Below, piece after piece: positions 1-55,109 of a DNA stretch of 55,109 nucleotides. The notes beneath the pieces were generated by a model, which saw only the letters and a list, made by a program, of their open reading frames with translations, made no database searches and had not been told where the DNA came from. The position numbers and the translations under genes were made by a program. This stretch comes from Spirochaetaceae bacterium. GTDB taxonomy: Bacteria; Spirochaetota; Spirochaetia; DSM-27196; PWMO01. The stretch is from contig REDW01000071.1 in the NCBI GenBank assembly GCA_007693325.1, positions 1-55,109 on the forward strand, read 5' to 3'. How positions within the stretch are numbered: position 1 is the stretch's first letter; every line of letters begins with the position of its first letter.

Positions 1-55
1 CTAGCGCGCGCGGTTCGGGACCGTGAGGTCGGCGGTTCAAATCCGCCCAGCCCGA
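1..55 (+). tRNA. tRNA-Pro (CGG), 5' end missing
   Basis: Only the 3' part of the gene lies in the window. The anticodon stem pairs 9-13 with 21-25 around the loop TTCGGGA, which places the CGG anticodon at 16-18 followed by G37, typical of proline tRNAs. The T arm pairs 31-35 with 43-47 around TTCAAAT. Bases 48-54 (CAGCCCG) are the 3' acceptor strand and A55 is the discriminator. CCA is not encoded, since CTT follows. The D arm and 5' acceptor strand lie upstream of the window. The 115 bases between this gene and the next coding region show no convincing terminator or promoter. Confidence 0.9.
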
Positions 56-170
56 CTTAGCCAACGTAAGCCGACTCCGCTGTGTGGAAGTTCGGCGCGC
101 TCGTCTGTGACTCTGGGCCGTCTATTAGCCAATAGCCAACGCCTAATCAACACCTGCCAATCAAAGGGTC

Positions 171-1010
171 ATGTTTATGGCTCCTCGTTCCGAAGATAAG
201 AACGAGTTGGCGGGCACAATGAGAAAAACAGGCCTCTTCCTTGCACTACTTCTTGCCGCACAGTTATCCGCGGCCGACGACGTTATCCACGTGGTAGAAC
301 GCGGAGACACAATCTTTTCTATCGCCCGCCGCTACAACGTTTCGGTTGAACTGCTGCAGACGGTCAACGATATCTCGGATCCTTCGCGAGTCAGTATCGG
401 AAGACAACTACGAATCCCATCTACTCATCGCGTTGAGCGTGGTGAAACCTACTACGGCATATCGAGGAAGTACGGCGTGCCCCTCTCCGAGCTGTTGTCG
501 GTCAATAATCGCAGCGAGTCAACAACTCTGCGCGTTGGGGACACTCTCAGGATTCCCACAGGCGGCCGCGCCGGCTCGACTTCTGATACCACACAGTCAG
601 CAACCGGGCCGTCGTCAACTCCTGCGATGGATACTGCTGCTACGGTGACACTGAACGGCGGATCGGAAGTGTGGCCGCACCCGGGAAAGCGCACGGCACT
701 GGACGGCAAATTCCCCGGTATCAGGATTGAAGGTGACCGGGGAGACCCGGTAGTTGCCGTTGCTGCGGGGCAGGTCATCTACTCGGGACCTCACAGCAGC
801 TTCGGCCGGGTAGTGTTTGTGCAAAGTGCATCAGGTTTCATCTACGTCTACGGTGGCAACGAGGAACTGCGAGTTGAAACCGGCGATCGTGTTCAAACGG
901 GAACCAGTATCGGAACCGTGGGTCAAGGCAGCGACGGCGGGGCAAACGTGTTCTTCACGGTCTGGAGAAACAATCGCTTTGTCGATCCAGGCCGAGCACC
1001 CAGAGGATGA
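171..1010 (+). CDS. LysM-LysM-M23 family protein, NlpD/EnvC-like, probably non-catalytic
   Basis: Predicted exported cell-wall protein. A hydrophobic signal segment (LFLALLLAAQLSA) follows a lysine/arginine patch. Two LysM peptidoglycan-binding modules come next (about residues 39-83 and 85-127, each with the RGD/RGE-T...I motif), then a low-complexity Ser/Thr linker and a C-terminal M23 (lysostaphin-like) fold from about residue 165. Seen directly: the usual HxH zinc pair of active M23 enzymes is absent (VFFTVW where LHFE is expected), and the upstream catalytic His is also not present. This resembles the inactive LytM domains of NlpD and EnvC, which activate amidases instead of cutting peptidoglycan. 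The start is uncertain. ATG 177 has AAAGGG eight bases upstream, while ATG 219 would give a shorter, classical signal peptide but lacks a clear ribosome site. A sigma factor gene follows 40 bases downstream on the same strand. Confidence 0.85.
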   Translation: MFMAPRSEDKNELAGTMRKTGLFLALLLAAQLSAADDVIHVVERGDTIFSIARRYNVSVELLQTVNDISDPSRVSIGRQLRIPSTHRVERGETYYGISRKYGVPLSELLSVNNRSESTTLRVGDTLRIPTGGRAGSTSDTTQSATGPSSTPAMDTAATVTLNGGSEVWPHPGKRTALDGKFPGIRIEGDRGDPVVAVAAGQVIYSGPHSSFGRVVFVQSASGFIYVYGGNEELRVETGDRVQTGTSIGTVGQGSDGGANVFFTVWRNNRFVDPGRAPRG

Positions 1011-1050
1011 TATTATGCAGCAAACGCTGGGCCGGGAGAGCTGAGGGGCA

Positions 1051-2004
1051 ATGAAAGAACCGCAAGCGCAGCGCAGGCATATTCGGCAACCCGGGTGCAG
1101 AACGACTGCAGAGCGCCGGGAAGCTGCAACCGAGTCGGATCCGCTGGCGTTCTATCTCAAACAGATCGCCAAGTACCCGTTGCTGACAATTGAAGAAGAA
1201 CAGCGCATCGGGGAACAGCTGCAGAAGCTGCGCCGTCAGATAGCTCGAGAGAAATCTCCGCCAAAGGTGGGGGAGATCGAGGAGCAGCTGCGGCTGGAAA
1301 AGAATCGCATGATCAACGCCAATCTGCGGCTGGTGGTATCAATAGCCAAGAAGTACCAGAACCGCGGACTGAGCCTGCTGGACCTTATCGATGAAGGCAA
1401 CATCGGGCTGATAGAAGCGGTTGACCGGTTTGATTATCAGAAAGGGTGCCGTTTCTCCACCTACGGCACGTGGTGGATCCGGCAGGCGATTATCAAGTCA
1501 CTGGCCGATAAGGGCCGCGTGATCCGAATTCCGGTTCACATGCTCAATACCATCAAGAAGTGTTACTACGTCGCCAAGCAGCTGACCCAGGAACTGGGAC
1601 GAGACCCCGAGAGTCATGAAGTTTCGGAATTCCTCGATATCTCTGCTGCGCGGGTCAGTGAAATCATGGCGCTGTCTCAGGACACCACATCGCTCGATAT
1701 TACCGTTGACGATGACAACTACACACGGCTTTCAGATCTGATTGAGGACGAGCAGCATCAGCAGCCCTTTGATCGTGTTTTCCACTTGACGCTCCAGGAT
1801 ACCCTCGAGCGTGTGCTACGCCAGCTGAGCACACGCGAGAAGCGGATCATCGAGCTCAGGTTCGGGCTGGCCGGAGAAGGGCCGTTGACCCTGGAAGAGA
1901 CCGGCAAGTATCTGGGTATCACGCGCGAGCGCGTGCGCCAGATTCAGGAAAAAGCGGTGCGTAAGCTGCGCGACGTCTCTGCCATACGCGATTTCCACGA
2001 ATAG
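1051..2004 (+). CDS. Sigma-70 family RNA polymerase sigma factor (RpoD/RpoS-like)
   Basis: Promoter-recognition subunit of RNA polymerase, 317 residues. Region 1.2 (DPLAFYLKQI, about residue 31), the core-binding and -10-recognising region 2 (LRLVVSIAKKYQNRGL, then STYGTWWIRQAI), region 3, and a region 4 helix-turn-helix (GITRERVRQIQEKAVRKLR) are all present. Region 1.1 and the long non-conserved insert of a full primary sigma factor are missing, so size and architecture match RpoS/SigB-like or short group 2 sigma factors. Whether this is the housekeeping or an alternative sigma cannot be settled without the rest of the genome. GAGGGG lies immediately before the ATG, with GGGAG further up. 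It probably shares a transcript with the NlpD-like gene 40 bases upstream, an order that recalls nlpD-rpoS of gammaproteobacteria. Confidence 0.93.
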   Translation: MKEPQAQRRHIRQPGCRTTAERREAATESDPLAFYLKQIAKYPLLTIEEEQRIGEQLQKLRRQIAREKSPPKVGEIEEQLRLEKNRMINANLRLVVSIAKKYQNRGLSLLDLIDEGNIGLIEAVDRFDYQKGCRFSTYGTWWIRQAIIKSLADKGRVIRIPVHMLNTIKKCYYVAKQLTQELGRDPESHEVSEFLDISAARVSEIMALSQDTTSLDITVDDDNYTRLSDLIEDEQHQQPFDRVFHLTLQDTLERVLRQLSTREKRIIELRFGLAGEGPLTLEETGKYLGITRERVRQIQEKAVRKLRDVSAIRDFHE

Positions 2005-2019
2005 CACCCCACTGTTTTG

Positions 2020-2048
2020 TTGCACTGTCCGGCTACACAGGCTATATT
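2020..2048 (+). promoter_or_regulatory. Sigma-70 promoter for the TPR-GAF-GGDEF gene
   Basis: TTGCAC (2020-2025), a 17-base spacer and TATATT (2043-2048). It lies between the sigma factor stop and the diguanylate cyclase gene. Predicted transcription start is near 2055. AAGGA at 2065-2069 follows, which bears on the start-codon question for the downstream gene. Confidence 0.6.
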
Positions 2049-2138
2049 CAACAGATTAGCATACAAGGACGGTGTGGCATCGATACGCAGGATGCAAACA
2101 ATCAGAGTCCCGATCAACTTGACGCTCTAGGTGAGCTG

Positions 2139-4274
2139 TTGCTCGAGGCTCGCGCGACTGTTTCGGTATCGCCACACACGGCTCTCACCAACGCTCAACA
2201 GGCTCACCGTGCCGCGGTCATGGCGCGTGATGACCGCGGTGCAGCGCAGGCGCTGCTTATTGCAGGCTCGGCACAGGTCGAACTGTGCGCCTACGAGGAC
2301 TCGTTGGCTAGCTTTGAACGTGCGCTGGTACAGTTCGGAGCAATCGAAGATCAGGACGGACGCCTGGAGGCCCTGAGCGGTATCGGCGTTGTATATCATC
2401 GCGTGAGTCAGTTTAACTTTGCACTCGAGTGCTTTGAGGAAGTGCTGTCTGAGGCACAAGTTCGCGGCCTCAAGACACACGAGACCGCAGCACTCTACCG
2501 CATAGGTGAGGTGTGCGAGGCTATGCAGCGCCTCGAGCAGGCGCTGGAGTTCTACCAGCGTGCACGCCAGGCGGCCGAGCAAGCAGGCGCACTTACAACG
2601 CTTACCACGCTGGAGATCGCAATCGGCGACGTGTACCGCAAGATGCACCGCAGTGAACCGGCCTTACGGCATCTGAATCGCGCCTTGCAGGCCGCCGCGG
2701 AGCAATCGGCAGAAGTGGCGCGCGCCGAGTGTCTCACTTCTTTGGGAAGGTTGCACCAGGACCTCGGAGAACACCAAAGCGCCGAAGCGTGCCACCGTGA
2801 AAGTATCGCGCTGTATCGCTCCAGTGGCAACCGCTTCAATCTGGTAGAGGCGCTGCAGCACCTCGGTTGGCTGTTTCAGCAGACCGGCAGGGATGATGAA
2901 GCGCTGCAGTGCTATCTCGAAGCCATCAATATCAGCGAAAGCATAGACGCCGGTGCGCACGCTCACAAGAGCTACTTGCGCGCATCGCAGCTGCTGGAGA
3001 AGAGCGGACAGTATCGCAAGGCGCTTGAGTATTACCAGCGTTCGGCGGAGCTGAAGCAGGCGCTGAGCAGCGATGCTGTCCGGCTGCGAGTTGGAAGCAT
3101 CATGGCAGAGATCGATCGAGACCGCGAGGACTCCGATTCCGAACGTGCGCGTTTGCGGGTTGGTGAACTCCGGCAGAAGACCGAAGCTCTTGCGGAGGCC
3201 AATCGCAAACTCACTGTGATTGCCAACATCGGCCGCGACATCACCGCTTCGCTGGATCTGGGAAAGCTGATGTTTGCGGTTCACGCGGCGATCAATTCGC
3301 TGGTGTCGACCGACTCGCTGGGACTGGGCGTGCTTGACCACGATACCGGGACGGTCAGCTACCGATTTTTCATCGAGGCCGGTCAGGCGCTGGCGCCGAT
3401 CGAAGTATCGTTGAACGACAGCAGCAGCCTTGGTGCATGGTGTGTCCGTGAGCGCAGAGAAGCGGTCATTGGAGATCTCGATACCGAGTACGAACGCTAT
3501 GTCCCTGAACGGCCGCAGAGTGTAGGAACTCCCAACAAGTCAGCGCTCTATCTGCCGCTGATAGTACGGGATCGGGCTATCGGCGTGTTGACAGTGCAGA
3601 GTCGCACCCGGCACGCCTACAGCGAGGGCGAGATAGAGACGTTGCGTGTCCTGTCTTCCTACATCGCTATTGCATTGGAAAACTCGCTGATTCTCGAGCG
3701 GATGGTGCAGCTCAACAAAGAGCTCACCGACGAGAAGGCTGAACTGCAACGAGCTAATGAGATGATTCAGCACATGGCAAACCACGACAACCTGACCGGG
3801 TTGCCAAATCGTCGGCTGCTGAATGACGTGATCGAGAAATATCTTCCACTGGCCCGTCGGCAGAGCAGCCGCTTCGTGGTGCTCTACATCGACCTCGATG
3901 ATTTTAAACCTGTCAATGACCAATTTGGCCACGCCTCTGGTGATGCGGTTCTGCGCACGATAGCGGCGCGGCTGGCAGCTTCAGTGCGCTCTTCGGATGT
4001 GGTGGCCCGCATCGGCGGTGACGAGTTTGTTGTTCTCATGCGTGATGTCGGGAATACGGAAGCGGTGCGCAGGACTATCGATAAGTTGATCACGCGTATC
4101 GAAGAGCCGATAGCTCTCGATCACGGCCCGATTGTAGTTCGCCCGAGTGCCGGAGCCACTGTGTTTCCCCAGGACGGCGATCAGTTCGAGAAGCTGCTGC
4201 TGCGTGCGGACGAGGCGATGTATCGAATCAAGGGCTCCGGTGGCCAGCGGCGCTGGACGTTCTACAGCGATTGA
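2139..4274 (+). CDS. TPR-GAF-GGDEF diguanylate cyclase
   Basis: Likely cytoplasmic c-di-GMP synthase that couples protein-protein contacts and ligand sensing to signalling. Residues 1 to about 330 are tandem TPR-like helical hairpins, followed by a short coiled coil, a GAF domain (about 355-525) and a C-terminal GGDEF domain. The intact GGDEF motif is at 626-630. An RxxD product-inhibition site (RSSD, 617-620) lies five residues before it, so feedback control by c-di-GMP is expected. No membrane segment is visible. The annotated start is TTG 2139 with AGGTGAG just upstream. However, the same frame stays open upstream through codons reading like natural protein, and the promoter and AAGGA site would place initiation near an ATC at 2079, so the N-terminus may be about 20 residues longer. 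A PilZ c-di-GMP receptor is encoded at 44228-44962. Confidence 0.9.
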   Translation: MLEARATVSVSPHTALTNAQQAHRAAVMARDDRGAAQALLIAGSAQVELCAYEDSLASFERALVQFGAIEDQDGRLEALSGIGVVYHRVSQFNFALECFEEVLSEAQVRGLKTHETAALYRIGEVCEAMQRLEQALEFYQRARQAAEQAGALTTLTTLEIAIGDVYRKMHRSEPALRHLNRALQAAAEQSAEVARAECLTSLGRLHQDLGEHQSAEACHRESIALYRSSGNRFNLVEALQHLGWLFQQTGRDDEALQCYLEAINISESIDAGAHAHKSYLRASQLLEKSGQYRKALEYYQRSAELKQALSSDAVRLRVGSIMAEIDRDREDSDSERARLRVGELRQKTEALAEANRKLTVIANIGRDITASLDLGKLMFAVHAAINSLVSTDSLGLGVLDHDTGTVSYRFFIEAGQALAPIEVSLNDSSSLGAWCVRERREAVIGDLDTEYERYVPERPQSVGTPNKSALYLPLIVRDRAIGVLTVQSRTRHAYSEGEIETLRVLSSYIAIALENSLILERMVQLNKELTDEKAELQRANEMIQHMANHDNLTGLPNRRLLNDVIEKYLPLARRQSSRFVVLYIDLDDFKPVNDQFGHASGDAVLRTIAARLAASVRSSDVVARIGGDEFVVLMRDVGNTEAVRRTIDKLITRIEEPIALDHGPIVVRPSAGATVFPQDGDQFEKLLLRADEAMYRIKGSGGQRRWTFYSD

Positions 4275-4276
4275 GT

Positions 4277-4780
4277 TCAGGGTCTCGATTGTTCGATAAC
4301 GTGATCGAGCATTGTGTCGCCGTCAAACGTGAACCTTCCGCGCACGTAGTGCCCGCGCAGCGCCGGCGGCAGCCACAGGCGGTCATCGGCCCACATGCGG
4401 TCGTACGGAATGGCGGCGGTTGTGCACCAGAACGGCAGTGCCTCTTCGGTTTCAATCATGCGGCCACACCAGTCTGCGGCAAAGAAGACCCGCACGTGGA
4501 TGCTGTAGCCATCGCGGAATTGGAAACAGAGTTCGCCCCGCTGGCGCGGATCAATCGGCGTCAGTCCCACTTCTTCGCGGGTTTCACGGACTGCTGCAGC
4601 CGCAGCGGTCTCGCCGGGCTCGATTCTGCCTCCGGGACCGTTTATCTTGCCCTGGCCCAGGCCGCGTTTCTTGTGGATCAGCAGGACATGCGAATCGCGG
4701 TGCAGGAAACAGAGCACCGCCTGATCGGTCGGGTTCCAGGTGTCCCAGTTGATGCGTTTCAGCTCTGAAAGCGAGTGCAT
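4277..4780 (-). CDS. MTH1-like Nudix hydrolase (probable oxidised-purine nucleotide pyrophosphatase)
   Basis: Predicted to hydrolyse oxidised purine nucleoside triphosphates such as 8-oxo-dGTP to the monophosphate, cleaning the nucleotide pool. The complete Nudix box is present around residues 50-72 (GGRIEPGE...RETREEVG), with the Gx5Ex7REUxEExGU spacing. Beyond the box, the order GKINGPGG, then PFW, then MWADDRLWLP, then GRFTFDGDTMLD mirrors the human MTH1/NUDT1 layout more than that of bacterial MutT, so I favour an MTH1-type assignment. Length (167 residues) fits. It is convergent with the GGDEF gene (2-base gap, no terminator). Its start codon sits next to the start of the pyrophosphatase promoter on the opposite strand. 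No strong ribosome site precedes the ATG. Confidence 0.88.
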   Translation of the reverse strand: MHSLSELKRINWDTWNPTDQAVLCFLHRDSHVLLIHKKRGLGQGKINGPGGRIEPGETAAAAAVRETREEVGLTPIDPRQRGELCFQFRDGYSIHVRVFFAADWCGRMIETEEALPFWCTTAAIPYDRMWADDRLWLPPALRGHYVRGRFTFDGDTMLDHVIEQSRP

Positions 4781-4809
4781 TGCACAACACGATAAGGAAG
4801 TGCTATTCT
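4780..4809 (+). promoter_or_regulatory. Extended -10 promoter for the membrane pyrophosphatase
   Basis: TTGCAC (4780-4785), an 18-base spacer and TATTCT (4804-4809) preceded by an extended -10 TGC. It ends 36 bases before the pyrophosphatase ATG and overlaps the start codon of the divergent Nudix gene. Confidence 0.55.
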
Positions 4810-4845
4810 CGTGTCAATCCGACCCATGAAGAGGATGGTAGACGC

Positions 4846-7014
4846 ATGTTGGGAATCGTCATTATTGCGGTAGTAGCGGCTCTGTCGTTCGCGGCAATCA
4901 ACTTCTATGCAGTGAAGCGGCTCGACACCGGTACGGCCTTGATGCAGGAGATAGCCGGTGCTATCCAGGAGGGCGCGGATGCCTTCATCAGCCACGAGTA
5001 CAAGATCATCGGTTTGATAGCCAGTATCATTGCGGTACTGCTGGCAGTGGTCGTGTCGTGGTATACGGGGGTGGCGTTCATCTTCGGTGCGCTGATGAGC
5101 GGTACTGCCGGCTGGATCGGCATGAAGATAGCTACGCTGGCCAACGTCCGTGTTTCCAATCGTGCCCGCGAATCCAGGAGTCTCGGCAGTACGCTCAAGG
5201 TCGCATTCCAGGGCGGAAGCGTGATGGGGCTCAGCGTTGCCGGATTTTCACTGTTGGGGCTGGGTGTTGTTTACGTTCTATTTGGACAGGTGTTGGGACA
5301 AACCGATCCTGCTAACCTGACGGTTATGGTGAATTGGCTCGGGGTGAACTTCATTCCGTTTACTATGAGTGTCTCCGGGTACGCGCTGGGGTGTTCGATT
5401 ATCGCGATGTTTGACCGGGTGGGCGGCGGCATCTACACCAAGGCCGCCGACATGGGCGCGGATCTTGTTGGAAAGACCGAAGCTCACATCCCCGAGGACG
5501 ATCCACGCAACCCGGCTACTATTGCAGACAACGTCGGCGATAACGTCGGTGACGTAGCCGGCCTGGGTGCCGACCTGTTGGAGAGTTATGTTGGTTCGAT
5601 TATCTCCGCAGTGGTGCTGGCCTCTTACATGTTCCACCTTCGCCTCGGGACCGCGCGAGAGGTAAGCGCTGAACTGGTGGGGAAAATGGTGGCTTATCCG
5701 TTGATGTTTGCGGCAATCGGGATTCTGGCGTGCGTGGTAGGCATCCTGACGCTGGTTCTCAAGAAGGCCAGCGACCACCCTCATAGAGAACTGAATGTAG
5801 CAACCTGGACCTCGGCGTTGCTGACTCTGATAGGAACCGGTATCTTTACCAGTTTCTACTTTCAGGGACAGGGTGACGGCCTGGCTGAAATGGGCTTTGC
5901 TCTAGGAGTCATGAGCCCGTGGGCCGCGGCGGTCTTCGGCATACTCAGCGGCATCGCTATCGGCCAGCTCGCCGAGTATTACACCAGTTACGATTACAAG
6001 CCAACCCAGGGCATATCGGCGGCGTGTCGCGAGGGAACCGGTCTCACAATTACGCAGGGCATGGCGATCGGCATGAAGTCAACCTTCCTGCCGCTGATAG
6101 TGCTGGCAATTGCGGTCATCGCGGCCAATGCGATGGCAGGACTCTACGGTGTGGCGATGGCCGCTGTAGGGATGCTGTCGTTTGTTGCCGCTACTGTCAG
6201 CGTAGACACGTACGGGCCAATAGCGGATAACGCCGGCGGTATCAGCGAGATGTCCAAGCTCGACCCGTACGTGCGTGAAATCACCGACAAACTGGACTCG
6301 GTTGGCAACACTACCGCCGCCATCGGCAAGGGGTTTGCCATCGGCTCGGCGGCGCTGGCCGCTCTGTCTCTGTTTGCCTCGTTTCTATACTCGCAGGCCG
6401 GCCCAGGCGACGACATCAACACCTTTGTGCTGGTACTCGATATGATCAACCCGCTGGTACTCGCCGGCGGCCTGGTGGGTGCTGCGTTGCCGTACCTGTT
6501 CTCCGGTATTCTGATCGAAGCGGTTGCCAATGCTGCGCGCAAGATGGTGCAGGAGGTGCGGCGCCAATTCAGCGAAAACCCGGGGATTCTGACCGGCGAT
6601 GTTCGACCGGATTACAAGCTGTGCATCGAGATATCTTCAGCCGGGGCACTCTCAGAGATGAAGGTGCCGGCACTGATCGCGGTACTGGCACCAGTCGTCA
6701 GCGGATTTGTGTTTGGTGCCGACTTTGTCGGTGGGTTGCTGATTGGGACTACGCTTTCGGCAATCATGCTTGCGCTGTTCTCGGCAAACTCCGGCGGTGC
6801 GTGGGACAACGCCAAGAAGTACATTGAAGAGGGACACCACGGCGGCAAGGGCTCTGACGCACACTCCGCGGGGGTCATCGGTGATACCGTGGGGGATCCG
6901 CTCAAGGACACCGTTGGGCCTTCGCTGGATATCCTGATCAAGATCATGGCGACGATCTCTCTGATTACGGTTTCTGTTTTCGGCGAATACAACCTGATGC
7001 GGCTTTTCTTCTGA
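4846..7014 (+). CDS. hppA: K+-dependent membrane ion-translocating pyrophosphatase (Na+ or H+ pump)
   Basis: Integral membrane enzyme of about 722 residues that hydrolyses pyrophosphate and pumps cations across the inner membrane. Many hydrophobic segments are visible. The substrate-binding signature is intact (DDPRNPATIADNVGDNVGD, about residues 219-237), as is the C-terminal acidic motif (GDTVGDPLKDTVGPSLDIL). The segment GNTTAAIGKGFAIGS carries alanine where K+-independent enzymes have lysine, so it belongs to the K+-dependent subfamily, which includes both Na+ and H+ pumps. Overall wording is close to the known Na+-pumping enzymes, but ion choice is an inference. ATG 4846 is chosen because GAAGAGGA lies upstream and the first membrane helix starts right there; an earlier in-frame ATG at 4780 would put charged residues before it. 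An energy-saving role in a fermentative anaerobe is plausible. Confidence 0.95.
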   Translation: MLGIVIIAVVAALSFAAINFYAVKRLDTGTALMQEIAGAIQEGADAFISHEYKIIGLIASIIAVLLAVVVSWYTGVAFIFGALMSGTAGWIGMKIATLANVRVSNRARESRSLGSTLKVAFQGGSVMGLSVAGFSLLGLGVVYVLFGQVLGQTDPANLTVMVNWLGVNFIPFTMSVSGYALGCSIIAMFDRVGGGIYTKAADMGADLVGKTEAHIPEDDPRNPATIADNVGDNVGDVAGLGADLLESYVGSIISAVVLASYMFHLRLGTAREVSAELVGKMVAYPLMFAAIGILACVVGILTLVLKKASDHPHRELNVATWTSALLTLIGTGIFTSFYFQGQGDGLAEMGFALGVMSPWAAAVFGILSGIAIGQLAEYYTSYDYKPTQGISAACREGTGLTITQGMAIGMKSTFLPLIVLAIAVIAANAMAGLYGVAMAAVGMLSFVAATVSVDTYGPIADNAGGISEMSKLDPYVREITDKLDSVGNTTAAIGKGFAIGSAALAALSLFASFLYSQAGPGDDINTFVLVLDMINPLVLAGGLVGAALPYLFSGILIEAVANAARKMVQEVRRQFSENPGILTGDVRPDYKLCIEISSAGALSEMKVPALIAVLAPVVSGFVFGADFVGGLLIGTTLSAIMLALFSANSGGAWDNAKKYIEEGHHGGKGSDAHSAGVIGDTVGDPLKDTVGPSLDILIKIMATISLITVSVFGEYNLMRLFF

Positions 7015-7038
7015 GATAATCAGCTGAACGCGGGGGCG

Positions 7039-7284
7039 ATGATTGTGGAGCCCGGAGAACCGCAGGCGGTTATTCTGGAATTATGGCGTAAACGGCAGGC
7101 TCTGCGCGAGCAGGGCCGGTTGCCCCAGCGAGTTGTGCTTTCAGTTCAGAACTACCGTCTGCTGCAGCAGTATCACGCTACACTCGGCGAGCTGCCCAAC
7201 CCCGACATCGACTACATTACCCGCTACACCGTCTTTGATCTGCCTGTCTACATCGACAACAACGTCGAGTGCAACGTTGAGTAG
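7039..7284 (+). CDS. Small conserved-looking protein of unknown function
   Basis: 81-residue soluble protein that I do not recognise. It starts 24 bases after the pyrophosphatase stop, so it could be its co-transcribed partner. The N-terminal half is predicted helical and charged (ELWRKRQALREQGRL). The C-terminal half alternates hydrophobic residues and ends in an acidic tail with one cysteine. The ribosome site is only GGGGGCG close to the ATG. Its last 37 bases overlap the 3' end of the convergent sppA gene. Coding bias supports it as real, but no known domain is visible. It could be a chance reading frame; I consider that less likely because the frame is uninterrupted and the composition looks proteinaceous. 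Confidence 0.5.
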   Translation: MIVEPGEPQAVILELWRKRQALREQGRLPQRVVLSVQNYRLLQQYHATLGELPNPDIDYITRYTVFDLPVYIDNNVECNVE

Positions 7285-8894
7285 AGCGCCTGCGGCAGGA
7301 TGGCCAGCGGTTCCCTGCGCAGCGCCTCAAAGGCGGCTGCAAGCTGTGCCGGAGCGCAATAGCCGTGGGCCGGCATGCCGGGAGCAAATGCGGCTGAAGA
7401 TTGGCTCAATAGCGCGTTGCCTGAGCGGCTGGCCAGCAGCCGTTCGAGCAGCGTTGGCTTGTGCTGCGGATAGAAGCGCACGCCCGCTGAACTGACTCCG
7501 GCAATAGCAGCGGCGCGTTCGACAGCCTGGGGCAGGCCACCGATCTCATCTACCAGCCGCTGCTGCAAAGCTTCGGCTCCGTCCCAGATCCGGCCCTGTC
7601 CGAGCTGATGGACGTGCTCCACGCTGATCTTGCGCGAGGCGGCAACCAGGGTTAGAAAACGCTGGTAGGTGTACTCGATCTCGCGGTCAACGAGCTGCTT
7701 CTCGTCAGCGGTCATAGCACGCACCGGCGTGCCGAGGTCTCGGAACGGCCCCGTCTTCAGTGCATGAAACGAGATGCCGAGACGGTGAAACAGTTTGGCT
7801 GCGGTCATCACCAGGCCGATGACGCCGATAGAACCGGTCAGCGTGGTTCGTTCGGCCAGTATCAGCGGTGCAGCACACGCTATCCAGTAGCCGCCCGAAG
7901 CGGCTACTGTGGACATCGATGCTACTAAAGGCTTGCGTTCCCCAAGGCGCAGAAGTTCGTGGCGGATCAGTTCGCTGGCAGCAGCCGAGCCGCCCGGCGA
8001 GTTGATGCGGAGGACCACCGCGGCACACTTCTTGTTCTCGCGCAGCGTAGTGATCTGTTGTACAAGCGAGCGAGAACCAACCGCAGTGCCCATCAACGGG
8101 TCGCGACGTGACCGCCCTTCGACAATGGCACCATCTATTGCCAGCACCGCAACCTGTTTGCCCCGGCCGTAGCCGCGGCTGCGAATCTTGAGCTGTTTTG
8201 CCCGGGTCTTGCTATCCTTCCAGCGCTGTTGCAGCTGTTCGAGTGAGATTACCTCGCTGACCCATCCCTGCTCAACTGCTTCGGTATCGTGCAGCACGCG
8301 CCCCTCGATAAGTTCGTTGATCTGCGATATCGACCTGGACATTCCGTCGCAGACGGTACGATTGAACTCGCGCTGCTGGACGTCAAAATACTCCTGGTAC
8401 TGACGGCGTACCGCGGGGTCCAGCGAGTCCGAACGGAGTCCGTCGGCCGCCGACTTGTACGCACCGCGCTTGAAGACTTCCGCGTGCACGCCCTTGCGCT
8501 CGAGCAGACGCCGCAGGAACACAAAGGTAGCGCCAAAGCCGGTCAGCGCGATAGTGCCCAATGGAGCAATATAGCGATAGTTGCAGCCCGAGGCGATGTA
8601 GAGCGCAGCCTCGCTGTAACGCGGGGCGTAGAAGTGCAGCTCAACACCGCTGTCGCGCAGCGCCACCAGATCACGCCGAATGGCTTCAGCGGCAGAGTTG
8701 TAGCCGGGCAGGAAGTCTTCGCGGCATTCGATCAGGGCTCGCTTGAGCGTGCGGCTACGCCTCAGCGCGTGCAGCGTAGCGCTGAACTCGCTGTAGCAGA
8801 AGGCGTGACGGTCCGCCAGACGTGCTGCCGGCGAATGGCCGGCGTGCGGAATCTCTCGGTAGCGTCCGGAAAGCACAATAGTGGCGTAGCGCAT
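7248..8894 (-). CDS. sppA: Signal peptide peptidase A-like serine protease (S49, tandem-domain form)
   Basis: Member of peptidase family S49 with two tandem ClpP-like domains, as in the long E. coli SppA that degrades cleaved signal peptides. Numbering from ATG 8894, the conserved lysine of the N-terminal domain is K147 (RGAYKSAA) and the nucleophile of the C-terminal domain is S333 (VAASGGYW); a second family motif (INSPGGSAAASE) precedes it. The protein lacks the N-terminal transmembrane anchor of E. coli SppA, so it is either soluble or held by a partner. ATG 8894 is preferred because GGAGA lies six bases upstream; ATG 8900 and a TTG at 8912 are alternatives. It is the last gene of a minus-strand run behind the TIGR03546 and TIGR03545 genes, 14 bases downstream of the latter. 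Confidence 0.9.
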   Translation of the reverse strand: MRYATIVLSGRYREIPHAGHSPAARLADRHAFCYSEFSATLHALRRSRTLKRALIECREDFLPGYNSAAEAIRRDLVALRDSGVELHFYAPRYSEAALYIASGCNYRYIAPLGTIALTGFGATFVFLRRLLERKGVHAEVFKRGAYKSAADGLRSDSLDPAVRRQYQEYFDVQQREFNRTVCDGMSRSISQINELIEGRVLHDTEAVEQGWVSEVISLEQLQQRWKDSKTRAKQLKIRSRGYGRGKQVAVLAIDGAIVEGRSRRDPLMGTAVGSRSLVQQITTLRENKKCAAVVLRINSPGGSAAASELIRHELLRLGERKPLVASMSTVAASGGYWIACAAPLILAERTTLTGSIGVIGLVMTAAKLFHRLGISFHALKTGPFRDLGTPVRAMTADEKQLVDREIEYTYQRFLTLVAASRKISVEHVHQLGQGRIWDGAEALQQRLVDEIGGLPQAVERAAAIAGVSSAGVRFYPQHKPTLLERLLASRSGNALLSQSSAAFAPGMPAHGYCAPAQLAAAFEALRREPLAILPQALYSTLHSTLLSM

Positions 8895-8908
8895 AACCAT
8901 TCTCCAGT

Positions 8909-11002
8909 TCAACGCAAACGAGGAATACGTTCCGTGTCGATGCCTGGCCGCGGTATGTCCTCCAGCGCCCTTTCCAGCTGGCGTTGTGCCTGCTCCCGTG
9001 CGCGGCGCTCTGCAGCAGTCTGAAGCTCCGCCACTCGCCTCTCAACAGCAGCGAGCTGGTCTTCCACGGTGGCCCGATGGGCTTGAGCACGCTGCTGCTG
9101 ATCGCCGACCTCGCCGTGCAGTTGGGTGACGCGATTGTGCAACGGTTCGAGTCTGGAGCGCTCCCGGGCTGCCAGTTGGTTGGCCTCCTGGCGCAGACGC
9201 GCTTCGAACGCAGCGCGCTGTTGTTCTACGTACTCTCGCACACCGGCGGCAACGTGCTGATCCAGCGTTGTGCTGCCGCTGAGTGAGGTGATGCGGTCAC
9301 CGCGGGCAACGTAGTCGAACTGGGCGCCGATTGCCTCACTGCGCGCGGCGGCGTCCGCGATGATTTGGTCTATGATTTCAACTCCGGTGGCAAGCCTAAA
9401 GGTTGGGTTGCTGATAGTGACATCGGCGCGGCCACGCACTGTTCCTTCGCGATCGAGGCTCATCGTGGTGGAGAATGCCGTCGGACCGGATAGCTCGCGC
9501 AGCGACACTTCACCGAACGATGCTTGCAGGTCGAGCGGAAGATTGAGTCCGCGATAGGCGAGCTGCATGAGATCACCGCTGTCGTGATGCAGACCAAGCA
9601 GCGTGTCAAACCGATGTTCCTGACCATCGCGCAGGGTTTGCAACTCTGCAGTAGTAGGTCTGCCCACCAGACGTGGAGCGCTGGATAATTCGCGCAGGGT
9701 ACCGGCCTGAAATTCTCCGCTTTCCTCGCTGCCAAAGGAAACTGAAGTCAGCCCCATGTAGAACCGTGGCCATGTAACCGAAGGGTAGACAACGTCGACG
9801 CCGCCGGGACGGAACGGCGAACGCGGTTCTCCCGGTTCGCCACTGCGCAGCCGGTCAGCAATTTCCTGCGCCCGTTCACGGTAGCGGAAGAGGTCGGCGA
9901 ACCGCTGCTGCAATAGCTCGGATACTATCTGCATCAGGAAGGCGGTCGGATCGGCAGTCACATCGGTGATCCGGTCCGTCAGGTAGGTCAGGTCGGATGT
10001 TACCGCGTCAGTCAGACCGTCCCAGGTCTCAACCGCCATTGTTGCCTGTCGGCTCAGCTGATTGAGTTCAGACTCGGCAGCGCGGACGGTGCTTTGAACC
10101 TCCTCGGCCAGCGATTGAAGTTCGCGATAGGTTGTTATTGCGGTCTCGATATCGTCGATTTGTTGCACTTGAATTGCGGCTGCGCGTTCAGCCGAAGCGG
10201 AGAGTTCATTGAGGCGTGCCACGTTGGCATCGAGGCGCAGCGGCAGTTCGCGCGCGGCCTCACTCAGCCGCTGCTCGGCGTCTTCGATCAGTACCGGCAG
10301 GCTGAGTTGTTCGAAATGCTGCATCAGAAACGCCTGTGCATCCTCAGGGCTGAGCGCAGGTATAGCGATACCTTCCAGTGGTGGTGGGTGCGTCGCAGCA
10401 TCGCGCGGAGCAGGAGCTCTTTCCAGCCTGCCCGGGTGGGCACGCTCGGTGTTCCAGCGAATATTCTGCACGCTCAGGGTGTGGGCCACAAAGTTGCCTT
10501 TGAGCAATTCGAGCAGATCGATATCCAGCGTGCTCGGGCCGATCTCGAAAAGATTGCGCAACGGGCGGTCGCGGTCGGCCACGGTAACAGCGGAGAACGA
10601 GAGCGTTCCTGACAGCAGGCGCAGGTCGAGATCGCGAATTTCGGCGCGAGCTTCAAAGGCAGTCTGCAGTGCATGTTCACCGGCGCGTGTCAACAGAGCG
10701 TTCTTGAACAACAGATTGAAAACGATAACGGCGCCGATCACAAGCGCAAGCGCGGCAATACGCCCGGACTTGAGCGAGCCACGGTTCTTCTTGATCTGTT
10801 TTGCCAGCGCCACAACCCGTTTGTGTTCCTTCTCATTGAGATCTTGCCGTAGCCTAAAATTGCCTTCCTGGTCGCGCTCAAAAACAGACTCTAGAAAGCG
10901 ACGATCGTGGGCCAGGTAGACACCTTTCACGATCTTTCTCCTGAAGATCTTCTCACTCACCGGTTTGCGCAGCAGCCGCGGTGGGTTGCGTGGTGTAGCC
11001 AT
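8909..11002 (-). CDS. TIGR03545 family protein, AsmA-like envelope protein
   Basis: 697-residue membrane-anchored protein of unknown function. A charged cytoplasmic region of about 90 residues is followed by one transmembrane helix (IAALALVIGAVIVFNLLF). Next comes a segment resembling AsmA-type repeats (SGTLSFSAVTVADRDRP, then DIDLLELLKGNFVAHTL), coiled-coil stretches, a second beta-rich section and a C-terminal Ala/Arg/Glu-rich coiled coil. I recognise it as the TIGR03545 family, described as restricted to bacteria with outer membranes and often paired with TIGR03546, which is exactly the gene upstream here (3-base gap). GAGGT stands five bases before the ATG. The AsmA resemblance suggests a role in lipid or outer-membrane traffic, but this is inference. 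Most of the protein should be periplasmic. Confidence 0.8.
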   Translation of the reverse strand: MATPRNPPRLLRKPVSEKIFRRKIVKGVYLAHDRRFLESVFERDQEGNFRLRQDLNEKEHKRVVALAKQIKKNRGSLKSGRIAALALVIGAVIVFNLLFKNALLTRAGEHALQTAFEARAEIRDLDLRLLSGTLSFSAVTVADRDRPLRNLFEIGPSTLDIDLLELLKGNFVAHTLSVQNIRWNTERAHPGRLERAPAPRDAATHPPPLEGIAIPALSPEDAQAFLMQHFEQLSLPVLIEDAEQRLSEAARELPLRLDANVARLNELSASAERAAAIQVQQIDDIETAITTYRELQSLAEEVQSTVRAAESELNQLSRQATMAVETWDGLTDAVTSDLTYLTDRITDVTADPTAFLMQIVSELLQQRFADLFRYRERAQEIADRLRSGEPGEPRSPFRPGGVDVVYPSVTWPRFYMGLTSVSFGSEESGEFQAGTLRELSSAPRLVGRPTTAELQTLRDGQEHRFDTLLGLHHDSGDLMQLAYRGLNLPLDLQASFGEVSLRELSGPTAFSTTMSLDREGTVRGRADVTISNPTFRLATGVEIIDQIIADAAARSEAIGAQFDYVARGDRITSLSGSTTLDQHVAAGVREYVEQQRAAFEARLRQEANQLAARERSRLEPLHNRVTQLHGEVGDQQQRAQAHRATVEDQLAAVERRVAELQTAAERRAREQAQRQLERALEDIPRPGIDTERIPRLR

Positions 11003-11005
11003 GGC

Positions 11006-11542
11006 TTACCTCAGTGCCTGGTATACGGCGGCCCAGTGGCGTGTGGCGCCCGTCAGCCTGGCGACAAGCGGGACCTTGACCAGGGCCCGTACGGGCTTAC
11101 TCGACGCCAGAGCCGGAACCAGGCGCAGCCGGAATGTCATGACGGCGATACGGCTAAGCAAAAAGACCGGAAACCACACGATTGCCCCTGCTAACAGCCC
11201 ACCCATGACAAGCGTGTTGTTGAAACGCGTGAACGGCATCAGCGGCTGGTTGTAGAGGGCGGTGAAGAAATCGGCCAGGGATGGGTTAGTCAATACGATG
11301 TGTCCGAGATTGTGCAGCAACGGATCGGCGGTTGCGGACAACGGCGCCAGCAGCGCCAGCGTAAGCAGAGCAATCGCATGATTGACGCGCAGGAAAAACA
11401 TCGCTACAAAAATCGTGAACCAGAGAAGGTTTGCCCCCGGCAAGAATGTCAGTAACAGCGCTGTAGAGACTGCTGCGGCAACCTCCGCCGGTTTGCGGTT
11501 GCTGTAGAGTCCGGCCATGATCCTCGCTATCCATCCGATCAC
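11006..11542 (-). CDS. TIGR03546 family inner-membrane protein
   Basis: 178-residue protein with several hydrophobic segments (VAAAVSTALLLTFLPGANLLW, split by LWFTIFVAMFFL; AIALLTLALLAPL; LVMGGLLAGAIVWFPVFLL). It is the usual partner of the TIGR03545 family and occurs here immediately upstream of it. The N-terminal pattern of this family, with small residues and an SN motif before the first helix, is present (LYSNRKPAEVA). The GTG start at 11542 is chosen because GAGAGGG precedes it at a suitable distance; an ATG at 11518 has poorer spacing. Function is unknown; an inner-membrane component of an envelope complex with TIGR03545 is the natural inference. The dus gene lies 25 bases upstream on the same strand. 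Confidence 0.8.
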   Translation of the reverse strand: MIGWIARIMAGLYSNRKPAEVAAAVSTALLLTFLPGANLLWFTIFVAMFFLRVNHAIALLTLALLAPLSATADPLLHNLGHIVLTNPSLADFFTALYNQPLMPFTRFNNTLVMGGLLAGAIVWFPVFLLSRIAVMTFRLRLVPALASSKPVRALVKVPLVARLTGATRHWAAVYQALR

Positions 11543-11567
11543 AATAGCTACCCTCTCATGCGATGCA

Positions 11568-12566
11568 TCAATAGTAGCGCACTTGAGACGAGAATTCGTC
11601 TATTTCTGTCAGCGCGCTTTGGTAATCGTAGGTGCGGTTGAGCCTGTCGCGCAGCTCGATTGCGCCGTCAAAGCCTACCAGATAGATCTTGTAGAAGCGC
11701 TTCATTACCTCGTAATTGCGAGAGCCGTTCCATGTCTGCTGGTGCAGACGGATGTGACGCTGCATCAGGGCTATCTTCTGCCGCGGTGACTGATTGGCGT
11801 AGCTCCGCGGGTTCTCTCCAAGCGGAGAGAAAAGGTGAGGGTCGCTGAAGATTGCCCGGCCGATCATCACCCCGTCAACACCCAGCCGGCTACACAGCCC
11901 GCCACCTTCTGCAACGCTTCTGATGTCGCCATTGGCAAAAATCAGCGTTTGGGGCGCCAGCTGGTTGCGTAATTCAACCGTGCGCAGGATGGCGGCGTGG
12001 TTGACCGGGCCCTCCGATTCCTGGAACGCCGTTCGAGCGTGAACGGTCAGCAGGTCGATGTTCTGCTGCAGAAGAAAGCCGATCCATTCGTCGGTGACAG
12101 GGCGGTCATAACCGATGCGCGTTTTCACCGATACCGGCAGTGTGCCCGAGGGCTGAGATCGGGCCCCTTCGCGGGTAGCGGCAATGATTTCGGCCGCGAG
12201 AGCAGGATTGATAATCAAGCCCGAGCAGCTGCCTTTATTGCGTATTCTGCGTACCGGGCAACCCATGTTGATGTCTATGCCGTCGTATCCCAGCTGGACG
12301 ATGATGGCAGCTGCCCGCCGGTAGAGCTCAGGATCGGTTCCCCATATCTGTACGATCAACGGACGCTCGCTGCTTTGGCAACGCATACGCCCCGGCAAGC
12401 CGCGCCGCGGATAGGCTGCTACCTGTTCTACGCGGGTGAATTCGGTGAAGAACACGTGCGGCGCCCCGCATTCGATCAGAATGCGGCGGAAGACGGTATC
12501 AGTGACGTTTTCCATCGGTGCCAACGCGTATACGGGCTTCTGCAGGCTCTGCCACAAATTAGACAC
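11568..12566 (-). CDS. tRNA-dihydrouridine synthase
   Basis: FMN-dependent enzyme that reduces uridines in the tRNA D loop. Diagnostic segments are visible: ALAPMENVTDTVFRR near the N-terminus (flavin site), QIWGTDPELY, DINMGCPVRR with the conserved Asn-Met-Gly-Cys-Pro, and GVDGVMIGRAIFSDPHLF for phosphate binding of FMN. The catalytic cysteine region also contains RNKGSCSG. The Dus subtype cannot be assigned by eye. The frame is open further upstream, but those residues do not look like Dus and cover the CsoR operator, so GTG 12566 is proposed. It has no ribosome site. A -10-like TACACT (12573-12578 on the opposite strand sense) ends six bases before the GTG, hinting at a leaderless message, though the matching -35 is poor. 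Confidence 0.88.
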   Translation of the reverse strand: MSNLWQSLQKPVYALAPMENVTDTVFRRILIECGAPHVFFTEFTRVEQVAAYPRRGLPGRMRCQSSERPLIVQIWGTDPELYRRAAAIIVQLGYDGIDINMGCPVRRIRNKGSCSGLIINPALAAEIIAATREGARSQPSGTLPVSVKTRIGYDRPVTDEWIGFLLQQNIDLLTVHARTAFQESEGPVNHAAILRTVELRNQLAPQTLIFANGDIRSVAEGGGLCSRLGVDGVMIGRAIFSDPHLFSPLGENPRSYANQSPRQKIALMQRHIRLHQQTWNGSRNYEVMKRFYKIYLVGFDGAIELRDRLNRTYDYQSALTEIDEFSSQVRYY

Positions 12567-12620
12567 GCGGGTAGTGTACGCTTTTTGTCGGTGTTCGGGA
12601 AGACATTGGCGCAAATACAA

Positions 12621-12635
12621 TACCCCCCTATAGTA
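12621..12635. promoter_or_regulatory. CsoR-type operator
   Basis: TACCCCCCTATAGTA is an imperfect palindrome with outer TAC/GTA arms and a C/G tract, the form bound by CsoR/RcnR/FrmR-family (DUF156) repressors. It sits one base upstream of the -35 of the copZ promoter, and the csoR gene is in the same transcript. Copper-relieved autorepression is the expected behaviour. Confidence 0.65.
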
Positions 12636-12636
12636 C

Positions 12637-12665
12637 TTGACCGGCGTGTATGATAGTGGTACGCT
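12637..12665 (+). promoter_or_regulatory. Putative copZ-csoR promoter
   Basis: TTGACC (12637-12642), 17-base spacer, TACGCT (12660-12665). The -35 is good and the -10 is weak, as expected for a regulated promoter next to an operator. The leader before the copZ ATG would be about 35 bases and contains GGAGGA. Confidence 0.45.
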
Positions 12666-12705
12666 TGTATGGTAATTGATCGTACGACACAATGGAGGAT
12701 TATGC

Positions 12706-12945
12706 ATGGGACTATTCGCAAAGAAAAAGAGCCGGATGCTGCTGACTGTGCCTGAGATGAGTTGTGGCCACTGTGAAGCAAAAATTCAAACCCTGCTCGG
12801 CGCTCTGCCGCAGGTCAAAGAGGTCAAGGCTGATTCCAAGAGCAAGATTGCCACACTGACGCTGGAACAGGACGCCGAGCCGTCATTAGAGTCCATCAGC
12901 GAGGCGCTGTCCGGTTCCGGCTACAGCGCCCAGCCGAAAGCGTGA
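12706..12945 (+). CDS. copZ: CopZ-like heavy-metal-associated copper chaperone
   Basis: 79-residue HMA-fold metallochaperone. The MxCxxC metal-binding motif is at residues 18-23 (MSCGHC), followed by the conserved Glu-Ala-Lys-Ile helix and the usual beta-alpha-beta-beta-alpha-beta pattern. It should bind Cu(I) in the cytoplasm and hand it to a P-type ATPase or to the repressor. No CopA ATPase is encoded in this window. ATG 12706 has GGAGGA (12694-12699) six bases upstream; the frame is open from a TTG at 12676, but that would add ten residues outside the fold. The CsoR repressor gene follows after 22 bases, and a CsoR-type operator precedes the promoter. Confidence 0.9.
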   Translation: MGLFAKKKSRMLLTVPEMSCGHCEAKIQTLLGALPQVKEVKADSKSKIATLTLEQDAEPSLESISEALSGSGYSAQPKA

Positions 12946-12967
12946 CAGATAACTCGGACAGCGCCGT

Positions 12968-13252
12968 ATGATGGATGAGCGCAAGAAAGCACAGGCGGTC
13001 TCGCGCCTGCGGCGGATCGAAGGGCAGGTCCGTGGCATTCAGAAGATGGTGGAAGAAGATCGCTATTGTATGGACATCGTAGCCCAGACGCGCGCGGTTG
13101 TCTCGGCGTTGCGCGCGGTTGAGGATGTGATCATGGAAAACCACATGAATACCTGCGTTGCCGAGGCGTTTCGCAGCCAGGATTCCGCTCAACAGCGGGA
13201 AAAAATCGACGAAGTCATGAGCGTGCTCGCGCAGTTTCGCAAGCACGGCTGA
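12968..13252 (+). CDS. csoR: CsoR-type copper-sensing repressor
   Basis: 94-residue all-helical DUF156/CsoR repressor. The N-terminal signature (SRLRRIEGQVRGIQKMVEE) is present. The Cu(I) ligand set is C34, H59 and C63 (RYCMD, then ENHMNTC), with the His-x3-Cys spacing of copper sensors, unlike the nickel (RcnR) or formaldehyde (FrmR) branches. Cu(I) binding should release the protein from the C/G-tract operator at 12621-12635, turning on copZ and csoR itself. Two ATGs are adjacent (12968 and 12971), and neither has a strong ribosome site, so translation may depend on copZ upstream. It is convergent with a YlbF-family gene (19-base gap, no clear terminator). Confidence 0.92.
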   Translation: MMDERKKAQAVSRLRRIEGQVRGIQKMVEEDRYCMDIVAQTRAVVSALRAVEDVIMENHMNTCVAEAFRSQDSAQQREKIDEVMSVLAQFRKHG

Positions 13253-13271
13253 GCCGGTTTGCGGCGGCGGA

Positions 13272-13655
13272 TCAGCAGGAGCAGCCGCCGCGCGGGCCGG
13301 CCACAGCGCCAAAATCAAAACCAAGTATCGAAGATATCTCGTGGTTACAGTCGTGTATCAACGCGGCGTTCCGTTCGCGCGCAGCGATGAAGCGCTGCGC
13401 CGCCGCATGACTGTTGATCTGCGTCTGCAATGCACGCAGCTCGTTGATGTGCTCTTGCGTCAGGCTGCCGTCGGCCTGTTTCTGCTGCAACTGTTGCGCC
13501 AGTCCATTATAGCTTTCGCTGAGCCGGACGAACTCCGGGTCGCCCTCGAGCGCCGCTTCGGCCGAGCGATACTCAATAACGGCCGGATCTTCGAGAAGCG
13601 TTGCTGCAAAGTCTCTGGTACTGCGCTCGATTGCGCTTTCGGTAGTATCGGACAT
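13272..13655 (-). CDS. YlbF family protein with C-terminal Cys-x-Cys tail (copy 1)
   Basis: 127-residue helical protein of the YlbF/YmcA family (formerly DUF964). The family pattern is visible: a helix with FAATLLEDPAVIEYRSAE, then EFVRLSESYNGLAQQLQQ, then a long helix up to ALIHDCNHEISSILGFDF. In Bacillus, YlbF and YmcA work with YaaT and RNase Y in RNA processing and carry iron-sulfur clusters. Here the protein ends in GGCSC, a Cys-x-Cys tail suited to metal or cluster binding, and a second Cys lies in HDCNHE. ATG 13655 is used, with GGGGGT upstream; an upstream in-frame start would add 16 unlikely residues. A paralogous gene lies 32 bases upstream on the same strand. Confidence 0.78.
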   Translation of the reverse strand: MSDTTESAIERSTRDFAATLLEDPAVIEYRSAEAALEGDPEFVRLSESYNGLAQQLQQKQADGSLTQEHINELRALQTQINSHAAAQRFIAARERNAALIHDCNHEISSILGFDFGAVAGPRGGCSC

Positions 13656-13687
13656 ATGACCCCCGCAGGTAATAGTTGTATTGGCCG

Positions 13688-14080
13688 TCAACCACAGTTG
13701 CACGCCGGGCGCGCCAATGAAGCGAAGTCAAAACCCAACCGCTGGCGCAGTCGGTCATTGATGGAGTGCAACTCGTCGATCATCGTCTTCTGGGAAGCGA
13801 AGAAGCGCTGCAACACGGGATGCTGTGCCACCTCGGCTTCCAGTTCCTCGAGGCGTTGACGCTCGGGAGAATCGCTGTTGTCCCAGCCGGCATTCATCTG
13901 CAGCGTCTGGCGCAGTTGCTGCAACTGCTGCAGCAACTGCAGTGCATTGTCGTCAGCGCGCACCGCGTCTACCGCTGCGCTGTATTCGCGTACGGCCGCC
14001 GTTTCAGCGATTGCAGCGGCAAAGCTGCGCGCGGCGCTCTTTATGTGGGTGCGATCGGCAATCGCAGAATCGTTACTCAT
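13688..14080 (-). CDS. YlbF family protein with C-terminal Cys-x-Cys tail (copy 2)
   Basis: 130-residue helical paralogue of the downstream gene. It has the same plan: an N-terminal helix ([19 protein letters not shown]), a glutamine/leucine-rich helix ([12 protein letters not shown]) and a C-terminal helix ending in [11 protein letters not shown], followed by the tail PACNCG. The pair therefore shares both the GFDF motif and a terminal Cys-x-Cys. ATG 14080 has GAGGT seven bases upstream. Upstream, on the minus strand, an extended -10 (TGTTACAAT) in the 141-base divergent region to tatA could be the shared promoter. By analogy with YlbF/YmcA in Bacillus the two proteins may form a heteromer, but neither RNase Y nor YaaT is encoded in this window. 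Confidence 0.78.
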
Positions 14081-14221
14081 CGGTTTACCTCGTGTGTACG
14101 TTGCATCGCGGCAATTGTAACAGTATCGATTATTGATGGGAACCGTTGCTGCCCGCAAGGGCTGAAACTAAGATACACGCAATGGCGCAGGCATGATACA
14201 ATTGCAGCGGAGGAAGCCGCT

Positions 14222-14464
14222 ATGTTTGGTCGTATTGGACCGATGGAACTGATTCTGATCTTCGCAATAGCGCTGATAATCTTTGGGCCAAAGAAGTTGC
14301 CCGAGATCGGCAAGGCTATTGGAAGCGCGATCCGCAACTTTCGCCAACAGAGTAACAAGATAGCCGACGAGTTGGAAAACGGCGATGATCAGGTGCAGCG
14401 TGATAACCGGGGTGACAAAAACAGCGAGGAGTTGAAAAAGACAGACAGCACAACGGAGACCTAG
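14222..14464 (+). CDS. tatA: Sec-independent translocase subunit TatA
   Basis: 80-residue protein with one short N-terminal membrane helix ([21 protein letters not shown]), an FGPKKLPE hinge, an amphipathic helix ([14 protein letters not shown]) and a charged acidic/lysine tail, the standard TatA layout. It forms the pore-like component that exports folded proteins. GGAGGA at 14209-14214 is seven bases before the ATG. An extended -10 (TGATACAAT, 14194-14202) lies just ahead, with no good -35. tatC begins six bases downstream, so the two form a minimal TatAC system; no separate tatB is seen here. Confidence 0.95.
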
Positions 14465-14470
14465 AGCAGC

Positions 14471-15211
14471 ATGTCAGACTCGGACGTCCAGTTGAGCTTT
14501 GTCGAGCATCTCAGTGAGCTTCGCCGGCGACTGATAGCGGTGTTTGTGGTTCTGATCGCCGGTAGCGCGGGCTGTTACTTTTTCATCGATCACATCGTTG
14601 ATCGGCTGCTGGCGCCGGCCAGCGGTGCAGAATTTGTCTATCTCGCGCCGCCGGAGCTTTTCCTGGCGTACCTTCGCTTGTCGATAACCTTGGGCGTGGT
14701 CATTACACTGCCGTTCACGCTGTTGCAGATCTGGTTATTTGTCAGGCCCGCGCTGTCGCGCGCGGAAAAGACAGCCACCGGGTTTGTGCTGATTGCAGGG
14801 ACGGTCTTGTTTGCCGTGGGCGCGTACTTTGCCTACACGGTCATTTTGCCGATCACGCTGCGGTTTTTCGTTGGCTACGCCACCAGGACCATCGAGCCAC
14901 TGTTTTCGTTTGGAAGCTACGTGGGTTTTGTCAACTCGATCTTGCTGGCGTTCGGTATCGCCTTCGAGCTGCCGGTGGTAATAGTGATGCTGGCCCGTAT
15001 CGGCCTGGTGTCGCCGGCGGCGCTGCGGCGCGGGCGTGCCTACGTGTTCCTGGCACTGGCGGTAACCTCGGCGCTGCTGACACCGCCCGATGTAGTTTCC
15101 CAGCTGCTGCTGATTGGTCCGATGATGGCGTTGTACGAGCTGAGCATCGTGCTGGCGCGCGTATTCGCTGCGCGCCGGCAGCGCGAATTGGAGCGCACGC
15201 TGGAGGCGTAA
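14471..15211 (+). CDS. tatC: Sec-independent translocase subunit TatC
   Basis: 246-residue polytopic receptor of the Tat export pathway, which recognises twin-arginine signal peptides. The conserved N-terminus (FVEHLSELRRRLI) and the first-loop signature leading to PPELFLAYLRLS are present. Six hydrophobic segments follow, including IAFELPVVIVMLARIGLV and the late LTPPDVVSQLLLIGP motif with its conserved proline pair. Length is normal. It is translationally close to tatA (six bases). The region after the stop (50 bases up to the convergent thioredoxin gene) holds only a weak AACCGG/CCGGTT repeat with a long loop, not a convincing terminator. Confidence 0.96.
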   Translation: MSDSDVQLSFVEHLSELRRRLIAVFVVLIAGSAGCYFFIDHIVDRLLAPASGAEFVYLAPPELFLAYLRLSITLGVVITLPFTLLQIWLFVRPALSRAEKTATGFVLIAGTVLFAVGAYFAYTVILPITLRFFVGYATRTIEPLFSFGSYVGFVNSILLAFGIAFELPVVIVMLARIGLVSPAALRRGRAYVFLALAVTSALLTPPDVVSQLLLIGPMMALYELSIVLARVFAARRQRELERTLEA

Positions 15212-15261
15212 CCGGGTTGATCGGCGCGTATCAGGCGGCCTGGAAACCGGTTTACGCTGTA

Positions 15262-15504
15262 CTAACGCTGGTGAGCCTGCAGCACCTCGGTGATCTCGTC
15301 GGTTGAGAGTACTTTGCCGAATTTTTGCACTTCGCCGTCAATGGCGAGGCCCGGCGTGCGCATGACACCCATTTCAACGATCTGATCGCTGTCGGTTACC
15401 TTCTGAAAATCTGCCTCAATACCGAGTCTCGAAGCGGCCTCTCGGGCGTTCTTCTCCAGATTCTGACAGTTAGGGCACCCGGGTCCCAGGATTTGAATTG
15501 TCAT
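15262..15504 (-). CDS. Small thioredoxin-like redox protein (MTH895/redox-active disulfide type)
   Basis: 80-residue single-domain thioredoxin fold. The active-site motif is C10-P-N-C13 (LGPGCPNCQNLE), followed by the cis-proline region (MRTPGLAIDGEV). It matches the small redox-active disulfide protein family, which is often linked to metal, arsenic or one-carbon genes and may reduce target disulfides in the cytoplasm. GGAGGA stands upstream of ATG 15504. Its promoter is near consensus and overlapped by a perfect inverted repeat, so transcription is probably repressed under normal conditions. The neighbouring divergent gene is the 2-hydroxyacyl-CoA dehydratase activase. The natural partner is not evident from the context. 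Confidence 0.88.
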   Translation of the reverse strand: MTIQILGPGCPNCQNLEKNAREAASRLGIEADFQKVTDSDQIVEMGVMRTPGLAIDGEVQKFGKVLSTDEITEVLQAHQR

Positions 15505-15534
15505 GAGCTTCCTCCATGTGGCTGAGCTTTTATA

Positions 15535-15552
15535 TTTGGCAATATAGCCAAA
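15535..15552. promoter_or_regulatory. Perfect inverted repeat over the thioredoxin -10, probable repressor operator
   Basis: TTTGGCAATATAGCCAAA is a perfect 6-6-6 inverted repeat whose centre is the -10 hexamer of the minus-strand promoter. Such placement blocks RNA polymerase when a dimeric repressor is bound. An ArsR/SmtB-type winged-helix protein is a reasonable guess given the downstream thioredoxin, but no such regulator is encoded nearby. Confidence 0.55.
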
Positions 15553-15569
15553 CAAATGCCTGGTGTCAA
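15541..15569 (-). promoter_or_regulatory. Near-consensus promoter of the thioredoxin gene
   Basis: On the minus strand: TTGACA (15569-15564), exact 17-base spacer, TATATT (15546-15541). One of the best sigma-70 matches in the window. Confidence 0.75.
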
Positions 15570-15600
15570 GCCCCTGACCTGCGTCCAGCGCAAAACCAAC

Positions 15601-15629
15601 TTGTAAAATCATGCGGCTGCTGTTACACT
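15601..15629 (+). promoter_or_regulatory. Putative promoter of the dehydratase activase gene
   Basis: TTGTAA (15601-15606), 17-base spacer, TACACT (15624-15629) with a TG one base before the hexamer (extended -10). The predicted leader is about 65 bases before ATG 15703. Confidence 0.5.
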
Positions 15630-15702
15630 TAAAAACGGTTGTAGATGCGGCGGCCTCAGCCGCGCGCCTCGAACTGCAGCAGCAAACCACTGGTATAGCA
15701 GT

Positions 15703-18700
15703 ATGCATGACGTACTCACCTTGGGAATCGACGTAGGCTCCACCTCGCTGTCGGCGGCGGTGTTGAACGCGGACGCAGCGATTGTGCTGAAGTTCAGCAC
15801 CGCCCACGGGGGAGATATTCCCGCCGCGCTCGACAGGCTCGACCAGGCAATGCATCGTAACGCAGTGACCATTACCGGAGGCTGCGCCGTAAGCGGCAAG
15901 CTCTCTGCGGCACTGCGTAGCGACATGCAGGTTGACTCGCGGTTGGCAACTATTCGATCTGCGCGGCAGCGCTATCGGGAGGTACGCGCCATCTTACTGG
16001 TGGGCGGCGAGCAGTTCTGCCTGATCTGTTTTGACGCCGACGGCAACTACCACAGCGTGCGCACCAACACATCGTGCGCCGCGGGTACCGGCGGCTTTCT
16101 TGATCAGCAGGCGGCTCGGCTCGCGCTGCAAGGCAGTGCCCAGCTTGCCGAAATAGCGCTGGAAAACCACGATCCGGTGCCGCTTGTCGCCACGCGCTGT
16201 TCGGTGTTCGCCAAGACCGATCTGATTCACGCTCAACAGGAAGGGTATTCGCTTTCGGCAATCAGCGAAGGGTTGTGTAGCGGCATGGCGCGCAATATCG
16301 TGGACACCCTGTTCAAAGACGCAGACTTCGAAGGACCGGTGCTTTTTACCGGGGGCGTATCAGCCAATCAGGCGGTCTGTCGCGAGATTCGCCAGGCGCT
16401 GCCGGTGGATATCGTTGTTGACGATTTGGGGCTGTACCAGGGAGCCATTGGTGCCGCGCTGTCGCTGATTGACAGGCCGCCGCAACAGCCATCGACGCTG
16501 AGCTGCAGCAGCGAGCTGCACCAGATGCGTGAACCTGACCGTTCAACCTTCTATCCCGCGTTGACGCTGCAGCACTCGGACTATCCCGACTTCTGCAGCT
16601 ACCGCAGCTACCGCTACACTACTTCAAACCCGGAGAGTGACCGAAGCGCTCTGACTGTGGAGGTCGACCTGTATCGGGAATGGCCGTCGCTGATGGACGC
16701 CTACCTCGGCATAGATATCGGCTCAACCAGCACCAAATCCGTGCTGACTACGCTGGACGGCAGTGTGCTCGGCGGGTTTTATACGCGTACCGCCGGACAA
16801 CCGCTACGCGCGCTGCAGGCGCTGTTCGAGTCGATCAGCGACGCAGCTGCTCGTGAGAATTGCCGTATATCGATACACGGCAGCGCTACCACCGGGTCGG
16901 GGCGTAAGTTTGTCGGACAGTTGATAGGCGCCGACGAGGTGATCGATGAGATCAGCGCTCACGCGCGCGCCGCGTGCCAGTTGAACCCGGATGTGGACAC
17001 CATTATTGAGATCGGCGGGCAGGACGCCAAATTCACTACCCTGCGAAATGGGCGGGTGAACTTCTCGGTGATGAACAATGTCTGCGCCGCGGGAACCGGC
17101 AGCTTCCTCGAGGAGCAGGCCAAGCGGTTGGGTATATCGATTGAGGATTATCAGGCTCACAGCTTTGCGGTGCGCGCGCCGCTGGTCAGCGACCGCTGCA
17201 CGGTTTTCATGGAACGCGACGTCAACCACCTGCTGGCAACCGGTCACAGTGTTGACGAGGTCCTGGCCGCCGCCGTACACGCGGTACGCGAGAACTACCT
17301 GCATAAGGTTGCGGTCGAGAAGAACATCGGTAAGGTGGTCTTTTTCCAGGGTGCTACAGCCAGGAACCGGGCGCTGGTTGCTGCGTTTGAGCAGCGCCTG
17401 GGGCAGCCCATTCTGGTATCGCGCTGGTGCCATCTTACCGGCGCGCTCGGCGCTGCGCTTTCGTTGGTTGATTCGCAGGTGATTTCGGACCGGTTTGTTG
17501 GCCTGGAGCTCTACCGGCAGTCTATTCCACTGCGTCGCGAAGTATGCACGCTGTGCACCAATCACTGCAAGCTTACGGTTGCTGATCTGGAGCAGCGCAG
17601 CGTTGCATTCGGGTTTCTCTGCGGACGTGACTACGGCAACGCCAATTACGTAAATCGCAATAGCAGCGGTTTCGATCTGCTGCGTGGACGGCGCAGGGCG
17701 GAGCGGATTGCCCGCAGCGAGTGCGAACCCGCGGCTGCTTCCGCTGCGGCCGGTGGGGGGCGGAGTTCCGATCGGGCGGTAATCGGACTACCCGATGCTC
17801 TCTTTATGAGCGACGACCTGGCGTACTGGCGCTATTTCTTTGAGCAGCTTGGCATAGCAACACGTAGCAGTAGCGGCCTTGGTAATGCTGCTCAGCGCGG
17901 CAAGGCGCTGGCGGGAGCCGAGTTCTGTGCTCCGGTGAGCGCGCTGTTTGGTCACGCCGCGGCTCTACTGGATGAAGTAGACTTCCTTTTTCTCCCTTTC
18001 TACCTCGAGCAGAAACCGGGTGCTGACGGCGAACGGCGCAAGTACTGCTACTACTCGCAGTACGTCTCCGCTCTTATCGCCCACGGTTACCAGCAGAGTC
18101 GGATAGTGTCGCCGCTTGTTGCCTCACGCTACTCGATGTTTCACCTCATCGGTGAGCTGCACCGGACGCTGTCGGTACTGCCGGATCATCGTCCGCGCTA
18201 CCATCAGATCGCCGTGGCCGTCCGGCGCGCGGGTGAATTTCGACAACGGCGCGAGGAGGCGTTGAGGCAATTGTACCGCGACGAGCGTAGCGCGGCCGAC
18301 AGCCTCGATGTTGTCTTGCTCGGTCGGCCGTACACTGTGCTGCAGCCGACTATGAACAAGGGCATCCCCGATATCCTGGCAGCGATGGGTGTGCGGGTAT
18401 TCTACCAGGACATGCTCGAATGCGACCAACAGAGTCTGGAGAGCATCGCGGCACTGCTGCAGGAGATCAACTGGAACTACGCAGCAACGATACTGAAGGC
18501 CGCCTGGACCGCGGCGCGCACTCCCGGTCTCTACCCGGTCATGTTGACGTCGTTCAAGTGTGGTCCTGATTCGTTTGTGTCGGAGTACGTCAAGCGCATC
18601 ATGGACGCTCACGACAAGCCCTACCTGGTACTCGAACTCGATGACCACGATTCTCGCGTGGGGTACGAAACACGGCTCGAGGCAGCGTTACGAGCCTTCG

Positions 18701-20019
18701 GCAATCACCTCGAACAGACAAACAGCAGGCCTTCTGCGAGCGTTGTGCGCAGCAATGGTGCAATCAACCCACGCTATCTTCGCCGGCCACCGCGGGACAG
18801 AACGCTTGTGCTGCCCAACTGGGACAATCTCGCAATTCCGTTGATTAGCGCAATAATGAGTGCACACGGTTACCCTGCGGTTGCGATGCAGGAATCCGAA
18901 CAGAGCATTCGACGCAGTTTGCGCTGGAATAACGGACAGTGCATTCCGCTGAACGCCCTGGTTGAAGGCTTTGCGTGCACTATCCGCAACTGCGGGCTGC
19001 AGCCGCAAGATAGCGCGTTGTGGGTTCCAGCCGGCGAGTTCTCGTGCAATATCAAGCTCTTTCCTCATCATATTCAGGAGATCCTGGCAGACTATCCGGG
19101 ATTGCAGCGGGCTGCGGTCTACCTGGGCAACATGACGTTCATGGACCTCTCGCCGTTGATTACGGTAAACGCCTACCTTGCGTATATGTTTTCCGGACTG
19201 CTCAGGCGCATTGCCTGCAGAATCCGACCCTACGAACACCAGCGCGGGCAGACAGACCGGGCGTTGGAAGAGGCCAGGTCGATCCTGCACGACGTGTTCA
19301 GTGACAAGAGAAGCAACAAGATACGGGCGGTTGGCGAGATCATCGAGCTTTTCGAAGCAATCCCTTACGACCAGCAGACACGGCGTCCCAAGGTTGCGCT
19401 GTTTGGCGATGTCTACGTACGCGACAACGAGGTAATGAACCAGGATGTGATCGGGTATATCGAGCGTAACGGAGGCGAGGTTGTAACTATGCCGTTTCAC
19501 GAGTTCACGCGAATGACCTGTGACGTCTATTTTCGCCGCTGGGGTCGTGACGGCCGGCTCGGTCGGCTTCTGATGATGAAACCCATGATGGCGGCGCTTG
19601 CGACCATGGAGCGCTGGTACTACAGGCGTTTTGAAAAGGTGATCGGCGAGCCTATCAATCGCTTCAGCCAGAATCCCGCCGATATCCTGGAGCGCTTCGG
19701 CGTCCGGCTCGACCACGAGGGTGAGTCGCAGGACAACCTGCTCAAGACCTGGTACATCACGCAGCAACACCCCGACCTGGCGCTCTTTGTGCAGCTCAAT
19801 CCCGCATTCTGCTGTGCCGGCCTGGTCACCGAGGCAATGAGCGGAAAAATAGAAGCGGTGACCGGTGTCCCGGTGCTCTCTGTGACCTACGACGGTACCG
19901 GTGGTTTCAAGAACGATGCGATACTTCCGTACCTGGCGTACCCGCCTGCGCGTCGCGGCAGAACTGATCTGGCCGCCGCGCCGCAAGCAGAGCGGTCGAG
20001 TGAGTGGCCGGTGGCGTGA
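15703..20019 (+). CDS. Two-headed 2-hydroxyacyl-CoA dehydratase activase-like protein (BadF/BadG + DUF2229)
   Basis: 1438-residue protein with two complete BadF/BadG-type ASKHA ATPase domains. The first begins LGIDVGSTS (about residue 7) and has the cluster-cysteine motifs NTSCAAGTGGFL and RCSVFAKTD. The second begins LGIDIGSTSTKS (335) and has NNVCAAGTGSFL and RCTVFMERD. After a Cys cluster C615-x2-C618-x3-C622 come DUF2229 and a large C-terminal region. In known archerases a [4Fe-4S] homodimer uses ATP to push one electron into a dehydratase; in this long family both heads are on one chain and the substrate enzyme is unknown. No HgdA/HgdB-type dehydratase subunits are nearby. The upstream ribosome site is weak. 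Length is normal for the family; the frame is intact. Confidence 0.9.
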   Translation: MHDVLTLGIDVGSTSLSAAVLNADAAIVLKFSTAHGGDIPAALDRLDQAMHRNAVTITGGCAVSGKLSAALRSDMQVDSRLATIRSARQRYREVRAILLVGGEQFCLICFDADGNYHSVRTNTSCAAGTGGFLDQQAARLALQGSAQLAEIALENHDPVPLVATRCSVFAKTDLIHAQQEGYSLSAISEGLCSGMARNIVDTLFKDADFEGPVLFTGGVSANQAVCREIRQALPVDIVVDDLGLYQGAIGAALSLIDRPPQQPSTLSCSSELHQMREPDRSTFYPALTLQHSDYPDFCSYRSYRYTTSNPESDRSALTVEVDLYREWPSLMDAYLGIDIGSTSTKSVLTTLDGSVLGGFYTRTAGQPLRALQALFESISDAAARENCRISIHGSATTGSGRKFVGQLIGADEVIDEISAHARAACQLNPDVDTIIEIGGQDAKFTTLRNGRVNFSVMNNVCAAGTGSFLEEQAKRLGISIEDYQAHSFAVRAPLVSDRCTVFMERDVNHLLATGHSVDEVLAAAVHAVRENYLHKVAVEKNIGKVVFFQGATARNRALVAAFEQRLGQPILVSRWCHLTGALGAALSLVDSQVISDRFVGLELYRQSIPLRREVCTLCTNHCKLTVADLEQRSVAFGFLCGRDYGNANYVNRNSSGFDLLRGRRRAERIARSECEPAAASAAAGGGRSSDRAVIGLPDALFMSDDLAYWRYFFEQLGIATRSSSGLGNAAQRGKALAGAEFCAPVSALFGHAAALLDEVDFLFLPFYLEQKPGADGERRKYCYYSQYVSALIAHGYQQSRIVSPLVASRYSMFHLIGELHRTLSVLPDHRPRYHQIAVAVRRAGEFRQRREEALRQLYRDERSAADSLDVVLLGRPYTVLQPTMNKGIPDILAAMGVRVFYQDMLECDQQSLESIAALLQEINWNYAATILKAAWTAARTPGLYPVMLTSFKCGPDSFVSEYVKRIMDAHDKPYLVLELDDHDSRVGYETRLEAALRAFGNHLEQTNSRPSASVVRSNGAINPRYLRRPPRDRTLVLPNWDNLAIPLISAIMSAHGYPAVAMQESEQSIRRSLRWNNGQCIPLNALVEGFACTIRNCGLQPQDSALWVPAGEFSCNIKLFPHHIQEILADYPGLQRAAVYLGNMTFMDLSPLITVNAYLAYMFSGLLRRIACRIRPYEHQRGQTDRALEEARSILHDVFSDKRSNKIRAVGEIIELFEAIPYDQQTRRPKVALFGDVYVRDNEVMNQDVIGYIERNGGEVVTMPFHEFTRMTCDVYFRRWGRDGRLGRLLMMKPMMAALATMERWYYRRFEKVIGEPINRFSQNPADILERFGVRLDHEGESQDNLLKTWYITQQHPDLALFVQLNPAFCCAGLVTEAMSGKIEAVTGVPVLSVTYDGTGGFKNDAILPYLAYPPARRGRTDLAAAPQAERSSEWPVA

Positions 20020-20066
20020 CCGTATCCCGGGGGCTGCATCTGCCGGCGTGTAGTCTGGCTATCGTT

Positions 20067-20534
20067 TCAGTCCACCTGCAGCGTAAAGCCGAGCCAGACC
20101 TGGACCGGCTGATCGGAAAACTCCAGCCTGGGATAGAAATCGAGTCCCGGAGAGATCTGAAGGAACAGCTCGATGAAATCGTCAAGCAGCAGGTACTGCA
20201 CGGCGAGCGGCAGGCGGATTCCGCCTTCCACGCTGGCGCTGTCATCTTCGGGTAGCAGAAGCTTGGTGTAGGCGCCAATCCCCAACGAAATGTGAATGTC
20301 TTCGACAATCGGGCGCGAGTTCACAAAGCGGTAGTCGAGGCTGCCAAAAACGTACTCTTTGCCCTCGGTGAAGTCGTAGCCGGCTTTCACCTCCCACGGA
20401 ACCGGGCGGAAGACCAGCACTGCGTTGGGCAGCCCAAAACCGAGACCAACCCGGGTCTCACGGGCGTAGAGTGCGCTATGAGCGGTTGTCAACAGTATCA
20501 GCAATGCCAGAAACATGACTGCGTGCTTTTTCAC
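20067..20534 (-). CDS. Small outer-membrane beta-barrel-like protein
   Basis: 155-residue exported protein. The start is GTG 20534, because AGGAG lies eight bases upstream and a classical signal peptide follows (VKKHAVMFLALLILLTTAHSA, cleaved near LYA-RE). The mature part is rich in alternating aromatic and small residues with glycine-containing turns (RVGLGFGLPNAVLVF, KAGYDFTEGKEYVFGSLDYRF), and the final residues alternate hydrophobic and end in a non-aromatic VD. This suits a short eight-stranded barrel, somewhat like spirochaetal DUF3996 proteins, but that link is tentative. The upstream, in-frame open region would overlap the photolyase gene and is not used. It may be co-transcribed behind the photolyase gene. 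Confidence 0.65.
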   Translation of the reverse strand: MKKHAVMFLALLILLTTAHSALYARETRVGLGFGLPNAVLVFRPVPWEVKAGYDFTEGKEYVFGSLDYRFVNSRPIVEDIHISLGIGAYTKLLLPEDDSASVEGGIRLPLAVQYLLLDDFIELFLQISPGLDFYPRLEFSDQPVQVWLGFTLQVD

Positions 20535-20631
20535 GATACGTACTCCTGATGGAATTGTGGCCCTGCAGCTATAGTATCGGCGAGCCGCTCGGCCGGCTGA
20601 AGCGGCTGAGCGATACCTGCAATCAAGCCGT

Positions 20632-22089
20632 CTAAAGCCGGTCAACCCACTGGAGGTAGCCTTCAATGTCGCATTTCCGCCTGAGACCGTTGGCGTTCAT
20701 GCTGCGCACCGTACCAAATATCTCGCGCTCGGGCCACGGCCGGTCGTGCAGTCCGAAGAGCCATGCCACGTTGGCCCATGAATTAGGATCGCGTCCATCT
20801 AGAAAGTACTTGTTGTTGAGGCGCAGCGCAATGTCAAACGCCTGTTCGGGCTCGGATGTCCAGCTAATAATCCGCTTGCCCCAGTACATGCGCATATAGT
20901 TGTGCATGAAGCCGGTCCTGCGCATCTCGTTCATAGCCGCGTTCCAGTAGCGATCCTCGGTAGCGGCGGCCTCGAGGGTTTGCTGGTCGTAGATTGCCGG
21001 ACGGCGATCGCCGGCGTGCGAGGTCAACGTCTGGCGCGCCCACTCGGGCAGCGCGGTGTAACGATCGTAGTACGGTTCCCACTCCACGTAGTTGTGCGCC
21101 AACTCGCGCCGTACACAGAGCTCTTCGAGATAGGTACGCTGGTTCTCGATCAGTCCGTTGTCCTGCGGCTGATCTGTGTCAAGAAGGTCGTCAAACGAGA
21201 GCTGTTCCTCGGAGGGCCGGTCGCTGTGTTGAACCTGCAACACCTCCAGCGCTAACCTGACCGGCGAGATGTGACCGAAATGCAGGTACGGGCTCATTGT
21301 CGAGACCGCCTGCTGCTTGGGCTCGTTGCGGAAATTGGCGTAGCTGAAAAAGGCGTCTGAGAGAAAACTGCGCATACGGCGCAGTGCCTCCTGTTGTCCG
21401 CCGTGGAAATGGTGAGAAACCCCTTGCAGCGACCGGTCCAGCTCCAGCCGTTCAAGAAGGCCGTCTGTATCACTGAGTTCAATCGGTTGCAGAGAACGCG
21501 GCAGTTTGAATTTGGGGTCCGAGCGCCGGGCTTGCAGTCCCGGTACCGGCCGGCAGTAGGTGGAAAAAAGCCGGCGCAGCTTGGGGCGGATGGTACGCGC
21601 AGCCCATTCGCGCTTCTGCGACGCAACGTGTAGCGGTACAATCAGGTTGGTATCGACGCTTATCAGGGAACATGCGATAGAATCAGCCAGCTCCTCACGC
21701 CACGTGCGCGGTGTGCGCAGGTAGGCTCGTTCGGTTACCACCACCGCGGCGTCAATTGCCAGCTGTGACACAAGCTCAACCGGGTCACCGTGCAGACAGA
21801 TAAAGGTGATCGAACGCTGTTTGAGCCCCGCTGCAACGTCCTGTAGGCCTTCAATCATGAAGCGGTAATGGCGCAGGTTTGCCTCGGGATAGCCATCGGT
21901 CAGGCAGAAGAGTACCAACGGAGGCAGATCGAGCTCGTTGGCGCGCTCGATAGCATATTCCAGCGCATGGTTGTCATCCACGCGTTGCGCGCCCTGCATC
22001 CAGTACAGAACATAGCGCCCCGTACGGCGCTGCGTCTGTTTGAGAACCTCGACGCGATCGGGGTGTATCTCGGGGTTCAAATCCATCAC
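20632..22089 (-). CDS. phr: Class II CPD deoxyribodipyrimidine photolyase
   Basis: 485-residue FAD enzyme that uses light to split cyclobutane pyrimidine dimers. The N-terminal alpha/beta domain (VLYWMQGAQRVDDNHAL) and the C-terminal FAD domain (GFMHNYMRMYWGKRII, then ANVAWLFGLHDRPWPER) carry the class II signature, including the MNANGLRRK...Y end. This class differs from the E. coli class I enzyme. It has its ATG overlapping the stop of the upstream oxidoreductase gene by four bases (ATGA), so translation is coupled. The presence of a photolyase indicates a light-exposed habitat. The antenna chromophore cannot be read from sequence by eye. Confidence 0.95.
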   Translation of the reverse strand: MMDLNPEIHPDRVEVLKQTQRRTGRYVLYWMQGAQRVDDNHALEYAIERANELDLPPLVLFCLTDGYPEANLRHYRFMIEGLQDVAAGLKQRSITFICLHGDPVELVSQLAIDAAVVVTERAYLRTPRTWREELADSIACSLISVDTNLIVPLHVASQKREWAARTIRPKLRRLFSTYCRPVPGLQARRSDPKFKLPRSLQPIELSDTDGLLERLELDRSLQGVSHHFHGGQQEALRRMRSFLSDAFFSYANFRNEPKQQAVSTMSPYLHFGHISPVRLALEVLQVQHSDRPSEEQLSFDDLLDTDQPQDNGLIENQRTYLEELCVRRELAHNYVEWEPYYDRYTALPEWARQTLTSHAGDRRPAIYDQQTLEAAATEDRYWNAAMNEMRRTGFMHNYMRMYWGKRIISWTSEPEQAFDIALRLNNKYFLDGRDPNSWANVAWLFGLHDRPWPEREIFGTVRSMNANGLRRKCDIEGYLQWVDRL

Positions 22090-23297
22090 GCGTGCTCCGT
22101 TGCATCAGCGCTGACCGCGTCTCGCAGCAAATCGCGGATAGCCGACGGTGTCAAGGGGATCCGGGGCTGCTTGAGCCGGGCAGAACGCTGCAGCGTCTCT
22201 ATCAGCTGCTGCACCCACAGAGCTTCAATGATTCCCGGGCGGTGGCTGCGATTGTGGTGTAGTGCGAAGAGGAACTCGGCAATTGAGGCCAGGTGGCAGC
22301 GAACCCATCCCATGGCAAACTTGGGCCCGGGGAACGCCGCTGCAGGCTCGGGGTAACGCTGTCCCACGTCGATGCGCGTCCAACCGCGTTCTCCACCTAA
22401 TGGCGTGTCCGGGCGTGTGGCATCGAAGAGCTCCAGCCAGTGTGGAGTCATACTGTTGAAGCGTAGCGCACCATCGGTACCGTGAAGCTCCAGCCGCAGT
22501 TCATCTTCGCTTCCGGTAGCGATCTTGGTGGCTTCTATCGTTCCAAGCGCCGGCTCTGCGCCGCCAAACGCTGCCCTGACCAACGCTACCACGTGATCTT
22601 CAGCGTCAATCGTGACGCGCTGCTGCGGATCATCGGCCGCCGGCCGCGTGGCAAACGATATTGCAGACTGGGCGCTGAGTTCGGTGATCTCTGCGCCCAG
22701 AGCCGCCAGGAGGTCGCCCACGTGCGAGGCCAGGTCGGCAATAACTCCGCCGCCGGCGGCAGACGTCAGCTTCCACCTGGCCGGTGCCTGGGGGTCGGCG
22801 CTGCCGGAGTGCAGGTAGCTGACGCGAAACGAAAGAATCCGGCCCAGGCGTCCGCCAGACAACAGCTGCGCGGCGCGCAGGACCACAGGGAAGAAGCGGA
22901 TCTGAAAGGCTACGCCGAAGCGCCCCCGGTGGGCCGCCAGTGCGGGCAGAAGTTGCACGGCTTCGGTCCAGTTCGCCAGCAGCGGCTTGTCGCAGTAGAT
23001 GTGTTTGTTGTGAGAAAGCGCTGACTGCAGTTGCGGCAGGTGTTGATCATTCGGTGAACAGATGTGCACAACATCGATATCTGCTGCTTCGGTTATATCA
23101 CGAAAATCAGTGGACGCACGCTCGGCACCGCAGACGCGTGCGGCTGCATCCGCGCTGTGCTGGTGAGCGGTGGCTACCGCAACAACACGCGCGTTAAACG
23201 GCAGCGGATTGTAGTAATACGGTAGTGCAGAGTAGGACCATGCGTGAACCTTGCCAATCGAGCCGAAACCAATGATGCCAATTCGATAACCTTGCAT
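22086..23297 (-). CDS. Gfo/Idh/MocA family NAD(P)-dependent oxidoreductase
   Basis: 403-residue dehydrogenase. The N-terminal Rossmann dinucleotide site is GIIGFGSIGKVHAW, and the family lysine motif appears as CDKPLLAN (DKP variant of EKP). The C-terminal alpha/beta domain of the family follows (AAGGGVIADLASHVGDLLAAL). The substrate, usually a sugar or polyol, cannot be told. ATG 23297 has no ribosome site but lies seven bases after a TACCTT -10, so it may be leaderless; an upstream TTG would lie within the promoter. It overlaps the photolyase start by four bases, which couples the two. No obvious biochemical link joins them. Confidence 0.9.
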   Translation of the reverse strand: MQGYRIGIIGFGSIGKVHAWSYSALPYYYNPLPFNARVVAVATAHQHSADAAARVCGAERASTDFRDITEAADIDVVHICSPNDQHLPQLQSALSHNKHIYCDKPLLANWTEAVQLLPALAAHRGRFGVAFQIRFFPVVLRAAQLLSGGRLGRILSFRVSYLHSGSADPQAPARWKLTSAAGGGVIADLASHVGDLLAALGAEITELSAQSAISFATRPAADDPQQRVTIDAEDHVVALVRAAFGGAEPALGTIEATKIATGSEDELRLELHGTDGALRFNSMTPHWLELFDATRPDTPLGGERGWTRIDVGQRYPEPAAAFPGPKFAMGWVRCHLASIAEFLFALHHNRSHRPGIIEALWVQQLIETLQRSARLKQPRIPLTPSAIRDLLRDAVSADATEHA

Positions 23298-23304
23298 GAG
23301 TGAC

Positions 23305-23333
23305 AAGGTAGGCCCAAACGCGAGTTCGATCAA
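23305..23333 (-). promoter_or_regulatory. Promoter for oxidoreductase-photolyase pair, leaderless candidate
   Basis: Minus strand TTGATC (23333-23328), 17-base spacer, TACCTT (23310-23305). The start codon at 23297 begins seven bases after the -10, leaving little or no leader. Confidence 0.45.
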
Positions 23334-23409
23334 GCATTGGCGGCGTCATTGATCGCGCGCCATTTGCGGTGTACGCACCGTCACGCCGCGGGTATGATAG
23401 AAGATACCT

Positions 23410-24648
23410 ATGAGTACAGAGGTATTGATCATTGGCGCTGGGCCGGTGGGGCTGCTGCTGGCAAATCTGCTCGGGGTTCGCGGCGTGCGCACGCTTCTGG
23501 TCGAACGCCAGAGGGAACCTGCACCGCAATCTCGCGCCATCGGTATCACGCCGCCGTCGCTGGAGATTCTGGAATCTGTCGGGCTTGCAGGGGATTTTAC
23601 GCGCGCCGGAATTGCGGTACGGCAAGCGGTGGTCCACGGAAGCTCGCGCGAGCTTGGACGGCTGCTGTTCAAAAGCGTACATCCGCGGTTTCCGTTCATT
23701 CTCTCGATACCGCAGCAGCGCACCGCCGTACTGTTGCGCCAGGCTGCCGTGAGTTACCGCTGTGTAGAGTTACGCAACGCCGTCCAGGTTGAGCGGGTTA
23801 TGCACAGCGCTGATGGCGTGACTGCGGTGTGCAGCGATGAAGCGCTGCTGCACGCGCGCTATGCTGTTGCCGCCGATGGAGCCCGCAGCAGCATTGCGCT
23901 GGCCGCCGGCATAGCCAGAAAGCGGGTCAGTTATCGTGCCGCATTCTTCATGGCCGATTTTCGTGACCGCAGCACCCTCGGCAGTGATGCACATCTCTGG
24001 TTTACGCACAACGGTGCGGTAGAGTCGTTTCCATTACCGGACGCTGGACGCCGCTGGATTGTGCAACTGCCGCGCGCTGTGGCTCCTGCCGGCGGCCGGG
24101 ATGACATCGACCTGGAAGGATTGGTTTACTCGCGTGCCGGGGTGGCACTGCGCCGCGGCGACCGCGTATGGCAGAGCTCTTTTCAGCCCGAGCGCAGCGA
24201 GCTGGCCCGTTTTGTCGATAACCGGCTCTTTTTTGCCGGTGATGCTGCGCACACAATGAGTCCGATCGGTGGCCAGGGCATGAATACCGGCTTCGGCGAC
24301 GCGGAACTGCTGGCGTTTACGCTGTCGCACGCGCTTGGGCGTTCAGCGCCCCACGCAAGCAGCGGCCACGAGCCGACGGCCGTCCGCTACCAGCGGGTGC
24401 GGCGTAAAGCTTCGCGTGCAGCGGCACGGCGCGCGTGGGCCGGCATGCGCGTAGGAACCTTGCGTGGACAGCCGTCTTCACTGCTGCGCAATGCGATAGT
24501 GAGTCTGCTGATGCACGGCGCGGCAGCTCTGTTGGCACGCCATTTTTCGATGCAGAGCATACCAATGCGCAACGCTGCTGTGGCGCTACGCGGTAAGCGG
24601 TTTTTCGACCCACGTGGCGCGCACAAAACCGGCCAGAAAGTCGTGTGA
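23410..24648 (+). CDS. FAD-dependent monooxygenase (UbiH/PheA-type aromatic hydroxylase)
   Basis: 412-residue group A flavoprotein hydroxylase, likely acting on a phenolic product. Signature motifs: GAGPVGLLLANLLG (FAD ADP-binding, near the N-terminus), a central VAADGARS, and FFAGDAAHTMSPIGGQGMN (GD motif contacting FAD and pyrophosphate). Such enzymes add a hydroxyl to an aromatic ring with NAD(P)H and oxygen; this needs oxygen, notable if the host is anaerobic. It belongs to a polyketide cluster with a type III PKS and two methyltransferases, matching the srsC role in Streptomyces srsABC. Its last 63 bases overlap the 3' end of the UbiE-like gene on the other strand. A TATGAT at 23393 could be the -10 but has no good -35. 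Confidence 0.85.
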   Translation: MSTEVLIIGAGPVGLLLANLLGVRGVRTLLVERQREPAPQSRAIGITPPSLEILESVGLAGDFTRAGIAVRQAVVHGSSRELGRLLFKSVHPRFPFILSIPQQRTAVLLRQAAVSYRCVELRNAVQVERVMHSADGVTAVCSDEALLHARYAVAADGARSSIALAAGIARKRVSYRAAFFMADFRDRSTLGSDAHLWFTHNGAVESFPLPDAGRRWIVQLPRAVAPAGGRDDIDLEGLVYSRAGVALRRGDRVWQSSFQPERSELARFVDNRLFFAGDAAHTMSPIGGQGMNTGFGDAELLAFTLSHALGRSAPHASSGHEPTAVRYQRVRRKASRAAARRAWAGMRVGTLRGQPSSLLRNAIVSLLMHGAAALLARHFSMQSIPMRNAAVALRGKRFFDPRGAHKTGQKVV

Positions 24649-25350
24649 GCGCGGAGACTCAAAGCCGATGCGCCGCAGCAGTTGTTCGAATGCCCGGCTG
24701 TCCGGGAAATGACTCAAGCTGCGCGCTATATAGGCGTAGACCTCAGGGTTACCGTGCAGTAACAGACCCCAGATCTGCCCCCAGAGCCGCAGCAGGCGTA
24801 ACCGCAACGCTCTCTGCAATGGTGACGGCGGGCAGGAGAACTCGAGAAAGGCCGCACTGCCACCGGGGCGCAGCACCCGATATATCTCAAATAGCGTGTT
24901 CTGCAGATCGGGAGCGTTACGGATAGCGTAGCTGCCGGTCACGATATCAACGCTTTGTGGCGCCATGCTCAGTTCATTCATATCGCCTTCGAAAAAGCAC
25001 ACGTTCCTTAGTGCAGCTCTCTGCGCCCGACGGCGCGCGCGTTGCAGCATTTCAGCGCTGATGTCGTAACCGGTTATCTGTCCGCCGGGATAGCGATGAG
25101 CCAGTGCCAGCGCCAAGTCTCCGGTACCGCACGCCAGGTCCACCACAACCGGATCAGCGGTCTGCGGCAGGCGCTGCAGCAACAGCTCTTTCCAGTATTG
25201 ATCACGGCCAAAAGACAGGCAGCGGGTAACCAGCTGATAACGTGGGGCTACCTCGGCAAACAGACGGCGATTGTACGCGCGTTTGTGTGGCGCTGAACGC
25301 AGCTGCGCAGCCGCAATCGCGGGCAATCGCGCTCTGTGGTTGCCTTTCAT
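24586..25350 (-). CDS. UbiE/COQ5-family SAM-dependent C-methyltransferase
   Basis: 254-residue class I methyltransferase of the UbiE type. The N-terminal family motif (RRLFAEVAPRYQLVTRCLSFG) leads into motif I (VVDLACGTGDLAL) and the UbiE-specific GSYAIRNAPDLQ. UbiE/COQ5 enzymes methylate the ring of demethylmenaquinone or a ubiquinone precursor; here the neighbours suggest a phenolic or quinonoid polyketide instead, although a menaquinone role is possible. The start is ATG 25350, with no ribosome site but a TTGACA-18-TACCTT promoter ending eight bases upstream. It is divergent from the PKS gene with only 31 bases between start codons. The 3' end overlaps the monooxygenase gene by 63 bases. 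Confidence 0.85.
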   Translation of the reverse strand: MKGNHRARLPAIAAAQLRSAPHKRAYNRRLFAEVAPRYQLVTRCLSFGRDQYWKELLLQRLPQTADPVVVDLACGTGDLALALAHRYPGGQITGYDISAEMLQRARRRAQRAALRNVCFFEGDMNELSMAPQSVDIVTGSYAIRNAPDLQNTLFEIYRVLRPGGSAAFLEFSCPPSPLQRALRLRLLRLWGQIWGLLLHGNPEVYAYIARSLSHFPDSRAFEQLLRRIGFESPRSHDFLAGFVRATWVEKPLTA

Positions 25351-25358
25351 TGCAAGAC

Positions 25359-25388
25359 AAGGTACTTTCAGTCTACCATTTATGTCAA
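25359..25388 (-). promoter_or_regulatory. Promoter for the UbiE-like methyltransferase, leaderless candidate
   Basis: Minus strand TTGACA (25388-25383), 18-base spacer, TACCTT (25364-25359). The -35 hexamer overlaps the ATG of the divergent polyketide synthase (25382), so the two starts are physically intertwined. Confidence 0.45.
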
Positions 25389-26485
25389 GAAACCAGAGCG
25401 TATGGCTGCAATGCATCGCAACCGCGGTCCCCGATCGTTCGTATACCCAGGAGTTTGCGCTGGAGTTCATGAGCAGGCTGCCGATGTATGGCGATAAGCA
25501 GCGCAGCTTCCTGCAGCGGATCTATCGCGACACCCAAATCGCCAGGCGCCACTCGGTAATCGAGGACTACGGTAAGCCGGTAGCAGAATACCAGTTTTTT
25601 GCGCGCAACGAAGAGCTGCTCCCCGAACCCACTGTTGCCGAGCGCAACGACCTGTTTGTGCGTCATGCCGAAGAGCTCTCGGGGCGCGTGGTGCAGAAAC
25701 TGTTTGAGGATCACCCTGAGGTGCGGCCAGCTGAGATTACGCATCTGATTACCGTCACCTGCACCGGCTTCTCGGCACCAGGGTTTGACTATCAGCTGGT
25801 ACAGCGTTTTGGGCTTTCTGCCAATCTGCACCGCTATCACATCGGTTTTATGGGCTGTTACGCGGGATTTCCGGCAATCAAGATGGCACACACTATCTGC
25901 AGCGCAGATCCCGCAGCACGCGTTTTGATTGTTGATGTTGAACTGTGCAGCCTGCACTTCCAGTTCAAGCCAGAACCGGACACCATGGTGGCCAATTCGC
26001 TGTTTGCCGATGGTGCAGCTGCAGCGGTGATATCCACCGCAGCGCCGAGCGGCAGCGCATTCCGGCTGGTGGATTTCTTCTCACGCATCATAGCGGACAG
26101 CGATCAGGCGATGTCCTGGCGCCTGGGAGATATCGCCTTTGACATGAAGCTCTCCAGCTACGTTCCCAAGCTGCTGCAGCGGGATATCGGCGATATCGTC
26201 TCGAGCACAATGCAGGCAGTCGGGCTGCAAAAACAGGATGTACGTCTGTGGGCCATTCATCCCGGCGGGCGTGCAATACTGGACCGCATTGCCTCGGCGC
26301 TGGAACTGCCTTCCGGCGCACTCGAGGATTCCTACGCAACGCTGCAGAACTACGGTAATATGAGTTCGGCAACGATCTTCTTTGTGTTGCAGCGTATGCT
26401 GCACAATCCATCCGCTGGTGCGGTGTTTGCCGCGGCGTTTGGGCCGGGACTGACGGTCGAATCAGCGTATCTCGAGCGCTGCTGA
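25382..26485 (+). CDS. Type III polyketide synthase (chalcone/alkylresorcinol synthase type)
   Basis: 367-residue homodimeric ketosynthase-like enzyme that extends an acyl-CoA with malonyl-CoA units and cyclises the chain without a carrier protein. The catalytic triad is complete: C159 (GFMGCYAG), H293 (AIHPGGR) and N326 (YGNMSSAT). The cluster resembles Streptomyces srsABC, which makes alkylresorcinols, so a long-chain resorcinol, pyrone or alkylquinone is likely; the starter and chain length cannot be read. ATG 25382 has no good ribosome site or promoter, so the start or the promoter location is uncertain (a -10-like element only two bases upstream is too near). The next gene starts 25 bases downstream and is probably co-transcribed. 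Confidence 0.9.
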   Translation: MSRNQSVWLQCIATAVPDRSYTQEFALEFMSRLPMYGDKQRSFLQRIYRDTQIARRHSVIEDYGKPVAEYQFFARNEELLPEPTVAERNDLFVRHAEELSGRVVQKLFEDHPEVRPAEITHLITVTCTGFSAPGFDYQLVQRFGLSANLHRYHIGFMGCYAGFPAIKMAHTICSADPAARVLIVDVELCSLHFQFKPEPDTMVANSLFADGAAAAVISTAAPSGSAFRLVDFFSRIIADSDQAMSWRLGDIAFDMKLSSYVPKLLQRDIGDIVSSTMQAVGLQKQDVRLWAIHPGGRAILDRIASALELPSGALEDSYATLQNYGNMSSATIFFVLQRMLHNPSAGAVFAAAFGPGLTVESAYLERC

Positions 26486-26510
26486 GAAAAGGGGTTCGCG
26501 TGATCCGCGT

Positions 26511-27254
26511 ATGAGATTGTTCAGCCGCTGGTATCCAGCGCAGCGCAGCAGCGCGCCCGAGCTGATGGATGACCCCGGCAGTGACCGGCTGCAACTCGAA
26601 CAGACGTTGGGGCAGTTCAGGCTGGTAAATCTTCTACTGTCCAGGATACGCTCCCTGTTGCGCCGCTATGTCCTGCGCGACATGCTGGCGCGCGGTGTTA
26701 CGCACGCTACCGTACTGGACGTTGGCGCCGGCGGATGCGATGTCGCGCTGTGGCTGCTTCGCGCAGCAGAGCGCCGCGGACTTTCGCTTTCTATCAGCTG
26801 TCTTGATCATGACCGGCGCGTGCTCGCCTACGCGCGGCGGCAGGTGGCCGAAGAGCCCGCAATTGAAGTACTGGATAGTTCGGTCTTCGATATTCGCGGT
26901 CAGTGGGACTACGTGATCTGCAACCACTTTCTGCATCACCTGAATGACCAGCAGGTTGGACGGTTTCTGGACCTGAGCTATCAGATCTGCGGGCGCCGTC
27001 TGCTGGCCAATGATCTGCTGCGTTCGCACTGGTCGCTGTTCGGTTTTCGGGTGTTTGCCGCACTGCTGTTGCACAACAGCTTTGCGCGCTCCGACGGCGT
27101 GTTATCAATCAAGCGCGGTTTCAGGCCGCACGAGCTGCAGCGGATGGTAGAGCGCAGCGCGTGGACAAACAGTCCTCAAAGCCACACTGATACCACTGCG
27201 CGTGTGCTGCGGCTAGCTCCGGGACGGGTGGTTATCGTTGCCAGCCGAGGCTGA
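26511..27254 (+). CDS. SAM-dependent methyltransferase of the polyketide cluster
   Basis: 247-residue class I methyltransferase. Motif I is TVLDVGAGGCDVALWLL (about residues 60-76), followed by the acidic motif II end CLDHD and the IV/post-I region DYVICNHFLHHL. No specific subfamily is recognised; it could methylate the polyketide ring or a hydroxyl group. It follows the type III PKS by 25 bases, which supports a shared transcript and product. The start has AAAAGGGG about 17 bases upstream, further than ideal. It is convergent with a TPR gene, only one base apart. Confidence 0.8.
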   Translation: MRLFSRWYPAQRSSAPELMDDPGSDRLQLEQTLGQFRLVNLLLSRIRSLLRRYVLRDMLARGVTHATVLDVGAGGCDVALWLLRAAERRGLSLSISCLDHDRRVLAYARRQVAEEPAIEVLDSSVFDIRGQWDYVICNHFLHHLNDQQVGRFLDLSYQICGRRLLANDLLRSHWSLFGFRVFAALLLHNSFARSDGVLSIKRGFRPHELQRMVERSAWTNSPQSHTDTTARVLRLAPGRVVIVASRG

Positions 27255-27255
27255 C

Positions 27256-28032
27256 TCAACGCCAGTCTGCGAGCAGTTCGCTGGCCGACTCGAGGTCTTT
27301 GCGTTCGCGCACAGTCGGTTCAGAAATCTTCTGCAGATCGTTGACTACCTCCTGTATCAGGGTGACCGCCTCATCGCGATCACCGCGGTCATTACGTTGC
27401 CACAGCGCTTCAGCCAGTTGGGTATAGAGATCAAAGTAACGCACCTGTACAACGTTGCCACGATATTCGCGCTCGTGTAATTCAACAGATCTCCTCAAAT
27501 TAGCCACGGCCTTGTCGCGGTCACCAAATGATATCGGCCGGCGTGGCAGTTCGCGGTAGAGCTGGCCGAGCAGGTAATGCGCTTCGGTGTGATCAGGGTC
27601 GCGTTCCAGGGCTTTTTCCGCCCAATCGCGAATGTCGGACGCCATGAACAGCGAGTTGAGTACACCGCGAATCTGGCCGCGCAATCCCATTGTTGCGGCT
27701 TTCCAGAAATAGGGATCGGCGGCCGCGGAATCAAGTTCAATTGCTTCATCAGCGTATCCCTCGGCGGTTTGCAGCAGAGCGATCGCTTCGCGGTCCGACA
27801 GGTCACCGCGCCAGTGTCCATAATCGGCCAGCGTGAGCTGCGCTCGCGCGCGGCGCCACAGTAGCGCTGCACGCTTTGAGCGGTTGGATGTGGTGTGCAG
27901 CTCGGCTTCGATGGTATCCAGAACTTGCTGATGTTGATCGGTTTCGTGCAATCGTTCCAGATCATCGAGTATATCGGCTGCCGCGGCTGCGGCGCTGCTG
28001 ACCAGCAGCAGAAGAATCAGAAATCGATGCAT
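27256..28032 (-). CDS. Exported TPR-repeat protein
   Basis: 258-residue protein with a signal peptide (MHRFLILLLLVSSAAAAAA) and helical TPR-like repeats (DPYFWKAATMGLRGQIR, then DPDHTEAHYLLGQLYRE). It is periplasmic or surface-bound; no lipobox Cys is seen. The pattern resembles the tetratricopeptide family found beside envelope genes in spirochaetes, but I cannot assign a function. GGAGG lies before ATG 28032, and a TTGCGG-17-TATGCT promoter stands further up, overlapped by a perfect inverted repeat. It diverges from the envelope operon at 28219 and could be functionally linked to it. Confidence 0.75.
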   Translation of the reverse strand: MHRFLILLLLVSSAAAAAADILDDLERLHETDQHQQVLDTIEAELHTTSNRSKRAALLWRRARAQLTLADYGHWRGDLSDREAIALLQTAEGYADEAIELDSAAADPYFWKAATMGLRGQIRGVLNSLFMASDIRDWAEKALERDPDHTEAHYLLGQLYRELPRRPISFGDRDKAVANLRRSVELHEREYRGNVVQVRYFDLYTQLAEALWQRNDRGDRDEAVTLIQEVVNDLQKISEPTVRERKDLESASELLADWR

Positions 28033-28044
28033 AAGGGCCTCCGT

Positions 28045-28059
28045 CTATGCCAAGCATAG
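28045..28059. repeat. Inverted repeat over the -10 of the TPR gene promoter
   Basis: CTATGCcaaGCATAG is a perfect 6-3-6 inverted repeat containing the -10 (TATGCT on the minus strand). It may be an operator or a small hairpin at the 5' end of the transcript. Confidence 0.4.
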
Positions 28060-28081
28060 CGCCACTCGCGGTTGACCGCAA
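28053..28081 (-). promoter_or_regulatory. Promoter of the TPR gene
   Basis: Minus strand TTGCGG (28081-28076), exact 17-base spacer, TATGCT (28058-28053). Confidence 0.5.
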
Positions 28082-28122
28082 GAGCGGCGCACACACGCGG
28101 CCAATTATGATTGCTTACATCT

Positions 28123-28137
28123 TTACTAAGGTAGTAA
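28123..28137. repeat. Inverted repeat upstream of the envelope operon promoter
   Basis: TTACTaaggtAGTAA is a perfect 5-5-5 inverted repeat in the AT-rich divergent region. It ends 22 bases before the -35 of the 28160 promoter, a common position for activator or repressor sites. A longer GCTTAC/GTAAGC pair encloses it (28113-28139). Confidence 0.4.
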
Positions 28138-28159
28138 GCTCTATTAATTCGAATAAATC

Positions 28160-28188
28160 TTGAAAACGCGTTCCGTGTGCACTACACT
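28160..28188 (+). promoter_or_regulatory. Promoter of the envelope operon 28219-31508
   Basis: TTGAAA (28160-28165), 17-base spacer, TACACT (28183-28188). It drives the four-gene block whose genes overlap or nearly abut. Confidence 0.6.
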
Positions 28189-28218
28189 GGGCGGTATCAA
28201 ACACCGGAGAAGCAAGCG

Positions 28219-28695
28219 ATGATACTACGTGTCCGTGGGTTGGCTGTGGCAACCGTCTGGCTTGCCGTGATGATTGCGGCTGTTCCGTACGCCGAGGCTC
28301 AATCGAATGTAGTCCTGGATGACATTCTGTTGCAGGACGAGCTCAGTTACCAGAGTGCTGCCTACCTTGTGCTGGTTTCCAGCGGGCGCATCGATCAAAA
28401 CAGCTCGCCGCAGGAAGCCGTACGTGCACTGGCGGCGCTGCAGTGGGCCGTGGCCGGTAGAGGAGCCGATGACCCGGTTACTCTGGGTGAATGGGCCTAC
28501 CTGCTGATGCAGGCGTTTGAGTTTCCAGGCGGATTGATGTACCGCATTTCACCCGGGCCGCGCTACGCAGCGCGAGAGCTCGCCGCGACAGGCATCGCAG
28601 AAGGAAACGCGATGGTGAACATGCGGCTTTCTGGTGAACGCGCGCTGCGGCAGCTGGGTCGTGCAATGGCGTGGGCTGAAGGAGAACGGCTGTGA
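28219..28695 (+). CDS. Exported protein of unknown function, first gene of envelope operon
   Basis: 158-residue protein with a signal peptide (VRGLAVATVWLAVMIAAVPYAEA, in two parts LAVATVWLAVMIAAV and PYAEA) and a helical mature domain that starts SNVVLDDILLQDELSYQ. I do not recognise the family; it has a tightly helical, Ala-rich, SLH-like or TPR-like look. ATG 28219 is used because GGAGA is nine bases upstream; an in-frame codon at 28177 is unlikely. The stop overlaps the GTG of the next gene (GTGA), so translation is coupled with the beta-barrel protein. Confidence 0.65.
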   Translation: MILRVRGLAVATVWLAVMIAAVPYAEAQSNVVLDDILLQDELSYQSAAYLVLVSSGRIDQNSSPQEAVRALAALQWAVAGRGADDPVTLGEWAYLLMQAFEFPGGLMYRISPGPRYAARELAATGIAEGNAMVNMRLSGERALRQLGRAMAWAEGERL

Positions 28696-29981
28696 GGCGC
28701 CGGCTGCACTTCGGGCGAGCCGCAGCAGCGCTTGTGCTGCTACTACTACTGCCGCCGGTGGTGGCATCGGCTACCGATTGGGACTGGGGCGGCACTATCG
28801 ATAACACCACGCAACTCGGGTTCAGCACCATGTACGATGAGGTGCAGCTGTCACAAAAGCTCAAGGTCGGACTGTGGGTGAGCGGACTGCGGCCGCTGGA
28901 CGGCGGCGGCTCGCTGGAGCTGACCGGCGCCGGCAGCTACAGCTACAGCGATGAACGCGCCTATATCTTTGATATCGACCTGTTACGCTGTGTTGGAAGA
29001 TTTCCCGGAGCGTTAGGCCAGCGGTCACTGTTGCAGACTACGGCAGGTCGCACCGTTTTTCGCGACCCTACCGGACTGGTTCTCGATCACACTGCCGACG
29101 GCGCAATTGTGCGGCTGAACTACCCGGGCGTCCGTCTGCGTGCCGGCGCAGCTTACACGGGGCTGCTCTTGAGTCCCGCGTCCAGCATCCGGATCTCCAA
29201 CACAGATTACATGGAGGCCGCCACTGACGATCAGTTCTTTGGTCCCAGGCGTGCGATCGGGCTGCTGGACGTCACTGTGGGCGGGCTGAGCCTGTTCACG
29301 CTGGCGCAGTTTGACCTGCGCGATGACGGCGATGAGGACTCCATCGACACGCAGTACTTCGGTATCAGCGGAACGGGGCGGCTAGGGCGGTCGGGTTATT
29401 CGGACAGCTTCATGATCATCAGTACCGGTCAGGAACAGGTTGGAGCCGGCGAAACTTCGCTGTTCTCGTTTGTAGTGGGAAGCGGAGTGCGTTTCTTTGC
29501 TGAACAGCTGCGTTTCTCGCGAGCTTCGTTTCGCGCTCTGTACGCGAGTCCTTTCCTGCCGCTGGAAGACGATATCGGCTTCAATATCTACCAGTTCAAG
29601 CCGATCAACGAGCCGACCCTGGGGCTGGTTTTCACTCCGCGTCTGTCTAACCTGATCTTCACCGAACTAGACTACTCGCTGCGCCCGTTTGCCGGACAGC
29701 AACGATCTGCGGCCGATTCGATTCGCGTCGGCATCACCGGACGCGGCTTCTTCCGTGGTTACAGCGGTGACATAGATTATATCGACAAGTTTGACCCGAA
29801 CTCGGACTCACTCTACCTGGGAACCGAGCTGGAGCTGGGCGTAGCGGCACGCGTCCTCTCGGACCTGGGCCTCTCGCTGCGCGGCGGCGTATTTGTGCCG
29901 GGAAGCGGAGACCGCGGCGCGTTCTCCAGCGAGCGCGCACCGGAGTGGGCGCTGCGCTTCGATCTATCAACGGGATTCTGA
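28692..29981 (+). CDS. Outer-membrane beta-barrel-like protein
   Basis: 429-residue protein with an N-terminal signal peptide (ALVLLLLLPPVVASA) and a mature part made of many alternating polar/hydrophobic strands rich in Gly, Tyr and Phe (GAGSYSYSDERAYIFDIDLL, GVRLRAGAAYTGLLL), ending in ALRFDLSTGF with a C-terminal Phe, the hallmark of a BAM substrate. It should sit in the outer membrane; ligand or transport role unknown. The start is GTG 28692, overlapping the previous stop by four bases. The next gene, a FecR-domain protein, starts 10 bases after the stop. Confidence 0.75.
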   Translation: MRRRLHFGRAAAALVLLLLLPPVVASATDWDWGGTIDNTTQLGFSTMYDEVQLSQKLKVGLWVSGLRPLDGGGSLELTGAGSYSYSDERAYIFDIDLLRCVGRFPGALGQRSLLQTTAGRTVFRDPTGLVLDHTADGAIVRLNYPGVRLRAGAAYTGLLLSPASSIRISNTDYMEAATDDQFFGPRRAIGLLDVTVGGLSLFTLAQFDLRDDGDEDSIDTQYFGISGTGRLGRSGYSDSFMIISTGQEQVGAGETSLFSFVVGSGVRFFAEQLRFSRASFRALYASPFLPLEDDIGFNIYQFKPINEPTLGLVFTPRLSNLIFTELDYSLRPFAGQQRSAADSIRVGITGRGFFRGYSGDIDYIDKFDPNSDSLYLGTELELGVAARVLSDLGLSLRGGVFVPGSGDRGAFSSERAPEWALRFDLSTGF

Positions 29982-29991
29982 GGTGGGAACC

Positions 29992-30672
29992 ATGAAAAAG
30001 CACGTGATGGCAGCGCTTGTTTGTATGCTGCTCTGCGCCGGCGCCTGGGCACAGCACACTGCGGTTGTGCAGTCTACCAACGGCAAGGTGGAAGTTCGAC
30101 ACAACGGCGAATGGGAGGCAGCCAGCGCCGGAATGGAGCTGCCGCTCGGCGCCACAATCTCAACCGGCTTTGGCGCTTCGGCTACCGTTGAAGTGGCGGG
30201 CGCGGTTGTTGATGTGCGCGCGCTGACGCGCATGCGGATCGATGAACTGGCCGAGCGCGAGGGGGTGCTCAGCGCTGAACTGTTTCTGCCGGTCGGCCGC
30301 GTGCGCGCCGAAGTGCGCGGTGTGCAAGGGCTGGAGAGCGAGTTTCGTCTGCGCAGCACGCAGGCTACCGCCGCGGTGCGCGGAACCAGCTTTGAGTTTG
30401 ACGGCCGCAATCTGCGCGTGCTTACAGGCCGGGTGCAGCTGACAAACCAGCTGCAACAGAGTGTCACCGTCAGCGGCGGGGAGGGTAGCCAGGTTGGCGA
30501 CAGCGGTGAGCTGGCCGGCGGCAGCGAAACACGGGAGCGCATCAGCGCGGTTCAGGTAGCGGTAACCAGCTTTGAAGACGCAGCCACAACCTTCCTGCAG
30601 CGCCGCGATGAGCTGGGTACCGGTGCGATCAGGGTTGAGTGGACAATTACCGATCAGGAGACACCGCAATGA
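29992..30672 (+). CDS. FecR-domain exported protein
   Basis: 226-residue protein with signal peptide (MKKHVMAALVCMLLCAGAWA). A FecR domain follows: GKVEVRHNGEWEAASAGMEL, then LGATISTGFGASATVEVAG and AAVRGTSFEFDG. FecR domains in spirochaetes occur in periplasmic or surface proteins that are unrelated to iron control, so the domain name does not prove iron regulation. There is no membrane anchor or sigma-factor partner in this operon. GAGGTGGG precedes the ATG. Its stop overlaps the ATG of the lipoprotein gene by four bases, indicating coupling. Confidence 0.8.
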   Translation: MKKHVMAALVCMLLCAGAWAQHTAVVQSTNGKVEVRHNGEWEAASAGMELPLGATISTGFGASATVEVAGAVVDVRALTRMRIDELAEREGVLSAELFLPVGRVRAEVRGVQGLESEFRLRSTQATAAVRGTSFEFDGRNLRVLTGRVQLTNQLQQSVTVSGGEGSQVGDSGELAGGSETRERISAVQVAVTSFEDAATTFLQRRDELGTGAIRVEWTITDQETPQ

Positions 30673-31508
30673 AGCACGCGATCAATCGGGCCACGCGGCT
30701 TGCAGCACGCCTGGCTGTAACCGCGGCAATCAACCTGCTGCTGGCAGGCTGTTACGCGCCGCTGGCCGACAGCGGTGAGGGCAGCATCGCCATGAAGGTC
30801 TCGCTGCCGGGATCGATCTTGGCGCAGCAGTCCAGCGAGAGTTTTGTTGCACGGATCTACGTTGGCAACCTGGCCTACGAGGATCTGCTGCGCCGATTCG
30901 CCGCCTACGATGATTTTCTGGAGGAGAACTACTACTACTACGTGGACAATCCTTCGCAAATGGAGGAGCTGGATTCCGAGGTGAGGGAGCAGCTTCTGAA
31001 CGTTCTCGTGCCGTACTACCAGCAGGTTGAGGCCACAATGGATGACCTGGAGGAAGACGTGATTCTGAAGGCCGCCACGATGTTCGGCGGCAATCCGTAC
31101 TACGACGTAACCTTCAGTGTGCGGTTGGAAGACGGTGTTGCGGTGGGCGGGGGCTCGTTTACGCTGCCGGGAATACCGGCGGGAAGAGAGTACGTGGTGT
31201 TCTTTGATGTCTACGAGCCCGGAGATCAGGACAGAGACGATGCGGATATGGTTGCGTACAGCCGCGTGTGGCGGGAGGCCGATCCGTACCAGGAGTTGTT
31301 CCGAACCGGAAACGGGAACGGAGACGATCGGGGAGGCGGCGGGATCGTGGTTTTAGATGGCCCGAACCCACCTGAAGTAGAAGACGCTCGTGCCGCGCTG
31401 GCTGCGGTTCGCGCGGCCTACGCCGACAAGCGCGCGTATCCGGTAGTTTCGGTGCTGGTTGAATCCGGCAAGACGGCGACCATTGCGGTGGATGTTGTAG
31501 TCGATTGA
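30669..31508 (+). CDS. Predicted lipoprotein of the envelope operon
   Basis: 279-residue protein with a type II signal peptide whose lipobox is LLAGC (about residues 24-28), so the cysteine becomes lipidated. The remaining protein is acidic (DDFLEENYYYYVDN, EEDVILKA) with a predicted beta region (YYDVTFSVRLEDGVAVGGGS) and ends in alternating hydrophobic residues. I know no family for it. It may contact the barrel encoded upstream. The ATG overlaps the FecR stop (ATGA). The 115 bases downstream hold the promoter and leader of the methyltransferase operon and no clear terminator. Confidence 0.7.
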   Translation: MKHAINRATRLAARLAVTAAINLLLAGCYAPLADSGEGSIAMKVSLPGSILAQQSSESFVARIYVGNLAYEDLLRRFAAYDDFLEENYYYYVDNPSQMEELDSEVREQLLNVLVPYYQQVEATMDDLEEDVILKAATMFGGNPYYDVTFSVRLEDGVAVGGGSFTLPGIPAGREYVVFFDVYEPGDQDRDDADMVAYSRVWREADPYQELFRTGNGNGDDRGGGGIVVLDGPNPPEVEDARAALAAVRAAYADKRAYPVVSVLVESGKTATIAVDVVVD

Positions 31509-31517
31509 AAATTCTGA

Positions 31518-31546
31518 TTGACAGATTGCGGAAGTGGGTCTAGACT
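31518..31546 (+). promoter_or_regulatory. Strong promoter of the corrinoid methyltransferase operon
   Basis: Consensus TTGACA (31518-31523), exact 17-base spacer, TAGACT (31541-31546). Predicted transcription start near 31553, which leaves a leader of about 70 bases. Confidence 0.7.
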
Positions 31547-31582
31547 TACCTGTACTTTTTTAAGAGGGTTTAATTAGTGCAG

Positions 31583-31603
31583 CACCCTGCAGCAGTGCGG
31601 GTG
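31583..31603 (+). other. Leader hairpin of the methyltransferase operon
   Basis: CACCC (31583-31587) and GCA (31589-31591) pair with TGC (31596-31598) and GGGTG (31599-31603) around a GCAG tetraloop, with one bulged T. Six bases later the ribosome site GAGGAGG (31609-31615) begins. It could stabilise the 5' end of the message or act as a translation control element; no B12-box sequence was seen. Confidence 0.4.
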
Positions 31604-31623
31604 AGATCGAGGAGGCTATTGGA

Positions 31624-32826
31624 ATGGCAAAGAGCATGCAAGAGCTTTACGAGGAGCGGATGGATCGCTACTGGAAAGCCAATCATCTGCAGAAACCGGA
31701 CAAGGTACCGTTTCGACCGTGTGCTGCCGAGCTGGCCGGCAAGATCGCCGGATACACTGCGCAGCAGGTCACGCACGATCCGGACCTGGGACTCGATGCG
31801 GTTGTCAAGATGTGTCAGGCCGTGCCCGGCATCGACGCAACGGTGGTCAATATGGTGTTTGTCAACACTTCGGTCACCGAGTCCTACGGACTGAAGTACT
31901 ACAAGGTTCCGGGGATCGACCTGGACGCAGATGATTCGTTTCAGTATATCGAGCCTCAGACCGAAGAAGACGCGTTTATGAAAGTGGAGGAGTACGACCG
32001 CTTCATCGAAGACCCCAACGAGTTTGTCATGAATGTCTGGCTGCCGCGGACCTCCAAGTATATGGTACCACCGGGTGAGCAGAACACGTGGAAGAATAAC
32101 CTTGCGTGGTTGAAGAACGGAATCGCCATCCAGCAGTACTTTCAGAAGCTGGGCGCCAACGTGGCGCGCATGCAGACTGAAACCGGTACGGTCTCCAGCC
32201 TTGCCGGCGCTCTGAAGGCGCCGTTCGATATTCTGGCTGACAAGTTTCGCGGATTTCGCGGCATCGCCTACGATCTGCATCGATGTCCGGACAAGGTTCT
32301 CAAGGCCACCGAGGCGGTTGCACCGCATATGGCGTGGAATTGCATTGCCACTGCAGACCCCAGCAGGAAGGTGCCGTGCAGCCACTGGATGCATCGCGGC
32401 GCAACCGGATTCTTTTCCGAAGAGGTGTTTGAGAAATTCCACTGGCCAACGCTCAAAATGGTTACCGAGCAGATCTGGGAGGCCGGAATACAGACCATCT
32501 ACTACGCCGAAGGCAAGTGGGCGCGCAATCTGAAGCATTTCCGCCAGCTGCCCGAGCAGAGTATCATATTTCACTGCGACAAGGATGACATCTACGAGGT
32601 CAAGCGGGTCCTCGGTGATAGATTTGCTATCAGCGGCGGGGTACCAAACGATATGCTGGCGTTCGGCGAGCCGGCGGATGTGAAGAAGCGCGTCAAGCAG
32701 TTGATAACCGACTTCGGTCCTGACGGCGGCTACCTGCTGGATGCGGAGGCGATCATGCAACAGGACGTCAAGGTCGAGAATTTCATCGCAATGGCACAAG
32801 CCTGCGAAGAGTACGGTTACATCTAA
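31624..32826 (+). CDS. Uroporphyrinogen decarboxylase-fold methyltransferase (MtaA/UroD family)
   Basis: 400-residue TIM-barrel protein related to UroD and the MtaA/MtbA corrinoid methyltransferases, probably the substrate-specific component (MT I). The C-terminal family pattern is recognisable: LGDRFAISGGVPNDMLAFGE and GYLLDAEAI. The three zinc ligands of MtaA-type thiol methyltransferases (HxC and a later Cys) are not found: the first site reads YAEGKW and the last reads LLDAEA. A pair of glutamates spaced by 14 residues (E296 and E311) is present with an Asp 20 residues after the second, which recalls the E-x14-E-x20-H zinc motif I remember from acetogen O-demethylase MT I proteins but is not exact. 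The substrate is therefore open: a methoxyaromatic, a methylated amine or a sugar ether. GAGGAGG lies upstream, and the 53-residue gene follows after 29 bases. Confidence 0.85.
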   Translation: MAKSMQELYEERMDRYWKANHLQKPDKVPFRPCAAELAGKIAGYTAQQVTHDPDLGLDAVVKMCQAVPGIDATVVNMVFVNTSVTESYGLKYYKVPGIDLDADDSFQYIEPQTEEDAFMKVEEYDRFIEDPNEFVMNVWLPRTSKYMVPPGEQNTWKNNLAWLKNGIAIQQYFQKLGANVARMQTETGTVSSLAGALKAPFDILADKFRGFRGIAYDLHRCPDKVLKATEAVAPHMAWNCIATADPSRKVPCSHWMHRGATGFFSEEVFEKFHWPTLKMVTEQIWEAGIQTIYYAEGKWARNLKHFRQLPEQSIIFHCDKDDIYEVKRVLGDRFAISGGVPNDMLAFGEPADVKKRVKQLITDFGPDGGYLLDAEAIMQQDVKVENFIAMAQACEEYGYI

Positions 32827-32855
32827 AGGATCAACAGGAGACGAGGAGGACTATC

Positions 32856-33017
32856 GTGCAAGAGTCTAAGAGCGTGCCCGGGGTCTGCTTTCCCTGGGAA
32901 GAGAAGAAGAAAGAGTACGCAGAGATAAAGGGTGACGAAGAAGTTGTAAAGGCATGGTGGGAAACGTATGATGTTCACGCCTACGTGCATTTGTGGTTTT
33001 GCGTGACCGGATTGTAA
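32856..33017 (+). CDS. Unrecognised 53-residue protein in the corrinoid operon
   Basis: Small protein between the UroD-fold methyltransferase and the corrinoid protein. The start is GTG 32856 with a strong ribosome site, GAGGAGGA, ending five bases upstream; the stop is TAA 33015-33017. The central part is charged (EEKKKEYAEIKGDEE), flanked by an N-terminal FPW motif with one Cys (VCFPWEE) and a Trp/His-rich end (KAWWETYDVHAYVHLWFCV) with a second Cys. I do not recognise any family, and it is too short for usual gene-finding thresholds. Position and ribosome site argue that it is expressed. It could be a subunit or assembly factor of the methyltransferase; no function is claimed. Confidence 0.7.
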   Translation: MQESKSVPGVCFPWEEKKKEYAEIKGDEEVVKAWWETYDVHAYVHLWFCVTGL

Positions 33018-33041
33018 GCACTACGGAGGAGTCGGGATCAC

Positions 33042-33680
33042 ATGGATATCAAGAAAATCTCTGATCTGTTGGTTGAGCTGGAAGAAGAGAAGGTCTACGA
33101 TGCTGTGGATGAGGCGATAGAGCAGGGCGTTTCGGGCAGAGAGATACTGAAGGCCAGCCAGGCCGGAATGGCCACCATCGGCGATATGTACAAGCGGGAA
33201 GAAGCGTTTGTGGCAGACATGATGTTTGCCGGCGAGATCATGCGCAACATCCTTAACAAAATCCAGCCGCTGCTGGAGAAGGAAGGCGGCAGAGAGAAAG
33301 CCATCGGCAAGGCAATCCTCGGCACGGTCAAGGGTGATATTCATGATCTGGGTAAAGACGTGGTCATGATTGCGCTGGAGGGCAACGGATTTGAAGTCAT
33401 AGACCTGGGCGTGGATGTAGCGCCGGAAAAATTCGTTGAGGCTGTCAATAACAACCCGGATGCCAAAGTACTCGGGTTGAGCGTGTTCCTGACTTCGGCG
33501 TTCCCGTCAACCGAGAAGACGGTCAAGGCAATCGCTGAATCGGGAAACCGCGACAGGGTCAAGATCATGGTTGGCGGTGCGCCGGTGACGGAAGTGGTTG
33601 CGCGTGAAACCGGTTGCGACTATTTTGCCGAAGACGCCGCTGCAGGTGTGAGCTATACCAAAAGCGTCTACGGTGTCTGA
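33042..33680 (+). CDS. Methyltransferase corrinoid protein (B12-binding)
   Basis: 212-residue cobalamin-binding methyl carrier, like MtaC/MtvC and the cobalamin module of MetH. An N-terminal four-helix bundle cap (residues 1 to about 85, with QAGMATIGDMYKREE) precedes the Rossmann-like B12 domain, which holds the base-off ligand motif DIHDLGK and the later GLSVFLTSAFPSTEKTVKA and VGGAPVT. The lower-ligand histidine is in DIHDLGK. It accepts a methyl group from the first methyltransferase and passes it to the MtrH-like enzyme. A ribosome site (GGAGGAG) lies upstream. The gene follows the 53-residue gene with a 24-base gap. Confidence 0.95.
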   Translation: MDIKKISDLLVELEEEKVYDAVDEAIEQGVSGREILKASQAGMATIGDMYKREEAFVADMMFAGEIMRNILNKIQPLLEKEGGREKAIGKAILGTVKGDIHDLGKDVVMIALEGNGFEVIDLGVDVAPEKFVEAVNNNPDAKVLGLSVFLTSAFPSTEKTVKAIAESGNRDRVKIMVGGAPVTEVVARETGCDYFAEDAAAGVSYTKSVYGV

Positions 33681-33740
33681 CGGTATAACAGCCGCGTGCG
33701 CAGCAGCGAGCGGCAGCCGGGCAGCTGAGGGAGCAACCGT

Positions 33741-34550
33741 GTGAAGATCGTGGGCGAGAAGATAAACGGCACGCTTGCCAGGGTGCGCACGGCAATTGAG
33801 AACCGCGACGAGGAGTACATCCGGCAGCTGGCGCTGGCCCAGGTAGAGGCCGGGGTTGACTGGCTTGACGTAAATGCGGGTACGTCACCCGCACGAGAGC
33901 TCGGTGATCTTCTGTGGCTGATCGAGTGCGTGCAATCGGTGAGCGAAGTTCCTGTCTGCCTGGACAGCGCCAATCCCGAGCCATTGGCACACGCAGTGCG
34001 CAAACTGGACCACAGCCCGATGATCAACTCCATCAGCCTGGAGCAGAAGAAAGTCGCCGAGATCCTGCCGGTTGTGCGGGAGTACCAGTGCGATGTAATC
34101 GCGCTGGCAATGGATGACAATGGAATGCCGCAGACCGTTGAACAACGGCTGGAGATTATTAGCCGGTTACTGGAGCTGACCGATCGCGCCGGTATTCCGC
34201 TGCACAAGGTCTATATAGACCCGTTGCTTATGGGGGCTGCTACCAACACGGACAGTGGACAGATTGCGCTGGATACCATCCGTATGACCGCCACGCGGTG
34301 GCCCGGCGTTCATTTCTGCGCCGGCCTGAGCAACATATCCTTCGGATTGCCACACCGGTCGATCATCAACCAGGCTTTTGTCAGCCTGGCGATCAGTGCT
34401 GGTCTGGATACCGCCATTCTTGATCCGCTGGACAGAGAGCTGAGAGGCGCAATACTGGCAACCGAGTTGGTACTCGGGCGTGATCGTCACTGCCAGAACT
34501 ACACTCGGGCGGCAAAACAACAGGCAATTGGAAGGCAGCGGTCGGCGTAG
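33741..34550 (+). CDS. MtrH/AcsE-like methyltetrahydrofolate:corrinoid methyltransferase
   Basis: 269-residue pterin-binding TIM barrel (MT II). Folate-binding family features are present: GEKINGT at the N-terminus, DWLDVNAGTSP (DxNxG), then CLDSANPEPL and IALAMDDNGMP, and FCAGLSNISFGLP near the end with the catalytic Asn. It should transfer the corrinoid-bound methyl group to tetrahydrofolate, or the reverse. GTG 33741 is the start, with GAGGGAG upstream. The 60-base gap after the corrinoid gene has no terminator, so the operon continues. In acetogens such enzymes feed the Wood-Ljungdahl pathway, but no acs genes are in this window. Confidence 0.9.
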   Translation: MKIVGEKINGTLARVRTAIENRDEEYIRQLALAQVEAGVDWLDVNAGTSPARELGDLLWLIECVQSVSEVPVCLDSANPEPLAHAVRKLDHSPMINSISLEQKKVAEILPVVREYQCDVIALAMDDNGMPQTVEQRLEIISRLLELTDRAGIPLHKVYIDPLLMGAATNTDSGQIALDTIRMTATRWPGVHFCAGLSNISFGLPHRSIINQAFVSLAISAGLDTAILDPLDRELRGAILATELVLGRDRHCQNYTRAAKQQAIGRQRSA

Positions 34551-34562
34551 TATAGTATCGAA

Positions 34563-35765
34563 ATGCAGAAATCCGTGGAGCTGAACCGAGCGGTGGAAGC
34601 AGCCGGGAGGCTGCTCGATCAGAACAGCATCAAGCTGGCCAATCGGAAGGTGATTCTCGATCTTCTGCTCCAGGAACGAATTCTCACCAAGCAGGAGATC
34701 AGTGAGCGCACCGGGTTCAGTTTTCCCACCGTATCAAACAGCATAAACAGCCTGTTACAGCAGGGATTGGCACGCGAGGCGGGAACCGCAGACTCGACCG
34801 GTGGCAGGAAACCGAAGCTGATCGAGTTCAACCCCAACTCGCGCTTTGCGTTCGGGGTAACCATACAGGGACAGGGAATCCGGGTTGTGCGGACCAACAT
34901 CGACATGCAAATTGTTGACGACCTGGAAGTCCCGATGCGCCGCGGGTCCAGCGCGGCGGCCCTGATTGAAACGATCTGTTCGTCAGTCAGCGATATGATC
35001 TGCCGCAGCGGAACATCGATACAGAACTTCCTTGGAATCGGCGTAGCGGTGTCTGGATACGTTAACCGCAAGGCAATCATGATTGAGGCTGCATCCAATC
35101 TGGGACTGAAAAACGTCAGCCTGGCTTCGCTTGCCGATAGAACGGGTTTGGCGGTGTACATCGAGAACGAGGCCAACGCCGCGGCGTTGGCGGAGCAGCG
35201 GCTCGGTATTGCGCAGGGCATGAGCAACCTCATCTATATTTCGATAACCGAAGGCGTCGGGTCGGGAATGATAATAGACGGTCGGTTGTATATGGGTGCC
35301 CACAATCGTGCCGGTGAACTGGGGCACCATACGGTTGTTCCCGGAGGCAGGATCTGCAGTTGCGGCAAGCGTGGATGCTGGGAGCGCTACGTAGCCGAAG
35401 ACGTGCTGCTGAACGATTACCGCTCGGTTACCGGAAACGACGGCGTTGGTCTCGAAGAGTTTTTTGCCGATCTCTCTGAGCAGCACCCGCAGGCGGCAGA
35501 ACTCTGGGAACGCTACGTCTCGTATCTGGTCACCGGGCTGCACAATATTGTAGCCATTTACGATCCGCACTACGTGGTCATAGGGGGAAATATCGCTGAG
35601 TATCCGCAGTACCTGCTGCCGGCGCTGATGAAGGGTGTCTTTGGTGCTTCGTCGTATTATCAGCATGAAGACACGTATATCCTGGTGTCCGAGCTGAACA
35701 AGGACGCATTCATTCTGGGCGCGGCATTTCTGCCGATGGGCACCCTTCACGCCCGCCTGGGGTGA
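34563..35765 (+). CDS. ROK family transcriptional regulator
   Basis: 400-residue protein with an N-terminal winged helix-turn-helix (LTKQEISERTGFSFPTVSNSINSLLQQGLA) and a ROK (repressor, ORF, kinase) sugar-binding domain. The zinc-binding signature is CSCGKRGCWE, preceded by AGELGHHTVVPGG. ROK regulators usually sense sugars or amino sugars and repress sugar operons, so its place inside a corrinoid methyltransferase operon is unusual. It probably controls this operon, for instance through the region around 31518-31603. The ATG at 34563 starts 12 bases after the previous stop. Its stop overlaps a possible GTG start of the next gene (GTGA). Confidence 0.92.
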   Translation: MQKSVELNRAVEAAGRLLDQNSIKLANRKVILDLLLQERILTKQEISERTGFSFPTVSNSINSLLQQGLAREAGTADSTGGRKPKLIEFNPNSRFAFGVTIQGQGIRVVRTNIDMQIVDDLEVPMRRGSSAAALIETICSSVSDMICRSGTSIQNFLGIGVAVSGYVNRKAIMIEAASNLGLKNVSLASLADRTGLAVYIENEANAAALAEQRLGIAQGMSNLIYISITEGVGSGMIIDGRLYMGAHNRAGELGHHTVVPGGRICSCGKRGCWERYVAEDVLLNDYRSVTGNDGVGLEEFFADLSEQHPQAAELWERYVSYLVTGLHNIVAIYDPHYVVIGGNIAEYPQYLLPALMKGVFGASSYYQHEDTYILVSELNKDAFILGAAFLPMGTLHARLG

Positions 35766-35782
35766 GACTGTATGAGGCAGCA

Positions 35783-37627
35783 ATGAAACCCGTTGTGACG
35801 ATCCAACCGTTCAACGTCGATGCGGACTACAGCGCCGGCGATGTACTGTTGGACGTTATCATACGGGCGGGGATTCCGATCGCCAGTTACTGCGGCGGGC
35901 GCGGGACGTGTGGCAAATGCGTGGTAGAACTGCGTAGTGGTGCGGTTGAAGCGCGGCCGGGCATGCCGGTGGGTGCAGCGGTTGAAGCGTCAGCAGGGCA
36001 AAGCCAGCGGGTGTTAGCCTGCTCGGTACGGGTTCTGCGAAATTGCTCGATCGCTATCCCCGGCGGCTCTATTGACACGTCCCTGCAGACCCAGACCGAG
36101 CACGCGGACGTGCGCAAGTTTACGAGTGCAAATCCGGTAGTTGAGTTCCGCACAGTCTCTCCTCCGGCGCCGGATCTCCAAGACCCGCGCTCGGATGCCG
36201 AGCGCCTGACGGCTCAGCTGATGATCGAGCACGGTGTGGAGGTTCGGTCTATAGACGCCCTGGTGCTGCGCAAATTGTCGCAGACTCTGCGCAGCAACCT
36301 TTGGAACGTCGGCGTTACGCTGTATCAGCACGAGATTGTTGACGTCGGTTCGCCGCAGCAGACGCCGCTGGTTGTTGCCGTGGATATCGGTACCACTACG
36401 TGTGCAATCTATCTGCTGGGGTGCAACAACGGCGCGCAACTCGCTGTTGCAGGGGTGACAAACCCGCAAACACCGTACGGGGCGGACGTGGTGAGCAGAA
36501 TCAGCAGGGTTGTTGAGGCGCCCGAACTGGCGGCTACACTACGCGCAATGCTGGTAGAGCAGCTTAACGCGGTGATAGGACGCCTCTGTGCCCAAAGTGG
36601 TGTTACTGCCGAGCGGATTGCTTGTGCTGTGTTTGTGGGCAACACCGCCATGCATCACCTTTTTCTGGGGCTGGGAGTGGAACAACTGGTGAACTCGCCC
36701 TACGTGGCGACTCTGTCACGAGAATATTTCGTCAAGGCCAGAGAGATCGGACTGTCGGTTGGACCGGGAGCCTGGGCCTGTTGCCTGCCGATTGTGGCAG
36801 GGTACGTGGGGTCCGACCACGTGGCGATGCTGCTTGCATGCGGGGCGAGACAGCAGCGCGGCAATGTGCTCTACATCGACATGGGAACCAACACCGAAAT
36901 GTGTCTGGCAACCACCGAGAGCCTGTTTGTAGTCTCGACACCTTCGGGGCCGGCCTTCGAGGGAGCGCATATTCAACTTGGAATGCGCGCAGAAGCCGGG
37001 GCCATCGATGCATGCTCTATCGACGAGCAGGGTAGCTTCGTTTATAGCACCATCGGCGGACAGAAACCGAGAGGGCTTTGTGGCTCGGGAATCCTCGATG
37101 CTATTGCGGCTGCCTTCGGCGCCGGCATCATCGATTGGCGCGGTAGGCTGCAGAATTGCCGGCAGGTCAAGGAGGTATCCGGTCAGCGACGGCTTGTCAT
37201 CGTTGCTGCTGACGATACCGATGAGGATAGCGAGGTGTTCCTGACACAGGCAGACATTCGCGAGTTTCAACTTGCAAAAGGCGCCATCAGCGCCGGGATT
37301 GCTGTACTGGCTCAGTGTGCGGGAATCGAGCTCCATGACATCACCAGAGTTGTTCTTGCCGGAGCGTTTGGATCGCACATCGATAGCGGCAACGCGCTGC
37401 GCCTGGGTATTATTCCGGTGCCTCAGGATATTCAGATAGAGCAGGTTGGCAATGCCGCCGGCGCAGGTGCGTGCATGGCAGCGGTGGACGCTGCCACGTC
37501 TGACTCTGTTCAAGCCATCTGCCGAGAAATTCAGTACGTTGAACTGGTAACCGCAGCGGCTTTCAAATCGATCTACGCGCGCGCCACCTATCTTGGGAAC
37601 CGGTTTGCACAGCGAGGTGAACGATGA
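35783..37627 (+). CDS. RACE-type reductive activator of corrinoid proteins (2Fe-2S + ASKHA)
   Basis: 614-residue ATP-dependent activator that returns inactive Co(II) corrinoid to Co(I). An N-terminal plant-type 2Fe-2S ferredoxin domain carries C37, C43, C46 and C80 (YCGGRGTCGKC, then VLACSV). A linker leads to an ASKHA ATPase module (AVDIGTTTCAIYLL, with VDIGTTT, then YIDMGTNTEM and VLAGAFGSHIDSGNA). ATG 35783 is preferred because GAGG lies seven bases upstream; GTG 35762 would overlap the ROK stop. The gene overlaps the next by four bases (ATGA). It should work on the corrinoid protein at 33042. Confidence 0.92.
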   Translation: MKPVVTIQPFNVDADYSAGDVLLDVIIRAGIPIASYCGGRGTCGKCVVELRSGAVEARPGMPVGAAVEASAGQSQRVLACSVRVLRNCSIAIPGGSIDTSLQTQTEHADVRKFTSANPVVEFRTVSPPAPDLQDPRSDAERLTAQLMIEHGVEVRSIDALVLRKLSQTLRSNLWNVGVTLYQHEIVDVGSPQQTPLVVAVDIGTTTCAIYLLGCNNGAQLAVAGVTNPQTPYGADVVSRISRVVEAPELAATLRAMLVEQLNAVIGRLCAQSGVTAERIACAVFVGNTAMHHLFLGLGVEQLVNSPYVATLSREYFVKAREIGLSVGPGAWACCLPIVAGYVGSDHVAMLLACGARQQRGNVLYIDMGTNTEMCLATTESLFVVSTPSGPAFEGAHIQLGMRAEAGAIDACSIDEQGSFVYSTIGGQKPRGLCGSGILDAIAAAFGAGIIDWRGRLQNCRQVKEVSGQRRLVIVAADDTDEDSEVFLTQADIREFQLAKGAISAGIAVLAQCAGIELHDITRVVLAGAFGSHIDSGNALRLGIIPVPQDIQIEQVGNAAGAGACMAAVDAATSDSVQAICREIQYVELVTAAAFKSIYARATYLGNRFAQRGER

Positions 37628-38322
37628 TAAAGAGTGATTTCCAGTTCGAACTCGATCCAACCGCGGTGCTGAGCTACGCCGGCGGCGCCATAGAGAAGCG
37701 GCTCAGGCATCCCGACTACCGCTGGATTCTCGATCACGCCGCCAGCAACCTTCAATCGCTGGTGGAGCCGCTGGTGGTCTGGAACCGTTTTACGATAGCC
37801 GGGCAGCTGCACGACAAAGTCCTGCTGCAGAACGGAGGCAAAGTCGGCAGTGGTCCGCTGGCTGCAGTGGTTGCCGGTGCTCACGAGCTTGTAGTGGCTG
37901 TGTGCACCGTTGGACCCGCGCTTGAGGCTAAGGCAAAGGCGCTGATGAAGGGCGGCTCGATGCTCGAGGGGATCATACTCGACGGCGTGGCGTCGTGGGC
38001 TGTTGATGATCTTCGCTGCATGTTCTACAGCTGGGCTATGCAGACGGTTAAGGATAATGAGGGCTACCGAGCCAGCAGCTATCTGAGCCCCGGCGAATCC
38101 GATTGGTTGATCGATGATCAGCGCGTAATATTTGAGCTGCTGGCCGCTGACATTCCCTCAGACAGAATAGCACTTACCGAATCCAACGTGATGGTGCCGT
38201 TCAAATCGCTCAGTATGGCCTTTGGTATTGGCCCGGACGAGATGGGTAGCGAAGGTGAATCGAACTGCGATCGCTGCACGATCAGGGAAGTCTGCAGATT
38301 CCGGCCGCTGAGAGCCGGGTAG
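37624..38322 (+). CDS. Vitamin B12-dependent methionine synthase activation domain-like protein
   Basis: 232-residue protein resembling the AdoMet-binding reactivation domain of MetH: the family motif appears as SYLSPGESDWLIDDQRVIF, in two parts SYLSPGESDW and DDQRVIF, followed by LTESNVMVPFKSLSMAFGIG. It ends in a Cys-rich tail (CDRCTIREVC) that may hold a metal or a cluster. Stand-alone proteins of this kind are found with corrinoid methyltransferase systems, where a reactivation or corrinoid-handling role is thought likely; AdoMet binding is inferred. Together with the upstream RACE protein, two repair-like components appear in one operon. It ends 65 bases before the M18 peptidase, where the operon may stop. 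Confidence 0.8.
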   Translation: MIKSDFQFELDPTAVLSYAGGAIEKRLRHPDYRWILDHAASNLQSLVEPLVVWNRFTIAGQLHDKVLLQNGGKVGSGPLAAVVAGAHELVVAVCTVGPALEAKAKALMKGGSMLEGIILDGVASWAVDDLRCMFYSWAMQTVKDNEGYRASSYLSPGESDWLIDDQRVIFELLAADIPSDRIALTESNVMVPFKSLSMAFGIGPDEMGSEGESNCDRCTIREVCRFRPLRAG

Positions 38323-38387
38323 TAGCGCAGCGGGACCAATTCGCGTATACTGGCACGCCACCAGCCACTTATCCGAGGTACTACTAC

Positions 38388-39671
38388 ATGCAGCATCAGC
38401 TATTCGGCTTTCTCGATTCCACTCCTACAGCGCTACACACCGCGCTGCAGCTGACCGACCGGTTGAGCGCCAACGGCTTCACCCGTCTCGATCCACGACA
38501 GCAGTGGCAGCTGGAGCCCGGCGGACGCTACGTTCTGACCCGCGGTGCGAGCGTGGTGGCGTGGATCAGCGGACATTCGCCGCCGGGCGAGAGCGGGTTC
38601 CGCGTCGCTACCGCGCACACAGACAGTCCGGCACTGAAGCTGAAACACGACGCGGTGCGCAACGAGAGCGGCTACCTGGTTGCCCCGGTAGAAGTCTACG
38701 GTTCACCGATCTACTCCAGCTGGCTTGACCGTGATCTCAGTGTCGCCGGGGCGTTGGTGGTAGAGTCGGAAGAACCGCAGGCACCGCGGGTGGTTCCGTT
38801 TGTGTTCCAGCAACCGTGCGCGGTGATCCCCAACCTCGCAATCCACCTGAACCGCAAGCTGAACGAAGGCTTTGCCTATAGCGCGCACGATCACCTGCAC
38901 GCCGTACTGGATATCGGCGCGGACCGGCTGTCGGGAGTCCAGCCTCGCGAAGCCCTTCTGCAGGCCGCAGCGCGCGTGGCCGGGGTGCAGGCCTCCACAA
39001 TCATACGGGCTGAGATGTTCCTCTATGATACGCAGCCGGCAAGGCGTACGGCACTGTCACAGACGCTGTTCAGCGCGTCGCAAATCGATAATAAAGTCGG
39101 CTGCCTGACGGTGGCCGAGGCGCTGTGCGCAGCGAAGACCACGGCAACAACCGCGATGGCGGTTTTCTACGATCACGAAGAAATTGGCAGCCGAAGCTGG
39201 TCGGGCGCCGATTCGGTACTGCTTCTGCACATCATGGAACGTATCGTGGCGCTTGCCGGAGAGTCTGCGGAGGCTCGCTACCGTGCAGCGGCAGCATCCA
39301 CCATCATCTCCAATGACGCCGCCAATGGCCTGCACCCGAGCTATCGCGACAAACACGACAGCGCCTACGCTCCGTTGCTCGGAGGTGGGCCGGTGCTGAA
39401 GAGCGACGCTAATCAGCGTTACGCCGGAACCCCCGAACTGGAAGCCGCGTTTGCCGCTCTTTGTCGCCAAGAAGGACATCCGATGCAGCAACTGGTCAGC
39501 CGCGCCGATATGCGCCCCGGTAGCACGGTGGGACCATTCAGCGCCGCGCACACCGGCATTGCCACTATTGATGTGGGTATACCTCTGCTGGCGATGCACA
39601 GCATCCGCGAGACTGCTGCGCTGGCGGATGTGCTAGCGTTGCGCGACGTTCTGCGGAGTTACTTCGCGTGA
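38388..39671 (+). CDS. apeB: M18 family aminopeptidase
   Basis: 427-residue zinc aspartyl-type aminopeptidase that removes acidic or neutral N-terminal residues; it usually forms a dodecamer. Metal ligands are visible: H in RVATAHTDSPAL, D in SWLDRDLSVAG, adjacent glutamates in YDHEEIGSRS, a further D/N site in SNDAANGLHPSY, and a late H in LLAMHSIRET. Length is normal. The ATG has GAGG ten bases upstream, and a TATACT (38346) could be a -10 without a clear -35. Its stop overlaps the GTG start of typA by four bases (GTGA). Confidence 0.92.
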   Translation: MQHQLFGFLDSTPTALHTALQLTDRLSANGFTRLDPRQQWQLEPGGRYVLTRGASVVAWISGHSPPGESGFRVATAHTDSPALKLKHDAVRNESGYLVAPVEVYGSPIYSSWLDRDLSVAGALVVESEEPQAPRVVPFVFQQPCAVIPNLAIHLNRKLNEGFAYSAHDHLHAVLDIGADRLSGVQPREALLQAAARVAGVQASTIIRAEMFLYDTQPARRTALSQTLFSASQIDNKVGCLTVAEALCAAKTTATTAMAVFYDHEEIGSRSWSGADSVLLLHIMERIVALAGESAEARYRAAAASTIISNDAANGLHPSYRDKHDSAYAPLLGGGPVLKSDANQRYAGTPELEAAFAALCRQEGHPMQQLVSRADMRPGSTVGPFSAAHTGIATIDVGIPLLAMHSIRETAALADVLALRDVLRSYFA

Positions 39672-41491
39672 GCGGCCAACAGCACAATCAGGCTATTCGC
39701 AATATTGCCATTATCGCGCATGTAGACCACGGCAAGACCACGCTGGTCGACGCAATGTTCAAACGCAGCGGCGTGTTCCGTGACGGCCAGGTGGTCCAGG
39801 AACGCCTGATGGACCGCCTTGATCTGGAGCGCGAGCGCGGAATAACCATAGCGGCCAAGAACTGTGCGGTCCGTTGGAAAGACGTCAAGATCAATATCAT
39901 AGACACCCCGGGGCACGCTGATTTTGGCGGAGAGGTGGAGCGCGCGCTGTCGATGGCCGATGGTGCCCTGTTGCTGGTTGACGCCGCCGAGGGGCCGCTG
40001 CCGCAGACGCGTTTTGTGCTCAAGAAGACCCTCGAGGCCGGACTCAAGGTTATCGTGGTAATCAACAAGATCGACCGTAAGGATGCCCGGCCACAGGAGG
40101 TGCTGAACGAGATTTCGGATCTGTTCATCGACCTCGATGCTACCGATGAGCAGTACGAGTTCCCTTTGCTGTACGCCGTAGCGCGCGACGGAATTGCGCA
40201 ACGTTCGCCGGAAGAACCGGCGCACAACCTCGATCTGCTGCTGGACCTTATCGTGGAGCAGATTCCCGCTCCGGCGGTTCGAGCAGAAAAACCGTTCCAG
40301 ATGCTGGTATCCGACCTTGGCTATTCGGACTACCTCGGTCGCCTGGCGATAGGGCGGGTTCATAACCGCAGCGTACGATCGGGGGTTCCGCTTGTCAGGA
40401 TCGACATCGACGGACAGCAGCGCGCGCTCAAGGTGTCGCGGCTGCAGATCTACGACGGGCTGTCGATAAGCGAGACCGAGCAGGCCGAGCCCGGCGATAT
40501 CGCGGTACTCTCGGGGATCGACGAGGTACACATCGGTGACACAATCTGTACCGCCGAACAGCCGAAGGCGCGCAGGCGCATCGCGGTGGACGAGCCTACC
40601 GTCGCCATGCGGTTCCTGCGCAATAATTCGCCGTTTGCCGGCAGAGAAGGACGATACGTGCAGTCCACCAGACTCGGTGAGCGGTTGAGCAAAGAAACAC
40701 TGCGCAACGTATCGCTGCGGGTGGAAAGTGCAGCCGATGGTGAAGGCTATGTGGTGCAGGGGCGTGGCGAGTTCCAGATGGCTATTCTTATCGAAACCAT
40801 GCGCCGCGAAGGCTACGAAATGGGCGTGGGACGGCCGCAGGTAATCTTTCAGGTTCGAGATGGCGTGCGGCAGGAACCGATAGAGCGGCTGTTTATCGAT
40901 TGTGGTGAGGAATATGTCGGCATCGTCACCGAGAAGCTGTCGATCCGCAAGGGACGTCTGGTCAACCTGGTAAACCACGCGCGCGGCCGGGCGCGGCTCG
41001 AGTTCTCGGTGCCGTCACGATCGCTGATAGGCTTCCGCGATGAGTTCCTCACCGACACGCGGGGGACGGGAATCATGAACGCCTACCTGGAAGGCTACGA
41101 AGCGTACCGCGGTGATTTCCCGTCGCGTTCAACCGGTTCGCTGGTCTCTGATCGTCACGGGCAGGCGGTGGCTTATGCCCTGTTCAACCTCGAGCCGCGT
41201 GGACAGCTCTTCATTGGCCCGGGTACCGTAGTATACGAGGGCATGGTGGTCGGGGAGCATAACCGAGACAACGACCTCGATGTCAATCCGTGCAAGACCA
41301 AGAAGCTCAGCAACATGCGCGCCGCCGGGCGTGATGACAACGTTATTCTGACCCCGCCGCGACTGATGCCGCTGGAGGCTGCAATCAACTTCATCCGCGA
41401 GGATGAGTTAGTCGAAGTCACGCCGCAATCGGTTCGCGTCCGCAAGACGGTGCTTCCGGCAGGTGAACGCAGACGCAGCGGTACGCGCTGA
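39668..41491 (+). CDS. typA: Translational GTPase TypA/BipA
   Basis: 607-residue ribosome-associated GTPase of the EF-G superfamily that supports ribosome assembly and stress growth. G motifs: [15 protein letters not shown] (G1), [11 protein letters not shown] (G3), [10 protein letters not shown] (G4). Domain II, an EF-G-like domain III/V and the TypA-specific C-terminal domain ([16 protein letters not shown] and [16 protein letters not shown]) follow. The start is GTG 39668, overlapping the aminopeptidase stop. It overlaps upstream by four bases and runs into the region where the next gene starts. Nothing unusual was seen. Confidence 0.97.
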
Positions 41492-41564
41492 TGGAAAATC
41501 AAGTGGTGCTGCGCTATGTTCTGAAGCCAAAACAGAGCAACTGCTTCGCAGCGAGGATACCCCG

Positions 41565-42701
41565 GTGAGTTCTCAGGGGCGTAGGTACGCCGGACTTGAC
41601 AACGTAATGAACGAAGTGCTGCAGGCGCATCGTTCGCTTCTCTCAAGCAGCGATCTGACAACCGCGGTCAACAGCGCGTTTGGCAAGGTGGGAACCGCGG
41701 CAGAAGTGGACCGGGTTTATGTTTTTGAAACGCACGTCGATGACTCAGGGGTAACGTGGGCCAGCCAGCGTTTTGAATGGGTTGTAGCGGGGGTGGAACC
41801 GCAGATCGATAACCCGGAGCTCCAGAACATCGCTCTGCGTGAAGCAGGCTATTCTCGCTGGCTGGACTGTTTTCTGGCGTTTCGACCGGTATACGGCAGT
41901 ATCGAGCAGTTTCCCGAAGCAGAGCAGCCGAGGCTGCGCCAACAGGGGATCCGTTCACTATTGATACTGCCGGTGTTTGTTGGTGGTGCGTTGTGGGGCT
42001 TTGTTGGGTTTGATGACTGCAAACGCGAACGCAACTGGTGCGATGCTGAACTTGACCTGTTGTTTGCATTGACAATCACGCTGGGCCAGGTTCTGGCGCC
42101 GGGTGGCCGTTCGGATGCCGACGCTGCCGCAACAGCCGCAATCAGCCTGGTCAGCAGCATGCTGACGGTACATAGCACTACGCTCAGTGAAACACCAATG
42201 CAGGCTCTGGTAGAACGGACTCGCGCGCGTCTCGGCGCTGCCGTTCACGCCCATCGGGTCTTCGCCGAGAAGTGCAGTTCAACCCGCGTCAATGCGCAAG
42301 AACTCTTCGGCGGGCTGCAACACCATTTCAGCGAGATTCGAACGTGCATCTTTGAAGACGATGCTCAGCGCTCGATCAACATCGACGTGGCGCCGATCGA
42401 AATCGGTGTCGAGGCTGCGCTGAGTGTTGTCATGATCATTACAGAAGTGCTGACGGTACTGGCGGAACGCTGCGAACAGGCTCTGGAAGCACCTGATCTT
42501 ACTGTGACGCTTCGTCCGCACGAGCAGCGTGGAGAACTCACGATTACCGCGCGCGACAGCGCTGGAGTTCCGTACCCGGCGCAGGAACCGCTGGACGGGA
42601 TGGCACACTTGATGATCCGGCACCTGCTCAACAAGTTGAACGCGACGCAGAGTAGGAGCAGAATTGACGGCATTCTGTTCCGACTCTCTTTTCCGCTATG
42701 A
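41565..42701 (+). CDS. GAF-domain protein with a degenerate histidine-kinase-like C-terminus
   Basis: 378-residue protein. The GAF domain (about 20-175) contains NSAFGKVGTAAEVDRVYVF and LLILPVFVGGALWGFVGFDD. The C-terminal half has the outline of a HisKA_2/HWE kinase (ISLVSSMLTVHSTTLSE, in two parts, then LFGGLQHHF), but the HH-R-x-K phosphoacceptor motif is missing. The ATP-binding N box reads IITEVLTVLAERC, lacking the essential Asn, and the G1 box is DSAGVP. It is therefore likely a pseudo-kinase or ligand sensor. GTG 41565 is chosen because GAGGA is seven to eight bases upstream; the frame is open further but would run into typA. It may be co-transcribed with typA. Confidence 0.7.
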   Translation: MSSQGRRYAGLDNVMNEVLQAHRSLLSSSDLTTAVNSAFGKVGTAAEVDRVYVFETHVDDSGVTWASQRFEWVVAGVEPQIDNPELQNIALREAGYSRWLDCFLAFRPVYGSIEQFPEAEQPRLRQQGIRSLLILPVFVGGALWGFVGFDDCKRERNWCDAELDLLFALTITLGQVLAPGGRSDADAAATAAISLVSSMLTVHSTTLSETPMQALVERTRARLGAAVHAHRVFAEKCSSTRVNAQELFGGLQHHFSEIRTCIFEDDAQRSINIDVAPIEIGVEAALSVVMIITEVLTVLAERCEQALEAPDLTVTLRPHEQRGELTITARDSAGVPYPAQEPLDGMAHLMIRHLLNKLNATQSRSRIDGILFRLSFPL

Positions 42702-42723
42702 GATCTGCAACCGCCCGTAAACG

Positions 42724-42796
42724 CTCCCCCGGTTGGACTCGAACCAACGACTTGGTGGTTAACAGCCACCCGCTCTACCAGCTGAGCTACAGGGGA
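42724..42796 (-). tRNA. tRNA-Asn (GTT)
   Basis: Complete 73-base tRNA on the minus strand. Acceptor strands TCCCCTG and CGGGGGA pair with one G-T, the discriminator is G, and the T stem pairs GTTGG with CCAAC around TTCGAGT. The anticodon GTT (complement of 42761-42763) lies in the loop CTGTTAA. CCA is not encoded. The promoter is at 42815-42843; no terminator is clear before the convergent GAF gene. Confidence 0.97.
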
Positions 42797-42814
42797 ATAT
42801 CAGAATCGAGGCTT

Positions 42815-42843
42815 AAATTATCGGAACGCGGCGCAAGTGTCAA
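42815..42843 (-). promoter_or_regulatory. Promoter of tRNA-Asn
   Basis: Minus strand TTGACA (42843-42838), exact 17-base spacer, TAATTT (42820-42815). The -35 overlaps the stop codon of the radical SAM gene. The tRNA starts 18 bases after the -10. Confidence 0.65.
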
Positions 42844-43826
42844 GTGCTCGGTACGCCGCAAAACGGCAACGCAGCGCCACATCCACTGCACTTTGATCCG
42901 TGCAGACCAACCATGCGGGTGTGATAGCCGTTGCGCTGCAGCAGAAGCCGGCCGCACGCGGGGCAATTGGTGTCATTGGAGGCGCCGGTGTTGCCGCTGT
43001 AGACAAACCTCAGGTGGCGCCGGGCAACCTTGACCAGAGAGGCGATTACCCGGGGACTGGTTGCTTCGGTCACGTACTGGTAAGCGGGGTAGTAGGCTGA
43101 AAGGTGATACGGAATCTCTGCGCTTATCCCGGCAATAAAGGCCGCGATTGAGTCAATCTCATCCGGGCTGTCGTTCTTGCCGGGAATGACCAGTGTGGTA
43201 ACCTCGACGTGGCATAGCCCGGCGGCAATTGATATAGATTGTTTGACACTCTTCAGGCTGCCTCCGAGTTCGCGACGGTAGAAGCGCTCGTTAAACCCCT
43301 TGAGATCGATATTTGCGGCGTCCATCGCGGCAAATAGTTCGGTGGCCGGCTCGCTATTGATTTGGCCGGAGGTTACCAGTACGTTCTGAAGCCCCGCCTC
43401 GCGCGCCAGACGGGCGGTCTCGAGCACGAATTCAATGTGGATGATCGGCTCGTTGTAGGTGTAAGCAACCCCAATCGCCGCGCTGCGTTCTGCCGCCCGG
43501 ACCACTTCGGCCGGCGTCATGCTCTGTGTGCGCGCGGTTGTTGCCTGAGAGATGCGGTAGTTCTGGCAGAACGGGCAGCGCAGCGGACAGCCGAGAAACC
43601 CAACCGACAGAATCTGGCTGCCGGGAAAGAAATGATAGAGCGGCTTCTTCTCAATTGGATCGGTGGCCAACGCGGATATTGCGCCGTAAAACGGAAGTTC
43701 CAGTCTTCCGGCAGCGTTTGCGCGTACACCGCATAGTCCGCTCTTGCCTTCGGCAATGCTGCAGTTGTGCGGACAGAGCGTGCAGCGCAGTTTGTCGTTG
43801 TGCCGCTCAAAGAAGCGCGCAGTCAT
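42840..43826 (-). CDS. AmmeMemoRadiSam-system radical SAM protein
   Basis: 328-residue radical SAM enzyme of the MEMO/AMMECR1-associated family (PflA-like). The AdoMet/4Fe-4S motif is CPLRCPFCQNYR (Cys-x3-Cys-x2-Cys), with a preceding Cys-rich stretch (RCTLCPHNCSIAEGKSGLCG) and a C-terminal Cys pair (NCPACGRLLLQ, then CSGCGAALPFCG). The family is often found beside AMMECR1 and MEMO genes, which are not in this window. Function is unresolved in bacteria. ATG 43826 is preferred; the longer in-frame start would overlap the upstream gene. No strong ribosome site. Confidence 0.82.
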   Translation of the reverse strand: MTARFFERHNDKLRCTLCPHNCSIAEGKSGLCGVRANAAGRLELPFYGAISALATDPIEKKPLYHFFPGSQILSVGFLGCPLRCPFCQNYRISQATTARTQSMTPAEVVRAAERSAAIGVAYTYNEPIIHIEFVLETARLAREAGLQNVLVTSGQINSEPATELFAAMDAANIDLKGFNERFYRRELGGSLKSVKQSISIAAGLCHVEVTTLVIPGKNDSPDEIDSIAAFIAGISAEIPYHLSAYYPAYQYVTEATSPRVIASLVKVARRHLRFVYSGNTGASNDTNCPACGRLLLQRNGYHTRMVGLHGSKCSGCGAALPFCGVPST

Positions 43827-43840
43827 GGTAGCAGTTGGGA

Positions 43841-44161
43841 CTACGGTGTGACACGAAATGGTTCCATGCGCAGTCCAACACTCTCGTGCTTGATCCACAG
43901 GCGCACGGTCTGGAGACTTTCGCCCTGTTCGGTAACCACGCTGCTCAATTCCTCAGCGTGCAGGACGTCGGCAATCAGGAATTCGTATATCAGATGAGGG
44001 TTCTCCAGCGGTGCCGGTACCAGCAGAATGCGGTGAGGGTCGTAGGGGTGCTTGCGCGGGGTCCCCTCGAACGGGGTGCTCTTGCCGCGATAGCTATCGC
44101 TGGAAACGTAGCGCGTGATGTCGTGGGCCGGCAGGTTTTCGAGGTAGCGGGTTGCGCTCAT
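43841..44161 (-). CDS. Small protein of unknown function, probable leaderless transcript
   Basis: 106-residue soluble protein, mixed alpha/beta, with ENPHLIYEFLIADVLHAEE, in two parts, followed by a charged C-terminus. I do not recognise it, though the well-ordered composition suggests a conserved spirochaete protein. The promoter is consensus-like with the -10 just six bases before ATG 44161, and there is no ribosome site, so the transcript should start at or next to the ATG. An in-frame TTG at 44185 would fall inside the promoter. The downstream radical SAM gene is 14 bases away and may be co-transcribed. Confidence 0.6.
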   Translation of the reverse strand: MSATRYLENLPAHDITRYVSSDSYRGKSTPFEGTPRKHPYDPHRILLVPAPLENPHLIYEFLIADVLHAEELSSVVTEQGESLQTVRLWIKHESVGLRMEPFRVTP

Positions 44162-44167
44162 AGAGAA

Positions 44168-44196
44168 AGTGTAGGCCCAGAGCAATGGGCTGTCAA
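44168..44196 (-). promoter_or_regulatory. Strong promoter ending six bases before an ATG (leaderless candidate)
   Basis: Minus strand TTGACA (44196-44191), exact 17-base spacer, TACACT (44173-44168). Six bases separate the -10 from ATG 44161. Confidence 0.7.
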
Positions 44197-44227
44197 CCTA
44201 ATTGCGCACACTTGCCACAGGGACAGC

Positions 44228-44962
44228 TCAGCGAGCTTTGAGAATACCGAGTTCGCGCTTGGAGTGTTCACCAAGGTACCACTCTACGCTCTCCTGAACA
44301 TCACCTTCGGGATCGTGGAAGCGCAAACTGAGTGATCCGTCGTTGCGTATAACTTCGCAGGCAAGGTTGAGAATCGAATCTCCCAGCCTGAGCGAACAGT
44401 GGCGCAGGTGCGCCCTGGCTTCGATCTCGTCGGTGATCTGCGAACGGTGTGGTACAAAGCGCAAACCACTGGCGGAGATGTCTTCGATACGGCCGGTCAC
44501 AAACTGCAGCGTGCGCGGATGTGAGAAGATGAACTCGATACGGTCTTCAGGATGCGGTACATAGCGCTTGCTGTGCCGCTGATCACGAATCTCCTTGTAA
44601 CGCACGATCAGGTCACGCAGGTGGTTGATATCGTCTCGATCCGCGAGTGAATCGTCAGCCAGACCGTTGACCCCGAGATGCTGCGCCTTGGAAGCCTCTT
44701 CAAACGCAAAATCCTTGGGCCGCAGCAGCACAAATACGGTGGTGTAGCGTGTACGGTGGTTGCGCAGAAACGTCAGAAACGGCTTCCAATGGCGTGGAAA
44801 GTCTCCGGCGCTGAACAGCACAACGTCGGGGTCAATCTCGTCGATGTTGTCCATCGCCTTGATTGGATTCCAGTACTGTATGACTTCCAGACCCAGCGGG
44901 TTGAAGTGACGATCGAGCTGCCCGCGGAGATCCTGGCGCTCGGAAACCAGAAGAACCTTCAT
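44228..44962 (-). CDS. PilZ-domain c-di-GMP receptor with a receiver-like N-terminus
   Basis: 244-residue cytoplasmic protein. Residues 1-110 have the pattern of a response regulator receiver (MKVLLVSERQDLRG...) but the phosphorylated Asp is replaced (VVLFSAGD), so it is a pseudo-receiver. The C-terminal PilZ domain has both c-di-GMP motifs: RHSKR (RxxxR) and DISASG (DxSxxG). It may act on motility or the cell envelope. It lies five bases after the stop of the upstream exported-protein gene, so the two are likely co-transcribed. ATG 44962 is preceded by AGAGTAGGT. The diguanylate cyclase at 2139 could be one source of the ligand. Confidence 0.85.
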   Translation of the reverse strand: MKVLLVSERQDLRGQLDRHFNPLGLEVIQYWNPIKAMDNIDEIDPDVVLFSAGDFPRHWKPFLTFLRNHRTRYTTVFVLLRPKDFAFEEASKAQHLGVNGLADDSLADRDDINHLRDLIVRYKEIRDQRHSKRYVPHPEDRIEFIFSHPRTLQFVTGRIEDISASGLRFVPHRSQITDEIEARAHLRHCSLRLGDSILNLACEVIRNDGSLSLRFHDPEGDVQESVEWYLGEHSKRELGILKAR

Positions 44963-44967
44963 GTTAC

Positions 44968-45939
44968 CTACTCTGTGCCGGCGATATTCACGTCGTAGCG
45001 AACAATCTCCCATATATCGTCGCGTTTCTGCAAGTGGTAGGTGTAGCGTCTGATCTCGGTGAATCCTTCGGCACGGAAGCGCAGGTCGGCTATTACTCTG
45101 CCGCTCTGACGCTCGTAGGTTGTGCGCAGAATGTCGTAGCGCAGTGGTACTGCCGCTATATCTTCGTCAACGGCACCTTGCATGAGTTGGTTTCGAAAAC
45201 GTTGGATTTCGCGCTGCTGCTCCTGCTGCGACAGCTGCACAAAGCGCCGTTCTCGAGCGGGATCGGTGCGTAGAATCTGTTCGAGGTTGAGATAGAGGAA
45301 GAAGCGATCCCATTGCCCGCGCATCAACGCTTCAATCGTGTAGGTTACAACCTCGTCCGGGGATCGAGCGGTGCGCCGCAGAACCTCACCGGTCTCGTAG
45401 TCCAGGCGTGCCTGGACAGCCTCGTCGAGGTTCCGTGGTGACGGACGTACCGACAGCGAGAGGCGGTTGGAATCCAGGCGGGGCGGGGTGCGCTGCATTC
45501 CGCTGCGTTGAATCAACTCGGGATAGAAGGCCGCGTTGACTACGTACATCCCGGGTCGGGGGATTTCCACATAGTGCTGCAGGTTTTCTACAAACGAGAG
45601 CTCTTCACCTGGCTCCAGCGTAACTTCACGGAAATAGACCGGTTGTGCGGTCAGACGGCGCATGCTAAGGTTCTCGGTTGTGTCCAGTGCAGCGTTGCTA
45701 AGCGTGCGCACATCGAAATCGAGATTGAAGATCCGGTCGTCAGCCATCCGGAAGCGATAGGTTTCGGGGCTGTTGTTGGTGATGGTAACCTTGACATCGA
45801 TGTCGCTATGCGGAAAATAGACAGACTGATTGAAGTAGCGGATCGAAACATCGATACCGTCGGCGTGGGCACCGAGTATCGCAAGACTAAGCCCAACCAG
45901 GATAAGCAGTAAGGTTCGTTTTCGCGTTTTCATATCCAT
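44968..45939 (-). CDS. Exported protein of unknown function
   Basis: 323-residue protein with a signal peptide (RTLLLILVGLSLAILGAHA). A beta-rich domain (DIDVKVTITNNSPETYRFRM, then ISIPRPGMYVVNAAFYPEL-like text) resembles an immunoglobulin-like or BsuPI-type fold; a helical segment and a C-terminal beta region follow (QSGRVIADLRFRAEGFTE). I do not recognise a named family. The start may be ATG 45933 instead of 45939: TATACA lies only three bases before the first ATG and nine before the second. It diverges from mfd with 24 bases between starts. PilZ gene follows at once. Confidence 0.65.
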   Translation of the reverse strand: MDMKTRKRTLLLILVGLSLAILGAHADGIDVSIRYFNQSVYFPHSDIDVKVTITNNSPETYRFRMADDRIFNLDFDVRTLSNAALDTTENLSMRRLTAQPVYFREVTLEPGEELSFVENLQHYVEIPRPGMYVVNAAFYPELIQRSGMQRTPPRLDSNRLSLSVRPSPRNLDEAVQARLDYETGEVLRRTARSPDEVVTYTIEALMRGQWDRFFLYLNLEQILRTDPARERRFVQLSQQEQQREIQRFRNQLMQGAVDEDIAAVPLRYDILRTTYERQSGRVIADLRFRAEGFTEIRRYTYHLQKRDDIWEIVRYDVNIAGTE

Positions 45940-45963
45940 CTCTGTATATTGTCGGTCGGTTCC

Positions 45964-48900
45964 ATGATAACATTATTCAACAAGTGTATCAGTGACAAAC
46001 TTCGTTCTTCGGATTCCTACCGTCAGCTGATCGATGCAGTCCGTAGCGCAGATGGCCCGATAGAGGTTGTAGGCCCTCGTGGCAGCTTTGCAGCGCTGAT
46101 TGCTGCCAAGCTGCAGCAGCGGATGAGCACGCAGGCGTTGTTGGTAACCGCCACCGAACAGGAAGCCGAGAGCCTGATCCGTGATCTATCGCTGTTTGGT
46201 GTGGATGCGCTGCCGCTGCCCTGGTGGCAGACTACGCCCTACACGCCGGTGCCCACAAATTCTCCGCTGTTTGGCCGGCGGGTACGTGCTCTGACGCGAA
46301 TGCTGTCCGATCCTCAGGCGGTCACGGTCTGCTCGCTGCGCTCGGCGCTGGCTTATGTTCCACCGCCTGATTATCTGGGCTCGCTGGAAAGGGTGATTCG
46401 CGTTGGTCAGCCACTCGACCCCCTGGAAACAGGCAACACACTGGCTCGAATCGGTTACCGCCGCGTTCCGCGCGTCTCGGTGCGCGGTGAATACACTCTG
46501 CGCGGCGAAGTGCTCGATATATTCATGCCGGGCTACGAGCACGCGGTACGCATCGTATTCGAGTTTGACGAGGTGGAAGCGGTGCGACTGTTTGACGTGG
46601 ACAGTCAGACGTCGGTACGCACGCTCAAAGAGGTGGTACTGATACCCACGCGTGAGGTCATCTGGGATCAAGCGCGCATCGAACAATTGAAGACTGCACT
46701 GGCAGCGAACAAAGCCGGCGCACAGGCAGATCCGCTGCTGGATGACCTGCAGACCTTTGGCAGTGCCGACGGTGAAGAGATGTGGTATCCGCTGGCGTTT
46801 GCAGAGCCGGGATCGATTGTTGATTATCTGGAATCTGCGGCGCTGATTGTGCTTCTGGACAGCGAGCGGATGGTTTCGCAGGAAGAAGCTGTTTTCAAGG
46901 AGTACGAAGCGCTCTACCGCGAGCAGCGGCGTGAGAGGCTTGTGCCGCGGCCGCAGCAACTGCTGACTTCTCTGGATCAGATAGCCGAACGCGCTCCGCG
47001 CCGCATAGAGTTCCACGCCTTGTCGGACGCCTCAACCCACGGCATCAGTTTCTCCTGGGATCCGCCGCGCTCGTACTTCGGCAACATCAGCTTTTTCAAA
47101 GAAGAACTGGCGGCATACGAAAAAGCCGGTTACCGGATCTTCATCTTTGCCGATACCGATGCTCAGACTCATCGCCTCGAGCACCTGCTGTCGGAATTTC
47201 CGGTCAGTGTGGTGCCGGATTCGATTTCCGGCGGTTTCTCGATTCCCGATTTGCGCATAGTGGTTATCCAGGAGAACGAAATCTTTGGGCGACGCAAGCG
47301 CGTTCCCCGCTCGGTAAAACACGCCGAGAGCGCCGCGATCGACACGTTCGTCGATCTCAGCCCCGGTGATCACGTTGTCCACGTAAACTACGGGATTGGC
47401 CGCTTCCTGGGTATCAGGCGCATCGCTGCCGCCGGTAACGAGCGCGACTACATTCACCTGGAGTATGCAAACTCGGAGTTCATCTATATCCCAATCGAGC
47501 AGGTCAATCTGATCCAGCGCTATATCGGACACGGTGGTGCTGCGCCACGTCTGGATACCATTGGCGGCAAGGGTTGGGAGAACCGTAAGAGCAAGGTACA
47601 GCAGAGTGTCGAGGATCTGGCCGAGCGGCTGATAACGCTTTACTCCAGGCGTAAGCGAGCCCAGGGATTTGCCTTCCCGCCGGATAGCGAGTGGCAGCTC
47701 GATTTCGAGGCGTCGTTTCCCTACGAGGAGACCGAAGACCAGTTGCGTTGCATTGACGATGTCAAGGCCGACATGGAGCGTCCGCTGCCGATGGATCGCA
47801 TGATCTGTGGTGACGTTGGCTACGGCAAGACCGAGGTGGCGCTGCGGGCGGCGTTCAAGGCAGTCATGGCCGGCAAGCAGGTGGCCTTTCTGGCACCGAC
47901 CACTATTCTGGTAGAGCAACACTGGGAGAATCTGGTGGAACGTCTGCAGAGCTTCCCGGTACGCGTGGCGATGCTGTCGCGTTTTGTCTCCAGAAGTGAG
48001 CAGAAGAAGATTCTGGCCTCGATCGCCGGCGGTGAGTTTGACATCGTGATCGGGACGCACCGATTGCTGCAGAAAGATGTGCTGTTCAAGCAGCTGGGGC
48101 TGCTGATCATCGATGAAGAGCAGCGGTTCGGCGTTAAAGACAAGGAGCGGCTGAAGGAGCTGCGAACATCGGTGGATTGTCTGACTTTGACCGCAACTCC
48201 TATTCCGCGTACGCTGCACATGTCGCTGCTCAAGATTCGCGACATGTCCATACTGAATACGCCTCCGCACAACCGTCGGCCAATCGAGACGCACATTGAA
48301 GCGTTTTCCCAGGAGAAGGTGGCCGAAGCGGTACGGCGTGAGATCGGGCGTGGAGGCCAGGTCTTCTACCTGCATAACCGCGTTGAGACGCTGGGCGAAG
48401 TGCAGCTGTTTCTGCGCCGGCTGCTGCCCGAGGCATTGATCGAGAGTGCTCACGGCCAGCTGTCTGGTGCTCAGCTCGAAGACGTCATGCACCGCTTCAT
48501 CCATGGGGCTTTCCAGGTGCTGGTGTCCACCACGATTATCGAGAACGGCATCGATATCCCCAACGTCAACACCATTATCATCGACCGTGCCGACATATAC
48601 GGAATCGCGCAACTGTACCAGCTGCGGGGAAGAGTTGGGCGCTCAGAACGCGCAGCTTACGCGTGGCTGTTCTACCCCGACCGACGCGCCCTGTCAGAGA
48701 TCGCCATGAAGCGATTGCAGATCATTTCGGACTACACCGAGCTCGGTAGCGGGTTCAAGATCGCACTGAAAGACCTGGAGGTGCGTGGCGCCGGTAATCT
48801 GCTTGGGCGGCAGCAGAGCGGAGACATTCTTTCGGTCGGGTTTGACCTCTACATCAAATTGCTCGATGAAGCCATCCGCAAGCTCGATCGCGAGCAGCGG

Positions 48901-49353
48901 GAAGATCAACCACCGGAGGTCTACCTGGAGTTGGACTACAGCGGCTTCATCCCCGACAACTACATAGACGAGCCGACTGAAAAGATGGAGTTCTACAAGA
49001 AGGTTGCCTCAATCGGGACCGAGACAGAACTTGAGGCGGTGCAGGGCGAGCTGGAAGACCGTTACGGTCCGCTGCCCGAGGAGGTTCATAGTCTGCTGTC
49101 GCTGGCTGAGATTCGCATCATATGCCGCAAACTGTTTATCTCAAGCCTCAAGGAGCGCAGAGGGCACGTTGAGATCGAGTTTTCCAAGCTCGCACTGATC
49201 AGCACCGAGAAGCTGCTGCGCTTGATCGAGAGTTCCGGTGGTAGTGTGCGTCTTGATGCCAGGCGGCCGCAGACGGTGCTGATGGAAACCTCGTCGGTTG
49301 GGCTGAAAGAGAAGTCTGAGTTCATCCGCGGACGGCTATCCTCGCTGGTATGA
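45964..49353 (+). CDS. mfd: Transcription-repair coupling factor Mfd
   Basis: 1130-residue DNA translocase that removes RNA polymerase stalled at lesions and recruits UvrA. Domains in order: UvrB-like N-terminal region, the RNA polymerase interaction domain (FVDLSPGDHVVHVNYGIGRF, about residues 460-480), and the RecG-like motor with Walker A (GDVGYGKTEVALR), DEEQ box (LIIDEEQRFGV), motif VI (QLRGRVGRSER) and the C-terminal TRCF domain. The frame is intact and the length normal. ATG 45964 is used; a TTG at 45949 is also in frame. The start region is tight against the divergent gene. No clear promoter was found; TATATT at 45945 is a weak candidate. Confidence 0.97.
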   Translation: MITLFNKCISDKLRSSDSYRQLIDAVRSADGPIEVVGPRGSFAALIAAKLQQRMSTQALLVTATEQEAESLIRDLSLFGVDALPLPWWQTTPYTPVPTNSPLFGRRVRALTRMLSDPQAVTVCSLRSALAYVPPPDYLGSLERVIRVGQPLDPLETGNTLARIGYRRVPRVSVRGEYTLRGEVLDIFMPGYEHAVRIVFEFDEVEAVRLFDVDSQTSVRTLKEVVLIPTREVIWDQARIEQLKTALAANKAGAQADPLLDDLQTFGSADGEEMWYPLAFAEPGSIVDYLESAALIVLLDSERMVSQEEAVFKEYEALYREQRRERLVPRPQQLLTSLDQIAERAPRRIEFHALSDASTHGISFSWDPPRSYFGNISFFKEELAAYEKAGYRIFIFADTDAQTHRLEHLLSEFPVSVVPDSISGGFSIPDLRIVVIQENEIFGRRKRVPRSVKHAESAAIDTFVDLSPGDHVVHVNYGIGRFLGIRRIAAAGNERDYIHLEYANSEFIYIPIEQVNLIQRYIGHGGAAPRLDTIGGKGWENRKSKVQQSVEDLAERLITLYSRRKRAQGFAFPPDSEWQLDFEASFPYEETEDQLRCIDDVKADMERPLPMDRMICGDVGYGKTEVALRAAFKAVMAGKQVAFLAPTTILVEQHWENLVERLQSFPVRVAMLSRFVSRSEQKKILASIAGGEFDIVIGTHRLLQKDVLFKQLGLLIIDEEQRFGVKDKERLKELRTSVDCLTLTATPIPRTLHMSLLKIRDMSILNTPPHNRRPIETHIEAFSQEKVAEAVRREIGRGGQVFYLHNRVETLGEVQLFLRRLLPEALIESAHGQLSGAQLEDVMHRFIHGAFQVLVSTTIIENGIDIPNVNTIIIDRADIYGIAQLYQLRGRVGRSERAAYAWLFYPDRRALSEIAMKRLQIISDYTELGSGFKIALKDLEVRGAGNLLGRQQSGDILSVGFDLYIKLLDEAIRKLDREQREDQPPEVYLELDYSGFIPDNYIDEPTEKMEFYKKVASIGTETELEAVQGELEDRYGPLPEEVHSLLSLAEIRIICRKLFISSLKERRGHVEIEFSKLALISTEKLLRLIESSGGSVRLDARRPQTVLMETSSVGLKEKSEFIRGRLSSLV

Positions 49354-49369
49354 TATTTGCGGTCTGCTA

Positions 49370-49378
49370 TGCTATAAT
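49370..49378 (+). promoter_or_regulatory. Extended -10 element before ptsP
   Basis: TGCTATAAT: a perfect TATAAT (49373-49378) with the extended -10 TGn. No good -35 stands 17 bases upstream. It lies between the mfd stop and the ptsP start. Confidence 0.45.
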
Positions 49379-49396
49379 GCCGCCCACCGGTTGCGT

Positions 49397-51649
49397 ATGA
49401 AAAAGAACAATGTAGAACTCATATGGAGTATCGGCGAACTGTCCGGGCTGTTCGAGAAACGTACCAATATGGGCGGTTTCCTGCAGGACGTTGTCGAAAG
49501 AATCGCACATCACATGGCGTCGGATGTCTGCTCGGTGTACCTCTACGATGAGGAGGCTGATACCCTGGTGCTAAGGGCTACTTACGGGTTGAACCGTGAG
49601 TTGGTCGGCCAGGTCCAGCTGCGGCTGGGTGAAGGTATCAGCGGCAGCGCGCTCAAGGAGCTGAGACCGATCCGCGAAGCTCGCGCCAGCAGAAGTCCAC
49701 GTTTCAAACCGATTCCCAACCTGGGGGAAGAGCGCTACGAATCATTTCTGGCAGTACCGATAAAGCGCGGCTTGAACCGCATTGGCGTCATGGTACTGCA
49801 GCATCAGCGTCCAGACTTTTTCGATGTCCAGGACGCGCGCGCGATCCAGGCAATTGCCAGTCAGCTGGCAGCTACACTGGAAAACGTTGAGATACTGATG
49901 GAGATCCACGGCAGCCGCGCCCAGCCGGGTGAAGTTACGCGAGAGGCCGAACCGCGGGTGTTCTCCGGCAGACCGCTGTCGGAGGGTATCGCGTTTGGAG
50001 GCTCGGTCAGCTTTGGTCAGCGGACCGAGTTGATCCACGCAGAGCATGCTGCGGGCAGCGATGTCGAACACGGCTTGGAGCGCTTTCGCGCTGCGTTGCG
50101 TAGCGCCCAGGAGCAACTCGAGACGTTACAGGTGGAAATTGAAGATGACTTTGCCGACGTAGCGTCATTGATTTTCAACTCACATCTGCTGATGCTCAAG
50201 GACGACGAGTTTTCCGGAGCAATGACACGCGAGATCGAGAACGGAGTGTCTCCGGAGCAAGCGGTTATCACGGTTGTGAATCGCTACGTAACGCTCTTCT
50301 CGCAGAGCAAGAACTCGCGCGTTCAGGAGAAGACGCAGGACGTCAAAGACCTGGGGCACCGCCTGGTACGTAATCTCAGCGGTGACGCGGATGTAGAGGG
50401 TGATTATCGTGATCAGGTGCTGCTGGCCACTGAGCTCTATCCTTCAGAGCTGGTCAAGATTGCCGCACAACAGCCCGAAGGGCTCATCCTGCAGGACGGC
50501 GGCGTAACCGCGCATATTGCAGTGCTGGCACGATCGATGGCGCTGCCGGTGGTACTGTGCCGCGACGACAGGCTGTTCTCGCAGCCCGACGGCACGCGTC
50601 TGCTGATCGACGCTTTCGAAGGCACCATCTACGTGAAGCCCGAAGCGGATGTTGTTGAACGTTACCGCGAAAACCTCGAGGCAGCCAAGAAGACGCCCGC
50701 CGCGGATATCCCCGAGATTACGGTGTCCCTGGACAAGGAACGCATCCAGCTGCTGGCAAATATCAACATATTTCACGATGCGCGCGCTGCGCAGGCTAAC
50801 AAGGCCGAGGGGATCGGCCTTTATCGCAGCGAGTTTCCGTTTATCGTGCAAAACACCTTTCCCAGTGAAGAAGAGCAGTACCGCATCTACCGCCAGGTCA
50901 TCACATCGATGGATGGCAAACCGGTTACCATGCGCACGCTCGATGTAGGTGGCGACAAGATACTGCCGCATACCGAGCTGCGCGAGACCAACCCGTTCCT
51001 CGGCTTTCGCGGGATACGTTTCTGTCTGGCGCACCCGGACATATTCCGCGACCAGTTGCGTGCGCTGCTGCGCGCCGGAGAAGGCGCGGATCTGCGGCTG
51101 ATGCTGCCGATGATTTCCTCGGTTGATGAGTTTGATAGCGCGCTCGAGATCCTGAATCAGTGCCGCTCCGAACTGTCACACGAGGGAATCGCGCACAACA
51201 GCCAACCGCAGCTGGGAGCGATGATTGAACTGCCGAGCGCGGTGGAGATGGTTCATGCGCTCTCCAGAAAGGCGGCCTTTCTCTCGATCGGCAGTAACGA
51301 TCTGGTCATGTACATGCTGGGAGTCGACCGTGCAAACGAGCGCGTGGGACATATGTATATTCACTATCACCCCGCGGTGCTGCGAGTCCTCAAGCGGGTG
51401 GCAGTTGCCGCGGGACGAGCGCGCTGTCCGCTTTCGATCTGCGGCGACGCTGCGGCCGATGAAAAGATGCTGCCGTTTCTTCTGGGTATCGGGCTGCGAG
51501 TTCTCAGCGTTGAGCCGCGGCAGCTGCCGCGGCTCAAGCAGCAGGTGACGCAGATATCAGTCCGCGATGCTCGTAGCGTGGCGCGCAAGATGCTCGGGTT
51601 CGAGCGGGTGGAGCAGGTCCGTAACTACCTTGAGGCTGACGCTCGGTGA
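49397..51649 (+). CDS. ptsP: GAF-domain phosphoenolpyruvate-protein phosphotransferase PtsP (EI-Ntr)
   Basis: 750-residue enzyme I of a nitrogen-type phosphotransferase system. An N-terminal GAF domain (about residues 15-180) precedes the EI core. The phosphorylated histidine motif is GGVTAHIAVLARS, and the PEP-binding C-domain holds RTLDVGGDK, GFRGIRFCL and the catalytic Cys motif SICGDAA. It passes phosphate to an NPr-like HPr (not in this window). ATG 49397 is chosen over a TTG six bases upstream; the ribosome site is weak. The extended -10 TATAAT at 49373 is the likely promoter. Its stop overlaps the GTG of trmB (GTGA). Confidence 0.93.
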   Translation: MKKNNVELIWSIGELSGLFEKRTNMGGFLQDVVERIAHHMASDVCSVYLYDEEADTLVLRATYGLNRELVGQVQLRLGEGISGSALKELRPIREARASRSPRFKPIPNLGEERYESFLAVPIKRGLNRIGVMVLQHQRPDFFDVQDARAIQAIASQLAATLENVEILMEIHGSRAQPGEVTREAEPRVFSGRPLSEGIAFGGSVSFGQRTELIHAEHAAGSDVEHGLERFRAALRSAQEQLETLQVEIEDDFADVASLIFNSHLLMLKDDEFSGAMTREIENGVSPEQAVITVVNRYVTLFSQSKNSRVQEKTQDVKDLGHRLVRNLSGDADVEGDYRDQVLLATELYPSELVKIAAQQPEGLILQDGGVTAHIAVLARSMALPVVLCRDDRLFSQPDGTRLLIDAFEGTIYVKPEADVVERYRENLEAAKKTPAADIPEITVSLDKERIQLLANINIFHDARAAQANKAEGIGLYRSEFPFIVQNTFPSEEEQYRIYRQVITSMDGKPVTMRTLDVGGDKILPHTELRETNPFLGFRGIRFCLAHPDIFRDQLRALLRAGEGADLRLMLPMISSVDEFDSALEILNQCRSELSHEGIAHNSQPQLGAMIELPSAVEMVHALSRKAAFLSIGSNDLVMYMLGVDRANERVGHMYIHYHPAVLRVLKRVAVAAGRARCPLSICGDAAADEKMLPFLLGIGLRVLSVEPRQLPRLKQQVTQISVRDARSVARKMLGFERVEQVRNYLEADAR

Positions 51650-52344
51650 GTGCAGAAGAACGCGTCTACCGTGCTGCAGGTGAAGTTCGTACGTTCGCGT
51701 TACGACAGGCCAGAATGAGTCCCGCGCAGCGGCGAAATTTTGAGGAGCTGGCGCCGCGCTACTGTGTTCCGTTCCAACAATCCGAAACGGACCTGCGTCT
51801 GGCGTTTCCGCACTACGATCGGCCGTTGATTATCGAGATTGGCTTTGGAATGGGCGAGACAACCGCCGCTATCGCGGCCGCACGGCCGGAGTCCAATTTT
51901 GTGGGGATCGAGGTTTACCGGCCGGGAGTGGGAAAGCTCCTGGGCCGTATTCATGCCGACGGGCTGGAGAATCTGCGCATCATCGTTCACGACGCAGTTG
52001 AAGTGCTGGCAACGATGGTGGCTGATGAACAGATCGACGGGGTTCATGTCTTCTTCCCCGATCCTTGGCCTAAGAAGCGCCATTACAAGCGGCGCCTTAT
52101 TCAACCGGGATTCGTTAACCTGCTGCGCGCTAAACTCAGGCCGGGAGCGTACGTCTACCTCGTAACCGACTGGCAGGATTACGCTGCCCAGATGCTCGAG
52201 GTATTTGAGACCGCCGCTGGCTTCCGCAATCCGTACCGCGGGTTTTGTCCCAGGCAGCCGTGGCGGCCGGAAACGTCGTTCGAGCGCAAGGGGCGTTCAC
52301 AGGCGCACTCCATCCACAACCTGTGGCTGGAGCGCACCGAGTAG
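51646..52344 (+). CDS. trmB: tRNA (guanine-N7-)-methyltransferase TrmB
   Basis: 232-residue class I methyltransferase that makes m7G46 in tRNA. Motif I is EIGFGMGETTAAI, the acidic site is FVGIEVYRPGVG, and the family signature FPDPWPKKRHYKRRL is complete. GTG 51646 overlaps the ptsP stop by four bases, so the two are translationally coupled. It is convergent with the EF-G-like gene (six bases apart, no terminator). No unusual features. Confidence 0.95.
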   Translation: MSAEERVYRAAGEVRTFALRQARMSPAQRRNFEELAPRYCVPFQQSETDLRLAFPHYDRPLIIEIGFGMGETTAAIAAARPESNFVGIEVYRPGVGKLLGRIHADGLENLRIIVHDAVEVLATMVADEQIDGVHVFFPDPWPKKRHYKRRLIQPGFVNLLRAKLRPGAYVYLVTDWQDYAAQMLEVFETAAGFRNPYRGFCPRQPWRPETSFERKGRSQAHSIHNLWLERTE

Positions 52345-52350
52345 CAGCGC

Positions 52351-54426
52351 TCAGGAGTTTTCTTTGTCTGCCTGCGCGGCCTTGATCACGTCGTCGGCAA
52401 TTTTCCCCGAAATCGGGCTGTAATGGTCGAAACTCATCTCAAAACTGCCGGTACCCGAGGTGATCGAGCGCAGATCGATCGAGTAGCGCATCAGTTCCGA
52501 CTGTGGTACCTGCGCCTGGATCGAGATGATACCGCCACCAAGCGCTTCTTGACCCAATACGCGACCACGTCTGCTGGTCAGATCCGAAAGCACATCGCCG
52601 AGATACTGTTCTTCGATGAATACTTCCAAATTCATCACCGGTTCCAGCAGAGTGGCGCCGGCTTTGGCAACGGCGTCCTTCAACGCGCCTTTGGCCGCCA
52701 GTTTGAAGGCCATTTCCGAGGAGTCTACCGAGTGCTCTTTGCCGTCGAGCAGTTCGGTCCCGATGTCCACTGCCGGATAGCCGGCAACGAAGCCTTCGCT
52801 CATTGCCTCGTGCAGCCCCTTCTCGATACCGGGTATGTAGCCTTTGGAGACCGCCATGCCGCGGATCATGTTATCGAACTGGTACTGCTGTCCGCGCTCG
52901 AGCGGCCGAATCTTGATTGAAACCTCGCCAAACTGTCCGTGTCCGCCGGACTGCTTCTTGTGACGGTAGGTTGCCTCGGCCGGCTTGGTGATGGTCTCGC
53001 GATAAGCAACCTTTGGGATCCGGGTGTTTACTTCGATCTTCTGGTGCTCACGGATCTTGTCCAGAATCATGTTGATGTGAAGCTCTCCCATGCCCGAGAC
53101 TACGGTCTCCTTGGTTTCAGGGTTGAACTCAACACGGAAGGTAAGATCCTCTTCGACCACTTTGTGCAGGGCCTCGCCGAGCTTGTCTTCGTCCTTCTTC
53201 TGTGCGCCTTCTATAGCGATTGCATGCACCGGCTGCGGCAGCGCGAGCGGTTTGAACGCAAACTGTTTCTCGGGGGTGCAGAAACTGTCGTTGGTGCGTG
53301 CAGACGCTATTTTGGCCAGGATACCGATGTCGCCGGCACACAACTGGTTGACCTCTTCGAGCTTCTTGCCCTGCGCGATGTAAAACTTGGAGACCTTCTC
53401 TTTTTTGCCTTCGCGTACGCTGTACAGCTCGGTATCCGATGTCAAGGTTCCGGTAATCAGCTTGACGAACGACAGCTTGCCGGAGAACTGGTCGATACTG
53501 GTCTTGAAGCAGAGCGCCGAGAACGAATTGTCACTGGAGATAGAAATCTTTGATTCGTTACCGTCATTATCCAGGATTGTCTCCTCGACACCAGCAGGTG
53601 AGCGGCAGATACCGGTAACGGCGTTCAGAAACGCCGAAAGCCCTGAAGTCTTCAATGCGGCGCCGCACAGCACAGGTATCAATTTGAGGTCTTGTACACC
53701 GGTTTTGAGTCCGCGCAGAACCTCCTCATCGGTGAGAGACTCTTCTTCGAGGAACTTGGCAACCAGCTCATCGTCGCCCTCGGCCGCAGCCTCGATAAGC
53801 GCGGCGCGGGCCTCGGCCACCTGGTCGGTCATCTCGGCTGGAATATCGGTGGCTTCCTCGGCCGCCCCGTCCTTGAAGAGGTACGCTTTGTTGTCCAGCA
53901 GGCTGACAATCCCGCGGTAGTTGCTACCGGCACCGATTGGTACGGTGAGGGAGACAAAATTGGTGTCGAACTTCTGCGACAGGTCGTCCAGGACGTTTTG
54001 ATAGTCAGCACCTTCGTCATCCATTCGATTGACAAATACTATCCGCGGCAGTCCGCGCGCCACCAGCCGACGCCAGAGTTTGATGGTCTCGATCTGTACA
54101 CCGGCCTTGGCGTTCACCAGGACACAGGCGGTCTCGGCGGTGCGGAATGCTGCTACCACTTCACCAACGAAATCTGAAGACCCGGGAGTATCGAGCAGAT
54201 TGACTTTGACCCCGTTCCAGTCAACGTGCGTAAGGGCGGTGTGAATCGAAATCTTGTTCTCGATTTCCTCATCCGTGTAGTCACTGACGGTTTTGCCTGA
54301 CTCAACGCTCTCCGGTCGCGATATCACTCCGGTCAGAAAGAGCAGATTCTCCACGAACGTGGTTTTACCGGTGTCGCCGTGTCCGGCAACGGCGATGTTG
54401 CGAATCAAATCAGTGGCAATGCTCAT
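52351..54426 (-). CDS. Elongation factor G-like GTPase (divergent EF-G paralogue)
   Basis: 691-residue translational GTPase with all five EF-G domains. The P-loop is GHGDTGKT (residues 15-22), unlike the canonical GHIDAGKT. G3 is DTPGSSDFVGE rather than DTPGHVDF, losing the catalytic histidine position, and G4 is VNRMDDEGADY. Domain IV and V landmarks are present (GHGQFGEVSIKIRP, FVAGYPAVDIGTELLDGKEH). These differences match the EF-G-like (FusA2/EF-G II) group more than primary EF-G, so a role apart from ordinary translocation is likely; some such proteins have weak GTPase. ATG 54426 has AAGGAG eight bases upstream. The frame is open further but contains the promoter. Confidence 0.88.
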   Translation of the reverse strand: MSIATDLIRNIAVAGHGDTGKTTFVENLLFLTGVISRPESVESGKTVSDYTDEEIENKISIHTALTHVDWNGVKVNLLDTPGSSDFVGEVVAAFRTAETACVLVNAKAGVQIETIKLWRRLVARGLPRIVFVNRMDDEGADYQNVLDDLSQKFDTNFVSLTVPIGAGSNYRGIVSLLDNKAYLFKDGAAEEATDIPAEMTDQVAEARAALIEAAAEGDDELVAKFLEEESLTDEEVLRGLKTGVQDLKLIPVLCGAALKTSGLSAFLNAVTGICRSPAGVEETILDNDGNESKISISSDNSFSALCFKTSIDQFSGKLSFVKLITGTLTSDTELYSVREGKKEKVSKFYIAQGKKLEEVNQLCAGDIGILAKIASARTNDSFCTPEKQFAFKPLALPQPVHAIAIEGAQKKDEDKLGEALHKVVEEDLTFRVEFNPETKETVVSGMGELHINMILDKIREHQKIEVNTRIPKVAYRETITKPAEATYRHKKQSGGHGQFGEVSIKIRPLERGQQYQFDNMIRGMAVSKGYIPGIEKGLHEAMSEGFVAGYPAVDIGTELLDGKEHSVDSSEMAFKLAAKGALKDAVAKAGATLLEPVMNLEVFIEEQYLGDVLSDLTSRRGRVLGQEALGGGIISIQAQVPQSELMRYSIDLRSITSGTGSFEMSFDHYSPISGKIADDVIKAAQADKENS

Positions 54427-54501
54427 TATCTTGCTCCTTCGTGGCGTAACCGTGGTGTTGCCGAGGTATTGTCGATGCTGAATGTGCGTCGAATGTCCAC
54501 C

Positions 54502-54530
54502 ACTATAGGGGCGAGATTTGCCGTTGTCAA
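54502..54530 (-). promoter_or_regulatory. Promoter of the EF-G-like gene
   Basis: Minus strand TTGACA (54530-54525), exact 17-base spacer, TATAGT (54507-54502). The leader before ATG 54426 would be about 70 bases. The remaining bases up to 54682 show nothing further that I can support. Confidence 0.7.
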
Positions 54531-54682
54531 GCCAAAACCGAACTGTTACGAACCTTGTGAAAGAAACGCAGATTAACCCGGTATTTGCTGGATTTCTCAA
54601 GCAGCAGCGCATTCGCGGCTGTTTGTATAGCGTAGCAGAGCGTCACTGAGGCTTTGCAATCCAGGATCCCCGAGGTGCTGCA

Positions 54683-55109
54683 ATGAACACATCCGATTCA
54701 TCCGAGGCGCTTGTGTGCTGCAGCGGCCCGCAGCGCACAACGGCGTGCCTGCCGCTGGAGGGCAAGAGCAACGCCGGCGGCCATCGCCCGGGCGGCTTCT
54801 GTCCGCCGTTCTGCCCCAACCCCTGCTGCAGCCTGCACCACCGCGGCGCTGCGCAACAACAGCAGTGGTGGAGCGACCACGGAAGCTATCACACCAGAAT
54901 ACGCGGGCCGGTGCCGCGCTATCGCTGCCGCCGCTGCCGCCGGTGTTTCTCTTCTCAGACGTTCAGCACCGGCTACTACCTCAAAGTCGAGCTGCCGCTG
55001 CCGCTGATGTACCACACTCTGGTCGGCGGGATGAGCCTCAGAGCGATCAGCCGCACCCTCGGCTGCTCCATGGGTAGCGTTCTCAACCGACTGGCCAGGC
55101 TGTCGCGGC
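54683..55109 (+). CDS. Transposase-like zinc-ribbon/HTH protein, 3' end cut by the window
   Basis: The frame from ATG 54683 stays open to the end of the window (142 codons). GAGG lies seven bases upstream. The N-terminal half is Cys/His-rich (FCPPFCPNPCCSLHH), as in an IS1-like zinc ribbon, and the next part (YRCRRCRRCFSSQTFSTGY) is another Cys cluster followed by LVGGMSLRAISRTLGCSMGS, a helix-turn-helix pattern. This resembles the DNA-binding front half of IS1/ISL3-type or IS1595-like transposases. The catalytic domain would lie beyond the window, so no element ends can be drawn. A host regulator with the same fold is the alternative. Confidence 0.6.
   Translation, partial: MNTSDSSEALVCCSGPQRTTACLPLEGKSNAGGHRPGGFCPPFCPNPCCSLHHRGAAQQQQWWSDHGSYHTRIRGPVPRYRCRRCRRCFSSQTFSTGYYLKVELPLPLMYHTLVGGMSLRAISRTLGCSMGSVLNRLARLSR

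Follow-up and report, generated by a model that had tools for sequence, protein, structure and literature searches.

A two-gene methyltransferase in a ROK-regulated corrinoid operon of a Spirochaetaceae bacterium: a probable O-demethylase for O-methylated sugars or polyols

What methylated compound would a spirochaete demethylate through a corrinoid-dependent operon that carries its own ROK-family regulator? The operon lies in the window, by which we mean the whole 55,109-nt stretch of Spirochaetaceae DNA analysed here (contig REDW01000071.1), and consists of seven co-directional genes on the + strand, from 31624 to the last stop codon at 38322. A first-pass annotation had described a seven-gene corrinoid operon with an embedded ROK-family regulator at 31518-38322, and this description holds, as all genes are present, their Pfam and NCBIfam identities agree and the coordinates are correct. 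Scanning located a promoter-like site, TTGACA-N17-TAGACT (31518-31546, + strand), whose -35 box TTGACA starts at 31518. The first gene (31624-32826) encodes the 400-aa catalytic part of a UroD-fold methyltransferase (MTI; PF01208, E 8.6e-15); it is followed by a 53-aa ORF (32856-33017) with its own GAGGAGG ribosome-binding site and a GTG start, and then by the gene of a corrinoid protein (CP, 33042-33680; PF02310, E 5e-24; PF02607, E 3e-12), in whose sequence the cobalamin motif GDIHDLG (DxHxxG) is seen. Further downstream are an AcsE/MtvA-like methyl-corrinoid:tetrahydrofolate methyltransferase (MTII, 33741-34550; NF005719/PRK07535), the ROK-family transcriptional regulator (34563-35765; PF00480, E 3e-53, with HTH), a RACE/RACo-type ATP-dependent corrinoid reductive activase (35762-37627; RACo_C_ter, E 2e-74, and Fer2), and an accessory protein resembling the MetH activation domain (37624-38322), whose match 1j6r (E 1.2e-5) was deposited as methionine synthase. 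The activase gene might instead begin at the ATG at 35783.

As judged from its gene content, the operon belongs to the general corrinoid kind composed of MTI, corrinoid protein, MTII and activase. A UroD-fold MTI adjoins a dedicated corrinoid protein; a pterin-binding methyl-corrinoid:THF methyltransferase is present, scoring 311.5 bits against PRK07535 (methylTHF:corrinoid/FeS-protein methyltransferase; NCBIfam cut-off 259); and there is a RACE/RamA-type reductive activase with Fer2 and RACo domains. Pfam matches across the operon were URO-D, B12-binding, B12-binding_2, Pterin_bind, ROK with HTH, and Fer2 with the RACo linker, middle and C-terminal domains. The same operon is found on a Spirochaetales MAG contig (L069), where the MTI is 100% identical to that of the window, which confirms that the window is from a spirochaete, and the MetH-activation-like gene also occurs in the L072 and L055 cassettes. 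An Rfam search returned tRNAs only, with no cobalamin or other riboswitch. The likeness to O-demethylase systems that had been pointed out earlier is borne out, since the aromatic O-demethylases (OdmABCD/VdmB, MtvABC, MtoABCD) also have a UroD-fold MTI, a corrinoid protein, a pterin-binding MTII and RACE in one operon. In contrast to these systems, the window operon contains a ROK regulator, its MTI is not a single chain but is encoded in two genes, and its host is not an acetogen or methanogen with ACS: in agreement with the earlier remark that acs genes are lacking, AcsB (PF03598) had no match in the window's genome, which is 97.5% complete. MetF was found in this genome.

The 53-aa ORF, a small gene that the first-pass annotation had not recognised as an MTI tail, shares homology with the tail at the C-terminus of the longer sister MTIs (454-477 aa), and the MTI is therefore split into pieces of 400 and 53 aa. 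This homology was revealed only by an HMM of orthologs, built from the window copy and five others, which matches the last ~45 residues of the longer MTIs with E-values of about 1e-6 to 1e-8; with the small ORF alone, phmmer and Pfam returned nothing significant. The matched proteins, from Desulfobacterota and one spirochaete, are L099, L100, L102, L103 and L011 (genes that also appear as L105, L106, L109, L108 and L052), and the tail residues follow the pattern pWeeKk-Ey--IkGDEe-vk--wE---laY--LW. A tail ORF lies between the MTI and CP genes in six other loci (L069 to L074), five of them from Spirochaetota and one from Desulfobacterales, and between the window and L070 its differences number 7, 6 and 22 at the first, second and third codon positions; the conservation at protein level in six loci together with this codon-position pattern indicates a real gene. 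Moreover, the gap between MTI and tail ranges from 18 to 30 nt across the seven loci with all three frames represented, and this variable spacing argues that the two-gene arrangement is real. A sequencing frameshift as the cause of the split was considered and rejected on the grounds of the seven loci, the variable gaps, the three frames and the visible ribosome-binding site.

MTIs of the window clade end at EYG-x-[I/L/Y], which is the point where the linker to the tail starts in the sister MTIs, and MTIs outside the window and sister clades, as well as CdmB, have no tail. The tail may have become detached in the window clade, or else the sister clade may have gained it by fusion. For the tail, two helices are predicted, 14-18 and 28-51, and a fold search of the PDB with the tail model returned nothing. 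We infer that MTI and tail would form a heterodimeric, split enzyme in which the tail acts in trans.

The closest solved structure to the MTI is CdmB (9rui; E 5.4e-32, and 3e-39 in a profile search). The MTI fold model, whose pLDDT of 66 means modest confidence, matches both uroporphyrinogen decarboxylase and a methyltransferase from M. mazei. CdmB belongs to CdmBCA, the chloromethane system of Acetobacterium dehalogenans (PMC13222342), which is of the same superfamily and follows the same three-component logic, but differs from the window operon in pocket residues, tail and gene context. That this best solved relative should make the window operon a Cdm-like dehalogenase of haloalkanes (chloromethane) is highly improbable, because CdmB-like pocket residues are not found in the window MTI, which has H257/E296/H317/D322 where CdmB has W/Q/W/N, because CdmB is without the tail, and because a carbohydrate transporter and a ROK repressor are ill-suited to a diffusible gas. 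The tight clustering with a characterised enzyme that could have settled the substrate is not seen with CdmB either: in a tree from which the tail columns had been left out, the window MTI clade has 100/100 support, the node joining it to the sister clade of longer MTIs has 94/92, and CdmB (a fragment, the one characterised reference in the tree; E 5e-32 to the window MTI) falls outside the window clade on a long branch. The MtaA/CmuA family (TIGR01463) and the Mlp clusters (PMC10418091) share the UroD superfamily, a corrinoid partner and Ram/RACE with the operon, but the window MTI reaches 22.4 bits against a TIGR01463 cut-off of 235.4, and the operon has no methyl-sulfur genes. A search of plasmid records for MTI gave one distant match, from Sporomusa.

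Across the window MTI clade, H257 and E282-X13-E296-X20-H317 are invariant, and H257 and E296 are kept in nearly all spirochaete homologues. The latter motif resembles E-X14-E-X20-H, which we take to be the zinc motif of A. dehalogenans O-demethylases. CdmB, in contrast, has Q at 296 and W at 317 and is reported to be zinc-independent (PMC13222342). From this motif and the contrast with CdmB, a metal-assisted cleavage of an aliphatic ether by the MTI thus appears plausible. The same residues, namely H257 and E296, invariant here and different in CdmB, and a motif like the presumed zinc motif above, would also fit an ordinary aromatic O-demethylase of the OdmB/VdmB/MtvB/MtoB type, which would convert methoxyaromatics to phenols while the transporter of the relatives would import an unrelated or aromatic-glycoside substrate. 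Among characterised enzymes, the nearest neighbourhood is indeed the UroD-fold O-demethylase/CdmB part of the superfamily (PMC13222342). We nevertheless consider an aromatic substrate unlikely, as the stem of the window MTI clade is long (0.91-0.95 changes per column) and has full support, and as the relatives carry CUT1 ABC transporters, one of them under the same operator, and have nearby genes of the sugar kinase, aldolase and isomerase types. The aromatic demethoxylation genes of Methermicoccus, in contrast to this carbohydrate context, are accompanied by MFS transporters (PMC8630106).

The regulator itself has the features of a ROK repressor with a sugar ligand, that is, HTH and ROK domains with the sugar-site ExGH and the metal motif CxCGxxGC, and the HTH and both motifs are conserved in the window, L070 and L072, whose ROK proteins are 66% (L070) and 52% (L072) identical to that of the window. 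Directly downstream of the -10 box lies a putative operator, ACTTTTTTAAgagggTTTAATTAGT (31554-31578, + strand), an imperfect palindrome of 25 bp with the form ACTTTTTTAA-N5-TTTAATTAGT that overlaps the MTI promoter around its start site. Allowing up to 3 mismatches, it is the single match in the window (0 in 100 shuffles) and also in the 3.47-Mb genome. As this operon holds the genome's single copy, we saw no sign that the ROK protein serves an unrelated sugar locus through this operator. The MTI genes of L069, L070 and L072 are preceded by a site with all 20 fixed bases identical. A copy with 1 mismatch precedes the transporter permease gene in L072; another follows the SBP gene in L076, in which the contig ends before the expected position of the permease. 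The layout of -35 box, -10 box and operator seen before the MTI of the window is also that of the L072 sites, at MTI and at the permease, and of the L076 site. Weaker copies were found before the SBP gene in L072 (4 mismatches) and before MTI in L071 (5 mismatches), and in L073/L050 and L074 there was no site under 5 mismatches and no ROK ortholog was found beside the cassette. Because the operator co-occurs with ROK orthologs and is missing where none was found, the ROK protein is likely the reader of the site, to which, judging by this co-occurrence, it would bind. Repressors of the NagC/Mlc/XylR type are alike in having HTH and ROK domains, ExGH, CxCGxxGC and an AT-rich palindromic operator at the promoter, but the regulator described here would control a methyltransferase cassette and, in relatives, also its transporter.

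In three relatives (L072, L074 and G003) the cassette lies directly downstream of a CUT1-type carbohydrate ABC transporter, assigned as such from an SBP of the SBP_bac_1 family, BPD_transp_1 permeases and ATPases closest to UgpC/MalK. The order in L072, all on one strand, is ROK, SBP, permease, permease, ATPase, ATPase, MTI, tail, CP, MTII, RACE and MetH-activation-like gene, so that the ROK gene is upstream of the transporter. In the Desulfobacterales locus L074 it is transaldolase/FSA, xylose-isomerase-like gene, SBP, two permeases, two ATPases, MTII, MTI, tail, CP and HAD hydrolase, with a PfkB kinase on each side of the locus on the opposite strand and an upstream ORF resembling a GntR regulator. 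In G003 (at L050), permease, ATPase and ATPase precede MTI; two MTI copies in this genome were considered and rejected, since the fragments overlap in sequence and end in N gaps, so that they represent one gene split by scaffolding. In G395, the genome of L071, the SBP gene adjoins a ROK gene (L076). Alphaproteobacterial plasmids (H2, H3) carry an orthologous SBP of 46-48% identity. Downstream of it are the same four transporter genes, and also genes for Gfo/Idh/MocA, sugar isomerase, aldose epimerase and SDR. Neither the window's genome nor that of L070 yielded an ortholog of the linked SBP; the permeases there are only about 30% identical, and the argument from uptake therefore rests on the relatives. 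All relatives are MAGs, and the scan of genome contigs, which used two motifs of 6-7 residues, is not exhaustive.

A second spirochaete MTI lineage, located in a sugar-catabolic cluster, supports the reading of the substrate as a sugar or polyol. This distinct lineage, in G245 (L055), has the order CP, MTI, RACE, MetH-activation-like gene and MTII, and is preceded on the same strand by two GH4 alpha-galactosidase-like genes, an Rbs-type ABC transporter, Gfo/Idh/MocA, class II ketose-bisphosphate aldolase, a fucose-isomerase-like gene and an FGGY kinase. The Gfo/Idh protein of G245 is 71% identical to one beside the split-MTI locus of G003, and close relatives of the G245 MTI in G068 and G061 adjoin a class II aldolase and a PfkB kinase. 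A residue signature common to the window clade and the MTIs of G245, G068 and G061 (W255, H317, N342, D373, M378) was not relied on, because it exceeds controls only modestly (6 versus 0-4). CUT1 transporters also carry glycerol, polyols and cyclitols, the neighbouring PfkB and Gfo/Idh proteins have inositol enzymes as their weak best matches, and the named relatives seemingly come from soda-lake, marine or vent-type samples, all of which would suit a small non-sugar osmolyte or other methylated compound (glycerol ethers, cyclitols, methoxyacids) taken up by a CUT1-like transporter. However, the IolC/IolG/IolE-like scores are weak and far under the curated cut-offs, and quaternary amines use the unrelated MttB family, and we regard such a substrate as quite unlikely.

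The reading that we consider probable is that the operon encodes a cobalamin-dependent O-demethylase that acts on an O-methylated sugar or polyol and is regulated by the ROK protein, and the earlier suggestion of a corrinoid demethylase of undescribed type, perhaps for a methylated sugar, gains support from the carbohydrate transporter, sugar-catabolic genes and shared operator of the relatives. The wider proposal, an anaerobic corrinoid O-methyl-sugar pathway in which a ROK regulon couples a carbohydrate ABC transporter to the split MTI and the methyl group enters a non-acetogen folate metabolism, has in our view an even chance of being correct. In such a pathway, the methylated carbohydrate would be taken up through the linked SBP-permease-permease-ATPase-ATPase system in relatives and through another transporter in the window's species. 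The two-piece MTI, a 400-aa barrel with its 53-aa tail, would then move the ether methyl group to Co(I) of the corrinoid protein, freeing a hydroxyl sugar for ordinary catabolism, and MTII would pass the methyl group from the corrinoid protein to tetrahydrofolate; the resulting CH3-THF, without ACS, would be oxidised or used for methionine. The RACE protein, aided by the MetH-activation-like protein, would re-reduce Co(II). Without inducer, the ROK protein on its operator across the start site would repress the operon, and the sugar or a derivative would relieve this repression. Some points count against a sugar ether: L073 and L074 are without the ROK/operator pair, among the characterised UroD-fold MTIs known to us none acts on an aliphatic sugar ether, and an alkoxide is a poorer leaving group than a phenolate.

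Sugar methyl ethers are widespread in algal, cyanobacterial and bacterial polysaccharides. Marine bacteria demethylate 6-O-methyl-D-galactose with a P450, an oxidative, O2-dependent reaction that releases formaldehyde (PMC10033563); the presumed substrate class of the window operon is the same, a sugar methyl ether, whereas the route would be an anaerobic methyl transfer to tetrahydrofolate. A literature search found no paper pairing a methylated sugar with a corrinoid, the single paper matched by broader terms being about methanol metabolism, and a search for sugar demethylation by corrinoid enzymes gave nothing relevant, the demethylation route returned being this P450. What is new here is the two-gene MTI, the sugar-transporter wiring of the relatives and the shared operator, and the underlying chemistry is of a known kind. 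The split MTI is a natural dissection of the role of the C-terminal tail in such methyltransferases, and the operon supplies defined genes for a direct test of a cobalamin route to sugar ethers. If true, this route would explain the use of methylated sugars in anoxic sediments and microbial mats, and would add aliphatic ethers to the phenol ethers on which cob(I)alamin chemistry is known to act.

A further corrinoid cassette, with a UroD-fold methyltransferase (MTI) of a separate lineage, is present on contig C88 of the spirochaete genome G245 (~43–65 kb, loci L055 and L125), where it forms a single strand-consistent cluster with genes for GH4 glycosidases, an Rbs-type ABC transporter, a Gfo/Idh protein, a ketose-bisphosphate aldolase, a fucose-isomerase-like protein and an FGGY kinase. 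Taken by itself, this cluster of MTI and sugar genes is a candidate O-methyl-sugar pathway. Close relatives of the G245 MTI (L053:6352-7383 and L056:7322-8323) are encoded beside genes for a fructose-bisphosphate aldolase of class II and for a PfkB kinase. Next to sister methyltransferases, a GntR regulator gene forms a pair with an additional, stand-alone corrinoid-binding protein at L106:11401-12847, where the regulator is of the GntR-UTRA type, and the pairing recurs at L107, L109, L052 and L059; the two proteins could be a corrinoid-linked sensing pair.

In the related genome G003, which carries the split-MTI cassette, N gaps break a single MTI gene over two scaffold positions (L050:8427-8810 and L073:7896-9086, the ends of both pieces overlapping), and hence gene order in this assembly has to be read with care. 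A gene for a FecR-domain protein lies close to the cassette of the window (29893-30672), and an ORF adjoining the cassette in G003 (L073:9949-10785) resembles it by look, which is possibly a coincidence. The window's genome itself contains a second corrinoid cluster on contig C118 (L065:2088-17198), comprising RACE, a corrinoid protein and several UroD-family proteins. Moreover, UroD-family matches number 18 genome-wide, and this spirochaete is therefore rich in possible methyltransferases.
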